From positions 1 to 64,000 of the forward strand of contig CAIMTJ010000018.1 of the NCBI GenBank assembly GCA_903844385.1: a stretch of DNA of 64,000 nucleotides. The letters are read 5' to 3'. Every line of letters begins with the position of its first letter. Within the stretch, counting starts at the first letter, position 1. This document shows, one piece after another, positions 1 to 64,000 of this stretch. The stretch comes from an uncultured Burkholderiales bacterium (GTDB lineage: Bacteria; Pseudomonadota; Gammaproteobacteria; Burkholderiales; Burkholderiaceae_C). The notes below the pieces were generated by a model. It ran no database searches, was not told the origin of the DNA, and saw only the letters and a list, made by a program, of their open reading frames with translations. The position numbers and the translations under genes are program-made.

Positions 1-93
1 CAAGACAATACCCAGCAAACAGCCCCAGCCATTGATCAAGCCCTCACGCCGCTCAAGCGCAAATGGGACTTTCTTTGGGGCGTATCGTGCTAG
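1..93 (+). CDS. C-terminal fragment of a CDS truncated by the window edge (…QDNTQQTAPAIDQALTPLKRKWDFLWGVSC*), unknown product
   Basis: Open frame from base 1 to TAG at 91-93; no homology recognised. Confidence 0.3.
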   Translation, partial: QDNTQQTAPAIDQALTPLKRKWDFLWGVSC

Positions 94-212
94 AAAACTC
101 AAACTCATCATTTTGTATGACCGTGATCTTTCAAACCAACAACAACCAGCAAGAGACATCAAGAGCCATCAAGATCCATGGGGTGGGATGGATTGATGGT
201 GAGTGACTCCAA

Positions 213-2444
213 TCAGGCCGAGGCCAAAATTTGGTTGAACGTGGCGCTTGGGCGCATGACCGCGGTCATTTTCTTCACATCGGGCAAGAAATACCCGCCG
301 ATCTCAACCGCTTGGCCTTGCACGCTCAAGAGCTCTTGAACAATCTTGTTCTCATGCTCTCCCAAGGCCTTGGCCAAGGGCGCAAAATGCGCTTGAAGCT
401 CTTTGTCCTCAGTCTGGGCGGCCAACTCCTGCGCCCAGTAAAGCGTCAAATAAAACTGGCTGCCACGGTTGTCGATCTCACCCGTCTTGGTCGATGGGTT
501 TTTGTTGTTGTTGAGCAATTGGCCCGTGGCAGCATCGAGCGCCTTGGCCACAAGTTTGGCTTTGTTGTTGTGGGTCTTGATGCCCAGCTCCTCCAAGCTC
601 GCGGCCAAGGCCAAAAACTCACCCAAAGAATCCCAGCGCAAATGATTTTCTTCCAAGAGTTGTTTGACATGCTTGGGGGCAGATCCACCCGCGCCAGTTT
701 CATACAAGCCGCCTCCGGCCATCAAGGGCACGATGGAGAGCATTTTGGAGCTGGTGCCCAGCTCCATGATGGGGAACAAATCGGTCAAATAGTCACGCAA
801 AATGTTGCCTGTCACGGAGATGGTGTCCAAACCACGGATCACACGCTCCAAGGAGAATCGAATGGCGCGCACTTGAGACATGATCTGAATGTCCAGTCCC
901 TGGGTGTCATGGTCTTTCAAGTAAACATGAACCTTTTTGATCAATTCAGCCTCGTGTGGACGATAGGGGTCGAGCCAAAACACCGCGGTCATGCCAGAGT
1001 TTCTGGCCCGCGTGACGGCCAGCTTCACCCAGTCGCGGATGGGTGCGTCCTTGACTTGACACATGCGCCAAATGTCGCCCTCGCCCACCTCTTGCGTGAT
1101 CAGCACTTCACCCGTGGCGTTGTCCACGATTCGAGCTTGACCCGCCTCTGGGGCTTCAAAGGTTTTGTCGTGTGATCCATACTCTTCGGCCTGCTGGGCC
1201 ATCAAACCCACATTGGGCACCGTGCCCATGGTCTTGGGGTCAAAGCGGCCATTGGTTTTACAAAAATTGATGGTCTCTTGGTAGATGCGAGCAAACGTGC
1301 TCTCGGGAATGACCGCCTTGGTGTCTTGGGGTTTGCCTTGGGAGTCGTACATTTTCCCACCCACACGAATCATGGCGGGCATGGACGCGTCCACAATCAC
1401 ATCGTTGGGTGCATGCAAATTGGTGATGCCCTTGTCAGAGTCGACCATGGCCAACTCGGGGCGCGTGGCCGCACACGCTTTCATATCGGCCAAAACCTCG
1501 TCGCGCTTGGCTGCGGGCAAGGTTTGCAGCTTGTCATACAAATTGACCAAGCCGTTGTTGACATTCACACCGATCTCATCAAAAAGCTGGGCGTGCTTGG
1601 CAAAAACGTCCTTGTAATACACCCGAACCGCATGACCAAAGACGATGGGGTGTGAGACCTTCATCATGGTGGCCTTCAAGTGCAATGAAAACAGCATGCC
1701 AGTCTTCACCGCGTCTTGCATCTGCGCTTCAAAGAAATCACACAAGGCTTGCTTGCTCATGAACATGCTGTCGATGATTTCACCAGCAAGCAGCTTGAGC
1801 TTGGGCTTCAAAACCACCGTCTTACCGCTTCGTGTCAAAAGCTCCATGCGCACTTCGCATGCTTTGTCCAGGGTCATGGACTTCTCGCCGTGGTAGAAGT
1901 CGCCGTGATTCATCGTGGCCACGTGGGTGCGCGAAGCCTGACTCCACTCGCCCATGCTGTGGGGGTTTTTACGGGCAAAGTTCTTCACCGCCAACGGTGC
2001 ACGACGGTCTGAATTGCCCTCGCGAAGCACGGGATTCACGGCCGAGCCCATGCACTTGGAGTAGCGCGCGCGGATCGATTTGTCGGCGTCGGTTTTGGGG
2101 TCTTCAGGGAAATTCGGAAGGGCGTAGCCCTTGCTTTGCAACTCTTGAATACAGGCGACGAGTTGGGGCACTGAGGCGCTGATGTTGGGCAACTTGATGA
2201 TGTTGGTCTCCGGCAAAAGCGTCAAACGACCCAGCTCCGCCAAGTTGTCAGGCAGCTTTTGCGCGTCGCTCAAAAACTCGGAAAACTCGCCCAAGATTCG
2301 GGCTGCCACTGAAATGTCGCTTTGTGCGACCTCAATACCCGCAGGCTTGGCAAAGGTGCGAATGATGGGCAAAAAAGACGCGGTCGCCAAAAGTGGCGCT
2401 TCATCGGTCAAGGTGTAAATGATTTTGGAGCTGGGGGCTGTCAT
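213..2444 (-). CDS. icd: Isocitrate dehydrogenase (NADP+), monomeric type
   Basis: 743 aa; monomeric IDH hallmarks ([49 protein letters not shown]). Confidence 0.96.
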
Positions 2445-2524
2445 GTGTTTGTCTTCCTAAAAGTGACCGTGGCGAGTGGGGTGTTGACAGGGTATGTCTG
2501 GGCGTAGCGCATCACAAGCAAGCA

Positions 2525-2553
2525 CAAAAAAAGCCCATGTGTCCATGGGCTTT
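2525..2553 (-). terminator. Rho-independent terminator downstream of iorB-like gene
   Basis: AAAGCCCATG-TGTC-CATGGGCTTT perfect stem followed on the minus strand by a U-run. Confidence 0.8.
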
Positions 2554-2703
2554 GGGCGGAGGGCTTAGGCGCAATCCAAGACAGCAAACTCCTTGACGGA
2601 GCACAGCCTCATTATAGTCCCACCAATCCCACCCAGCAGCCTCCCCCCACCACACAGTGGACGGGGGTGAGCGCTGGCCAGAATCTGGGGAGAAAGCCTA
2701 GGC

Positions 2704-4926
2704 TTAGGCCTTGGCCAAGGTAAAGCCGTGGTTTTTAAGTGGGAAGGAGCGCACCCGCTTGCCCGTGGCATTGAAGATGGCATTGGCCAGCGCTGGGCCA
2801 AGCGGGGCTTGTGCGGGCTCACCCACACCACCCCAGAACCCACCCGTGGGGGCAATCACAGTCTCGATTTTGGGCATCTCGTTCAAGCGCATCATGCGGT
2901 AGTCGTGGAAATTGGACTGCTCCACACGACCGTCTTTCAAGGTGATTTCACCCCAGAAAATCGCACTCAAACCATGCACCATGCTGCCTTGGAGTTGCGC
3001 CTGGATGTTATCGGGGTTGACGGCGTAGCCCGGATCAATGCCGACCACAATGCGGTGAATTTTGATTTGTTGCTGGGCATTGACGGAGACCTCGCACACG
3101 CAGGCCGTGTAACTGCCGTAGCCATCGGTCTCGGCAATGCCGCGAAACACCCCTTTGGGCAAAGGCGAGCCGTAATTGGCAGCCTTGGTGACAGCGAGCA
3201 AAATCGATTTGTCTTTGGGGCGTTTCTCCGATAAATTGGCCAGGCGAAACTCCAACGGATCCTTGCCCGCAGCATGGGCGAGTTCGTCAATGAAGCTCTC
3301 GCGCATGAAGGGGTTTTGAGAGTGTCCGACCGACCTCCAAAAGCCCACCGGCACATTGGTGTCGTGCTGCGCGTACTCCACCAGTGAGTTGGCGTTGGCA
3401 TAAGGATGGTCCCTCAGACTCGCCACCGCTTGTGGATCGATGCCGCCTTGCAAGGGCAACTTCAAGAGGGATGACAAAATCGACGGCGCACTCACACGGA
3501 TGTGAAGTGCATCGATGCGGCCATCATTGCTGACCGTGCCCCTGAACTTGATCAGGGACGCTGGACGGTAAAAATCGTGCTGGGTGTCTTCTTCACGGGT
3601 CCACAGCATCTTGACGGGCAAGGGCGACATGGCACGGGCGATTTTTGCACCTTGGATGGAGAAGTCTTGTGAACCACCGCGACGACCCAAGCCGCCACCG
3701 AGTTGCACGGGGTGGACTTTGACGTTTTCTTGCTTGACATCGGCGGCTCTGGCCGACACAGCCAAGGTGGCCTCGGCACTTTGCGTAGAGGTCCAAATCT
3801 CCAACTTATCCCCCTGCAGCCAACCGGTGTAGCCCATGGGCTCCATGGTCGCGTGGGCCAAATAGGGGGTGAAATACTCACCCTCGATGACTTTGGCGCC
3901 CGCGGCCGTGAGTGCGGCCACGGTGTCCCCTTCTTTGCGTGCGACAGCAACTTCGGTTTGCGTGAGGCCCTCTTTGAAGTACTCCATCAAGGAGGTGGAG
4001 GACAGCTTGGCATTTTTCTCAGGCACATCCCACTCGATGCTCACGTCCTTCAAGGCCTCTTTGGCACGCCACCAGCTGTCGGCCACCACGGCCACAAAGT
4101 CACCCATGTTGAGCACTTTTTTGATACCCCGGCGGTTGTCGATTTTGCTGCTGTCCAAAGACTTGACTTTGCCATTGAAGACGGGGCTGGAGGCCACTGC
4201 AGCGTAGACCATGCCAGGCAACTGGGTATCAATACCGTAGCGGATCTTGCCACGCACGATGTCAGGAATCTCGCGGCGTTTAATGGGCTTGCCGATGATT
4301 TTCCAATCCTTGGGGTCTTTCAAGGCCACATTGCTAGGAGCATTGAGCTGAGACGCGGCCAGGGCCAATTGGCCATAGGTCATGCTCTTTTTGCTGGGGG
4401 TGTGGACCACCACACCCAATTTGGCAACACACTCGGAAGAAGGAACATGCATGGCATTGGCACCCGCCACGATGAGCATCTCGCGCGCTGTGGCACCGGC
4501 TTTTCTCAAATACTCGTGTGAGTCTTGGATGGTGCGCGATCCCACAGAGGCCATGTCGCCGTAAACGCGTTTTTGCGCCAAATTGTCCTCGGCCGTGGCG
4601 TACTGGACCACCACTTTTTTCCAATCGGCCTCCAACTCGTCAGCGACCAGCATGGGAGCGGAGGTGCTCGATCCTTGGCCCATTTCTGCACGGGCATATC
4701 GAATGATGATGGTCTCATCGGGCTGGATTTCAATCCAAGCGTTGACCTTTTGAGGCGCAGCAGTCGCAACTGGCGCGGCCGCGTTGGCGCCAGGCAAGAA
4801 AAATCCAAGAGAAAAACCCATTCCCGAGGTCACGCTCACACTCGTGCTGAGTTTCAAAAACTCGCGCTTGCTGGGGTCTTGGGTAGGGGTTTGGACTGTG
4901 GTCAAGTCTCCATGGGCCTTGTTCAT
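2704..4926 (-). CDS. Xanthine dehydrogenase-family molybdopterin-binding subunit (isoquinoline 1-oxidoreductase beta-like, IorB)
   Basis: About 740 aa, Tat-like N-terminus (KREFLKLS), GGGLGRRGG motif; start chosen at MNKAHGD, ATGA overlap with upstream gene. Confidence 0.9.
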
Positions 4927-5381
4927 GCTGTGGCTCCTTTGTTGGCAACGGCGTGAATAGCCGCACGAATTCGAGCATAGGTGCCACAACGGCAAATATT
5001 GGTCATGGCCGCATCGATGTCATCATCGGTGGGTTTGGGTTTCTTTTTGAGGAGCGCCACGGCCGCGAGCATCTGACCGCCCTGACAGTAACCACATTGG
5101 GGCACCTCGTGATCGATCCAAGCTTGTTGCACGGGGTGTAGACGCCCTTTTTTCTCCAGGCCTTCGATCGTCACGACTTGTTGACCCACGGCAGCAGACA
5201 CAGGATAAGAGCATGAACGCACGGGCTCACCATTCAAGAGCACGGTGCAAGCGCCGCACTGTGCCACACCACAACCAAATTTGGGCCCCTTGATATCGAG
5301 CTCATCTCTGAGCGCCCACAACAGCGGCATCTCAGGCTCAACATCGAGTTCATAGACGTGTTCATTGATCGACAGTTTCAT
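4923..5381 (-). CDS. (2Fe-2S)-binding subunit, isoquinoline 1-oxidoreductase alpha-like (IorA)
   Basis: 152 aa; [16 protein letters not shown] and [16 protein letters not shown] cluster motifs. Confidence 0.93.
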
Positions 5382-5599
5382 GGTTTTTCCTCGGATTAAT
5401 CGGTACTAGCTTAGCATTGTCCTTCGTGCGTGAAATTCAGGGTAATCCCCAAAAGCCGCCCAACAACTGCCCTACAAGGGGTCTCCCCCCATCTTTTCTC
5501 ATGGACTCACCCCATCGCTTTTTTGGGGGTGCGTTCTACAGTCAACTGAGTAGGGCGCATCATAATGACTTTTGAGTCCAAGCGCGCCCTGGGGTCATC

Positions 5600-8500
5600 T
5601 CAAACAATCATGTCTTGGGTGATCACCAACGGGCCTTTTCCAGCCCAACGCTCGAGGTACAAATAAATCACCGGGGTGATGTAGAGCGTGATGACTTGAG
5701 AAAACAGCAATCCCCCCACCACCGCCACGCCCAGTGGTGAGCGCAACTCTGCCCCCGCGCCCAGCCCCAGAGAAATGGGCAATGCACCCATGAGGGCGGC
5801 AAAGGTGGTCATCATGATCGGGCGAAAGCGCAGCACACAGGCTCGGCGGATCGCTTGCTCAGGGTGCATGCCTTCATGCCGTTGGGCCTCCAGCGCAAAG
5901 TCAATCATCATGATGGCGTTCTTTTTGACAATACCAATGAGCATCAAAATGCCAATAGTGGCGATCAAGGTGAGATCAATTTTAAAGAACCACAAAAACA
6001 AGAGTGCCCCCACTGCCGCCGACGGCAAGCCCGCCAAAATGGTGAGCGGGTGAATATAGCTTTCATAAAGAACGCCCAACAAAATGTAGATCACCAACAC
6101 CGCCACCAAGAGCAAAGTCACTTGGCTGCTTTGGGTGTTTTGAAAGACAGCCGCGTCGCCCCCGTAATTGGTGATGATGGAAGAGGGGATTTGCAGCTCT
6201 TGCGAGAACTGCTCAATCTTCTTGGTCGCATCGCCCAAAGGCGCTTCTGGCGCCAAGTTGAAAGAAATCGTCACCGCTTGCAACTGGCCTTGGTGGTTCA
6301 CGGCGGTGGGCCCCACCGCACGGGTGACGGTCACCAAGCTCGAGAGGGGCACAATCTGTCCGGAGAGCTTGGAGCGCACAAAGATGTTGCCAATCGAGTC
6401 TTCAAATTCGCGAAACTCGTTGGGGGCTTCCATGATCACCAAATAGCTGTTGACGGGCGTGAAGATGGTCGAAATTTGTCGATCCCCAAAAGCGTTGTAC
6501 AAAGCACTGCGGATGTCTTGCGTGGAGATCCCCAAAGCGCCCGCCTTGTCGCGATCAAAATTCACATTGACTTGCAAGCCCCTGAGCTGCGAGTCACTGG
6601 TGACGTCCCTAAAGGCGGGGTCTGCACGCATTTTTTGTTGCAATTTGTTGGACCACTCGTTCAAGGCGTCGGCGCTCACACTTTGCATGACATACTGGTA
6701 GCGGCTCTTGCTTTGCTTGCCACCGAGCTGCAAATTTTGTACTGGCCGCATGTAGACCGCAAAACCTGGATAGCGCGCTTTTTTGCGCAACTGCTCGATG
6801 ACCAAGCCAATGCGTGGGCGTTCATTCAAAGGCTTGAGGACAACAAACATGCGTGCCGAATTCAAAGCGCTGGGCGAGAAAGAGGCCGAGCCCACAAAGG
6901 ACTGCACGTAGGCGACCGATGGGTCATGACTGATGGTGTCGGCAATGATATTTTGAATGCGCACCATCTCTCTAAAGGAGATGTCTTCTGAGGCCTCGGT
7001 GGTGATTTGAATTTGCCCAATGTCTTCTTCGGGGAAAAAACCCTTGGGGCTGATCGAAAAAAGCCAGACCGTTAAACCAAAGGTGATGAAAGCGACCAAA
7101 AGCACCCACCGACGGTGCTCGAGTGCGACTTCCAAAGAGCTTTCATAAGCATCCAAGACCGACTTGAATGCCGCTTCAAACCAGCGCCCAAAGATATTTT
7201 CTCGGGCGTGTTCGTGCGCTTGGTGCACCGGCAAAAACCGCGAGCACAGCATGGGCACCAAGGTGAGGGAGACCACCGCAGACACCAACACGGCCAGGCC
7301 CACCACCACCGCAAACTCGTGAAACAAAAGACCAATGACACCGGGCATAAAAAAGATCGGAATAAACACCGACACCAAGGACAAAGAGATGGACACGATC
7401 GTGAAGGCCATCTCCTTGCCGCCTTTGAGCGAGGCTTGCATGGGGGTCATGCCGTCCTCCACGTGGCGAACGATGTTCTCAAGCATCACAATCGCATCGT
7501 CCACCACCAGCCCCACGGCCAAGGTGATCCCCAAAAGCGAGACATTGTCCAAACTGTAGCCAAAGGCGTAAAGCAGCGAAATCGCGCCAATCAAGGACAC
7601 GGGCAAACTGAGGGTGGGGATGATGGTGGCAACCGTGCGGCGGATGAACATCAAAATCACCATCACCACCAAAATGACCGTGAGCGCGAGTGAGTATTGA
7701 ACGTCATGGATGGCGTCTCGCACTGAAATGGATCGGTCATTCAAGGGCAAAATCTCAACCGATGCGGGCAACTGGGATTTAAAGCGAGGCAACAAACTTC
7801 GAATGGAGTCAATCACTTCGACAGTGTTGGCGTTGGGTTGTCGCTGGATGGCCAAGATGATGGAGGTCTTGCCCTGGTAGCTCGCTTGGGTGCGCACCGA
7901 CTCGTAGCTGTCTTCGACGGTGGCCACATCTCTTAAACGCACCAATCCGTTGGGGCGTGAGCTCACCACCACATTGGCAAATTCAGCGGACTTGGTCAAC
8001 TGCTTGTTGGCCGTGATGGTGAGCATTTGCTTGGGACCATCCAAGATCCCCACCGGCGTATTGGAGTTGCTGGAATTGACAGCACTCAACACGTCGTCCA
8101 TGGTCAGTCCGTGGGACGCCAAGGCTTGAGGGTTGGCCCGGATGCGAACAGCAAAGCGCTTTTGTCCGTAGACGTTGACCAAAGCGACACCATTCACGGT
8201 GGAGATGGTGGGAGCGATTAAATTTTCCGCAAAATCATTGAGCTCAGTCATGCTAAGCGAGCTCGACGCCAGGGACAAAAACAAAATCGGCGAATCAGCC
8301 GGATTGACCTTTCGGTACGAAGGCGGTAAGGTCATCTCAGCGGGCAGTGATCTTTGTGCCCTGAGGAGGGCTGCTTGCACGTCCACGGCCACCAAATCGA
8401 TATTTTTATTGGGGTTGAATTCCAAATTGATGGTGGTGCCGCCCAAGATGTTGGTCGAGCTGATCACATTGATGCCATCGATGGTGGAGAACTGCTTCTC

Positions 8501-8701
8501 TAAGGGCAATGCGACCGAAGCCGCCATGGTCTCGGGGCTCGCGCCGGGAAAGGACGCCGTCACACTGATCACCGGCGTGTTGAAGGCCGGCAAGGCGGAG
8601 ATGGGAATTTTGCTGTAGGCGATGAGACCGGCAAAAACAGTGGCCAAGCTCAGCAGCACCGTCATCACGGGCCGCTGAATACACAACTGAGGGATGTTCA
8701 T
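5600..8701 (-). CDS. RND efflux transporter permease (AcrB/MexF-like HAE1 family)
   Basis: 1033 aa; N-terminal PVMTVLLSLATVFAGLIAYSKIPISALP and duplicated RND topology. Confidence 0.94.
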   Translation of the reverse strand: MNIPQLCIQRPVMTVLLSLATVFAGLIAYSKIPISALPAFNTPVISVTASFPGASPETMAASVALPLEKQFSTIDGINVISSTNILGGTTINLEFNPNKNIDLVAVDVQAALLRAQRSLPAEMTLPPSYRKVNPADSPILFLSLASSSLSMTELNDFAENLIAPTISTVNGVALVNVYGQKRFAVRIRANPQALASHGLTMDDVLSAVNSSNSNTPVGILDGPKQMLTITANKQLTKSAEFANVVVSSRPNGLVRLRDVATVEDSYESVRTQASYQGKTSIILAIQRQPNANTVEVIDSIRSLLPRFKSQLPASVEILPLNDRSISVRDAIHDVQYSLALTVILVVMVILMFIRRTVATIIPTLSLPVSLIGAISLLYAFGYSLDNVSLLGITLAVGLVVDDAIVMLENIVRHVEDGMTPMQASLKGGKEMAFTIVSISLSLVSVFIPIFFMPGVIGLLFHEFAVVVGLAVLVSAVVSLTLVPMLCSRFLPVHQAHEHARENIFGRWFEAAFKSVLDAYESSLEVALEHRRWVLLVAFITFGLTVWLFSISPKGFFPEEDIGQIQITTEASEDISFREMVRIQNIIADTISHDPSVAYVQSFVGSASFSPSALNSARMFVVLKPLNERPRIGLVIEQLRKKARYPGFAVYMRPVQNLQLGGKQSKSRYQYVMQSVSADALNEWSNKLQQKMRADPAFRDVTSDSQLRGLQVNVNFDRDKAGALGISTQDIRSALYNAFGDRQISTIFTPVNSYLVIMEAPNEFREFEDSIGNIFVRSKLSGQIVPLSSLVTVTRAVGPTAVNHQGQLQAVTISFNLAPEAPLGDATKKIEQFSQELQIPSSIITNYGGDAAVFQNTQSSQVTLLLVAVLVIYILLGVLYESYIHPLTILAGLPSAAVGALLFLWFFKIDLTLIATIGILMLIGIVKKNAIMMIDFALEAQRHEGMHPEQAIRRACVLRFRPIMMTTFAALMGALPISLGLGAGAELRSPLGVAVVGGLLFSQVITLYITPVIYLYLERWAGKGPLVITQDMIV

Positions 8702-9876
8702 GGCTTGGGTGAATTGGGTTGGGTGGCAGCCGAGTCTTTATTGGCCGAGGATTTGCCCGCACCGGGTGTGACCACCCGCACTTTGGCGTTGGGGCGTACG
8801 TTTTGTTTACCGTCCAGCACCACTTGGTCACCCGCCTTGAGGCCTTCGACCACCATGTCCTCGCCAAAAAGATAAATCTGCTTGATGGGCGTTTGGATGG
8901 CGATTTGGTCTTCGCCCACCACGTAGACAAATTTCCCATTGGGACTGTTCACCACGGCTTTGGAGGGGATGGAGAGCGCGTCTTTCAAGGTTCCCAAATT
9001 GATGGTGGTTTGTACAAACTGTCCAGGCCACAAAGCCTCTTTGCTGTTGCTGAACTGTGCCTTGGCTCGGATGGTCCCCGAGTTGGTGTCCACCATATTG
9101 TCGACAAAATACAAATGGCCCGACACCGACAGCTCTTTATTGGGCGTCTTGGCTTGAACATTCAAGGCATTTGATTTTTTGGATTCGACCAAGGCTTGCT
9201 GCAATTGTGAGAGATTGCTCTCTGGCACACTAAAGAGCACCGAGATGGGGTCGAGTTGCGTCACCGTGACCAAGGATGTGGTTTGCGGCACGACCAAGGT
9301 GCCGGGAAACACATTGATGATGCCGGTGCGTCCCGAGATGGGGGCACGGATGGTGTCAAAGTCCAAAGCCACCATGGCCGCTTCTAGGGCGGATTCGTCA
9401 CTCTTGACGGTCGAGGTTTGGGCGTCGCGCAAACTCAATGACGTGTCCACTGAGCCCTGGGAGACGAAGTTCTTGCTCTTGAGTTCTTGGGCACGCACAA
9501 ATTGGCGCTCTTGATCCAGGGCCAACGCCTTGTCACGCATCAATTGGGCTTTGAGCTTTTCCACATTGGCACGATCGGTTCGGTCGTCCAAGGTAAAGAG
9601 CACCTGACCTTGGCTCACGAACTGACCTTCGTGCACCAACACTTGTTTGACCACATTCGTGACTTGTGCATGCACATCCACGGTTCGGATTGCGGAGACG
9701 GCGCCGTTGAGGTTGAGGTTAAAGGGCACATCTTTGGGCTTGACCAGATGCACGCTCACCGCGGTGTCGGGTGCGGCCTTGGGGCCCTCGTCGGTTTTGG
9801 GCCAAAGGCGATAGCCCACCAGGCCACCCAAAACGGCCAGCACCCCCACACTCCAAGCGATTGATTTGAGTTTCAT
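8698..9876 (-). CDS. RND efflux periplasmic adaptor subunit (MFP)
   Basis: Membrane-fusion protein pattern (HAQVTNVVKQVLVHEGQFVSQGQVLFTLDDR, AP-ISGRTGIINVFPGTLV); overlaps permease start; start chosen at MKLKSIAW. Confidence 0.92.
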   Translation of the reverse strand: MKLKSIAWSVGVLAVLGGLVGYRLWPKTDEGPKAAPDTAVSVHLVKPKDVPFNLNLNGAVSAIRTVDVHAQVTNVVKQVLVHEGQFVSQGQVLFTLDDRTDRANVEKLKAQLMRDKALALDQERQFVRAQELKSKNFVSQGSVDTSLSLRDAQTSTVKSDESALEAAMVALDFDTIRAPISGRTGIINVFPGTLVVPQTTSLVTVTQLDPISVLFSVPESNLSQLQQALVESKKSNALNVQAKTPNKELSVSGHLYFVDNMVDTNSGTIRAKAQFSNSKEALWPGQFVQTTINLGTLKDALSIPSKAVVNSPNGKFVYVVGEDQIAIQTPIKQIYLFGEDMVVEGLKAGDQVVLDGKQNVRPNAKVRVVTPGAGKSSANKDSAATQPNSPKP

Positions 9877-10082
9877 ACGTTCATTTGTCCCTGGCACAAT
9901 AATTAATCTGCACAACCGCCCGCTGAGATGGTCTGAGCTCATCACCAGCCCCAACCATAGCATTTTTGGATCCAAAACTGAGGGAGTTTACAAAAAGTTG
10001 GCCCCCTGCAGTCCTAGTGAAAACGATCGATGGCCAAGCAGCAACGCCCAGGCCTCTCACCCCTCCAGGGTGTCCCAAGCCA

Positions 10083-11156
10083 TCAGGCGGCCAAGGCAGC
10101 GCTGTCCAAACCGATCCACCACAACTCCACTTGCGCCATCCACCGACTCAGATGAGGCTGCACCCAGCGCTGCAACAACAAGCCCCAAACGAGGGCGCAA
10201 AACCAGCACAGCAACACCATGACCACGGCCCAGGCAAGGCCTTGCAGGTGTGCTGCGTTCCAGATGGCACTAAAGACCACCACCAAAGCGAAGTGATTCA
10301 AAAACGTGGCATAAGCGGCATTGCCCAATTGGGACAGACGGCGCTTGAACACGCGGCTCAAAGCCCGCCCCGAGTGATCGGCATAGAAGAACAACAAGGC
10401 CGCCGTCAGCAAAGCCACCACCAAACGAGCTCGCCACGACAGCGCCAAGGAGGCCCATCCCAAGAGCCACACGGCAAAAAAGAGCGGTCGGGTGTTGTTA
10501 AATTGTGCGGCAAAGGCGGCAAGCAGGCCCAGGCCATACGCACCCATGAAGTAAATCGCCCAATCATCGAACAGTTCAAATTGATTGAAAAACCAAAGTG
10601 AGGAGACACACACCACAGCCACAACCCACATCAAAGTGGCACTGAGCTTGATGCTGGCGTGTCCCGCATCGCGACACAAGCACGCGAGCACGGCCACCAA
10701 GGCAAAGAGCTGAAAATCGATGGCCACATACCAAACACCCGCAGAGATAGCGGGCACATGAAGCACACCTTGGAGCATCAACACATGGGCCAACACCTGA
10801 GTCCAACTGACCGCATCGGGCACCCAGTCTTGATCCACGATGCCCCCACAAGCCGCCACCACCCCGATACAGATCACCAAGCTCAAGAGATAAAAAGGCG
10901 TCAACCGAAGGAAGCGCTTGAGCAACAAATCACTCAGTGGCTTGCCGCGCGCGCGCATCAAGGCCTGGGCGGCCAAAAAACCAGCGATCACCAAAAACAG
11001 TTGCACGGCCAAGCGTGAATAGGTGAAGACGGCCTCAAGCGCATTGGGGTACTCGCGCTCGAGCACATCCGCCATGGGTCCATGGGCCATCAAATGATGG
11101 AGGACGATGCATTGCGCACCCAAGAACTTCAATAAATCAATGACCCAAGAACGCAT
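10083..11156 (-). CDS. Acyltransferase 3 family membrane protein
   Basis: IDLLKFLGAQCIVLHHL … multi-TM acyltransferase-3 pattern; ATG at 11156 preferred over TTG at 11189. Confidence 0.8.
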   Translation of the reverse strand: MRSWVIDLLKFLGAQCIVLHHLMAHGPMADVLEREYPNALEAVFTYSRLAVQLFLVIAGFLAAQALMRARGKPLSDLLLKRFLRLTPFYLLSLVICIGVVAACGGIVDQDWVPDAVSWTQVLAHVLMLQGVLHVPAISAGVWYVAIDFQLFALVAVLACLCRDAGHASIKLSATLMWVVAVVCVSSLWFFNQFELFDDWAIYFMGAYGLGLLAAFAAQFNNTRPLFFAVWLLGWASLALSWRARLVVALLTAALLFFYADHSGRALSRVFKRRLSQLGNAAYATFLNHFALVVVFSAIWNAAHLQGLAWAVVMVLLCWFCALVWGLLLQRWVQPHLSRWMAQVELWWIGLDSAALAA

Positions 11157-11327
11157 CAATACCACTTCAGTTTGGAAAAGGTTGGTCAAAACTCACTGGC
11201 GAGGAGTGAGCGGTCAGCCCCATTGGGCGTGGTCAATTCAAAACCCAATGCCGATCAATGTCGACCAATGTTGACCATTAGCGAGCCATTTGGCACTTGT
11301 TAGAAAACCCTCTATCATGCCATAAAA

Positions 11328-12098
11328 ATGAGATCAATTTCAAAATCCCCCCCGGCTCTGCCCTTTCTTCAGCCCCAAGATCCGTTTCCTGATGTCTGCT
11401 CGGCTTGGGGGCCCGAGTCCCCCGCACCGGGCCTTTTGGCCGCTGGCGCCGATTTGTCGCTCGAGCGTTTGGTGGACGCCTACAGCCATGGCATTTTTCC
11501 CTGGTTCAGCCAAGGCGAGCCGATTTTGTGGTGGAGCACCGAGCCGCGCATGGTGCTCCACACCGAACACCTCAAGCTCCAGCGCTCGATGCTCAAAACC
11601 CTCAAGCGCTTTACCACACAAAGCGGGTGTGAAATCAAGTTCGACTCCGACTTTGAGGGCGTGATCAGCGCTTGTGCGGGCGTGAGCCGCGCTCGCCAAG
11701 GCGGCACGTGGATCACCCCGGAGATGGTCCAGGCCTACACCCAACTTCACCGAGCGGGCTTGGCCCACAGTGTCGAGACCTGGGTGCAAGGCCAATTGGT
11801 GGGGGGCCTGTACTGCGTGGCGCTGGGGCGCGCGGTGTTTGGTGAATCCATGTTCAGCTTGGCCAGCGACGCCTCCAAAATTGCGTTGTTCGCCTTGGTG
11901 GCATTTTGCCGCGACCAAGGCATTGAAATCATCGACTGCCAGCAGCAGACCCCACACCTCAAGAGCCTGGGCGCCCAGCCGATGGCCAGGCATGACTTTT
12001 TAGTGAAGGCGCAAAACGCCATGGGGCAAGGCCAGCCCAGCTGGGACTTTAAACCGATATACTGGCAAAAAATCCATCCTAGTCTGAGCCCGACGTGA
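11328..12098 (+). CDS. aat: Leucyl/phenylalanyl-tRNA--protein transferase
   Basis: 256 aa; [43 protein letters not shown]. Confidence 0.96.
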
Positions 12099-12925
12099 CC
12101 CATCCCCACGAACTGCCCCTCCAAAGCCTTCAGTTTTACTCAACGGCGCCTTATCCCTGCAGTTATTTGGAGGACCACGAGGCCAGATCACAAGTGGCCT
12201 CACCCGGGCACTTGATCAACAGCGACGTTTACTCTGACCTCGTGGGCAAGGGCTTTCGCCGCTCAGGGCTTTTCACCTACCGACCGCACTGCGACCATTG
12301 CCAGGCGTGCACCCCACTGCGCGTGTCTAGCCTTGCGTTCAAGCCCACGCGCAGTCAACAACGCGCTTGGCGAACACACCAAGACTTGGAGGTGCGGGTC
12401 TCGCGTTTGAGCTTTGTCAAAGAGCACTATGATCTGTACCTGAGCTACCAAGCCAGCCGGCACCAAGGCGGCGGCATGGACCAAGACAGCATGGACCAAT
12501 ATGCCCAGTTCTTGCTGCAGTCTCGGGTCAACTCCAGAATTGTGGAATTTCGCACCCGAGACACTCCCAGTGCCTCCACGGCATTGAACTCCAGCCTCAC
12601 TCCTGGCGTGAGTGGCGCCACCGACTCGAGCCCCCTGTCAAGCCAGCCCTTGAGCTCCAACTCGAGACTTCAAATGGTCTCGATTCTGGATGTCTTGAAC
12701 GATGGACTCTCCGCCGTTTACACCTTCTTTGACCCCCATGCCAAGGGCAGCCTGGGCACCTACAATGTGTTGTGGCAAATTGAGCAAGCGCGGCAAATGG
12801 GTCTGCCCTATGTCTATTTGGGTTATTTGATTGAAAAAAGCCAAAAAATGAGCTACAAATCGCTCTTCAAACCCCACGAACTGCTCCAAGATGGGATCTG
12901 GTCTGAGCCTGGCGCAGGCGCTTAA
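12095..12925 (+). CDS. bpt: Aspartate/glutamate leucyltransferase (arginyltransferase family)
   Basis: [41 protein letters not shown] start overlapping the aat stop; carries an unusual Ser/Thr-rich insertion. Confidence 0.94.
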
Positions 12926-12976
12926 AAATACCAAAAAAGCTCAACCCTCCATTGGCAAAGCCAGTAAGATGTTGAC

Positions 12977-13816
12977 ATGAATTACAACAACAAGCTTGAT
13001 CGATCAGCGCACGATTCCAGTGGCGGCTCCCACGAGTTGGGCACGTCAGTGAGCTCGAACACGCTCACGCCCACTATCCAAGTTTTGCAACGCATGTTCA
13101 GCTTGATCGATCTCTTGGCCTCGCGCCAAGGCGCCATGAGCTTGAAAGAGATCAGCGAAAAAACCCTGCTTCACCCCTCCACCGCACATCGAATTTTGAA
13201 CGACCTCGCCATTGGACGTTATGTCGAGCGCGCCGATGTGGGGAGCTACCGATTGGGCCTGCGCTTGCTGGAATTGGGCAATGCGGTCAAAGAAAGGCTC
13301 AATGTGCGCGATGCGGCCTTGGAGCCCATGCGGGAGTTGCACCGCTTGATTGAGCAGTCGGTGAATTTAAGCCTGTGCCAAGGCGACGAGATCGTCTACA
13401 TCGAACGCGCTTACAGCGAGCGGTCTGGCATGCAAGTCGTGCGCGCCATTGGCGGGCATGCACCGCTGCACCTCACCTCTGTGGGCAAGCTTTTCTTGGC
13501 CACCCAAAACCCACAAGAGTTGCATGCCTACGCCCTTCGCACACAACTCAAGGGCAACACCAAAAATAGCCTCAACGACTTTGCCAAGTTGTCGCAAGAC
13601 CTGGAGAGGGTGAGAGAGAGTGGCGTCGCGCGCGACAATGAGGAATTGGAGCTTGGGGTGAAATGCATGGCGTGTGGCATTTATGACGACCAAGATCAGT
13701 TGGTGGCTGGACTGTCGATCTCTGCCCCAGCGGACCGACTCGATGAGATCTGGTTGGCCCAATTGCAAGAGACGGCGCGTCAAATCTCACACGCGCTGGG
13801 TCACCGCGAGGCTTAA
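12977..13816 (+). CDS. IclR family transcriptional regulator
   Basis: N-terminal HTH plus IclR effector domain (HLTSVGKLFLA, VARDNEELELGVKCMACGIYDD). Confidence 0.93.
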   Translation: MNYNNKLDRSAHDSSGGSHELGTSVSSNTLTPTIQVLQRMFSLIDLLASRQGAMSLKEISEKTLLHPSTAHRILNDLAIGRYVERADVGSYRLGLRLLELGNAVKERLNVRDAALEPMRELHRLIEQSVNLSLCQGDEIVYIERAYSERSGMQVVRAIGGHAPLHLTSVGKLFLATQNPQELHAYALRTQLKGNTKNSLNDFAKLSQDLERVRESGVARDNEELELGVKCMACGIYDDQDQLVAGLSISAPADRLDEIWLAQLQETARQISHALGHREA

Positions 13817-13870
13817 AGCGCCAGGCCAGTCACGCCGCCCCAAAGCCCTGGGGGCGGGAGGTACCAGCCG

Positions 13871-14911
13871 TTAACTTTGCGGCAAAATTCCCGAATGGTG
13901 CACTTCCACCCAATGGCGCACCCGCTCGGCATCGGCGATGCGGCTCAAACGACCGGCCGAATCCAACAGCACCATGATGAGGTGTCTGCCCGCAATTTTG
14001 GTTTGCATGACCAAGCACTGACCGGCTTCGCTGATATAGCCTGTTTTTTGCAGACCGATCTCCCAGTTGGGGTTTTTCACCAACCGGTTGGTGGTGTGAA
14101 AGCTCATGGGCCGGTTGCCCACTTCCACCGTGTAGCTCGGTGTCGTGGTGAAGTCTCTGAGCAAAGAGTCTTGATAGGCATGCCCCACCAAGGTGGCCAG
14201 GTCTTTGGCGCTCGACTGGTTCTTGCTCGACAAACCGGTGGGCTCATGGTAGTGCGTGTCCTTCATGCCCAGCAAAGTGGCCTTGTCGTTCATCTTTTGC
14301 ACGAAGGCCTCTAGGCCACCCGGAAATGTCCTGCCCAAGGCGTGGGCGGCTCGGTTTTCACTGGCCATCAGCGCCAAGTGCAGCATCTCCATGCGGGGCA
14401 ATGACGTGCCCACTTTGAGTCGAGATGAGCTATTTTTTTCGGTATCGACATCGTCTTGTGTGATGGTGAGCATCTCGTTCATATCGAGCTTGGCCTCACT
14501 CACCAACACCCCCGTCATCAATTTCGTGATGGAGGCAATGGGGAGGACGGCTTGATCGTTTTTGCTCAGCAGCACCTCGTTGGTGTCTTGGTCAATGACG
14601 TAAGCCACACTGGACTTCAAAGCCAAGTCGTCGCTGCCCTCGTGCAAGCCTGCCAACTGACCAAATGAGGGCTTCAAGGGAACATTCGCTGCCGCGCGAC
14701 GGGCGCGGTGGCTCAGTGGACGATGCGCGGCCTTGTGCGCTTTGAGGCTTGAGGCGCTCGAGACGGGTTCGTGGCTCTGCACAGCATGAGCCAACTGACC
14801 GCCACACAAAATCAGCAGTAGCGCGAACGCTCCCCAAAGTGTTTTGATCAACACGTTTCTCCAAATGTTGTCACGGATCGTCCAGTTGACAAGCGCTCGG
14901 CGAGTGCTCAT
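13871..14911 (-). CDS. pbpG: D-alanyl-D-alanine endopeptidase (PBP7-type, peptidase S11)
   Basis: SxxK in PIASITKLMTGVLV, SENRAAHALGRTFPGG, KTGYISEAG; ATG at 14911 or GTG at 14932. Confidence 0.9.
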   Translation of the reverse strand: MSTRRALVNWTIRDNIWRNVLIKTLWGAFALLLILCGGQLAHAVQSHEPVSSASSLKAHKAAHRPLSHRARRAAANVPLKPSFGQLAGLHEGSDDLALKSSVAYVIDQDTNEVLLSKNDQAVLPIASITKLMTGVLVSEAKLDMNEMLTITQDDVDTEKNSSSRLKVGTSLPRMEMLHLALMASENRAAHALGRTFPGGLEAFVQKMNDKATLLGMKDTHYHEPTGLSSKNQSSAKDLATLVGHAYQDSLLRDFTTTPSYTVEVGNRPMSFHTTNRLVKNPNWEIGLQKTGYISEAGQCLVMQTKIAGRHLIMVLLDSAGRLSRIADAERVRHWVEVHHSGILPQS

Positions 14912-15145
14912 CCGGATAGGTTTCGTGCTCACAGTATACCAAAATCAAAAAAACTTGCAAGATCATAGACTTGCATGATTTTTATGAGGTAAGACCCGCC
15001 CATGAACCCCTCCCTGGTTTGGCCAACACACCCAGACGCGAGCGCAGCCTGTCCTGCCCACGACCTGGTCTGATTGCCACAGGCCCGAGGCTTGGGACGC
15101 ATCCTGGTGCCATGGTCTGCCCATGACAGCCCCACCACGGGGAGC

Positions 15146-16045
15146 TCAGTGAGGGGGGGTGCGATGCGGCTCGGGCGCTTCTTTCTCGCTCAACTCCGGG
15201 TCGTGCAGGCCTTGCTCGTCGGGCTCATCGGTGGAGGTGCTGATGACACTCACCTGAATTCCCTTGGCTTTACGCCAAGCGTAAATCACGTAACCACTCA
15301 AGGCGTAGGCAACGAATAAAGAAAACAACACGATGGGGGGGTGAATATTGATGATGGCAATGAGCAAGGCCAAAAAAACGATGGTGGCAAAGGGCACGCT
15401 TTTTTTCATTTGCACGTCTTTGAAACTATAAAAGGGGGCGTTCGTGACCATGGTGAGTCCGGCCAAAAGGCTGAGCGCAAACATCACCCAAGACACTTGC
15501 TCGCCAGAAACACCCGCATCGTTGATCACCCAAATAAAGCCCGTGAGCACGGCCGCCGCTGCAGGCGAAGGCAAGCCCTGAAAGTAGCGCCTGTCCACCA
15601 CCTGTGTATTGACATTGAAACGCGCCAAACGAAGTGCGGCACAAGCGCAATACAAAAACGCAGCAATCCAGCCCCACCGCCCCAGCCCCTTGAGCGCCCA
15701 CTCGTAGGCAATGAGAGCGGGTGCTGCACCAAAGGAGACCATGTCCGAGAGTGAGTCCATTTGCTCACCAAAGGCACTTTGTGTGTTGGTCATGCGCGCA
15801 ACACGACCGTCCATGGCATCCAAAATCATGGCGCAAAACACCCCCATCGCAGCCAGATCAAATCGCTCATTCATGGCCATCACAATGGCATAAAAGCCAC
15901 CAAAGAGGGCCGCCAAGGTGACCAAATTGGGCAACATGTAAATGCCTTTTCTGGGCTTGGGCCGCAAGGGGTCGGGCGTCGGCGATAAGGTTTTGGTGCT
16001 TTTCATCTCCGCGGGCTTCTCACTGTTAGGGGCTCCCTCATTCAT
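15146..16045 (-). CDS. pssA: CDP-diacylglycerol--serine O-phosphatidyltransferase
   Basis: CDP-alcohol phosphotransferase motif DAMDGRVARMTNTQSAFGEQMDSLSDMVSFG. Confidence 0.95.
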   Translation of the reverse strand: MNEGAPNSEKPAEMKSTKTLSPTPDPLRPKPRKGIYMLPNLVTLAALFGGFYAIVMAMNERFDLAAMGVFCAMILDAMDGRVARMTNTQSAFGEQMDSLSDMVSFGAAPALIAYEWALKGLGRWGWIAAFLYCACAALRLARFNVNTQVVDRRYFQGLPSPAAAAVLTGFIWVINDAGVSGEQVSWVMFALSLLAGLTMVTNAPFYSFKDVQMKKSVPFATIVFLALLIAIINIHPPIVLFSLFVAYALSGYVIYAWRKAKGIQVSVISTSTDEPDEQGLHDPELSEKEAPEPHRTPPH

Positions 16046-16143
16046 AACATCCCCCGCGGCTCAAGCCACCAACGCAGCAACAGACTGCGCGAGAACAAGC
16101 CCGCAAAAGACAACGGCAGTGGCAACATGGGGCGCGCCTAGGA

Positions 16144-16791
16144 TCAAAGTTTGGCCAAAACAGTCATCGTGGCCTTGACCTTGTCACCGGGCGAGACTTT
16201 GACCGTGGCATCGATGGGCAGGTAAACATCCACCCGTGAGCCAAAGCGGATGAATCCGTAGCGCTCACCCTTGGTGAGGGTCTGACCGACTTGGGCGTAG
16301 CAAAGAATTCTCCTGGCAATCAAGCCCGCGACTTGCACCAAGGTGACGGTTTTGGCCTCGCCATGAAACTGCGCCTCAATCACCATGGCGTTGCGTTCGT
16401 TTTCACTCGACGCCTTGTCCAAGTCGGCGTTGAAGAACTGACCGGGCGAATAAGCAAGACTGGTCACCACACCGTCCACACTGGCGCGGTTGCTGTGGAC
16501 ATTAAAGACATTCATGAAAACGCTGATCAAAATGGCCTCACGCTGGGCATAAGGATCATGGGTCCTCTCGACCTTGATCACCCGCCCGTCTGCCGGAGCC
16601 AGCACCGCATCCACATCGTCTGGAATGGGGCGAGGCGGGTCGCGAAAGAATTGAATCACAAACACGGCCACCACATCCAGCGGCAAGCCCCAGGCCCAAG
16701 AGCCCCACCAATGCCCCAGACAGGCAAGTACAAGGCTCAGTGCAATGAAAGGCCAACCCTCTCGGGCCAACAGGGGGTGCGGATAGTTCAA
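16144..16791 (-). CDS. psd: Phosphatidylserine decarboxylase proenzyme
   Basis: [44 protein letters not shown]; start codon appears to be TTG with AGGAG upstream. Confidence 0.93.
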
Positions 16792-16871
16792 GAGGCTCCT
16801 AGCGGACTACACAGTCACATGATGTTCACAATCCGACCATTGTAATGCCAATAGTGCGTTGTAAATGAGTT

Positions 16872-16909
16872 CAAAAGAGCTCTTTATTAAATTGGAGTGA
16901 GCTCTTTTG
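16872..16909. repeat. Perfect 11-bp inverted repeat (CAAAAGAGCTC … GAGCTCTTTTG) with 16-bp spacer
   Basis: Read directly from sequence, between psd start and ilvC terminator. Confidence 0.75.
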
Positions 16910-17054
16910 TATGCATTGTAGATCTCGCGCCCACGTATTGAAGTCGCAGTCGACTGGCTTTGGGCTTATTTCTCAGCCCCTGCCTTGAGCCGCCACACTC
17001 GAGCCCACCCCATCAGTCCATCTGAGCCGCCCAACGCTCCAGGGCAGGCCAAGA

Positions 17055-17084
17055 CGCAAAAAAGGGCCTGCACTGCAGGCCCTT
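17055..17084 (-). terminator. Rho-independent terminator after ilvC
   Basis: AAGGGCCTGC-ACT-GCAGGCCCTT stem followed on the minus strand by a U-rich run. Confidence 0.85.
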
Positions 17085-17146
17085 CAAAGAGCGTTGGGCT
17101 TGGGGCTAGCACGGGGTGAGCGCGCAGCCTGACTGAGACACTCGGA

Positions 17147-18178
<1,032 letters not shown>

Positions 18179-18233
18179 TTAGGGGTCAATTGTTCAACAA
18201 ACTCTTTAATCTTTCGCTCAGACAAGCGACCTA

Positions 18234-18725
18234 TTAAACTCTTAAAATCCGCTCACCTCGTCCAATGCCACAGGCCCCCGTGCGCACGGTCTCCAAAATT
18301 GAGGAGTGATCGATGGCTTGTAAAAACGCATCGTTTTTGGCCTGATCACCGGTGAGCTCCAAGGTGTAGCTCTTTTCGGTCACATCGATGATGCGGCCGC
18401 GAAAAATATCGGCCATGCGCTTCATCTCTTCGCGCTCTTTGCCCACTGCCCTCACTTTGACGAGCATCATCTCGCGCTCGGTGTAGGGGCCTTCGGTCAA
18501 ATCCACCACCTTCACAACCTCAATGAGTCGGTTCAAGTGCTTGGTGATTTGTTCAATCACGTCATCGGATCCACTGGTTTGAATCGTCATGCGCGAGAGC
18601 GACGCATCTTCGGTGGGCGCCACCGACAAGGACTCAATGTTGTAGCCCCTGGCTGAAAACAGCCCCACCACCCTGGAGAGTGCGCCGGGTTCGTTTTCCA
18701 GCAAGACCGAAATGATGTGTTTCAT
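18234..18725 (-). CDS. ilvN: Acetolactate synthase small (regulatory) subunit
   Basis: 163 aa ACT-domain protein, MKHIISVLLENEPGALSRVVGLFSARGYNIESL. Confidence 0.97.
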   Translation of the reverse strand: MKHIISVLLENEPGALSRVVGLFSARGYNIESLSVAPTEDASLSRMTIQTSGSDDVIEQITKHLNRLIEVVKVVDLTEGPYTEREMMLVKVRAVGKEREEMKRMADIFRGRIIDVTEKSYTLELTGDQAKNDAFLQAIDHSSILETVRTGACGIGRGERILRV

Positions 18726-18927
18726 AAAAATATCCTCTTGTTGTGACCCTCCCCTTGCGGCGGTAACCCCAAGGCTTGGTCAGCAATAGATCATTCAAAC
18801 CATTCAAAAATCAACAATTCAGTTGTCGAGAAAGACCCCAGTGTGCACAAAGGGTATTCGTGATGAGAGGGGGATTTCATCTCCAACCGAGGGTTTTGGC
18901 CGGCACCGCGGTGCAGACCCACTTGCA

Positions 18928-20715
18928 TTACAAATCCTCGCTGCCCATGAGCATCTCCGTGATGCCCTTGCCCGCTTGGACCATCGGAAAGACGTTCTCG
19001 GTTTGATCGGTCCTGAAGTCCATGAACACCGTTCTGTCTTTGAGACGACGCGCTTCGCGAAGAGCGGGTTCTACATCCTCGTGCCTCTCAATGAGCAAAC
19101 CCACATGTCCATAAGCCTCGGCCAATTTCACGAAATCAGGCAAAGCGTCCATGTAGCTGTGGCTGTAGCGGCCTGAGTATTCGATTTCTTGCCACTGACG
19201 CACCATGCCGAGATAGCGGTTGTTGAGGGCCACAATTTTGATGGGGGTGTTGTACTGCAAACAAGTGGAGAGCTCTTGGATGCACATCTGCACCGAGCCT
19301 TCACCCGTCACACAAAACACCTCCGCATCGGGCTTGGCCAGCTTGACCCCCATGGCATAAGGGATCCCCACGCCCATGGTGCCCAAACCGCCAGAGTTGA
19401 TCCAACGCCGGGGTTCATCAAAGCGGTAATACTGAGCGGCCCACATCTGGTGCTGGCCCACATCGGAGGTGATGTAGGTGTCTTGGTCCTTGGTCATATT
19501 CCAAAGTGTCTCGACCACATACTGGGGTTTGATCACAGAGGTGTTGGCTCGGTCATAGTCCAAACAATGGCGATCGCGCCACTGGGCGATGGTGCTCCAC
19601 CAAGCAGCGAGCGACTGGGGGTCGATGCGCTCTTTGTGCTCGTGCAACATGTTCAGCATCTCGGTGAGCACCGCTTTGACATCGCCCACAATCGGCACGT
19701 CCACCTTCACCCGCTTGGAGATGCTCGAAGGATCGATGTCAATGTGGATGATTTTTCGCTCGTTTTGGGCGAAATGTTTGGGGTTACCAATGACGCGGTC
19801 ATCAAAGCGCGCGCCCACAGCGAGCAAGACATCGCAGTGCTGCATGGCGTTGTTGGCCTCAATGGTGCCGTGCATGCCAAGCATGCCTAAGAATTTGGGG
19901 TCGCTCGCGGGGTAGGCGCCCAAGCCCATCAAGGTGTTGGTACACGGCACGCCCAAGGCATCGACCAAGGTCCTGAGTTCTTGCGAGGCGTTGGAGAGCA
20001 GCACACCACCGCCCGTGTAAATGTAGGGGCGCTTGGCGCTCAAGAGCATCTGCAAGGCTTTTCTGATTTGTCCCCCGTGGCCTTTTCTGACTGGGTTGTA
20101 AGAGCGCATCTCCACCGGATGGTGGTCTGGCACGTACATTGTTTTGTTGAATGACACGTCCTTGGGGATGTCCACCACCACAGGACCTGGTCGACCGGTC
20201 TTGGCAATGTGAAAGGCCTTTTTGATCGTTTGCGCCAAGTCTTTGACGTCTTTGACCAAAAAGTTGTGTTTGACAATGGGTCGCGTGATCCCTACGGTGT
20301 CGCACTCTTGAAAAGCATCGAGCCCAATGGCATGGGTGGGCACTTGACCGGTGATGATCACCAAGGGAATGCTGTCCATGTAAGCCGTGGCAATGCCCGT
20401 CACCGCATTGGTGACACCGGGCCCGGACGTGACCAAGGCCACACCGACATCGCCCGTGGCCCGGGCATAGCCATCGGCCGCGTGCACGGCGGCTTGCTCG
20501 TGGCGAACGAGCACGTGTTGAATGGTGTCTTGTTTGTAAAGAGCGTCGTAAATATAGAGAACCGCCCCGCCAGGGTAGCCCCACAGATATTTGACGTTTT
20601 CGGCCTGCAAGGCCTTGACCATGATCTCTGAGCCCATGAGCTCCATGGCGGCTTCATGATGTTCGCCAGAAGCCACGGCGCTGGCAGCGTTGAGCTGCGC
20701 TTTATTGATTTCCAT
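18928..20715 (-). CDS. ilvB: Acetolactate synthase large (catalytic) subunit
   Basis: ThDP enzyme, GYPGGAVLYIYDALY, GDVGVALVTSGPGVTNAVTGIATAYMDSIP. Confidence 0.97.
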   Translation of the reverse strand: MEINKAQLNAASAVASGEHHEAAMELMGSEIMVKALQAENVKYLWGYPGGAVLYIYDALYKQDTIQHVLVRHEQAAVHAADGYARATGDVGVALVTSGPGVTNAVTGIATAYMDSIPLVIITGQVPTHAIGLDAFQECDTVGITRPIVKHNFLVKDVKDLAQTIKKAFHIAKTGRPGPVVVDIPKDVSFNKTMYVPDHHPVEMRSYNPVRKGHGGQIRKALQMLLSAKRPYIYTGGGVLLSNASQELRTLVDALGVPCTNTLMGLGAYPASDPKFLGMLGMHGTIEANNAMQHCDVLLAVGARFDDRVIGNPKHFAQNERKIIHIDIDPSSISKRVKVDVPIVGDVKAVLTEMLNMLHEHKERIDPQSLAAWWSTIAQWRDRHCLDYDRANTSVIKPQYVVETLWNMTKDQDTYITSDVGQHQMWAAQYYRFDEPRRWINSGGLGTMGVGIPYAMGVKLAKPDAEVFCVTGEGSVQMCIQELSTCLQYNTPIKIVALNNRYLGMVRQWQEIEYSGRYSHSYMDALPDFVKLAEAYGHVGLLIERHEDVEPALREARRLKDRTVFMDFRTDQTENVFPMVQAGKGITEMLMGSEDL

Positions 20716-20893
20716 GTTAAACCTTTGTGAATTTCAGACAGAAAAACGCTGGGGTGCCTTTGGGCGAGTTCTCTTGAAACCGCTGCAAGACTTGAGACCT
20801 GAGGCCATGAACGCTGCAGTGCGTTGTGCCCAGATCCGTTTCGACGTATTTCTCAATACGAAGCCTTCGATTATGACACCGTTTTTAATCAAA

Positions 20894-20943
20894 CAGTGTT
20901 GTTCCCACAACACTGCCCCTCCTCGTTCACGCAAAAGGAGGGG
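20894..20943 (-). promoter_or_regulatory. Two abutting stem-loops in the ilvB upstream region
   Basis: CAGTGTTG-6-CAACACTG (20894-20915) and CCCCTCCT-12-AGGAGGGG (20916-20943). Confidence 0.4.
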
Positions 20944-21075
20944 GGCTGAGCGCGCAGGACGATGAAATGAGCAAGCCGTGAGCGGCAAAAAAACAAGCCC
21001 CATTGAGCTCTAAGCCCCGCTTGGGGGCGAGAAGCCCTCTACAATGCGACATCTGTCATTGAACACCGCCTCACT

Positions 21076-21642
21076 TTGGCCACCGAACAAGAACTCTCTG
21101 ACTTTTTGATCAGCGTTGAAAAACGAGCCTTCAAACGCTCTCTCTACCATGTGAGAGACGCGGAAGCCGCGCTTGATATTGTTCAAGACAGCATGATGAA
21201 ACTTTGTGAGCATTACAGCAACAAAAGTGTCACCGAACTTCCCATGTTGTTCCAGCGCATTCTCTCCAACACGACACTCGATTGGTTCAGGCGGCAAAAA
21301 ACCAAACACGCCTTGTTCTCCAATTTCAATGAGTTCGAGAGCGATAGCCAGGACCCAGACTTTGATTTTTTAGAGGTCAATGCATCCTCCTCCGGGATGG
21401 CGCAAAGCGACAGCGCAGAAAACATCCTCTCCCAAGCCCAAAACGTGGCCGAAATCGAAGAAGAAATAAAAAAGTTGCCCGCACGTCAACGCGAAGCCTT
21501 CCTATTGCGTTATTGGGAGGAGCTCGACGTTTCTGAGACCGCTGCAGCCATGGGCTGTTCGGTCGGTAGCGTAAAAACACATTGCTCTCGCGCCATTCAG
21601 GCACTATATTCAGCACTCAAGGCCAAAGGAATTCAACCATGA
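21076..21642 (+). CDS. RNA polymerase sigma-70 family factor (ECF-like)
   Basis: Region 2 DAEAALDIVQDSMMKLCEHY and region 4 LPARQREAFLLRYWEELDVSETAAAMGCSVGSVKTHCSRAIQAL. Confidence 0.92.
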   Translation: MATEQELSDFLISVEKRAFKRSLYHVRDAEAALDIVQDSMMKLCEHYSNKSVTELPMLFQRILSNTTLDWFRRQKTKHALFSNFNEFESDSQDPDFDFLEVNASSSGMAQSDSAENILSQAQNVAEIEEEIKKLPARQREAFLLRYWEELDVSETAAAMGCSVGSVKTHCSRAIQALYSALKAKGIQP

Positions 21643-22082
21643 CAACAAATTTCACAATACGAAATAATGTTGAAACCCAACTCGCAAAGCGATGGGTGCA
21701 CGGTTTGGACGCGTCCCTTGAGAGCTTGCCTCACCATGTCAATGAGCGGCTGCGTGTGGCTCGCCTCAAGGCGCTTGGCATGCGGCGTGTACAAGTCCAA
21801 CAATTGGCCAGCCACATGAATGTGCAGGGGGGAGCGGCCGTGTTATCGGGCCACGATGACGATCGCAGTGGGTGGTCGCGTTTGGCGTCCTTCTTGCCAC
21901 TGCTCGCTTTGTTGGCCGGCTTGATTGCGATTCATGACTTCCAAAACGACTCCAATGCTCACAAATTGGCCGACATCGACCAAGCCTTGCTGTTGGATGA
22001 TTTGCCACCCGATGCGTATATGGATCCTGGTTTTTTGAAATTTTTGAGTGTTCCCAGCAGCACCCAGCAAGCCCAGCCCTAA
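21639..22082 (+). CDS. DUF3619-like single-TM protein, candidate anti-sigma partner
   Basis: ATGA overlap with sigma factor; one TM segment (LASFLPLLALLAGLIAI). Confidence 0.75.
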   Translation: MTTNFTIRNNVETQLAKRWVHGLDASLESLPHHVNERLRVARLKALGMRRVQVQQLASHMNVQGGAAVLSGHDDDRSGWSRLASFLPLLALLAGLIAIHDFQNDSNAHKLADIDQALLLDDLPPDAYMDPGFLKFLSVPSSTQQAQP

Positions 22083-22095
22083 CCCAGCCCGCAGC

Positions 22096-23028
22096 ATGCC
22101 CTTCTCCCGTGGACCGCTTATTGTCAAATTTTCCCTGAGTCCCCAATCCCTGGGCTCTGGAGCGGGCCAAGTCGCACAGCGGGGCGCCATGATGGTGAGC
22201 GAGCTTGCCCGCAGCGTATCAGCGGCCCGAGCCTGGCTCGTGTCCTCAAGCCCCCGGCCATCTTTACGCCTGGCCTTGCTGGCCACACTGGGGCTAACGC
22301 TTTGCCTGGCGATTCAAGCCCAGAGCCCAGCCCCCAATCCCAATCCCAGCCCCAACGCCAACATGAACGCTGGCACCTCCAGCAGTGACTCGACATCGAG
22401 CAGCACCTCGACCAATTCCAGCACAAGCAGGACGGCCAACTCGTCCGTGAATGACGCCAGCGCTGAGGTGGGCGTCAAAACCATGCCCCCACTGGCTGCA
22501 CCCACATCACCGAGCAGTTCTGGCCCAAGACCAAGCCCGAGCCACCCGTTGTGGGGAGAATTGACCGCGCCGCAGCAACTCGCCTTGCAGCCCTTGAACC
22601 TGTTGTGGAGTGGCATCACCCAAGGGCAAAAAAGAAAATGGCTGGCCCTCGTTGACAACTTCTCCAGCCTCAACCCCAAAGACCAAGAAAAACTGCAGCA
22701 ACGCATGCACCAATGGGCCAGCTTGAGCACCCAAGAAAGAGCCCAAGCGCGGGTGATTTTCTCGCAGGTTCAACAACTCTCGGGCGATGATCGTTTGAGC
22801 AAATGGCAAGCCTACGAGGCCTTGGAGCCGACAGAAAAAACCAAGCTGGCCAACTCCACCAAAATGCTCCCCAACAGCGCTGCCATCTCACCCGCCCCCT
22901 TGGCACTGCACCCCACAGCGTCGGTCAATTTACTCTTTCCCGAGTCCTTCAGCAGCACCCGACTGGAGACCGAACAGCTCTTGCGTAAAACCCTCTTGCC
23001 CCCAAAGCCTCAGCCCCCCTCGCCTTGA
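22096..23028 (+). CDS. DUF3106-like exported protein with low-complexity Pro/Ser linker
   Basis: Signal-peptide-like RLALLATLGLTLCLAIQAQS; Q/W-rich repeats of the DUF3106 type; start uncertain. Confidence 0.7.
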   Translation: MPFSRGPLIVKFSLSPQSLGSGAGQVAQRGAMMVSELARSVSAARAWLVSSSPRPSLRLALLATLGLTLCLAIQAQSPAPNPNPSPNANMNAGTSSSDSTSSSTSTNSSTSRTANSSVNDASAEVGVKTMPPLAAPTSPSSSGPRPSPSHPLWGELTAPQQLALQPLNLLWSGITQGQKRKWLALVDNFSSLNPKDQEKLQQRMHQWASLSTQERAQARVIFSQVQQLSGDDRLSKWQAYEALEPTEKTKLANSTKMLPNSAAISPAPLALHPTASVNLLFPESFSSTRLETEQLLRKTLLPPKPQPPSP

Positions 23029-23079
23029 GCGCCAGGCCTGAGGCTCAGGCACAGGCCCCAAGCGAGACTTGAGCCCCCA

Positions 23080-23796
23080 TTGTTGAACCCTGCCATGAAC
23101 GTCAAGCCTGCAGCCAGCGCGCCACCCGCCTCACCCTTAAGCGCACAAGATCTCGCCGCCTTGCTGCCCCCTCCAAGCCTTTGGCGTCGCATGGCGTGTT
23201 GGACCTACGAGGGGGTGCTGCTCTTTGGCGTGGTCTTCATGGCGAGTTTGGTCTTCACCGTTGTGTCCCAAGGCGTGAAGTTGTTGTTGGCCCTGCTCGT
23301 GACACCCGGCGCGCTCTCCACACCGCCTCTGGACCTCGCGAGTGTGGGGGCGAGCAGCAGTGCTTTGCCCTCGAGCCCTGAGCGTGAGTTGCTGCAAGTG
23401 TGGATCTTGAGCGTGGTGTTGGTCTATTTTGTTTTCTTTTGGACAAGAGGACAAACGCTCGCCATGAAGACCTGGAACTTGAGAGTCACCACGCAAAGTG
23501 GACAAGCCTTGAGCACGCAGCACGCGCTCGCGCGCTTGGTGCTCAGTTGGGTGTGGTTTTGGCCGCCCTTGCTGGTGGCGCTCCCGTTTGAGATGTCTTT
23601 GGCCGCTCGCAGTGCGATTGGCCTGGCTTGGATTGTTTTTTGGGCAGCAATGAGCTTACTTCATCCTCGGCAACAGTTTTGGCACGATGCCTGCGCGGGC
23701 ACCGAGCTTATCCAAACACCACCACTGGACAAGGACCCCAAGGACACCAAGGAAACCAAGGACACCCACCACCGCTCAGCTTCAAACACGCATTGA
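23080..23796 (+). CDS. RDD family membrane protein
   Basis: RRMACWTYEGVLLFGVVF, RGQTLAMKTWNLRVTT, HDACAGTELI. Confidence 0.9.
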   Translation: MLNPAMNVKPAASAPPASPLSAQDLAALLPPPSLWRRMACWTYEGVLLFGVVFMASLVFTVVSQGVKLLLALLVTPGALSTPPLDLASVGASSSALPSSPERELLQVWILSVVLVYFVFFWTRGQTLAMKTWNLRVTTQSGQALSTQHALARLVLSWVWFWPPLLVALPFEMSLAARSAIGLAWIVFWAAMSLLHPRQQFWHDACAGTELIQTPPLDKDPKDTKETKDTHHRSASNTH

Positions 23797-23871
23797 CGGC
23801 TCACTGATCCTGCCGGCCCTGCCTCACCCTGGCGCGCAACCCATGCACCCTTGCCTACCATCCCTCCTCTC

Positions 23872-24285
23872 ATGAAAACCCAAGAAACCCAGCAACAAAA
23901 GAGCCGCCGAGGGTTGTCTCGCATCTGGCACGCCCTGGGCTTCTCGATCGAAGGGCTCAAGGCGGGCTGGTTTGAAACGGCCTTTCGACAAGAGAGCTTG
24001 ATCGCGCTGGTGCTCATCCCCAGCGCCTTTTACCTGGGCCACAACTGGGTCGAAGTGGCTTTGCTCATCGGCAGCGTGCTCTTGGTGATGGTGGTGGAGT
24101 TGCTCAACACCGCCATCGAGTCGGCCATAGACCGCGTGGGGGTGGACTGGCACGCCTTGTCCAAACGCGCCAAAGATCTGGGCTCAGCAGCGGTGCTGCT
24201 CGCCTTGCTGCTGTGCCTGGGGGTGTGGCTGAGCGCCTTGTGGCATGCGAGCTTTTGGGCGCGCTTGGCCCCACTGATCGCTTAG
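23872..24285 (+). CDS. dgkA: Diacylglycerol kinase
   Basis: ETAFRQES, VELLNTAIESAIDRVG; start chosen at MKTQETQQ. Confidence 0.93.
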   Translation: MKTQETQQQKSRRGLSRIWHALGFSIEGLKAGWFETAFRQESLIALVLIPSAFYLGHNWVEVALLIGSVLLVMVVELLNTAIESAIDRVGVDWHALSKRAKDLGSAAVLLALLLCLGVWLSALWHASFWARLAPLIA

Positions 24286-24318
24286 GCGCAGGCGAAACGC
24301 CAAGCCCATGGGTTGAAC

Positions 24319-26521
<2,203 letters not shown>

Positions 26522-26545
26522 AAGTCAAAAAGGTTGAAGTTTGCC

Positions 26546-27715
26546 GTGAATTATGTCACCCAGGTGCACGAATCCATCCAAAGCATCAAAAAAACACAAT
26601 GGAACGACTTGCTTGCCGCACAGCGTGAGCCCACGCCCTTCATGCGCCATGAGTATTTGAACGCCTTGGAGGTGAGCCTGAGCGCGGTGGCAGACACGGG
26701 CTGGCAGTCGCGCTTTGTCACCCTGGAGGGCGATGGCCGCTTGCTGGGCGCTTGCCCACTGTACCTAAAAACACACTCTTACGGCGAGTATGTCTTTGAC
26801 TGGGCCTGGGCACAGGCCTACGAGCGCCATGGCCTGGACTATTACCCCAAGGCCTTGGTGGCCGTGCCCTTCACGCCGGTGCCAGGAGCGCGCTTGTTGG
26901 CCCTTGACGATGCGCTCAGGCTCGCTTTGCTCAACGAAGTCATGCGCTTGTGTGCGGCTTGGCAAGTGTCTTCCTTGCACCTGCTCTTTACCAGTGCCGA
27001 CGATCAGCGTGCCAGCGAGTCGCTCGGGCTCATGCAGCGGCAAACCGTGCAGTTCCATTGGCAAAACCCGGGTGCTCCCCGCGTCACGAGTTTTGACGAG
27101 TTTTTGATGACACTCAACCAAGACAAACGCAAAAAAATTCGCCAAGAAAGAAACAAAGTGCTCCAAGCCGGTGTTGAGTTTTGCGCCATCGAAGGTCCAG
27201 ACATGAGCGAAGAGAACTGGGACTTTTTCTACCGCTGTTACTCACAAACCTATTACGAACACGGCAATGCGCCCTATTTGAGTCGCGAGTTCTTTCGCGC
27301 GCAAGCCAGCCTGATGCCCGAGAATTGGTTGTTCTTTAAAGCCAAGCAAGGCGGCGAAGACATCGCTTGCAGCCTCATTGGCCTGGAGCGCCACCCCACC
27401 ACGCAAGCCCCCAGGGTGGCCTACGGGCGCTACTGGGGTGCGACTCGGCGAGTGGACTGCTTGCACTTTGAGGCCTGCTACTACCAGCCTTTGGCTTGGT
27501 GCATCGAGCATGGGGTCGAGCGGTTTGAAGGCGGCGCACAAGGTGAGCACAAAATGGCCCGGGCCTTGCTGCCGGTCTCCACCCACAGCGCGCACTGGCT
27601 GGCTCACCCGAGTTTTGCCAATGCGGTTGAGCACTTTTTAGAGCGTGAGGGCCAAGGCATGAACGAGTACTTGGAGCACCTCAAAAGCCGCAACCCCATC
27701 AAAGCCAAGCCCTAG
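26546..27715 (+). CDS. GNAT family N-acetyltransferase (COG3146 / peptidogalycan biosynthesis type)
   Basis: TPFMRHEYLNALE … DFFYRCYSQTYYEHGNAPYLSREFF … RYWGATRRVDCLHFEACYYQPLAWCIEHG; start codon uncertain (GTG at 26546). Confidence 0.85.
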   Translation: MNYVTQVHESIQSIKKTQWNDLLAAQREPTPFMRHEYLNALEVSLSAVADTGWQSRFVTLEGDGRLLGACPLYLKTHSYGEYVFDWAWAQAYERHGLDYYPKALVAVPFTPVPGARLLALDDALRLALLNEVMRLCAAWQVSSLHLLFTSADDQRASESLGLMQRQTVQFHWQNPGAPRVTSFDEFLMTLNQDKRKKIRQERNKVLQAGVEFCAIEGPDMSEENWDFFYRCYSQTYYEHGNAPYLSREFFRAQASLMPENWLFFKAKQGGEDIACSLIGLERHPTTQAPRVAYGRYWGATRRVDCLHFEACYYQPLAWCIEHGVERFEGGAQGEHKMARALLPVSTHSAHWLAHPSFANAVEHFLEREGQGMNEYLEHLKSRNPIKAKP

Positions 27716-27752
27716 GCGGTGGACACTGCCCCCAACAGCCAACGGCCAAGCC

Positions 27753-28292
27753 TTATTTTTTCTGGGCCATTTGGTAGTTGTGAATGCCCTCAGCCACTTC
27801 TTGGCGCGCGGCATCGGGGCCTTCCCAGCCCAACACCTTGACCCACTTGCCCACTTCCAAGTCTTTGTAATGCTCAAAGAAGTGGGTGATGGTTTTTAAG
27901 CGCATGGGATTCAAGTCCTCGGGCTTTTGCCACTGGGTATAGATGGACAAAATCTTATCGGTGGGAACGGCCAAAATCTTGCCGTCCATGCCCGCTTCGT
28001 CTTCCATTTTCAAAATACCAATGGGCCTGCAAGTCACCACGACCCCAGGAATCAAGGGCACCGGGGTGATCACCAAAACGTCCACCGGGTCACCATCGCC
28101 ACTGATGGTCTTGGGCACATAGCCGTAGTTGGTGGGGTAGTGCATGGATGTGCTCATGAAGCGATCCACAAAAATCGCCCCCGACTCTTTGTCCACCTCG
28201 TACTTGACGGGGTCGGCATTCATGGGGATTTCAATGATGACGTTAAAAAAATGAGGAGCGTCGGGGCCAGGGTTTACGTTATCTAGTGACAT
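27753..28292 (-). CDS. ppa: Inorganic pyrophosphatase (soluble, family I)
   Basis: [40 protein letters not shown]; start chosen at MSLDNVN. Confidence 0.97.
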
Positions 28293-28591
28293 GGTTTTGA
28301 AGGTTGAGAGACGAAAAGAATTCAGTACTTTCCCTATTTTAAGCCTTTCCAATGCCCAATTGGCCTTGAATACAACGCTTTGGGTTTACATTGATGCATC
28401 AATTCCACGAGAGCGCCACTTATCCGTGTCAACACCAGGGTCTATGGGAAGGCTGGACGACAGCGTCGCGTGTTGGGTTGGTAGGGATGAAACCCAAAGC
28501 TTGAGGTCTGGGCCTTGGATGGGTTGAGTCGGGTCGGACTTCATGGGTCCCACTATTAATGTCTGCGTTCTGTACCTTTTAAGGAGAGTTT

Positions 28592-30808
28592 ATGTCTGGC
28601 AATACTGCGCTGATCTTTGCACTTGCATGTGGCCTCGTGGCCGTGCTTTATGGCTTTTGGGCCCGATCCTCTATTTTGGCCATGGACCCAGGCAACGCGC
28701 GCATGCAAGAGATTGCGGCGGCGATTGAACAAGGCGCTGGTGCTTATTTAGCTCGGCAATACCAAACCATTGCCATGGTGGGTGTCATTTTGACCATCCT
28801 CATTGGGCTCTTTTTGGACTCCATCACGGCCGTGGGCTTTGTGATGGGTGCGGTGCTCTCGGGCGCTTGCGGATTTATCGGCATGAATGTGTCGGTCAAA
28901 GCCAATGTGCGCACCGCCCAAGCCGCCACCGGTGGCATTGCGCCGGCCTTGGACGTCGCGTTCAAAGGCGGCGCCATCACCGGCATGCTGGTGGTGGGCT
29001 TGGGGCTCATCGGGGTGAGCGGCTTTTTTTGGTACTTGACCCATAACAATCCTGGCGCTTCAGGTCAACAACTGTCTGAGCTGCTCAACCCCTTGATTGG
29101 TTTTGCGTTTGGCTCCTCACTCATCTCCATCTTTGCCAGGCTCGGTGGCGGCATCTTCACCAAAGGCGCCGATGTGGGCGCCGACTTGGTGGGCAAAGTC
29201 GAAGCCGGTATCCCAGAGGACGACCCAAGGAACCCGGCCGTCATTGCCGACAACGTGGGCGACAACGTGGGCGACTGTGCAGGCATGGCCGCTGACCTCT
29301 TTGAGACCTATGCGGTGACCTTGATTGCCACCATGGTGCTCGGTGCCTTGGTGGTGAGCGCTGCGCCCGCCCAAGCCGCCCTCTACCCCTTGGTGCTGGG
29401 AGGCGTGTCGATTTTGGCCTCGATTGTGGGCTGCTTTTTCGTCAAAGCATCGCCTGGCATGAAAAACGTGATGCCCGCCCTCTACAAGGGCTTGATCGTG
29501 GCAGGTCTCTTGAGTCTGGGCGCATTTGCGCTGGTGACTTGGAACATGATGCCCGATGATGCCATCAAAGCGAGCGGCTCACGCATGGCCCTGTTTGGAT
29601 CGTGCACGGTCGGGCTCTTGCTCACCGCCGCCCTCGTGTGGATCACTGAGTACTACACGGGCACCGATTACGCGCCGGTCAAACATGTCGCTCAAGCCTC
29701 CACCACAGGACACGCCACCAACATCATCGCGGGCATTGGCATTTCCATGAAGTCCACCGCTTACCCCGTGCTGTCGGTGTGTGCTGCGATTTTGGCCGCC
29801 TACGGCATGGCGGGTCTGTATGGCGTGGCCATTGCGGCCACGGCCATGCTCAGCATGGCGGGCATCGTTGTCGCCTTGGACGCCTATGGCCCCATCACCG
29901 ACAACGCCGGCGGTATTGCCGAGATGGCCGAGTTGCCTGCGAGCGTGCGCGAAGTCACCGACCCCTTGGACGCGGTGGGCAACACCACCAAAGCCGTGAC
30001 CAAGGGTTATGCCATTGGGTCGGCCGGTTTGGCCGCCTTGGTGCTTTTTGCCGACTACACCCACAAATTGTCAGCCAGCGGACAAGACGTCACCTTTGAC
30101 CTCTCCGACCCCTTGGTGATCGTGGGCCTCTTTATTGGCGGCATGATCCCCTACCTCTTTGGTGCCATGGCGATGGAGGCCGTGGGCCGATCCGCCTCTG
30201 CGGTGGTGGAAGAGGTCAGGCGCCAATTTCGCGAAATCAAAGGCATCATGGATGGATCGGGCAAGCCCGAGTATGGTCGCGCCGTTGACATGCTCACCAC
30301 GGCCGCCATCAAAGAGATGATGATTCCCTCGCTCTTGCCGGTGGTGGTTCCTATTTTGGTGGGCTTGATCCTCGGGCCCAAAGCCTTGGGTGGCTTGCTG
30401 ATGGGCACCATTGTCACGGGGCTCTTTGTCGCTATTTCCATGTGCACGGGTGGTGGGGCTTGGGACAATGCCAAAAAATACATTGAAGACGGCCACTTTG
30501 GCGGCAAGGGCAGCGACGCGCACAAAGCGGCGGTGACGGGTGACACTGTGGGCGACCCCTACAAGGACACCGCCGGCCCCGCGGTCAACCCCTTGATCAA
30601 AATCATCAACATTGTGGCGCTCCTGTTGGTGCCCCTCTTGCCTGTGGCACCTCACGCAGCGCCTGCGGCCAAGACCACCGAGATGAATCCGCCAGCCGTG
30701 ATGGCGCCAAGCGGCGACTCTTCAACGCCTCCCATGACGGGCGCGTTGCCTGAGGCGACCAAGACCAGCGACGCCCCTGCGGCAGCTGCAACTGCAGCCC
30801 CCAAGTAA
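28592..30808 (+). CDS. hppA: Membrane-bound ion-translocating pyrophosphatase
   Basis: 738 aa; [50 protein letters not shown]; Pro/Ala/Thr-rich C-terminal tail. Confidence 0.97.
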
Positions 30809-30836
30809 ACCAGCATCTGCTGAGAGCTCAAAGTCA

Positions 30837-30865
30837 AGCAGTCCCCGTGTGGGGACTGCTTTTTT
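30837..30865 (+). terminator. Rho-independent terminator after hppA
   Basis: AGCAGTCCCC-GTGT-GGGGACTGCT followed by TTTTT. Confidence 0.92.
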
Positions 30866-31601
30866 GGTGTTGGGGCAGACACCTTGGGCCCCGCTTGGCG
30901 AAAAGCCTTCCAGCGCTGAGACTGACCAAGCAGCGCTTGACGGCGCTTGACAGCGCTCTTGCTGTTACTCTTGCTCTTCAAATTTATCGCGCCCACTATC
31001 AACCCACATCATGAAAAGCTCTTTGAGCGATTAGAAGTTTTGTGCTGCGTGATGAACGACGTGACGGATGACGTGATGGATGACGAGCTCAAAATCAGCA
31101 AAAACCACCACAACACGACAATCAAAACGCTCGCCATAGTTCTCAGCAAGTTTGTACAGACTTGGGGTTGATTGTTGAACGCATGTCAGTGGAAATCTTC
31201 AACCCACCCGGTCCATGTGCTCTGATTCAATAGTCATGAGCGCTCCAAATCACGTCGAGACGACTGGCTTCATGGGCCGCTCAATGCAACATTGTCAATT
31301 CTTGACCCCGTCATTTGCGAGAAAGAACAAGGGTTATCCTGAGGGCCGGGCCTTTTGCGTGACCATTAACATTCAATCTCACATCGGTCGTTGATGACAT
31401 GGCCCAATACCCTTTTTCTCTAAGACGGGGGGTGAAACAACCAACAGGCCCTTGAGGCTCGCTTAGAAACTGGTTTTGGGTAAAAAAAGGTCCAAGAAAT
31501 AGGGCTCAATCGACTCAGACTCAGTCACTCTCAACCCAGTTTTAAGCTCGACGTGGTGTGGGTGATGGATGGATTTTTTTTATTTTTTAAGGACATGCGT
31601 G

Positions 31602-32492
31602 ATGGTGACTAGAAATGCTGAATTGACCCTTCGTTTTCGTCAAATGTTGACCCCAGGCGCTGGCAACTTGATGCCAGGAGCAGGTAATGCCTTGACCGCG
31701 AGGGTCATCGAGGCCACCGGTCACTCGATGTTGATGGTCAGCGGTGCGGCGGTGGCCAATACCTTTTTGGGGGTGCCCGACATCGGCTTGGTGTCATTGT
31801 CTGACTTGGCCTCCCATGTGAGCGCCATCCGCGACGCGGTCAATATTCCGATTTTGGTCGACGGTGATACTGGCTTTGGCAATGCCATCAATGTGGTTCA
31901 CACCATCAAGGTCCTTGAGCGTGCCGGCGCCAATGGCATCATGATTGAAGACCAAACCTTCCCCAAGCGCTGCGGGCATTTTGAGGGCAAAGAGGTCATC
32001 AGCAAGAGTGAAATGGTGCAAAAAATCCAGGCCGCTGTTGACACGCGCGAAGACCCCAATTTGATGATCTTGGCCAGAACCGATTCCCGATCGGTCGAAG
32101 GCATTGAAGGCGCCTTTGACCGCGCTCGTGCCTACCAGGAAGCCGGTGCAGACTTCCTCTTCATTGAAGCGCCTTTGTCCAATGAAGAGTTGGCCTCCAT
32201 TCCCAAAGAGGTTCCTGGCATCCATGTCTGCAATTTGGTGGTCGGGGGTAAAACACCCCTGCTGGGCCAAAAAGAATTGGCCAAAATGGGGTTTTCATTG
32301 ATCGTGTATGCCAACGTGGCATTGCAAGCGTCCTTGATGGCCATGCAAACGTGCTTGAAGCGCTTGCACGAACAAGGCTCAATCACCGGCATGGAAGACC
32401 AACTGATGATGTTCAAAGAGCGCCAGCAAATGGTCAACGCCCAGCACTTCAATGACCTGGCCGAACAATACGGTGGTCGCAAAGTCAATTGA
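31602..32492 (+). CDS. Isocitrate lyase/PEP mutase superfamily protein (2,3-dimethylmalate lyase / methylisocitrate lyase-like)
   Basis: DGDTGFGNAINVVHTIKVLERAGANGIMIEDQTFPKRCGHFEGKEVI; RBS AAGGA upstream of ATG 31602. Confidence 0.88.
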   Translation: MVTRNAELTLRFRQMLTPGAGNLMPGAGNALTARVIEATGHSMLMVSGAAVANTFLGVPDIGLVSLSDLASHVSAIRDAVNIPILVDGDTGFGNAINVVHTIKVLERAGANGIMIEDQTFPKRCGHFEGKEVISKSEMVQKIQAAVDTREDPNLMILARTDSRSVEGIEGAFDRARAYQEAGADFLFIEAPLSNEELASIPKEVPGIHVCNLVVGGKTPLLGQKELAKMGFSLIVYANVALQASLMAMQTCLKRLHEQGSITGMEDQLMMFKERQQMVNAQHFNDLAEQYGGRKVN

Positions 32493-32528
32493 TGCTTGAC
32501 TTACCCATCTTTATTTTTGGAGTCTCCC

Positions 32529-33932
32529 ATGTCAAAAACATATTTCGATAAGGTCTGGGATGACCACGTCATCACGACCATTGGAGAGGATTTGTCCCTC
32601 CTCCAAATTGATCGCCTGGTGCTCCATGAGTTGAGTGGCTCTCAAGCAGTGCGGGCTTTGGCTGAGCATCATCGTGAGCCTGACAGTCGTGCACAGGTCT
32701 TCACCTTGATCGAGCACTTGATCTCCACCAAGCCGGGTCGTGGCCCCCTGGATTCTGTCTCGGTGAGTGGCCCGTCCATGATTGACGGCACCCGAAAAGC
32801 TTCTTTGGCCTATGGATTTCATTTCATCGACTATGACCATCCCCTCCAAGGCATCGCCCATGTCGTGACGCCTGAGCTTGGCATTGCGCTGCCGGGGACC
32901 ACCTTGGTCTGTTGTGATAGCCACACCTGCACGGTGGGCGGGGTGGGTACCCTGGCTTTTGGCATCGGTGCGAGTGAAGCCGAACATGTGCTCGCCACAC
33001 AGACTTTGCCGCAAAGCAAGCCCAAAAACATGCGGGTCAGATTTGAAGGCCACTTGCCTCAGGGCATTTATGCCAAGGACTTGGTTTTGGCTTTGATTGG
33101 CAAAATCGGCGCCAATGGCGGCATTGGTTACGCGGTGGAGTATTCGGGCTCGGTCGTGCAGGCCATGCCCATTGAGGGCCGACTCACGCTGTGCAACATG
33201 GCGGTGGAATTTTCGGCCAAATTTGGTTTTGTAGCTCCTGATGATGTGACCTTTGAGTTCTTAAAGGGCAAGATGTACGCGCCCCAAGGGGAGGCTTGGG
33301 ACCAGGCCGTGAGAGACTGGCGTGCCCTCAAAACAGACCCAGACGCACACTTTGATTTGGAGGTGGTGCTTGACGTGAGCGACTTAAAGCCCCAGGTCAC
33401 TTGGGGGATCAGTCCGCAGCACGTCTGCTCGATTGATGCCTGTGTGCCCGATCCCAGCGTGGGTTTTGACGAGCAGGCCACCTTGGCGCAGCAAGATGCA
33501 CTGCACTACATGCAATTACAAGCTGGGCAGCCGATGAGGGGGCTTGCCATCGATGTGGCCTACATTGGTTCGTGCACCAATGCAAGACTGTCTGACTTGA
33601 GGGCAGCTGCAGCCATCCTCAAGGGCCACCAGGTCAAGGCAGGCGTGCAAGCGATTTGCATTCCAGGTTCATCCAGTGTCAAACGGGCCGCAGAAGCTGA
33701 GGGCTTGGACCTCATCTTCAAGTCAGCCGGGTTTGAATGGCACGAGTCGGCCTGTGGGTTTTGCGGACACATCGGGGACGATCGGTTTGAGAACTTGAGG
33801 GTGATCAGTACGACGAATCGAAATTTCAAAGGCCGCCAAGGCATCAAGACCCGAACGCATTTGGCCTCTCCCGTGACGGTGGCGTCTTCTGCCATTGCCG
33901 GATATATTGACAACATTGAGGCTGGGACGTAA
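32529..33932 (+). CDS. Aconitase-superfamily hydro-lyase large subunit (LeuC-like, 3-isopropylmalate dehydratase family)
   Basis: SKTYFDKVWDDHVI, DSHTCTVGGVGTLAFGIGASEAEHVLATQ, YIGSCTNARLSDL; altered Cys motif ESACGFCGHIGDD. Confidence 0.9.
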   Translation: MSKTYFDKVWDDHVITTIGEDLSLLQIDRLVLHELSGSQAVRALAEHHREPDSRAQVFTLIEHLISTKPGRGPLDSVSVSGPSMIDGTRKASLAYGFHFIDYDHPLQGIAHVVTPELGIALPGTTLVCCDSHTCTVGGVGTLAFGIGASEAEHVLATQTLPQSKPKNMRVRFEGHLPQGIYAKDLVLALIGKIGANGGIGYAVEYSGSVVQAMPIEGRLTLCNMAVEFSAKFGFVAPDDVTFEFLKGKMYAPQGEAWDQAVRDWRALKTDPDAHFDLEVVLDVSDLKPQVTWGISPQHVCSIDACVPDPSVGFDEQATLAQQDALHYMQLQAGQPMRGLAIDVAYIGSCTNARLSDLRAAAAILKGHQVKAGVQAICIPGSSSVKRAAEAEGLDLIFKSAGFEWHESACGFCGHIGDDRFENLRVISTTNRNFKGRQGIKTRTHLASPVTVASSAIAGYIDNIEAGT

Positions 33933-34582
33933 TGGAGACTTTCAAAAGTGTGAGCGGTGTGGCTGCCGCCATGATGCAGATCAATATTGACACCGACCAA
34001 ATGATTCCAGCCCGTTACTTGGGAGGAACCGATGCCAAAGGCTATGGTGCACATTTGTTTGCCAATGAGCGCTTTACCAATACAGGTGAAGCCAACCCTG
34101 AATTCATTTTGAACCAAGCCCCCTTTGATCGTGCCGTGATTTTGTTGGCTGGACGCAATTTTGGATGTGGTTCTTCGCGCGAGAGGGCGCCCAAGGCCTT
34201 GCGGGAGTTTGGCTTTCGCTGCGTGATCGCCCCCTCATTTGGCGGCATCTTTTTCAACAACTGCTTTAGAAACGGTTTGTTGCCGGTGACCTTGCCCATT
34301 GAAGCGCTGGAGCAACTCGTCCACGGTGTTGAGGCCAGTCATGGGGCAGAGCCCATCGCGGTGGATTTGCAAACGCAGACCATACAAATGCCCTCAAGGC
34401 AGTTGCACTTTGAATTTCAGTGCCCCGAGTCCTTTCGACAAATGCTCTTGCTCGGGCACGATGAAATTGACCAAACTTTGGCTCTCAAAGACACCATTGA
34501 GTCGTGGCGCCGTCATGACCGATTGAAGAGGCCCTGGGCCTATACCGAAGCGGCCCAAAGCAGCCAAGTGCCGTTCAAGTAA
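33932..34582 (+). CDS. Aconitase-superfamily hydro-lyase small subunit (LeuD-like)
   Basis: INIDTDQMIPARYLGGTDAKGYGAHLF, GRNFGCGSSRERAPKAL; TAATG junction with LeuC-like gene. Confidence 0.9.
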   Translation: METFKSVSGVAAAMMQINIDTDQMIPARYLGGTDAKGYGAHLFANERFTNTGEANPEFILNQAPFDRAVILLAGRNFGCGSSRERAPKALREFGFRCVIAPSFGGIFFNNCFRNGLLPVTLPIEALEQLVHGVEASHGAEPIAVDLQTQTIQMPSRQLHFEFQCPESFRQMLLLGHDEIDQTLALKDTIESWRRHDRLKRPWAYTEAAQSSQVPFK

Positions 34583-34624
34583 TGGCGCATTTTCAATTCC
34601 GGTCTTATTTTTGAGGGGTTCAAG

Positions 34625-35602
34625 ATGGATAAAAGAGTTTGCCTGAAAGCCGTGGGAGTGGCGCTTGCCGCACTCACAACGGGATTGGATGCACGGTCGC
34701 AAAGCAAGAAATACCCAGATCGCCCCATCAAATTTGTCGTCCCCTTTGCCGCTGGGGGTGGAGGTGACACCATGGCTCGTTTTCTGGCGCAAAAGCTCGG
34801 TGAACGTTTGGCTCAAACCGTCTTGGTTGAGAATCGAATGGGCGCGGGTGGAAACCTCGGGGCAGAATATGTGTTGAGGTCCCCGCCCGACGGCTACACC
34901 TTGCTCAGCATGTCGAGCACCTATCCCATTCAAGCGGCAACGACCAAACTCAATTTTGACCCCGTTGCTGACATGCAGCCCATTGTCATGATCTCCAAAG
35001 ATCCGGTCATGCTCGCAGTGGGCTTTAATTCTCCCTTCAAGAGTTTGGCAAGTCTCGTGTCCGCGGCCAAGGCCAACCCTTACAAACTCAGCTATGGGTC
35101 AGCCGGGGTGGGCTCTATAGCTCATTTGGGCATGGAGGAGTTGGCCTATATCTTGGGCATCAAGCTCACGCACATCCCTTACAAAGGCACATCCCAAGCC
35201 TTCAATGACGTGTTGAACGGCAATGTGGATATGATGCTCACCAGCTCGACCTTTGGGACCAATTTTGTGAAGTCGGGTCGCATTGTGGGCTTGGGTATTG
35301 CCGGCAAAGAGCGCGTGAGCAATCTGCCAGACTTGCCCACCTTTTATGAGCAAAATTTCCCAGGCTACGATGTGGTGGATTGGAAAGCCCTGGCCGGCCC
35401 CAAGGGCATGGCCAGCGAAGTGGTGGCGCTTTTGAATACCGAGGTTAACGCCATCTTGCGAGAAAAAAGCACGAGCAACAAATTTGAGGCCGATGGCACC
35501 AAATTGGTGGGTGGCACACCAGAGCAGATGATGGACATTATCCGCACCGACACCAGCCGCTGGCGCCATGTTGTTGAGACTGCCAATATCAAAGTGGAAT
35601 AA
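34625..35602 (+). CDS. Tripartite tricarboxylate transporter substrate-binding protein (Bug family)
   Basis: YPDRPIKFVVPFAAGGGGDTMARFLAQKLGERLAQTVLVENRMGAGGNLGAEYVLRSPPDGYTLL. Confidence 0.93.
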   Translation: MDKRVCLKAVGVALAALTTGLDARSQSKKYPDRPIKFVVPFAAGGGGDTMARFLAQKLGERLAQTVLVENRMGAGGNLGAEYVLRSPPDGYTLLSMSSTYPIQAATTKLNFDPVADMQPIVMISKDPVMLAVGFNSPFKSLASLVSAAKANPYKLSYGSAGVGSIAHLGMEELAYILGIKLTHIPYKGTSQAFNDVLNGNVDMMLTSSTFGTNFVKSGRIVGLGIAGKERVSNLPDLPTFYEQNFPGYDVVDWKALAGPKGMASEVVALLNTEVNAILREKSTSNKFEADGTKLVGGTPEQMMDIIRTDTSRWRHVVETANIKVE

Positions 35603-35797
35603 GGTCTGAAAAAAACTTCTCGCTAGCGCATGCAAAGGGTTTTGAATCAAAACATCGGGGTTGGGATTTTTGTTCATCTCCCTACGCGCCAGAGACGACG
35701 TCTGCTCATTGAAGTCCCCAAGCCAGTTCAGACCACGGGTGGTTGGTGCAACGCAAAAACCCGATCCAAAAAACCTTCCCGAAGCGATACACCTCTT

Positions 35798-35825
35798 TGC
35801 ATGGTGCATGGTGCATGGTGTATGG
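35798..35825. repeat. Short tandem repeat, TGCATGG x3 + TGTATGG
   Basis: Read directly from sequence upstream of moaA. Confidence 0.8.
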
Positions 35826-35962
35826 AAATGGGTGCACCGAGACCGGAAATTGAACCGCAACGCCTGACATGAACGAAAGCGGCGCATTTTTATGTCCCCT
35901 TTTGTCTTCTTTCCCCGTCCTGATCCATCAGATCGACCCAGTTTGATGCAAAATGTGAGCCT

Positions 35963-37150
35963 ATGAATGAGCGAGTGATTCCTTTGGTTGACGAGCGCAC
36001 GCGCGCCAAGCCTGTGCGCGTGCTGCGTGCTCAAGCGGCCTTGCCGCCTGTTGGAGACAGCGTGCAGGACTTGCTCGCGCGCCCCTTGAAGGACTTGCGT
36101 ATATCGGTCACCGATCGCTGCAATTTTCGCTGCAGCTACTGCATGCCCAAAGAAGTCTTTAACGCGCAATACACCTACTTGCCGCAAAAAGCCTTGCTCA
36201 GTTTTGAAGAAATCACCCGACTTGCCGGCATCTTTGTGGCACTGGGGACCGAGAAAATTCGACTCACCGGTGGCGAGCCCTTGCTGAGAAAAAATTTAGA
36301 GCTCTTGGTGGGGCAACTCTCGGCGCTCAAGACCCCCAGCGGTCAATCCATTGACTTGACCCTCACCACCAATGGCTCCTTGTTGGCGAAAAAAGCCGCC
36401 CTCCTCAAAGCCGCAGGCCTCAATCGCATCACGGTGAGCCTCGACGCCTTGGATGACCGGGTCTTCAAGGCCATGAACGATGTGGACTTCCCCGTGCAAG
36501 ATGTGCTCGATGGGATTGAAGCGGCCAAGGCCGCGGGCTTGGGGCTTGATGATGACGGACACTTCAGCGGCATCAAGATCAACATGGTGGTCAAAAAAGG
36601 CACCAACGAGCAAGAAATCTTGCCCATGGCTCGCTTTTTTCTGAACCAAGGGCTCACACTTCGCTTGATTGAGTACATGGATGTGGGCAGCACCAACGGC
36701 TGGCGCATGCAAGAGGTGATGCCTTCCAGCGACGTTTTGGCGCTGCTGCAAACCGAGTTTGATTTGGTGCCTTTGCCCACCGCACACCGCGGTGAAACGG
36801 CCAAGCGCTTTGGCTTTGTGAATTCCTCTGGCCAGGCCGACTCGGCCAGGGGTGAAGTGGGCCTCATCAGCAGCGTGACTCAGGCCTTCTGTGGCGACTG
36901 CTCACGCGCGCGTTTGTCCACCGAGGGACTGCTTTACCTGTGCCTGTTTGCCTCTGAAGGCCATGACCTCAAGTCTTTGATCCAGTCCAATGCGAGCGCA
37001 GCAGAGATCGCTCAAAGCGTGGCCCAATTGTGGCGTAAGCGCAGTGACCGCTATTCCTTGCTGAGGGCTCAGGACTTGAGTCTGGCTGCAGACCCTCAGA
37101 CACCCGCCCAAGGCAAAAAGCGCGTGGAGATGAGCTACATCGGCGGCTGA
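35963..37150 (+). CDS. moaA: GTP 3',8-cyclase (molybdenum cofactor biosynthesis)
   Basis: LRISVTDRCNFRCSYCMP radical-SAM motif; C-terminal FCGDCSRARLSTEG; GG terminus. Confidence 0.97.
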   Translation: MNERVIPLVDERTRAKPVRVLRAQAALPPVGDSVQDLLARPLKDLRISVTDRCNFRCSYCMPKEVFNAQYTYLPQKALLSFEEITRLAGIFVALGTEKIRLTGGEPLLRKNLELLVGQLSALKTPSGQSIDLTLTTNGSLLAKKAALLKAAGLNRITVSLDALDDRVFKAMNDVDFPVQDVLDGIEAAKAAGLGLDDDGHFSGIKINMVVKKGTNEQEILPMARFFLNQGLTLRLIEYMDVGSTNGWRMQEVMPSSDVLALLQTEFDLVPLPTAHRGETAKRFGFVNSSGQADSARGEVGLISSVTQAFCGDCSRARLSTEGLLYLCLFASEGHDLKSLIQSNASAAEIAQSVAQLWRKRSDRYSLLRAQDLSLAADPQTPAQGKKRVEMSYIGG

Positions 37151-37374
37151 AAAGTCCGCCCATTGGCGAGACGACTGCGTCGCCTGAACCCAACAAGCGC
37201 GCACGAGCTGCCATGAATGGGGCACGATCTTGCTCTAGGTGTTGCTTTTCATCTCGGTGCTTGATTAATGCGTATCCTCTCACCCTTGAATTCACGTTGG
37301 CGTTGACCCCATTCATGGAGCCTGATGCTCCCCTCTTTTACCTCTCTAACCCTGTTCCTCTATCGCTCTTGACC

Positions 37375-38085
37375 ATGCCCTTGACCCAACTCTTTCCCCA
37401 TGCCCAAAGCATCACCGCGGTGGTGCTCGCCGGCGGGCAAGGCACTCGCATGGGGGGGGTGGACAAGGGCTTGCAACACTTTCAAGGCCAAGCCATGGCG
37501 CAGCGCGCCCTGCTTCGAGTGGCGCCCTGGGTGGGGACGGTCGCGGTCAACGCCAACCGAAATGAAACCGCTTATCAAGCATTTTGTGATGCGATTTGGC
37601 CAGACCCCGATTTAAGCGCTTGGGGCGGCATGGGGGATGGCGTTTCTTGGGGCCCTTTGGCCGGTTTTTTGACCGCACTGCAGCACGTGCAGACCCCTTT
37701 CTTACTCACCGTGCCCTGTGATTGTCCGTTTTTTCCCCTGGACTTGGTGCTGCGACTGTCTCAAGCGATGGGCCAAAGCGGTGCGGACTTGGTGATGCCT
37801 CGCGTGCCGATTGGGCGTGAAGGCCGCCAGCGACTGGCCACTCAGCCGGTGTTTGCGCTCATGCGTGTGCATGTCCTCAAGAGCCTAGAGATCTTCATGG
37901 CCCAAGGCGGCAGAAAAGTCTTGGACTGGAGTCAAAGCCTGCACCACGCCTTTGTGGACTTTGACCAAGCCCATGACGAAGCGCACGCCTTTAGCAACAT
38001 CAACACCTTGAGCGAGCTCACGCACTGGAACACCGCTTCACCACCTGGCCCCAAGTCCTCGCCTTGTGCGCGTCCGAGCGCTTGA
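37375..38085 (+). CDS. mobA: Molybdenum cofactor guanylyltransferase
   Basis: VVLAGGQGTRMGGVDKGL; start chosen at MPLTQLF. Confidence 0.93.
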   Translation: MPLTQLFPHAQSITAVVLAGGQGTRMGGVDKGLQHFQGQAMAQRALLRVAPWVGTVAVNANRNETAYQAFCDAIWPDPDLSAWGGMGDGVSWGPLAGFLTALQHVQTPFLLTVPCDCPFFPLDLVLRLSQAMGQSGADLVMPRVPIGREGRQRLATQPVFALMRVHVLKSLEIFMAQGGRKVLDWSQSLHHAFVDFDQAHDEAHAFSNINTLSELTHWNTASPPGPKSSPCARPSA

Positions 38086-38114
38086 TCCTTTTTGATCGCC
38101 ATCTGAATCTGAGC

Positions 38115-39443
38115 ATGAATCCACCCCAACCTGCGCCGCCCGTCTTCAACGATCTTGCCCACCCACCGCAGGGCTTAGCGCCGCTTGCGCTGAGCGTTGG
38201 CGAGGCCCAGGCCTTGCTCGGGCAGTGGTGTGACCATCACGCACAAGAACGGTTCAGGCGCGAGGGCGCCACAGAGAACGTGGCCTTGGAGAAGAGTTTT
38301 GGTCGCACGCTGTGTGAGGACATCTTCTCGCCCATGGATGTGCCCGCCCACACCAACTCGGCCATGGACGGCTACGCCTACCGCTGGCAGGAGATGGCGC
38401 CAAACGAGAGCTTGCGCACTCTGCGGGTTGTGCACACGGTGCTGGCCGGACAAACCTGGCGCGGTCAGGTGAGCCGTGACGAGTGTGTGAAGATCATGAC
38501 CGGCGGCGTGATGCCCGATGGCTGCGACACGGTGGCACCCTTGGAGCGGGTGCGCGAGATTGGCGCTGACAGCAGCCAAGGCCATGTCGAGGTGGATACT
38601 CGACTCTTTCAAGCCGGGGACAACCAACGCCTCAGAGGCGAAGACTTGCAAGCGGGGGGCTTGGCACTGTCCCAAGGCACCACCTTGCACGCCGCTGCCA
38701 TGGGCCTCTTGGCGAGTTTGGGGCTCAGTCATGTGCGCGTTTGGCGCGCCTTGAAGGTGGCCATCTTCTCCACCGGCAGTGAGGTGTTGGCCTTGGGTGC
38801 GCCTTTCAAGAGCGGTCACGTCTATGACGCCAATCGACTCAGCCTCACGGGGCTTTTGCAAGGCCTGGGGCTCGACATTGTGGACCTCGGGGTGGTGAGA
38901 GACGACCCCCAAGAGATCAAGGACACCTTTTTAAAGGCACAAAACTTGGCCGACGTGGTCATCACCTCGGGTGGGGTGAGCATGGGAGAGGCCGACCACA
39001 CCAAAGACACCATGAAAGCCTTGGGCGAGGTGGTGTTTTGGCACATTGCCATGCGCCCGGGTCGACCCTTTGCGCTGGGCCAACTCGGCCAGTGCTTGCT
39101 CTTTGCACTGCCGGGCAACCCCGTGGCCATGATCGTGACCTTCTTGGCCCTGGTGAGACCTGCTCTGATCAAACTCTCGGGCAAAACGCCCGAGGAGCCG
39201 GCGTTCTTGTGGGCCCAAAGCGGCGAGCACCTGCGCAAAAAACCCGGTCGCACCGAGTACCAACGCGGCCAAACCCACGTCAACGAGGCGGGTGAGTTGT
39301 GCGTGAGACTGACTGGCAATCAAGGCTCGGGGATTTTGAGCTCTTTGGTCCAGGGCGACTGCTTGATCGTGCTCGGTCACGATCAAGGTGATGTTGAGCC
39401 CGGTGACAGACTCAAAATCTGGCCATTGAAAGGCTTGATCTGA
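38115..39443 (+). CDS. moeA: Molybdopterin molybdenumtransferase
   Basis: MDVPAHTNSAMDGYA, ITSGGVSMGEADHTKDT, MRPGRPFALG, LPGNPVA. Confidence 0.96.
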   Translation: MNPPQPAPPVFNDLAHPPQGLAPLALSVGEAQALLGQWCDHHAQERFRREGATENVALEKSFGRTLCEDIFSPMDVPAHTNSAMDGYAYRWQEMAPNESLRTLRVVHTVLAGQTWRGQVSRDECVKIMTGGVMPDGCDTVAPLERVREIGADSSQGHVEVDTRLFQAGDNQRLRGEDLQAGGLALSQGTTLHAAAMGLLASLGLSHVRVWRALKVAIFSTGSEVLALGAPFKSGHVYDANRLSLTGLLQGLGLDIVDLGVVRDDPQEIKDTFLKAQNLADVVITSGGVSMGEADHTKDTMKALGEVVFWHIAMRPGRPFALGQLGQCLLFALPGNPVAMIVTFLALVRPALIKLSGKTPEEPAFLWAQSGEHLRKKPGRTEYQRGQTHVNEAGELCVRLTGNQGSGILSSLVQGDCLIVLGHDQGDVEPGDRLKIWPLKGLI

Positions 39444-39510
39444 GCGTTCAACGAGAAAAGAGCGCCTTCAACCGGGCTCCACAAACGCCTGGGCGCGCGC
39501 CCACGTTCGC

Positions 39511-39999
39511 CTAAGCGCGCAGGGCCTCTTCCACCCCTTGGTTGGCGAGCAAATCAGCGCGCTCATTGCCCTCATCGCCCGAATGGCCCTTGACCCAGTG
39601 CCAGTGCACGCGGTGGCCGCTGGCATGAACGAGGGCGTCAAGCTCTCTCCACAGATCCTCATTTTTAACCGCTTGCTTGGACGCGGTCTTCCAGCCTTTG
39701 AGCTTCCAAGCATGAATCCATTGGGTGATGCCTTGGCGCACGTATTGGCTGTCTAAAAAAAGATTGACCTCGCACTGGCTCTTCAACGCCTTCAAGGCCT
39801 GAATCACCGCCATCAATTCCATGCGGTTGTTGGTGGTGAGTTTTTCACCGCCAAAGAGCTCCTTTTGTTGCCCTCCAAAGCGCAGCAACGCGCCCCAACC
39901 CCCTGGACCTGGGTTGCCCTTGCAAGCGCCATCGGTGTAGACCACGACGCTTTTCAGGGTGTTGCTTTCTGGCGTTTGAATCGCACTCATCTCACTCAT
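39511..39999 (-). CDS. rnhA: Ribonuclease HI
   Basis: [55 protein letters not shown]. Confidence 0.97.
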
Positions 40000-40070
40000 C
40001 TGACCCCACCTTTGTTTTGAAACTCAAAAAAACCAACACCCTGCACCCAACACCTGCAACCCTGTCACGC

Positions 40071-40871
40071 CTAGAGGCGGGTGCTGCGGTTGTTGCGGGT
40101 TTGGCGGGTGTGGCTGTGCTGTGACAGCGCGCTTGGACGAGCCGCCAAACCCGGGGCTGGACTGAGGGTTTTCCACTTCGCACCCAGGACTCGCATGCCC
40201 TTGACCCGCTTGACCGCCACCACGTAATAGGCCGAGCCCAAGATGGGCCACCAACGGTCGCCAGCCAACTCCATCCAACCAAATTTGTCCAACCAGGACT
40301 GCGAGTTAAAGGCGGGCTTATAAAGACCAAAACCGCCCAACTCAATCTCAAAGCCCAGCAGCCTGAGCCAATCCTTGAGCCGTCCCATACCGATCATCTC
40401 GCCAGCGAGGGGCACAAACTCGGTATGCGCGCCCAAGCGGCGGTAAAACGCCTCACGCTGCTGCTTGAAACCCCAAAGCGACAGGGGATTAAAGCCCGTG
40501 ATCACCACGCGCCCCTCGGGCACCAAGACACGCTCGACCTCGCGCAGCGTCTCGTGCGGGTGTGCGTGCATCTCCAAGGTGTGGGGCAAGAGGACCAAAT
40601 CTAAACTTTGCTCGGTAAAGGGCAGCGCTCTAAAATCCGTGACAAAATCCACCCTGCACGACAAGGGCTGGTCTAGGCCCAGCCAGCGGTGGGGCATGCG
40701 GTTGGTTTGAAGGCCCTCTAAGTCATCGAAACCGAGCTGCACGGCATGAAAGCCAAACAAATCGGCCACGACCCGCTCCATTTGGGCTTGTTCCCAATGC
40801 AACATGTATTGCCCCAACGGGCTTGAGATCCATTCACGCAAGCCCGTGGGCTTTAAAATTGAACTGTTCAT
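40071..40871 (-). CDS. Class I SAM-dependent methyltransferase
   Basis: LREVERVLVPEGRVVITGFNPLSLWG; neighbour of rnhA and gloB as in many betaproteobacteria; ATG at 40871. Confidence 0.85.
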   Translation of the reverse strand: MNSSILKPTGLREWISSPLGQYMLHWEQAQMERVVADLFGFHAVQLGFDDLEGLQTNRMPHRWLGLDQPLSCRVDFVTDFRALPFTEQSLDLVLLPHTLEMHAHPHETLREVERVLVPEGRVVITGFNPLSLWGFKQQREAFYRRLGAHTEFVPLAGEMIGMGRLKDWLRLLGFEIELGGFGLYKPAFNSQSWLDKFGWMELAGDRWWPILGSAYYVVAVKRVKGMRVLGAKWKTLSPAPGLAARPSALSQHSHTRQTRNNRSTRL

Positions 40872-41667
40872 GAAATTACTCGCACTGCCAGCCTTTTCGG
40901 ACAATTACTTTTGGCTTTGGCACAATGGCCAAGATGCCGTGGTGGTGGATCCTGGGGACTCCAAGCCCGTTGCCGAGGCCTTGACACGCTTGGGGCTCAA
41001 GCTCAAGCACATTGTAGTGACTCATCACCACCCAGACCATGTGGGAGGGATTGAAGCGCTGGTGAATGAAACCCAAGCCTTGGTGCATGGCCCGCAGCAC
41101 CCCGGCGTGCCCAAGCCATGCGACACCGTGCAAGGCGGCGATGAGCTTCATGTGCTGGGTCAAACGCTCAGGGTCTTGGCCGTTCCGGGGCACACCAAGA
41201 GCCACTTGGCCTATTTTGCACCGAGCTCGCCCGAGATCACCGAGCCCGTGCTCTTTTGCGGGGACACTTTGTTTTCTGCTGGCTGCGGCAGACTCTTTGA
41301 AGGCAGCCCCCAAGAGATGCTCGCCTCCTTAAGAACCTTGGCCCAATTGCCCAGCAACACACTCGTGTGCTGTGCACACGAGTACACCCTCTCCAACCTT
41401 CAATTTGCCCGCCATGTGGAGCCAGGCAACCGTGCGAGTGAGCGTTACTTGGCCCACTGCCAGGCGTTGAGGGCGCAATCCCTGCCCACACTGCCCAGCA
41501 CCATGGGGCTTGAGCTTGAGATCAATCCCTTTTTAAGAACCCAAGAGCCTGAAGTGGTGGCGTCGGTTTTGGCCCATGGCCCGGGAGGCAACTCGCCTTG
41601 GGCCAACGCAGACGTGGGTGAAGTCGAGGTCTTTGCAGCCCTGCGCGAATGGAAGAACACATTTTGA
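40870..41667 (+). CDS. gloB: Hydroxyacylglutathione hydrolase (glyoxalase II)
   Basis: MKLLALPAFSDNYFWLWH, THHHPDHVGG, FCGDTLFSAGCGRLFEGS. Confidence 0.96.
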   Translation: MKLLALPAFSDNYFWLWHNGQDAVVVDPGDSKPVAEALTRLGLKLKHIVVTHHHPDHVGGIEALVNETQALVHGPQHPGVPKPCDTVQGGDELHVLGQTLRVLAVPGHTKSHLAYFAPSSPEITEPVLFCGDTLFSAGCGRLFEGSPQEMLASLRTLAQLPSNTLVCCAHEYTLSNLQFARHVEPGNRASERYLAHCQALRAQSLPTLPSTMGLELEINPFLRTQEPEVVASVLAHGPGGNSPWANADVGEVEVFAALREWKNTF

Positions 41668-43226
41668 AATTCCACCACTTGAATGCGCACTGCAGCAAGA
41701 CCCTCGCATCTGGGGTGATGGTGGTGGCGCTGACACTCTCAGCGTGCAGCACTGTGCCGCTCTACAACGATCAAGCACCGACAAGCGGCACCAGTACCAA
41801 TCCAGCTCTCACGGCACCCAACTCCAAGACCTCAGCCGATGCGAGCGCTCGCAAAAGCCCGAGTGCCCCAGTGGCCGCCTCTCCCAATGCCACGAGAGCG
41901 GTGAACTCTGCGCTCTCTCCCTTGAGTCAAACCGATCTGGTGAGCCCCCAAGTCACCCATTTGAACTTGCCTGCCGATTTATGGGAACGCATTCGACGCG
42001 GCTTTGCCATGCCCGCTTTGGAATCGGACTTGGTGCTCGAGCGACAACAGTGGTATGCCGCCAGACCGGAGTACCTCACCCGAGCCACCGAGCGATCGAA
42101 CAAATACCTCTACTACATTGTGCAAGCGCTCGAAGAGCGCAAGATGCCCACCGAGCTCGCCTTGCTGCCCTTTGTCGAGAGCGCCTTCAACCCCCAAGCG
42201 GTATCGTCGGCCAAGGCGTCCGGGATGTGGCAGTTCATGCCCAAAACGGGGAAAAATTTCGCTTTGCAACAAAACGCCTTTCGAGACGACCGCCGTGACG
42301 TGATGGCCTCCACCCAGGCGGCACTGGACTATTTGCAAAAACTCCACGGCCAATTTGGCGACTGGCACTTGGCCCTGGCGGCCTACAACTGGGGAGAAGG
42401 CAATGTGGCTCGGGCCATTGCCAAAAACCAACGCTTGGGCGCGAACACTGGTTACTTGGACTTGAACATGCCCATGGAGACGCGCATGTACGTCCCCAAA
42501 CTGCAAGCCCTTGTCAACATCGTCGCCCGCCCGCAGGTGTTTGGCGTCACCTTGAGCGATGCGCCCAATCACCCGTATTTTCAAAGTGTGCCGCTCACCC
42601 GCGACATCGACGTGAGCTTGGCGGCCAAATTGGCCGAGGTCGCCTTGGAAGACTTCAAAGCGCTCAACCCTTCCGCCTCTAGGCCGGTGCTCCTCGCCGC
42701 GGGCACTCCGCAGATCTTGCTGCCTTGGGACAATGCCGAGGTGTTTCAAAAGAATTTTGAGGCTTACAGTGGCACTCGCTTGGCGAGTTGGACCGCTTGG
42801 ATAGCGCCCACCACACTCAAAGTCGCCGATGCCGCCAAACGCATTGGCATGTCTGAAGGCGAGCTGCGTGCATTGAACGCCATCCCCCCAAAGATGCTCA
42901 TCAAAGCCGGCTCAGCCCTCTTGGTCCCGCGCGGTCTCAAGAAAGAAGAAGACGTCACGCAAAAAGTGGCTGATCAAGGGCAGCTCGAACTCGCGCCTGA
43001 AATCATCACCAAGCGCGTGAGCTTTAAGGTGAGTAAAAAAGACAGTTGGTCCACCCTCAGTAAGCGCTACAAAGTCTCCATTGAGCAACTCGCAGCCTTG
43101 AACCATTTGTCCCCCCATGACAAATTAAAACCGGGTCAAACCTTGAGTGTCGAGGTGAGCGTCAAAGCGACGAGGTCAGGGCCTGCCAAAAACCACAAGT
43201 CTGCCGAGCGCACACGAAAGGCTTGA
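41649..43226 (+). CDS. mltD: Membrane-bound lytic murein transglycosylase D, LysM-containing lipoprotein
   Basis: Lipobox LTLSACS; LLPFVESAFNPQAVSSAKASGMWQFMPKTG; C-terminal LysM (WSTLSKRYKVSIEQLAALN). Confidence 0.93.
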   Translation: MEEHILKFHHLNAHCSKTLASGVMVVALTLSACSTVPLYNDQAPTSGTSTNPALTAPNSKTSADASARKSPSAPVAASPNATRAVNSALSPLSQTDLVSPQVTHLNLPADLWERIRRGFAMPALESDLVLERQQWYAARPEYLTRATERSNKYLYYIVQALEERKMPTELALLPFVESAFNPQAVSSAKASGMWQFMPKTGKNFALQQNAFRDDRRDVMASTQAALDYLQKLHGQFGDWHLALAAYNWGEGNVARAIAKNQRLGANTGYLDLNMPMETRMYVPKLQALVNIVARPQVFGVTLSDAPNHPYFQSVPLTRDIDVSLAAKLAEVALEDFKALNPSASRPVLLAAGTPQILLPWDNAEVFQKNFEAYSGTRLASWTAWIAPTTLKVADAAKRIGMSEGELRALNAIPPKMLIKAGSALLVPRGLKKEEDVTQKVADQGQLELAPEIITKRVSFKVSKKDSWSTLSKRYKVSIEQLAALNHLSPHDKLKPGQTLSVEVSVKATRSGPAKNHKSAERTRKA

Positions 43227-43262
43227 AAAAAAATCCAGGCGATGGTGGTGCTCACCTCACCT

Positions 43263-43865
43263 TTAGGGCGTTGACTTGCGATCCACCATGGCATGCGCGA
43301 TGGTGCCCAAGTCCACATACTCGAGCTCGCTGCCCAAGGGCACTCCCCGAGCCAAGCGGGTGACCTCGATGCCCCTTTTCTTGAAGGCCTGGGACAAGAC
43401 GTGCGCTGTGGCCTCGCCCTCGGCGGTGAAATTGGTGGCCAAAATCACTTCTTTGACCACGCCATCGTGCTCCACACGCTCAAAAAGACGCTTGACCCCC
43501 ACTTCTTGAGGACCGATCCCATTCAAGGGACTGAGTGCCCCCATCAGCACAAAATAAAGCCCCTTGTAGGACTGGGTGCGCTCAATGGCGGTTTGATCCG
43601 CAGGCGTCTCAACCACACACAAGCGTGATGCGTCACGACTCGGATCAAGACAGGTTTCACACAGGGTGGCGGAGGTAAAGGCGTAGCAGCGCACACAATG
43701 CTGCACCGACTGAGCGGCATGGGCGAGGGCTTGGGAGAGCAATTGTGCGCCAGCGCGGTCGTGCTGCATCAAGTGATGCGCCATGCGAGAGGCGGATTTT
43801 TCACCCACCCCAGGCAGTCGCCTGAGCGCCACGATGAGGGCATCCAAAGCGTGCAATGAGGTCAT
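43263..43865 (-). CDS. recR: Recombination protein RecR
   Basis: [19 protein letters not shown], Cys4 zinc motif, TOPRIM. Confidence 0.97.
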
Positions 43866-43947
43866 GGGTGCGGTCGGTGTTCTAAAAATAGGCCGGGGCG
43901 AGGTGCCAAGGCATTGAAACTCAAGCCTAGACGCTCCCAGCCAGAGA

Positions 43948-44271
43948 TCAAAAGGGCAACTTCATGCCACCAGGCAAGCCCGCGGTCAGTTTGCCCATTT
44001 TGGCCTCTGAGGTGTCTTCGGCTTTTTTGGCCGCATCGTTAAAGGCAATCATGATCAAGTCCTCCAGCATCTCGGCGTCGTCTTTCATCAATGAGGGATC
44101 GATCACCACGCTTTTGACCAAGTGCTTGCAAGTCATGGTGATTTTGACCAGGCCGTTGCCCGCCTCGCCCGTGACTTCCACGTTGGCCAATTCGTCTTGG
44201 GCTTTTTTTAAATTCTCTTGCATGGCTTGGGCTTGTTTCATCAAACCGGCCAGTTGTCCTTTGTTGAACAT
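43948..44271 (-). CDS. ybaB: YbaB/EbfC family nucleoid-associated protein
   Basis: 107 aa; [38 protein letters not shown]. Confidence 0.96.
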
Positions 44272-44301
44272 GGGTGCTACTCTTTCAATCTAAGAAAAAA
44301 A

Positions 44302-46413
44302 TCAATCCAGCGTTTTTGCAGTCGTTGGGGCCGCTGTGTGGGTCAATGACTTGATGGAGCCGGGCACAATCGTCGCCTCAAACTCTTGCATCATTTTGAG
44401 CACAAACGGGTCCCCCAAAATTTTGGCCTCAGCCACCAGTTGTTTCTCGTAAGCCATTTGGGCCAAGCGCATGGCTGGCGAGTCACTCACCGCCCCCATC
44501 TCCAAGCGCAACTCCACGCTCAAGCCCAAACTCGTGAGCGCCAGTCTCAAACGCTCTTTGGCGTTGGGACTGCTCAAGGTCTCACTCTCAATCCTCAGCA
44601 AAATACTCTGCTCGTCTTTGGCCACCAGTTGGGACTGGAGGGCCAATTCGCGCGACAAGGACTGTACCAAGTCGGCATCCATCAATTGTTGCACGGTTTG
44701 CATCCAAACGTCGCCCATCGGGGTCGGTTTGAGGTGAGTCTTGAAGCGCTCAAGGCTTGAACTGGTGGTTTTATCGGCGTTTTGAGGGGCCACGCGAACC
44801 GCCACAGCCACCAAGCTTTCGCCCTTGGCAGCAGGCTCTGGGAGGAGCCGCGAGTTGAGCGTGGAATCGTTTTGAGCGGGCTTGAGCGCAGGGCTTGAAG
44901 CAGGCGTGAGAGAGGGGCCTGGTCGAGCCAATCCATGGGGGTAGCCCATGTCCCTCACCGGTAAATCCCGTCCCGAGTGCGACAAGCCTGGCGCTCGCGC
45001 CACAGGGCTTGGTTGCGAATGGACAGGCGTGTCTGAACCACTGGCCAGCAGTGAGCCATGGGGAGCATGTGAGTCATGCGAGTCATGCGAGGCGGACTCA
45101 CCGAAGTGAGGTGTGGCTGACTCTAGGCCAGGTGTGCGCTCAGCGTCCTCAGCGTCCTCAGTTGCATCATTTGACTCAGGAGTCGAAGGGGATGTAGTGA
45201 GGGTGGTGAGGGGGGTGAGGGGGGTGGGGGGGGTGGGATTTAGGCCGGCAAATTCAAGAGTTTTTTTTTCAGCCACATCCTCATCCGACACCGAAGGGCT
45301 GGAGGACTTGAAGGCGAGCAAGCGCAAGAGCACCATCGTGAGCCCAGAGTACTCGTCGGGAGCCAATCCGATCTCAGCGCGACCTTTGATGCAAATGCTG
45401 TAGAGCAACTGGGTTTCATCTTTGGGCAGGGCCTTGGCCAACTCACGGGTTCGGTGCTCGTCTTGATCAGACAAAGCATCGGGGTCGTCGTCTTGAAGGC
45501 CCGCCTGTGGGAGAGCACTTGAGAACTGCATCACCGCCATGCGTTGTAAAACATAGGCCATGTCCTCCAAGGCTTGGGAGGCACTCAAGCCCTGGGACTG
45601 CAGCTGCCTGGCCAAAGCAATGACGGCGGGGCCATTGGATGCACCCAAGGCCGCGATCAAGGCAAAGACATGTTCTCGGTCCACCGATCCCAGCATTTGT
45701 CTCACCTCGGCAGCACGAACCGCACCGGCACCATAGGCGATGGATTGATCGGTGAGGGACAAGGCGTCGCGCATCGAACCTCTGGCGGCACGGGCAATCC
45801 AGTGCAGCGCTTGGGGCTCACAAACCAGGCCCTCGCTTTGCAAAACCTCACTCAAGTGATCTCGAATGGTTTGAGCGGCCATGGGTCTCAAATTGAACTG
45901 CAAACAGCGCGAGAGCACCGTGACGGGCACTTTTTGCGGGTCGGTGGTGGCCAAGACAAATTTCAAATACTCGGGGGGCTCCTCCAAAGTCTTGAGCATC
46001 GCATTGAAAGCGGGGCCCGTGAGCATGTGCACCTCATCGATCATGAACACCTTAAAGCGACCTTGAACTGGCTTGTAGACCGCTTGCTCCAAGAGTTGTT
46101 GCACCTCGTCGACGCCTCGATTGGAAGCGGCATCGAGCTCGGTGTAATCGACAAAGCGCCCGGCATCAATGGCCAAACACATTTCACACGTCCCACAGGG
46201 TGCAGGCGTGATGCCTTTTTCGCAATTGAGCGATTTGGCCAAAATTCTGGATACTGTTGTCTTGCCCACTCCGCGCGTGCCGGTAAAAAGATAGGCGTGG
46301 TGCAGCCGTTGCGTCTCCAGCGCATTGGAGAGCGCTTGCACCACATGCGACTGACCGACCAATTGGGCAAAGGTCTTGGGGCGGTACTTTCTGGCTAAAA
46401 CAAGGTAGGACAT
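44302..46413 (-). CDS. dnaX: DNA polymerase III subunits gamma/tau
   Basis: MSYLVLARKYRPKTFAQLVGQSHVVQALSNAL; Walker A GTRGVGKTT; A9 tract at codons 382-385. Confidence 0.97.
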   Translation of the reverse strand: MSYLVLARKYRPKTFAQLVGQSHVVQALSNALETQRLHHAYLFTGTRGVGKTTVSRILAKSLNCEKGITPAPCGTCEMCLAIDAGRFVDYTELDAASNRGVDEVQQLLEQAVYKPVQGRFKVFMIDEVHMLTGPAFNAMLKTLEEPPEYLKFVLATTDPQKVPVTVLSRCLQFNLRPMAAQTIRDHLSEVLQSEGLVCEPQALHWIARAARGSMRDALSLTDQSIAYGAGAVRAAEVRQMLGSVDREHVFALIAALGASNGPAVIALARQLQSQGLSASQALEDMAYVLQRMAVMQFSSALPQAGLQDDDPDALSDQDEHRTRELAKALPKDETQLLYSICIKGRAEIGLAPDEYSGLTMVLLRLLAFKSSSPSVSDEDVAEKKTLEFAGLNPTPPTPLTPLTTLTTSPSTPESNDATEDAEDAERTPGLESATPHFGESASHDSHDSHAPHGSLLASGSDTPVHSQPSPVARAPGLSHSGRDLPVRDMGYPHGLARPGPSLTPASSPALKPAQNDSTLNSRLLPEPAAKGESLVAVAVRVAPQNADKTTSSSLERFKTHLKPTPMGDVWMQTVQQLMDADLVQSLSRELALQSQLVAKDEQSILLRIESETLSSPNAKERLRLALTSLGLSVELRLEMGAVSDSPAMRLAQMAYEKQLVAEAKILGDPFVLKMMQEFEATIVPGSIKSLTHTAAPTTAKTLD
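45210..45237 (+). repeat. G-quadruplex-forming motif (GGGGGG TGA GGGGGG T GGGGGGGG T GGG) inside dnaX, on the template strand
   Basis: Four G-tracts with loops of 3, 1 and 1 nt. Confidence 0.85.
45261..45269 (-). other. dnaX: A9 slippery tract in dnaX (candidate transcriptional slippage / -1 frameshift site)
   Basis: Coding strand GCT GAA AAA AAA ACT CTT GAA; +1 nt gives AAC TCT TGA stop; -1 nt gives CTC TTG AAT TTG CCG GCC TAA stop. Confidence 0.7.
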
Positions 46414-46446
46414 GTTGATATTCTAAGGGCTTTGAACCCGAGCAAT

Positions 46447-46477
46447 TTGAAGACAATCCCCAAACTGGCCTTACAAT
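46447..46477 (+). promoter_or_regulatory. Possible promoter of SRP RNA (TTGAAG-19-TACAAT)
   Basis: -10-like TACAAT 3-4 nt upstream of the RNA 5' arm; weak, long spacer. Confidence 0.35.
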
Positions 46478-46480
46478 CAT

Positions 46481-46582
46481 GAGTGACGGGCCTTCCCGCA
46501 TGGTGAAGCGGCCAACCGGGTCAGGTGGGGAACCAAGCAGCCCTAACTGTGGAGCCAGTGCCGGGGTCAAGGCTCGTCACTC
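46481..46582 (+). ncRNA. ffs: Bacterial small signal recognition particle RNA (4.5S RNA)
   Basis: Terminal arms GAGTGACGGGCCTT / AAGGCTCGTCACTC pair; SRP core GGGTCAGGTGGGGAACCAAGCAGCCC with GGAA tetraloop; adjacent to dnaX-ybaB-recR; T-rich 3' flank. Confidence 0.95.
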
Positions 46583-46603
46583 TTATTTTTGGGAGCTCTT
46601 GCC

Positions 46604-46969
46604 ATGAAGATCAAATCCATCGCACTCATTTTTCTCACGACTTGCATTGCCATGATCAGTTTGGGGGCCCTGGCACAAGATCGGCGCTTTGGCCGTGACG
46701 AGTTTGAACGACGCCCACACCCCGATGCACACTACCATCCCTCCATGGGCTGGCTGGTTCCCGCCCTCATCGGTGGCGCCTTGATTTACGAGGCGACACA
46801 AGCTGCCAACCCGCCTGCCGTGGTCGTTCAACCCGCCCCCCAACCCGCCAACCAGTACTACCCCGTCCAACCCAACCAAGTTCAAACCCCGCCAGTGGGC
46901 TACCACTGGGAGCAAATCGCTGACGCGAACTGCAATTGTCAGCGCGTGGTCTTGGTGCAAAACCGCTGA
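46604..46969 (+). CDS. Small secreted hypothetical protein
   Basis: Signal peptide MKIKSIALIFLTTCIAMISLGALAQ; PQP/N-rich linker; C-terminal CNCQ. Confidence 0.7.
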   Translation: MKIKSIALIFLTTCIAMISLGALAQDRRFGRDEFERRPHPDAHYHPSMGWLVPALIGGALIYEATQAANPPAVVVQPAPQPANQYYPVQPNQVQTPPVGYHWEQIADANCNCQRVVLVQNR

Positions 46970-47026
46970 GCTGAGTCTCTTTGATCGCGGCTCATCGAGC
47001 TGCATCCCCCTCTTTGTGATTTCTCA

Positions 47027-47410
47027 ATGACCATGAAAAACTCAACCCACCTCGTATTGAAAAATGCTGTTTTTTTGAGCACCTTGTTGTTATCAGGCTG
47101 CTTCTTGATCTCATGCGGCAGCCAAGACGCCAGCAGCGATGCGTCAAGCAGCATTAAAGACCCTTTCAAGGAAGCTTTGGAAGCACAAAACTCAACGCCC
47201 TCCGCTGACAGCTCTATGAGTGCGGGCAGCTCAGGCAACACCAGCACGGTGGTGTCACCCAACGGGTTCGCAGCCGGCAGTGGCACGGCCAAAGGCAATT
47301 TGCAGCCAAGTAATCCTCCCCCCAACAACAGCAACGCCATCACCCCCACGCCGGGACAAGACCCTTTTAAAGCGTACTTGGACGCCCACCCTCCTAAGCC
47401 CAATCACTGA
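47027..47410 (+). CDS. Putative lipoprotein, unknown function
   Basis: Lipobox-like LLLSGC followed by Ser/Asn-rich sequence. Confidence 0.6.
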   Translation: MTMKNSTHLVLKNAVFLSTLLLSGCFLISCGSQDASSDASSSIKDPFKEALEAQNSTPSADSSMSAGSSGNTSTVVSPNGFAAGSGTAKGNLQPSNPPPNNSNAITPTPGQDPFKAYLDAHPPKPNH

Positions 47411-47508
47411 AAGGCACAGCGTCGAGAAGGCGGCTCACCCCCCCTTTGAGCCACTCACCCATCTCTGGGGCAGCCAGCAGCCAAGACTCATGCCCCACGC
47501 CCCGTCAG

Positions 47509-48168
47509 TCAGGGCGTGGCTTCTTGGAGCGCTTCTTGCATGGCTTGCACCAAGGTGCTCGCTGCTTGGGCGCCAGAGACTCCTAAAGAAGCGTTGAAGA
47601 TATAAAAGGGAACGCCATTGATCCCCAAGTCTCTGGCCGATTGGTCCTTGGCTTGAATCGCCCCCAATGCGTCCTCACGGCTGAGGGCATTTTGAATTTG
47701 ATCAGCGCTTAAACCACATGCCCTGGCAATGGCACTCAAAGTCTCACGCTGGCTTAAATCCTGTCCTTGCAAAAAGTAAGCGCCAAAGAGCGCTTCAACC
47801 AACAGGGCTTGGGCCAGCGGGTCACTGGCTTGGGCGACCAAACTGTGAGCGAGCAAGGTGTTGGGCTGATGGGCGATCAAGTCAAACCTGAAGTCAATGC
47901 CCACCTCTTTGCCCACAGCGCTCACCCGATCGTAAACACCCTGGGCACGGTCGCCAAACTTCTGAGCCAAATACGCCTCTCGGCTCACCCCCCCCGCAGG
48001 CAAATCAGGGTTGAGCTGAAAGGGGTTCCACCTCACCAAGGGAGTGGGCGCATCGGGGTGCTGCTGGTGGTACAAGCTCAGGGCCTCTTCCAAGCGTCTT
48101 TTGCCAATAAAGCACCATGGACACACCATGTCCGAGACCACGTCGATCACCAAATTGTTGTCTGTCAT
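47509..48168 (-). CDS. DsbA family (FrnE-like) oxidoreductase
   Basis: VIDVVSDMVCPWCFIGKRRLEEAL; GINGVPFYIFN. Confidence 0.92.
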   Translation of the reverse strand: MTDNNLVIDVVSDMVCPWCFIGKRRLEEALSLYHQQHPDAPTPLVRWNPFQLNPDLPAGGVSREAYLAQKFGDRAQGVYDRVSAVGKEVGIDFRFDLIAHQPNTLLAHSLVAQASDPLAQALLVEALFGAYFLQGQDLSQRETLSAIARACGLSADQIQNALSREDALGAIQAKDQSARDLGINGVPFYIFNASLGVSGAQAASTLVQAMQEALQEATP

Positions 48169-48332
48169 GCTGAGCACTCCTGCTTGGATGAGTCCCGAGT
48201 CTCATCACCGACCTCATTTAACCATGCTTGCAGTACTTTTTTTAACGCCAGGGTCCAGGAGCTGCGATATATTTCTGTCAAAATAGCGTCATCAATCGAT
48301 TCACATAGCTCTGCAGCACTAAGGATTTCACC

Positions 48333-48668
48333 ATGGCCAATGAACTCATCAAACATGTCACCGACGCCACCTTTGAGAACGACGTCTTGCACGCCGCTCA
48401 ACCCGTCTTGGTCGACTACTGGGCCGAGTGGTGTGGTCCTTGCAAAATGATCGCCCCGATTTTGGATGACGTGGCCAGTGGCTACGAAGGCAAGTTGCAA
48501 ATTGCCAAAATGAATGTGGACGAAAACCGCGACATTCCCTCCAAATTCGGCATTCGTGGAATCCCCACACTCATGATTTTTAAAAATGGTGAGCTCGCCG
48601 CCACCAAAGTGGGCGCTTTGAGCAAAGCCCAATTGACCGCTTTCATTGACGAGCAGTTGGCGCATTGA
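48333..48668 (+). CDS. trxA: Thioredoxin
   Basis: [22 protein letters not shown] … [16 protein letters not shown]. Confidence 0.98.
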
Positions 48669-48826
48669 TGCGCGCGTGTTGAGCCTTTTAGTCCGGCTGG
48701 ATGCGGCCCCCACCACCTGGGTGGCGGATGATGACCCAAGTCCTTGCCTTGGCCAAAGGGGGCCCCCTCGGTGTGGTTTAAAAGCTCACTTTAGAGCCCC
48801 CTGGGATTCTTTGCGGCGATAAATTC

Positions 48827-48855
48827 TTCACAACCGCCTGTTTTCCTGACATAAT
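48827..48855 (+). promoter_or_regulatory. Candidate sigma-70 promoter for rho (TTCACA-17-CATAAT)
   Basis: Spacing of 17 bp; about 130 bp upstream of the rho ATG. Confidence 0.45.
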
Positions 48856-48984
48856 CGGCTACGTCAATGGTGAACATGCCTGCCATTTGACGCATTCAGC
48901 GGTCTAGGGCGTTCTGCCCATTTCTCTCGTTTTTACAGACCTCCCCCAAACCCAATACTGCGAACTCCACCCAGGAGTCTCTCC

Positions 48985-50247
48985 ATGCATCTGAACGAAC
49001 TCAAGGCACTGCACGTGTCTGAAGTGCTCAAACAAGCCGACGCCCTCGAAGTAGAAAACACCGGTCGAATGCGCAAACAAGAGTTGATGTTTGCCATCAT
49101 CAAAAAACGCGCCAGAGCGGGCGAACAAGTCTTTGCCGACGGGGTGCTCGAAATTTTGCCCGATGGCTTTGGCTTCCTCAGAAGCCCAGACACGAGCTTT
49201 ACGGCCAGCACCGACGACATCTACATCAGCCCATCCCAAGTGCGACGATTTAATTTGCACACGGGCGACATGATCGAAGGCGAAGTGCGCATCCCCAAGG
49301 ACGGCGAGCGTTATTTTGCGCTCACCAAGCTTGACAAGGTCAACGGTGACTTGCCAGAGAACAACAAACACAAGATCATGTTTGAGAACTTGACGCCGCT
49401 CTTTCCCATTGAGCAAATGCGTCTCGAGCAAGATATCAAAACCGAAGAAAACATCACTGGGCGCATGATCGATATCATTGCCCCCATTGGCAAAGGACAA
49501 CGCGCCCTCCTTGTGGCCCCACCCAAAAGCGGCAAGACCGTGATGATGCAGCACATTGCTCACGCCATCACGGCCAACTACCCGGACTCGCACATGATGG
49601 TGCTCTTGGTGGACGAGCGTCCCGAAGAGGTGACCGAGATGCAGCGCAGTGTTAAAGGCGAAGTGATTGCCTCCACCTTTGATGAACCCGCTGCGCGGCA
49701 CGTGCACGTGGCCGAGATGGTGATCGAGCGCGCCAAGCGATTGACCGAACTCAAAAAAGACGTGGTGATTTTGCTCGACTCCATCACCCGTTTGGCACGC
49801 GCTTACAACAACGTGGTCCCAAGCTCTGGCAAAGTGCTCACCGGCGGTGTCGACGCCAACGCTTTGCAGCGACCCAAGCGGTTTTTTGGCGCTGCGCGAA
49901 AAATCGAAGAAGGCGGCTCGCTCACCATCATCGCCACCGCCTTGATCGACACCGGTTCGCGCATGGATGAGGTGATTTTTGAAGAGTTCAAGGGCACGGG
50001 CAACTGCGAGATTCACCTCGATCGCCGCCTCTACGAAAAACGTGTCTTCCCAGCCATCCAACTCAACCGCAGCGGCACGCGCCGAGAAGAACTCCTCTTG
50101 GCGCCAGAAATTCTGCAAAAAACTCGAATTTTGCGTCAATTCATTTACAACATGGATGAAGTTGAATCCATGGAATTGCTCTTAAAGAACATGAAGGCCA
50201 CCAAAACCAATGTGGACTTCTTTGACTTGATGCGCCGCGGCGGCTAA
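48985..50247 (+). CDS. rho: Transcription termination factor Rho
   Basis: 420 aa; [62 protein letters not shown]. Confidence 0.99.
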
Positions 50248-50403
50248 GGACTCAGGGCGACCCAGCGCCGCACAAATGCGACAAAGCCGCAAGTTTTTCG
50301 CCAAAAACCTCTTAAAATCGATATAATTGATGGCTTTGCACGGAAAGTGCGCCGGATTGGCTGGCGTGGCTCCCGACAGGACCGACATTGAAGGACATTC
50401 CCC

Positions 50404-50661
50404 ATGAAAGAAGGCATTCACCCCAATTACAGAGACATCTGTTTTGTTGACCTCTCCAACGGCTTTAAATTTGTGACGCGCTCATGCGCCAATACCAAAG
50501 AGATGATCAAAATGGATGATGGTCGCGAGTTGCCCCTTTACAAATTGGACACCTCCAGTGAATCCCACCCCTTTTACACGGGTACACAAAAATCTGTGGA
50601 CAACATGGGCGGACGCGTCGAGAGATTCCGCAACAAATACGGTAAAACGGCTGCCAAGTAA
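50404..50661 (+). CDS. rpmE2: 50S ribosomal protein L31 type B
   Basis: MKEGIHPNYRDICFVD…SHPFYTGTQKSVDNMGGRVERFRNKYG; no Cys zinc motif (type B). Confidence 0.96.
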   Translation: MKEGIHPNYRDICFVDLSNGFKFVTRSCANTKEMIKMDDGRELPLYKLDTSSESHPFYTGTQKSVDNMGGRVERFRNKYGKTAAK

Positions 50662-50723
50662 ATTTGCATCGTTTGAACCTGTGCTCGGTGCGGGCTGCCT
50701 AAGCCCACACCCCGTCACCTCTG

Positions 50724-50761
50724 AAGGCAGCCCGATCAAACGCGCTGCCTTTATTTTTTTC
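50724..50761 (+). terminator. Rho-independent terminator after rpmE2
   Basis: AAGGCAGC … GCTGCCTT stem followed by TTATTTTTTT. Confidence 0.8.
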
Positions 50762-50833
50762 TAGTCAAGCCTTCGATACCCGCGCTCAACGCCAGACTGT
50801 GGCCGACCTCACACCCTAGACTTCCCCATTGAC

Positions 50834-52612
50834 GTGAACCCACCCTCCCCCGCCATCGTCACCCAAGAAAGTGTTCGCCCACTGCCCAGGCTGGCGGTGG
50901 CCATTTTTTGTTTGGCCTATGTGTTGCCCGGGTTTTGGTTTCGTGAATCTTGGAAGTCTGTTGACCTCACGAGCCTTGGGTTCATGCTGTCTTTGGCGCA
51001 AGGCCACAGCGATTGGTGGCACCCGAGCTTCATGGGACAAAGCCCAGAGCTCGCAGCCTTGCTGCCTTATTGGATGGGGGCCATTTTTATTCGGTTGTTT
51101 TCAGGTCTCTTGGACCCCGCCCATGCCGCCCGAATTCCCTTTTTGGCTTTGATCGTGGGTGCTTTGTGCGCCCACTGGTATGCGTCCTTTTACTTTGCCA
51201 AAGGCCGTCGCGCCCAGCCCGTGGCCTTTGCTTTTGGTGGACAAGCCAATGAGCAAGACTATGCCAAAGCCATCGCCGATGCGGCTCTTTTGGCGCTCTT
51301 GGCGACCTTGGGGCTGGCACAACCCACCCATGAAGCCACACCCATGCTCGCGCAGTGGTGCTTTGTGAGCCTTGCGTTTTACGCGGTGGCGGTCTTGCCG
51401 TTTCAACCTCGCCAGGGCATGTTGTCGTGGGGCATGGCGCTTTTGGGTCTGAGTTTTTCAGGCGCACCCACCTTGGCGCTGTTGATGGGGCTTGGAGCCG
51501 GACTATTGATGGCCGGGGACACGGCCTTGGACAAACCCAGAACTTCGGCCTGGCAGTATGCAGGGGTGGCGGTGAGCGTGGCACTGGTTTGTCCCCATGA
51601 CTTGTTCCAGTGGCGACTGAGCCTACCGCCGTCTGAGTGGGCTCAGTGGCATGGACTCCTGCGCTTGGGGCTGTGGTTCACCTGGCCAACCTGGCCGTTG
51701 GCCTTGTGGACGCTGTGGCGTTGGCGGGAGCATTGGCTGGCCTTGCATTGGAGCCGCCATGTCGTTTTACCCTTCTTTTTCACCGCTATTTTTGTCCTGG
51801 CCGCCATCATGAGTGTGCCCGCCGAGCGGATTTTGCTCTTGAGCCTTCCAGCCTTGGCCACGTTGGCCGCCTTCGCCTTGCCGACCTTAAAGAGGAGCGT
51901 GAGTGCACTCATTGATTGGTTCACGTTGATTTTCTTCAGCGGCTGCGCCTTCATCATCTGGGTGGTGTGGCTGGCCATGCAAACCGGTTGGCCCACACAA
52001 CCCGCGGCCAACGTCAAACGCCTCTTGCCAGGCTTTGAACCCAGCTTTGGTCTGGTTGCCTTCACATTGGCCTTGGTCGCCACATTCACTTGGATTGCGC
52101 TGGTGCGCTGGCGTGCTGGCAAACACAGAAAAGCGTTGTGGAAGAGCTTGGTGCTCCCAGCCTCAGGAGCTTCCCTTTGCTGGTTGCTGTTGATGAGCCT
52201 GTGGCTGCCGCTCTTGGACTACGCCAGGAGCTATCAGCCCCTGGTCAACCAAGTCACGCAACTGGTCAAGCCCGATCGCTGCGTGCAAGTTCAGGGCTTG
52301 AACTTGGCACAGATCAGTGCCTTTGAACTCCACAGTGACCTCGTGATCAAAACAGCTCAGGAGCAACTCAATGGGCATTGCGAATGGCTTTTGTTGGAGT
52401 CCTTACAAAATAATTCACAAGCCATTGAGGACCAAAGAAAGCTGGGCTGGCATTTGGTCCAGACCCTGCACCGCTCCTACCTCGACAATGAAGACATGGA
52501 TGTCTTCAAGCGAGAAAAACCCGTAGCGACTGAACCCTCAGCGTTGCACGCACCCCTTGAACCCAAATCCACTGGCCCTCATGATGCAAATCATGCACCA
52601 AGTTCGTCATGA
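50834..52612 (+). CDS. Polytopic membrane protein, ArnT/GT39-like putative glycosyltransferase
   Basis: About 12 TM segments; N-terminal layout typical of ArnT-like proteins; GTG start. Confidence 0.6.
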   Translation: MNPPSPAIVTQESVRPLPRLAVAIFCLAYVLPGFWFRESWKSVDLTSLGFMLSLAQGHSDWWHPSFMGQSPELAALLPYWMGAIFIRLFSGLLDPAHAARIPFLALIVGALCAHWYASFYFAKGRRAQPVAFAFGGQANEQDYAKAIADAALLALLATLGLAQPTHEATPMLAQWCFVSLAFYAVAVLPFQPRQGMLSWGMALLGLSFSGAPTLALLMGLGAGLLMAGDTALDKPRTSAWQYAGVAVSVALVCPHDLFQWRLSLPPSEWAQWHGLLRLGLWFTWPTWPLALWTLWRWREHWLALHWSRHVVLPFFFTAIFVLAAIMSVPAERILLLSLPALATLAAFALPTLKRSVSALIDWFTLIFFSGCAFIIWVVWLAMQTGWPTQPAANVKRLLPGFEPSFGLVAFTLALVATFTWIALVRWRAGKHRKALWKSLVLPASGASLCWLLLMSLWLPLLDYARSYQPLVNQVTQLVKPDRCVQVQGLNLAQISAFELHSDLVIKTAQEQLNGHCEWLLLESLQNNSQAIEDQRKLGWHLVQTLHRSYLDNEDMDVFKREKPVATEPSALHAPLEPKSTGPHDANHAPSSS

Positions 52613-54000
52613 GTAAAAAAGAGGAACGTCGCCTCCTCTTCAAGCATGCGAGCACCATCTTGGTGGGGCAACTCGCCGTGATGGCTTTTAGCATCACCGA
52701 CACCTTGGTCGCAGGCCGTTACGACCAACGCGCCTTGGCTGCCTTGTCGGTGGGTTCAGCCGTTTATGTGAGTGTCTTCATCGCCTTGATGGGGGTGTTG
52801 CAGTCTTTGCTTCCCACCTTGGCGGAGATGCACGGTGCGCAAAAACCCCTTGAGGTGGGCCGGCAATTCAGGCAGGGACTCTACCTCCTCATGGGAGCCT
52901 CGGTGCTGGGTGTGACTTTGCTGCTGAGTCCGAGTTTGATTTTGACATGGACCCATGTGCCTGACGGTCTGCGAGGCGACGTGAGCGACTACCTCTCGGT
53001 CTTGGCCATGGGGCTACCGCTGGCACTTTTTTTCCGCATGTTCAGCACCTTGAACCAAAGCCTGGGACGCCCCAAACTGGTGACCTGGGTGCAGCTTGCG
53101 GGGCTGCTGGCCAAAATTCCTTTGTCCATTGCGTTGACCTTTGGCTTGTTGGGCACCGAACCGCTGGGGGTGGTGGGCTGCGCTTGGGCCACCTTTGTGG
53201 TGAACGCCTGGATGGTCTTGCTCGGCTTGTACCTGTTGAAAACCCAAACCTTGTACCACCCTTACCGCATTTGGCAACCCTTGGAAAAGCCCGATCCCCA
53301 GCGACTGTTGGCCTTGTTGCGCATAGGCCTGCCCAATGCGGTATCGGTCACCGTGGAGGTGACGTCCTTCACATTGATGGCCCTCTTTATCGCACGCCAA
53401 GGCACGGTGAATGCCGCTGCGCACCAAATCACGTCCAGCACGGCGGCGCTCTTGTGGATGACCCCCATGTCGTTTGCCATCGCCACGAGTGCCAGGGTGA
53501 GCTTTTGGTTGGGCGCCAAAGACCCCGTCAAGGCGCGAATGGTGATGCAGCAAGGGTTTTTATGCATCTGGTCCACCTCAGCGGTCTTGAGCCTGCTGAT
53601 GCTCACCATGAGCGCGCAAATCGCCCAACTCTTTAGCTCGCACACGGAAGTGGCAAGCACCGCTGCTGGCGTGCTCGTTTGGCTGAGTCTGTATCACTGG
53701 GGAGACGCGACCCAAGTGATGTGTTTCTTTAACTTGCGCAGCTACAAAATCACCGTGCTGCCTGTTTTGATTTATGGTGTGCTGCTTTGGGGGGTTGGGC
53801 TGATGGGGGGCTACCACTTGGCTTACCAGGGTGTGGCCTTGCTCGGCATCGAGGCCATGCCGTCGCCCAAAACTTTTTGGCTCACCTCTAGCGTTGCGGT
53901 GTTGCTGTCATCGGCCACCATGTACACGGTGCTGCAATGGGTGAGTCGTCGCCATGTCCGCTTGATCCAAGAAAACCCATCGAGCCCAATCCAACACTGA
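52609..54000 (+). CDS. MATE family efflux transporter
   Basis: LFKHASTILVGQLAVMAFSITDTLVAGRYDQRALAALSVGSAVYVSVF. Confidence 0.92.
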   Translation: MSKKEERRLLFKHASTILVGQLAVMAFSITDTLVAGRYDQRALAALSVGSAVYVSVFIALMGVLQSLLPTLAEMHGAQKPLEVGRQFRQGLYLLMGASVLGVTLLLSPSLILTWTHVPDGLRGDVSDYLSVLAMGLPLALFFRMFSTLNQSLGRPKLVTWVQLAGLLAKIPLSIALTFGLLGTEPLGVVGCAWATFVVNAWMVLLGLYLLKTQTLYHPYRIWQPLEKPDPQRLLALLRIGLPNAVSVTVEVTSFTLMALFIARQGTVNAAAHQITSSTAALLWMTPMSFAIATSARVSFWLGAKDPVKARMVMQQGFLCIWSTSAVLSLLMLTMSAQIAQLFSSHTEVASTAAGVLVWLSLYHWGDATQVMCFFNLRSYKITVLPVLIYGVLLWGVGLMGGYHLAYQGVALLGIEAMPSPKTFWLTSSVAVLLSSATMYTVLQWVSRRHVRLIQENPSSPIQH

Positions 54001-54224
54001 ACCACCATGGGCCACGCCTGATTCTCGCTTGGAGCGAGCAAAGCGCTGCAAAGCCTTCAGACAGAGATTGAACTCAAGGGCTATAAAGGCGTGAGAGTGG
54101 GGTCCTCGTCTAGCGAGGGCACGATGAGATCACACCTCTCATCCTCTCACCCTATCAACCTAAGCGACATGCTGACAGTGTAAGCGGCTTGGCTTGAAAG
54201 CAGCGGCGCTTTAAGACCGGAGCG

Positions 54225-54737
54225 CTACTGAACCTGCGGGGGATGGGTTATTTCATCAGGCTTTGAATGCAGACCCTGAGTGACTGGCTTGTCTTGGCTG
54301 CGCTTTAAATCGCGAGAAATGTAGAGTACCACCGCAATATTGAGCAAGGTCACCGCCACCTTGATGACGGTCACAGAACGGGTCAGTTCGTACAATTCGA
54401 GAGGCAAATAAAGGAGTCCCGAGACCACGGCCAACCACTTGGCCCAGGTGGTATCAAACCACAAGCCAATGGCCTCAATGACGCGAAGAGTGGCGTAGCA
54501 CAGCACCAAACCGAGCATGGCGAGCAACTGATTGGAGTGCAAAGACTCCACTTTTTGAATGAGCATCACCGCAAAAGGCCGATGCAAATCCAAGTGCAGC
54601 GCTTGCTCCAACTCCAACACCAAGCCTTGAATATCGCGATGGAGCAGTGAAATCAATCCAAGACCGGCAAGAACAGCCAAAAAAGCCTTGAACACTTCAA
54701 ATACAGCGATGACTTTTAAGTTTTTATTGGAATGCAT
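54225..54737 (-). CDS. DUF2127-like membrane protein
   Basis: KVIAVFEVFKAFLAVLAGLGLISLLH … LRVIEAIGLWFDTTWAKWLAVVSGLLYLPLELYEL. Confidence 0.85.
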   Translation of the reverse strand: MHSNKNLKVIAVFEVFKAFLAVLAGLGLISLLHRDIQGLVLELEQALHLDLHRPFAVMLIQKVESLHSNQLLAMLGLVLCYATLRVIEAIGLWFDTTWAKWLAVVSGLLYLPLELYELTRSVTVIKVAVTLLNIAVVLYISRDLKRSQDKPVTQGLHSKPDEITHPPQVQ

Positions 54738-54817
54738 GAGCGCTCAATAATTCTATTGACGGTTTGTTGGTGGTTGAAAACGGGTGGCTTCAAGACGACA
54801 CGCCAGTGAGTTGAAGA

Positions 54818-56200
54818 CTAGGAGGCGGACACTGCATTGTCGGTCAACTTCTCCTCCAACAGTGCAAGGCGAGTTCTAGCTTTGGGGAATTGCCAGGAAA
54901 AAGTCGAACCCTGACCCAGTGTACTTTCTATTTTAAGTTCTGCGCCGTGGCGTTGCACCACGTGTTTGACAATCGCCAAGCCCAAGCCCGTGCCACCGGT
55001 CTCTCTTGAGCGCGAGCGGTCGACTCGGTAAAAGCGCTCCGTCAAACGAGGCAAATGCTCTGGGGAAATTCCAGGACCCGAGTCATGAACAGCAAAAAAC
55101 CAACTGCCGTCCGCACACATACGACTCTCCACCCTAACCTCCCCGCCAGTCGGTGTGTAGCGTATGGCATTGGAGATCAAGTTCGACATGGCACTTTGCA
55201 ACTCTGCGCGTTCGCCTGAGACCTTGAAGTCTTGTGATTGAGGCTCTATCGAAAACAGCAGTCGGTGCTCAAGGCCCGAGTCGGATTTCAAAATTGCCAT
55301 CAACCCACGGGCTTCGACCTCGCAGTTGTTGCACAAATTCTCCACACTGTGCCAATCGGTGTATGACGGCATGGGACTGCCCTCGAGTCGGGAGAGCGTG
55401 AGCAAATCTTGAACCAATATTTGCATGCGTGATGACTGCTGCTGCATAAATCCCAGATAGCGGGCTTGTTCCTCTGGCGTGAGAGGCAAATTTTGCATGG
55501 TCTCCACAAAACCGGCCAAGACGGTCAATGGGGTTCGAATTTCATGCGACACGTTGGCAACAAAATCGCTTCGCATCAACTCCGCTTTTTCAAAATCCGT
55601 CACATCTCGGGTCAACATGAGTTTGCGACCATCGCCGTAGTGAAAGAGCTGCAAGGAGATGCGTTTGGGAGCATTGATCTGACTCTTGAAGCCTTCAATG
55701 ACGACTTCATGGTCATAACTCAAAGAGTTCATGTACGCCACATACTGAGGATCTCGCACCAAGTAGCCGATCAATTGATCGCGATCTTTTTCAATATCAA
55801 TGCCCAAATGGGACATGGCAGTCTGATTGGCCCACTCAATGCGAGCCCGTGCATTGATCAAGATCACACCATTGGGAGAGACCTGAATGGCCTGTAGAAA
55901 TTCATTCAACCGTTGCTCGCTGCCCAAAAGGGCTTGGTCGTGCGCTCGGGATAAGCGACTTACACGCTCAGCAATTTGACCCCACAGCCCCGAGTGTTGA
56001 GGAGGTGATTCTCCAGGGCGGTCCTTGATCCAGTGCAGCACCTCGTAGGCTCGGCTCAAGCTCCACAGGTACCACATCAAGGTGATGAACAAGACGCCTA
56101 AAAAAGCACCCGACCAGGGCTTATAGTCGTGCAGCAACGCCTCTCCAACGCAAGCGCCAAAGATGAGCAAGAACAAAAAGGAAAAGGTTCGCCAAAACAT
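54818..56200 (-). CDS. phoR: Phosphate regulon sensor histidine kinase
   Basis: PAS + HisKA (FVANVSHEIRTPLTVLAGFVETM) + HATPase; start ATG 56200 or GTG 56221. Confidence 0.95.
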   Translation of the reverse strand: MFWRTFSFLFLLIFGACVGEALLHDYKPWSGAFLGVLFITLMWYLWSLSRAYEVLHWIKDRPGESPPQHSGLWGQIAERVSRLSRAHDQALLGSEQRLNEFLQAIQVSPNGVILINARARIEWANQTAMSHLGIDIEKDRDQLIGYLVRDPQYVAYMNSLSYDHEVVIEGFKSQINAPKRISLQLFHYGDGRKLMLTRDVTDFEKAELMRSDFVANVSHEIRTPLTVLAGFVETMQNLPLTPEEQARYLGFMQQQSSRMQILVQDLLTLSRLEGSPMPSYTDWHSVENLCNNCEVEARGLMAILKSDSGLEHRLLFSIEPQSQDFKVSGERAELQSAMSNLISNAIRYTPTGGEVRVESRMCADGSWFFAVHDSGPGISPEHLPRLTERFYRVDRSRSRETGGTGLGLAIVKHVVQRHGAELKIESTLGQGSTFSWQFPKARTRLALLEEKLTDNAVSAS

Positions 56201-56448
56201 CAGGTCTTCAAACCCAACCACAGTTCTTCATGTGTGAAATCCCAATAGGAAAAAAGACGGCGAGGTACCTTGCACCATCCATTGCATGAGTGTATATGAA
56301 CTCTCACCTGATCTGGCGTTGTGGCGCTCTGGGCAAAAAACGGCCAACTTGGGGTCATTCAGTGGTGGGCCATTGAATGTGGAATGTCACCCCTTAAAAG
56401 CTCGAGCATTCAAACTGGGCCGCTACCCCCGAGAGGAGCTTCGGGCGA

Positions 56449-57219
56449 TCAAATGCCGTTACTGGCCAAACCCGTTGACTCACCCAAATCGACGGGCGGC
56501 ACCATGGCTGCTTTATTCGACGAGGTGATGGTGACTTGAGACGTAAAGCGGTATCCAGCGCCTCTGACAGTTTCAACCATGACGCCCGCTTCACCCAGCG
56601 CCTCTCTCAAACGCTTGATGTGCACATCCACCGTGCGCTCTTCAATAAAGACATGGTCACCCCATACTTTGTCGAGCAACTGCGATCTCGTGTGCACACG
56701 CTCAGCATGACGCATGAGGTAGTTCAGGAGTTTGAACTCTGTGGGCCCCACCTTCAGTGCTTGACCTTGAAAGCTCACTCGGTAGGTTGCACCATCAAGG
56801 GTGACGTCACCCACGCTCACACTGTCGAGCGATTGCTCAGGCGCGCGGCGGCGAAGTACAGCGCGGATGCGAGCCATCAACTCTTGAGTGGAAAAGGGCT
56901 TGGTGATGTAGTCATCGGCACCCGCATCCAGACCTTGCACCTTGTCGCCCTCATCGCCTCGGGCTGTCAGCATCACAATCGGCACGGCCTTGACCCTGGG
57001 GTCACTTCTCCAACGCTTGGCCAAGGCAACACCGCTTTGACCGGGCAGCATCCAATCGAGCAAGATCACGTCAGGTAAAACAGAATCAATTTCGCGCTGT
57101 GCGGCTTCACCATCTTCAGCCCAAATGGGAGACAGTCCATTGTGGCGAAGGTTCACCGCAATGAGCTCAGCAATGGAAGGCTCATCTTCAACGATCAATA
57201 CGCGAGGGGGGTGTCTCAT
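56449..57219 (-). CDS. phoB: Phosphate regulon response regulator
   Basis: VLIVEDEPSIAELIAVNLRHNG; winged-helix DBD; next to phoR/phoU/pst. Confidence 0.96.
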   Translation of the reverse strand: MRHPPRVLIVEDEPSIAELIAVNLRHNGLSPIWAEDGEAAQREIDSVLPDVILLDWMLPGQSGVALAKRWRSDPRVKAVPIVMLTARGDEGDKVQGLDAGADDYITKPFSTQELMARIRAVLRRRAPEQSLDSVSVGDVTLDGATYRVSFQGQALKVGPTEFKLLNYLMRHAERVHTRSQLLDKVWGDHVFIEERTVDVHIKRLREALGEAGVMVETVRGAGYRFTSQVTITSSNKAAMVPPVDLGESTGLASNGI

Positions 57220-57254
57220 AGATTAAGTTTTTTAGGGATGTCGTTGTGTTGTAT

Positions 57255-57956
57255 TTACTTCAATGCGGATTCAATTTTATCAATGGAGGTGTGACGCACA
57301 TCATCGCCTTTGACGATGTAGATGATGAATTCTGCGATATTTTTGGCGTGATCCCCGATACGCTCAATGGCTTTGGCAATGAAGAGCAAATCCAAACTGG
57401 CAGAAATGGTTCGCGCATCTTCCATCATGTAGGTGATCAAAATACGCAAGAAACCATCAAATTCCCGGTCAATCAAATCATCCTCTTTCATGATGTCCAA
57501 GGCGGTTTGGGTGTCAAGCCTGGCAAAAGCGTCCAGTGCTTTTCTCAGCAGACCGCTGGCCATCTCAGCGGCCACACGCAACTCAGATGCGGGCAGACTC
57601 CTTGAATTGCCTGTTTTGATGATGGACTTGACCATGCGGGCAATTTTTTCCGCCTCATCTCCCACACGCTCCAAATTGGCAGTGGTTTTGGAGATGGCCA
57701 GCAACAACCTCAAATCGACTGCGGTGGGCTGTCTTCTGCCAATAATAGAGGCGAGCTCTCGATCAATTTCAACCTCCAATGCGTTCACCTTGGACTCATT
57801 TTCAATGACTTCGTCGGCCACATCAGAATTGAATTGTGACAAAGCATAGACAGCCTGTCGAATTTGAGACTCCACCAAACCGCCCAACTCCATGACTCTG
57901 GAGGAGACCATATTGAGTTCGCTGTCAAACTGTGTGGAGAGATGTTTATCTGGCAT
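57255..57956 (-). CDS. phoU: Phosphate signalling protein PhoU
   Basis: 233 aa; HLSTQFDSELNMVSSRVMELGGLVE … ERVGDEAEKIARM. Confidence 0.97.
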   Translation of the reverse strand: MPDKHLSTQFDSELNMVSSRVMELGGLVESQIRQAVYALSQFNSDVADEVIENESKVNALEVEIDRELASIIGRRQPTAVDLRLLLAISKTTANLERVGDEAEKIARMVKSIIKTGNSRSLPASELRVAAEMASGLLRKALDAFARLDTQTALDIMKEDDLIDREFDGFLRILITYMMEDARTISASLDLLFIAKAIERIGDHAKNIAEFIIYIVKGDDVRHTSIDKIESALK

Positions 57957-57985
57957 GATTTTCCCAATACTTCAAAATAAGACGA

Positions 57986-58759
57986 TTAACCGAAACGACC
58001 GGTGATGTAATCCTCAGTCTCTTTGCGCTGAGGCTTGAAAAACATTTGCTCGGTTTGGCCAAATTCCATCAAGTCACCCAAATACATATAAGCCGTGAAG
58101 TCAGAGCAACGCGCCGCTTGCTGCATGTTGTGCGTCACGATCACCACGGTGTAATCTTGCTTGAGTTCAATGATGAGTTCTTCCACCTTGGCCGTTGAGA
58201 TAGGGTCGAGGGCCGAGCATGGCTCATCGAGCAAAAGCACCTCAGGCTTGATGGCAATACCGCGGGCTATGCACAACCTTTGCTGCTGGCCACCAGATAA
58301 ACCAGAACCACTTTGCTGCAACTTGTCCTTGACTTCGTTCCAGAGCGCAGCTTTGTGAAGCGCCCATTCAACGCGTTCTTCCATCTCACTTTTGGAGAGC
58401 TTTTCAAAGAGTTTCACTCCAAAAGCGATATTATCAAAAATGGACATCGGGAAAGGCGTCGGTTTTTGAAACACCATACCCACCTTGGCACGAATGAGCG
58501 CCACATCCTGCTTGGAGGTCAGTAAGTTTTCGCCATCAAGGATAATTTCACCCTCAGCGCGTTGCTCAGGATAAAGCTCGAACATGCGATTGAAAGTTCT
58601 GAGCAAAGTAGATTTTCCACAACCAGATGGACCGATGAACGCGGTCACTTGGTTTTCAGGAATTTCCATATTGATGCTTTTCAAGGCATGGAATTTTCCA
58701 TAATAAAAATTAAGATTTTTAACCGAAATCTTGGACTGATTTTGAGTAATGGGTTGCAT
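57986..58759 (-). CDS. pstB: Phosphate ABC transporter ATP-binding protein
   Basis: [38 protein letters not shown]. Confidence 0.98.
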
Positions 58760-58780
58760 TCTAATATCCTAAAATAAGGT

Positions 58781-59629
58781 TCAAGATTGAGGACGTGTGA
58801 GTAAGCGAGCCAGGATGTTGAGACCGAGCACAGCGATGGTGATCAAAAACACGCCAGCCCAGGCCAACTCTTGCCAATTTTGGTAAGGGCTCATGGCGAA
58901 CTTAAAGATCGTGACCGGCAATGAGGCCATGGGGCCAGATAGGCTTGAGTTCCAAAATTGGTTGTTCAAAGCAGTGAATAGCAAGGGTGCAGTTTCACCT
59001 GAAATACGCGCCACGGCCAATAAGATACCCGTGACCACACCAGAGCTTGCCGCCTTCAAGGTGATGCCCACAATGACTTTCCACTTGGGCGTGCCCAAAG
59101 CGTAGGCTGCCTCTCTCAGCCCAGAGGGGACCAATAAAAGCATATTTTCTGTCGTTCTGATCACCACTGGAATCACGATCAGTGCCAAGGCCATCACACC
59201 AGCCCAACCAGAGAACGTTTTGGAAGTGGCAACGACCAAGTTGTAGACAAAGAGTCCAATGACAATAGAGGGCGCCGACAATAAGATCTCGTTGACGAAA
59301 CGGGTCAAATTCGACAAATTTGACTTGGGGCTGTATTCGGCCAAGTAAATCCCAGCCAAAACGCCAATGGGTGTCCCAATCAGTGTGGCCAAGCCCACCA
59401 TCAAGAAAGAGCCATACATGGCGTTGGCCAAGCCACCCGGATCATTGGGAGCAGGTGTCATCTCGGTAAATGTCGCGATGGTCAAGCCACCAATACCCAA
59501 GATGATGGTATCCCAAAGGATCCACACCAACCAGATCAAGCCAAAGACCATGGCGGCCATTGACAAGGCAATGGCCATTTGATTGACTCTTTGACGATGT
59601 TGGAACATTTGCTCTTTAGAGTCCATCAT
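58781..59629 (-). CDS. pstA: Phosphate ABC transporter permease
   Basis: [34 protein letters not shown]. Confidence 0.96.
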
Positions 59630-60591
59630 GATGCAGCTCCTTCACGCTGACGCATTTTGGCCAGTAGCAATTTGGACAAGGACAAGACAACAAAGGTGAT
59701 GAAGAACAACACCAGTCCCAAATAAATAAGTGACGCTTTGTGCATCCCATCAGCCGCCTCTGCAAACTCATTGGCCAAGGCAGACGTGATGCTATTGGCA
59801 GGTTCAAAGAGACTTAAAGAGCTCAATTGGTTGGTGTTACCAATCACAAAGGTCACGGCCATGGTCTCACCCAAAGCACGACCCAGCCCCAACATGATGC
59901 CACCCACCACACCCGCTTTGGTGTAGGGCAACACCACTTGAGAAACAACTTCCCAGGTGGTGGATCCCAGACCATAGGCGGATTCTTTGAGCAAAGGGGG
60001 CGTGACTTCAAAAACATCTCGCATCACCGAAGCAATAAAAGGAATGATCATGATCGCCAAAATGATACCCGCCGATAAAATACCAATTCCCACCGGTGGC
60101 CCAGAGATGAACATCTTCAGCACGGGAACATTGCCAAATGCCTGCTGCATTGGCAACTGGACATAGGTTGACAAGATGGGACTAAAGACCAACAAGCCCC
60201 ACATTCCATAAACAATCGAAGGAATGGCAGCCAATAACTCAATGGCCGTGCCCAAAGGACGCTTGAGCCACGAGGGAGACAATTCGGTCAAAAACAGAGC
60301 AATTCCAAAACTCACTGGAACTGCAATGATCAAAGCAATAAAAGAGGTGTAAATGGTCCCATAAATCATGACCAAGCCACCGAAATTATCTTGGGATGGG
60401 TCCCAAACAACACGACTTAAAAAAGTAAGTCCATATTTTTGGATGGCAGGCATAGCACCGTCCACCAAAGAGAGCAATATACCCGCCAACATGGCCAAGG
60501 TGAGGAGGACAGCTCCTAGTGACGCCCAGCCAAATAGTCGATCCAACAAACCATGGGCTTTCCGAGACGACGTTTGTAATGTAGTATTCAT
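59626..60591 (-). CDS. pstC: Phosphate ABC transporter permease
   Basis: [23 protein letters not shown] overlap with pstA; start chosen at MNTTLQTSS. Confidence 0.96.
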
Positions 60592-60705
60592 GGATAGGGT
60601 CAAAGCGGGAAGGTTGAAATAAGCTAAAAACTTCAACGCCGAATTCGTCGACGTTGAAGTTCGAGAGCAAAGAGTCTATTGATAATTAAATTTCAATCAA
60701 TGAAA

Positions 60706-61734
60706 TTAATAAGCAATGGCTTTCCCAGAAGCGTCTTTGATCACGCCCCATGATTTGCGAATGGTGTCTTTCACTGCAGCAGGCATGACCAAGTAGTCAA
60801 TGGATTCTGCAGTTTTGTCGCCGTTTTTGAAGCTATAGTCAAAAAACTTCAAGACTTCAGAGCCAGACTCAGGCTTGTCTTGAACTTTTTGCATGAGAAC
60901 AAAGGTAGCGCCAACGATGGGCCAAGATTCTTTGCCAGGTTGGTTGGTCAACAACTGATAAAAAGTTTTGTTCCAATCCGCATTGGCAGCCGCTGCTTTG
61001 AATGAGTTCTCGTCGGGCTCAACATAGGCGCCTGTGGAGTTGGCGACTTTGACATAATTCATTTTATTTTGCTTGACATAAGCGTACTCGGTATAACCAA
61101 TCGAGTTGGGAATACGTGACACGAATGCAACCAAACCTTCGTTGCCCTTGCCACCCAAGCCCACAGGCCAAGCTGGAGAGGCATTGAAGCCCACTTTGGT
61201 TTTCCACTCAGCACTGACTTTGCTCAAATAATTGGTGAAAATGTAAGAAGTACCAGAAGAGTCGGCTCTGCGAACAGGAGCGATCAAGGCATCGGGTAAA
61301 TTCAAACCTGGATTTAAAGCCTTGATGGCGGCGTCATCCCATTTTTGGATTTTGCCCAAATAAATGTCGGCCAACAATTCACCGGTAAGCTTAAGGCTAC
61401 CAGTCGCAATACCAGGAATATTCACCACAGGAATCACACCACCAACAATTGCTGGGAACTGTGTCAAATTGGCTTGGGCCAATTCTTCGTCCGTCATTGG
61501 AATGTCGGAGGCACCAAAATCCACGGTTTTAGCTTTGATTTGGTTAATACCAGCGCCCGAACCAATAGAATTGTAGTTCACCTTGTTTTTGGTGGCATTG
61601 AAAAATTCTGCGGCCCATTTTTGAAAAATAGGATTGGCAAAAGAAGAACCTGCACCTGTCACATCGGTTGCACCGGCAGCCGATACACCCAACGCTGAGA
61701 CGAGTGCAGCAATTAAAGAGAGACGTTTGATCAT
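60706..61734 (-). CDS. pstS: Phosphate ABC transporter substrate-binding protein
   Basis: ATDVTGAGSSFANPIFQKWAAEF; SGAGINQIKAKTVDFGASDIPM. Confidence 0.97.
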   Translation of the reverse strand: MIKRLSLIAALVSALGVSAAGATDVTGAGSSFANPIFQKWAAEFFNATKNKVNYNSIGSGAGINQIKAKTVDFGASDIPMTDEELAQANLTQFPAIVGGVIPVVNIPGIATGSLKLTGELLADIYLGKIQKWDDAAIKALNPGLNLPDALIAPVRRADSSGTSYIFTNYLSKVSAEWKTKVGFNASPAWPVGLGGKGNEGLVAFVSRIPNSIGYTEYAYVKQNKMNYVKVANSTGAYVEPDENSFKAAAANADWNKTFYQLLTNQPGKESWPIVGATFVLMQKVQDKPESGSEVLKFFDYSFKNGDKTAESIDYLVMPAAVKDTIRKSWGVIKDASGKAIAY

Positions 61735-61786
61735 GAATTAAATCCCGAGGGTAGTTGAAGAAGCTGAGTTACTGTATTACCGATTT

Positions 61787-61804
61787 ATGACAATCACATG
61801 ACTA
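61787..61804 (-). promoter_or_regulatory. Pho box upstream of pstS (TAGTCAT-GTGA-TTGTCAT)
   Basis: 7+4+7 direct repeat matching the known PhoB box architecture, about 53 bp upstream of the pstS start. Confidence 0.8.
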
Positions 61805-61848
61805 AAATCAGCTTGGTGGCATTTTTTTACCCGTAGAAAAGCGCGTTA

Positions 61849-61888
61849 ACGTCATTTATTTGTCACAAAATAGTCATATGATAGACAA
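61849..61888 (+). promoter_or_regulatory. Extended Pho-box array upstream of ppx (ACGTCAT-TTAT-TTGTCAC-AAAA-TAGTCAT-ATGA-TAGACAA)
   Basis: Three clear and one degenerate heptamer at 11-bp period. Confidence 0.75.
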
Positions 61889-61938
61889 ATAGTTTCTAGC
61901 CTACTCTTGGGTTTTTGGGTTTTTTTGAATACTTTATA

Positions 61939-63447
61939 ATGCAAAATGGTTCAATTTTGGCAGCCGTTGATTTGGGCTCCAACAGTTATCGCCTAGAAAT
62001 AGGACGACTCGATCACGGTCAAATTCACCGAACCGAGTACATCAAGGAAACGGTGAGACAAGGCAATGGCCTGGATGAAAACCGAAATCTGACGCAAGAA
62101 GCCATGCAGCGCGGCTGGGACTGCCTGGCCCGCTTTGCAGAGAGGATGGCTGGCCTCAAAAAAACCAATGTCAGGGCTGTCGCGACTCAGACCCTTAGAG
62201 AGGCCAGAAACCGCGACTTTTTCATTGAACATGCCCAGAAAATTTTGGGTTTCCCCATTGAGATCATCTCCGGACGTGAAGAAGCTCGACTCATCTATGT
62301 CGGCGTCTCCCATTACTTGCCGCAATCGAGCGAGCGTCGCTTGGTGATTGACATTGGCGGGCGCTCGACAGAAATCATTTTGGGTCAATACCTGGAGCCC
62401 AAAGTGATGGAGTCCTATCGCACGGGAAGCGTGGCGTGGAGTATGAAATACTTCAACAATGGTGAGTTCACTGCAGCCGCTTTTGACCGCGCAGAGATTG
62501 CCGCCAAAGCCGTACTCGATGAAGCATTGAGTCTTTACCCCAAAGGCGAATGGGATCAGGCCTATGGGTCATCAGGCACAGTGGGGGCAGTCGTCGATAT
62601 TTTGGCTGCAAATGGCTGGCCCAATGACGAGATCACGCCTGAAGGCCTGCAATGGCTGCAAAAGACTTTGATTCGCTCTCAAAGCCCTGAACGTTTGAAG
62701 CTTGAAGGCCTCAAAGAAGACAGAAAAGCTGTGATTGGTGGTGGCATCGGCGTTTTGAAGGCGCTTTTTGACCTCTTGAAAATTGATAAGCTGCATTGTG
62801 CTCAAGGCGCACTTCGTCACGGGGTTTTGTTCGACTTGATAGAGCGTGATGATCTGACCCAAGACACCAGAGAACTCACCGTAAAACGACTCCAAAAAAC
62901 GTTTGCTGTCGATTTGAATCAATCGGCGAGGGTGACCGATGTCTCTCAATTCCTCATGAGCCAGATCTCCACCCAGACACTGGACAAGGACCACTTGATC
63001 AAGCTCAAAAAGAAACTTCAATGGGCTGCTCAGTTGCATGAAATCGGTAGCGTCATATCCCACAGTGACTATCATAAGCATGGCGCGTATATTTTGGATC
63101 AAAGCGACGCACCAGGCTTTAGTGTGTCTGAACTGCATCGACTCAGCTTGTTGGTATTGGGCCACCGTGGGAAACTCAGGAAACTCGACGTTGACTTTGA
63201 TGACCAAGATTTTTGTCATCAACTCATTTGTTTGAGGCTCGCTGTGATTTTGTGCCATGCCAGAAGAACACCGGAATTTGAAAAAATTCACCTCTTGATC
63301 GACCCAGACGATCAAAAGTGTTTTATCCTTGAAGTCTCAGCCAGTTGGAAAACCAGTTTCCCCCAGTCCGCTCACCTCTTGAATGAAGAGGTCCAAGCGT
63401 GGCTCAAAACCTCATGGCACTTAAAGCTTCAAGATCCGCTCCATTAA
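61939..63447 (+). CDS. ppx: Exopolyphosphatase (Ppx/GppA family)
   Basis: AAVDLGSNSYRLEIGRLDHGQ; VIDIGGRSTEIILG; start chosen at MQNGSIL. Confidence 0.96.
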   Translation: MQNGSILAAVDLGSNSYRLEIGRLDHGQIHRTEYIKETVRQGNGLDENRNLTQEAMQRGWDCLARFAERMAGLKKTNVRAVATQTLREARNRDFFIEHAQKILGFPIEIISGREEARLIYVGVSHYLPQSSERRLVIDIGGRSTEIILGQYLEPKVMESYRTGSVAWSMKYFNNGEFTAAAFDRAEIAAKAVLDEALSLYPKGEWDQAYGSSGTVGAVVDILAANGWPNDEITPEGLQWLQKTLIRSQSPERLKLEGLKEDRKAVIGGGIGVLKALFDLLKIDKLHCAQGALRHGVLFDLIERDDLTQDTRELTVKRLQKTFAVDLNQSARVTDVSQFLMSQISTQTLDKDHLIKLKKKLQWAAQLHEIGSVISHSDYHKHGAYILDQSDAPGFSVSELHRLSLLVLGHRGKLRKLDVDFDDQDFCHQLICLRLAVILCHARRTPEFEKIHLLIDPDDQKCFILEVSASWKTSFPQSAHLLNEEVQAWLKTSWHLKLQDPLH

Positions 63448-63669
63448 AGCTCTGACCCATCCCAATCCGACCAATAGGTCTCTCACCTATTTCGACGAGT
63501 AGAAGGATCCGGTCGAAGTTCATAAAAAAATCGATTTGTAGCGAAATTTCTAGTTCAATCAGTGTGTGTCAAAAGACACAAATGGACAAAAATTGGTTTT
63601 AATAACCGTATATATAGTTTATGATCAATGAACCTACGATGGGTTCTTTTCTCAAAGGAGAATATTGAC

Positions 63670-64000
63670 ATGAGCACAGCCAAGAAAATATCAGAAAAAA
63701 AAGTTTTGACAAAGGCCATTGCAAACACAGCAACTGAGTCCGTGGCCAACGCCAAAGCCGCTCATACGCCAGTTACAAAAAAATCTGCTCCAAGCAAACG
63801 CGCTCGATCAACGGCCAAAACCCCCGCTCACAAAAGCTCTCGAGTCGGTGTCGCCCAAAAAAGCAGTTCCGCAAAAGTGACTACAACCACCAATGCCAAC
63901 ACGCCCCACAAATCCACTTCGAGCGCGCAAGCCGGGAAAACTGCAAAATCAAAGCCACCGACCTCACCATCCAAGTCGGTCTTAAAAGCGAAAAAAGTCA
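63670..64000 (+). CDS. N-terminal part of a Lys/Ala/Ser/Thr-rich basic protein (histone-like or basic-tail protein), truncated by window edge
   Basis: RBS AAAGGAG, ATG at 63670, uninterrupted frame MSTAKKISEKKVLTKAIANTATESVANAKAAHTPVTKKSAPSKRARSTAKTPAHKSS…. Confidence 0.75.
   Translation, partial: MSTAKKISEKKVLTKAIANTATESVANAKAAHTPVTKKSAPSKRARSTAKTPAHKSSRVGVAQKSSSAKVTTTTNANTPHKSTSSAQAGKTAKSKPPTSPSKSVLKAKKV

Follow-up and report, generated by a model that had tools for sequence, protein, structure and literature searches.

A conserved A9 tract inside dnaX of Comamonadaceae-type bacteria is very likely a transcriptional slippage site for a short clamp-loader subunit

The stretch of DNA analysed here, referred to as the window, is 64,000 nucleotides long and comes from the 2.83-Mb draft genome of a Comamonadaceae-type bacterium. 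It contains the dnaX gene, which encodes the tau subunit of the clamp loader, followed by ybaB and recR (Table 1). The gene order dnaX-ybaB is also found in E. coli. The DnaX protein has matches to the Pfam families PF13177, PF22608, PF12169 and PF12170. The match to domain III stops at residue 370, while domain V (PF12170, residues 568-686) is the domain that binds polymerase alpha, and the two are separated by a long and variable linker. Residues 1-373 match solved structures of E. coli gamma/tau. The region up to residue 370 would be common to tau and to a predicted shorter protein resembling gamma.

Table 1 Features of the dnaX region in the window
Feature	Position	Strand	Remarks
dnaX, clamp-loader tau subunit	44302..46413	minus	one open frame, 703 aa
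N-terminal part common to tau and predicted gamma (AAA+ domains I-II, domain III; residues 1-370)	45304..46413	minus	Pfam
Part found only in tau (variable linker, C-terminal domain V)	44302..45253	minus	missing from predicted gamma
AGGA 5' of A9	45278..45281	minus	not conserved beyond nearest relatives
A9 tract, read GAA AAA AAA ACT, codons 382-385	45261..45269	minus	exact in 141/178 distinct family loci
TGA reached by gain of one A or by a -1 ribosomal shift (-1 frame)	45254..45256	minus	386-aa product ending EKKNS (predicted)
TAA reached by loss of one A or gain of two (+1 frame)	45240..45242	minus	390-aa product ending EKKLLNLPA (predicted)
ybaB	43948..44271		next after dnaX; name from translation
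recR	43263..43865		after ybaB; name from translation

Directly behind domain III, about 54% of the way along the 703 codons, the coding strand reads GAT GAG GAT GTG GCT GAA AAA AAA ACT CTT GAA, and thus contains a run of exactly nine A's (A9). Both of the other frames are closed soon afterwards, by stops 2 and 6 codons on. In simulated messages, runs of 7, 8, 10, 11 and 13 A's give products of 385, 390, 386, 391 and 387 residues respectively (around 42 kDa), while runs of 9 or 12 A's give tau. The first-pass annotation of the window had placed the A9 in the coding strand of dnaX and predicted lengths of 386 and 390 residues; the tract is exactly where it was described, and both lengths are reproduced by the simulated gain or loss of one A. 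It had also stated that both products end just after domain III, which agrees with the Pfam boundary: since the domain III match ends at residue 370, the two proteins would end 16-20 residues past it.

Considered on its own, the tract is not above chance. There is one A9 run in the window, compared to 1.96 expected from shuffles, and a pattern search of the 2.83-Mb genome gives 28 overlapping matches. Of these, only the dnaX tract falls well within an open frame of more than 400 codons. It is the conservation of the tract across the family that exceeds chance. Sequences of dnaX were collected from the GTDB genus of the window and from 80 named or metagenomic GTDB genomes, with further sampling of one genome per genus of the family, and of the order and class. 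Loci were located by the conserved core and not by the tract, the exception being one of the six seed peptides (DEDVAEKK) used in the 80-genome search. The family is here the GTDB family of the window, a family of freshwater bacteria to which Limnohabitans, Rhodoferax and Acidovorax belong, and it provides 178 distinct dnaX loci. A Limnohabitans genome belongs to the same GTDB genus as the window, and L008 and L040 are identical over the compared stretch of dnaX.

The A9 is found in the identical frame at 141 of these 178 loci; one locus has A8, and the remaining 36 have no run of eight or more within 50 codons. Where there is a run of at least eight A's within 50 codons of the core, its length is therefore exactly nine in 141 of 142 cases. 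The rest of the same open reading frames, amounting to 270 kb, contains no A9 or longer, the longest run being a single A8.

The codons used at the tract differ markedly from those used in the core of the same genes. The consensus of the 141 A9 loci is [G/C]AA AAA AAA A[C/G]N. The pair AAA AAA is present in all of them, preceded by GAA in 130 and CAA in 11, and followed by ACN in 106 and AGY in 35. AAG is found at the tract lysines in none of the 141, whereas it accounts for 65.4% of core lysines. The core uses GAG for 57.8% of glutamates and CAG for 69.7% of glutamines, and where the fourth codon is serine it is AGY in 35 of 35, as against 36% AGY and 64% TCN in the core. For lysine codon choice alone the probability is about 10^-144 if species are treated as independent, a figure which relatedness makes an overstatement; even with relatedness, nothing near neutrality survives for these codons, judged by codon use. 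The encoded residues vary (E/Q and T/S) while the A's stay fixed, and because a -1 heptamer needs just seven A's, it is the length of the run itself that is kept. Leucine is encoded by CTA at 16 of the 141 loci, where CTA followed by A spells a TAA in the +1 frame, compared to 1.1% of core leucines. It may be added that the alanine codon ahead of the GAA is GCT in 80 of the 141 A9 loci and in fewer than 10% of core alanines, an excess which implies that the base flanking the tract seems to be selected too.

The stops in the shifted frames are also maintained. Both frames have a stop within 10 codons at 95.6% of A9 loci, compared to 6-7% in codon shuffles. In the +1 frame, reached when one A is lost, the stop is at most one codon away in 77% (2.5% in codon shuffles), and in the -1 frame, reached when one A is gained, 97% of loci have it no more than ten codons on, compared to 30% in shuffles. 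After thinning for relatedness to 47 representatives with less than 50% downstream identity, both frames are closed in 93.6%, against 9.2% in shuffles. The positions of the stops differ among these thinned loci, and the closure has therefore been kept through sequence turnover. In family members without the tract, no site 4-25 codons behind the core was found that has both frames closed within ten codons.

These features suggest that the A9 is very likely a selected transcriptional slippage site of the Thermus type, which makes gamma. RNA polymerase would copy the T9 template, the rA9:dT9 hybrid could realign, and a fraction of the dnaX messages would have 8 or 10 A's, or 11 and more. Tau would be translated from messages whose A count is 9 or 9+3n, and all the others would stop within a few codons of either shifted frame, giving a gamma-like protein that has domains I-III and lacks the polymerase alpha-binding domain at the C-terminus. 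Transcriptional slippage can leave the message in any frame, which would explain why both shifted frames are closed at A9. We infer that slippage occurs at a useful frequency, that it is carried out by RNA polymerase and not by the ribosome, and that the clamp loader takes up the short protein. The first-pass annotation had proposed just such a Thermus-like slippage in place of the E. coli heptamer, to be checked in relatives by looking for AAG within the tract and for loss of the out-of-frame stops. Neither observation refutes it, AAG being absent from every A9 tract and the stops being kept in both frames, and the proposal is supported by the codon conservation together with the double closure.

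It is known that the T. thermophilus T9 template slips in both directions in E. coli (PMC6260861). Counted against slippage are the findings that A runs are less slippery than T runs for E. coli RNA polymerase, and that slippage on poly(A) was below detection in one assay of the reporter study (PMC6260861). The presence of two lysine tRNAs, suggested as the cause of slippage for Thermus, was considered and rejected, as tRNA-Lys-CUU does not track A9. In a pattern match of genomes, some of them incomplete, it was found in the A9 genomes G195, G216 and G214 and not in the A9 genomes G000 and G159, and it was found in G204, G206 and G151, which have no A9.

An alternative is that gamma is made by -1 programmed ribosomal frameshifting at A_AAA_AAA, without a role for RNA polymerase. 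This heptamer is in the right frame at A9 loci, with the -1 stop close by as described above, and it is shift-prone, though in E. coli its effect falls far short of that of A_AAA_AAG (PMC5009743). In addition, seven members of the clade described below have a bona fide E. coli-type heptamer instead. However, we regard frameshifting as the unlikely explanation. It does not account for the need for nine A's rather than seven, nor for the +1 stop, which is the more strongly kept of the two, and AAG, the better shift codon, is absent from all A9 tracts.

SD-like motifs before the A9 are not enriched, occurring at 29 of 141 loci (21%) compared to 15% of other linker windows. The AGGA that the first-pass annotation had described as SD-like is indeed present, but its role as a signal was not upheld: it is not conserved, its frequency is near background, and in the window it is probably incidental. 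A downstream hairpin is probably not the signal. In the window the 60 nt after the tract have no predicted structure (0.0 kcal/mol). Across the family there is little of it, though the RNA just downstream of A9 is predicted to be slightly more stable than that of other linker windows (mean -20.1 versus -18.4 kcal/mol), a small point against slippage. A plain shuffle score singles out neither this RNA nor the E. coli stem (z -0.5). The absence of SD enrichment, and the closure of a +1 frame for which a -1 shift has no need, point away from ribosomal frameshifting. A mixture of transcriptional slippage and a -1 ribosomal shift at the A9 is possible.

Sliding of the ribosome on poly(A), with loss of frame in both directions at the A9, would also require both frames to be closed, and such sliding is on record for iterated AAA codons in E. 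coli (PMC4363877). It is nonetheless highly improbable here. In a cell-free system from E. coli, A9 and A10 yielded little truncated product, and A11 was needed (PMC4363877), and there are just two full AAA codons at the dnaX A9.

The peptide A-E-K-K-T/S-L recurs within an otherwise variable linker, and might be kept for protein function, with the A run as a by-product. Codon choice rules this out, and leaves the idea scarcely credible: the synonymous codons AAG, GAG, CAG and TCN are never found at the tract though they are common in the core, the residues vary exactly where the A's allow, and a constraint on the peptide predicts no upkeep of out-of-frame stops. A chance homopolymer, or a phase-variable tract varying at the DNA level, has a negligible probability despite the roughly two A9 runs expected in the window by shuffling, and is ruled out by the family comparison, since phase-variable tracts differ in length between strains and this one departs from nine at a single locus among those with a run.

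The history of the A9 tract was followed using a tree of the DnaX core with 204 rows, and a second tree of 79 rows built with a mixture model. In the former, one clade of 68 rows (SH-like support 97) holds all 62 family rows with A9, and the mixture-model tree recovers the same clade with a support of 95. The family rows outside this clade are all without A9. Runs of A8-A11 occur separately in other families of the order, mostly near a stop in one or both shifted frames. Inside the clade, the 204-row tree has six departures: L255 has A8, L252 and L311 have no A tract, and L305, L110 and L345 have A_AAA_AAG. In L311, a run of eight G's (GGG GGG GGC) is found at about the equivalent place behind the core.

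Seven species of the clade carry an E. coli-type A_AAA_AAG in place of A9, these being five species of the genus g109, L110 and L345. All five of the g109 species (the genus of L305; L350-L354) carry GGGAG or AGGAG upstream of A_AAA_AAG, and their -1 frame stops one codon past it. L110 has GGGGAG and a -1 stop after 3 codons, and L345 has GGAGG and a -1 stop after 1 codon. The +1 stops of the seven species are scattered, at 2, 18, 3, 40, 9, 52 and 38 codons. A block conserved at the nucleotide level, GGGAGTGCCGCCGAG, precedes the heptamer in g109 and L110, in L305 with AGGAG; in both, the SD-like part is about 15 nt before the heptamer, compared to 10 in E. coli dnaX. The tree implies three changes to A_AAA_AAG, with support that is weak in places. 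A_AAA_AAG appears to have replaced A9 in two to three lineages inside the clade, and because the block is common to g109 and L110, two or fewer origins are possible.

The A9 loci have both frames closed and SD-like motifs near background, whereas the A_AAA_AAG loci have an SD-like motif and only the -1 frame closed, which is the contrast expected between slippage and -1 shifting. We hypothesise, with some confidence, that the family keeps a second clamp-loader product and swaps the means of making it. Slippage of RNA polymerase on an exact A9 would be the general case, having arisen a single time in the ancestor of the Comamonadaceae-type clade, and a few nested lineages would then have moved to -1 frameshifting of the E. 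coli type, with an SD-like motif and only a -1 stop.

According to two papers describing the work of Larsen et al. (2000), T. thermophilus dnaX makes gamma by slippage on an A9 with stops in both frames (PMC1088944, PMC5009743). The dnaX of the window resembles it in having a single open frame for tau, exactly nine sense-strand A's after the clamp-loader core, and stops close by in both other frames, with a short gamma-like product predicted. It differs in that it comes from another phylum, that the A9 is kept across a whole family, that slippage is here a prediction from sequence, and that the tract of T. thermophilus lies further downstream, seven-eighths of the way along the gene. The likeness to E. 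coli dnaX is that the same gene is predicted to give gamma from within tau, with the -1 stop two codons on compared to one in E. coli. However, the window reads A_AAA_AAA_A and has no A_AAA_AAG heptamer, no SD is conserved, a stem-loop is not clearly discernible, and stops close the +1 frame too.

A further group of dnaX genes consists of two ORFs with A7-A10 runs, in which gamma is read without a shift and tau is the product of recoding (Antonov et al., 2013, PMC3711429). These also have a poly-A run at which transcriptional realignment is thought to act. This reversed organisation is ruled out for the window by the 703-codon open frame, which has no zero-frame stop right after the tract, and so tau is what is read without a shift. 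The GeneTack survey was confined to genes whose frame is broken, so that a dnaX with A9 in an open frame would escape it (PMC3711429). The dnaX entries in Recode-2 are from Escherichia, Neisseria, Salmonella and Vibrio. An arrangement of the reversed kind was noticed in another GTDB family of the same order (f20). In L195/L414, L212/L424, L213 and L413 the zero frame of dnaX ends after about 450 residues, the length of a gamma. The C-terminal domain of tau is encoded in the +1 frame, next to a GGGGAGA that these loci share; there is no A run, and tau would be made through some +1 event.

The slippage mechanism itself is known. Its use throughout a family, its conservation at the nucleotide level and the switches to the E. 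coli type are apparently undescribed: a literature search, with subscription journals mostly outside it so that an earlier report is possible, found none for Comamonadaceae, Acidovorax or Burkholderia. In the literature searched, proven slippage in a one-frame tau dnaX rests on Thermus. In dozens of genera of Betaproteobacteria that are well studied and can be cultured, the A9 design is the norm, and its conservation implies selection for a short clamp-loader subunit in these bacteria, a point of relevance to the debate as to whether gamma matters. For what is one and the same product, some close relatives seem to rely on slippage by RNA polymerase and others on frameshifting by the ribosome, which makes the two routes directly comparable. 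Genome annotation of such genes gives tau alone unless told otherwise.

Two further observations concern the linker. In L023 (genome G031), which belongs to another family, the sequence at codon 154 after the core reads GCT GAA AAA AAA ACT GA, an A9 with an immediate -1 stop far down the linker. In the window, four copies of a 9-base G-rich repeat are found on the template strand of dnaX at 45197-45235, starting about 25 bases downstream of the A9, with a C8 run in the coding strand as well. In L006 and L035, the nearest relatives, these features were not seen in the sequence just behind the A9. The repeats could be connected with polymerase stalling, or could be a simple expansion of the linker.
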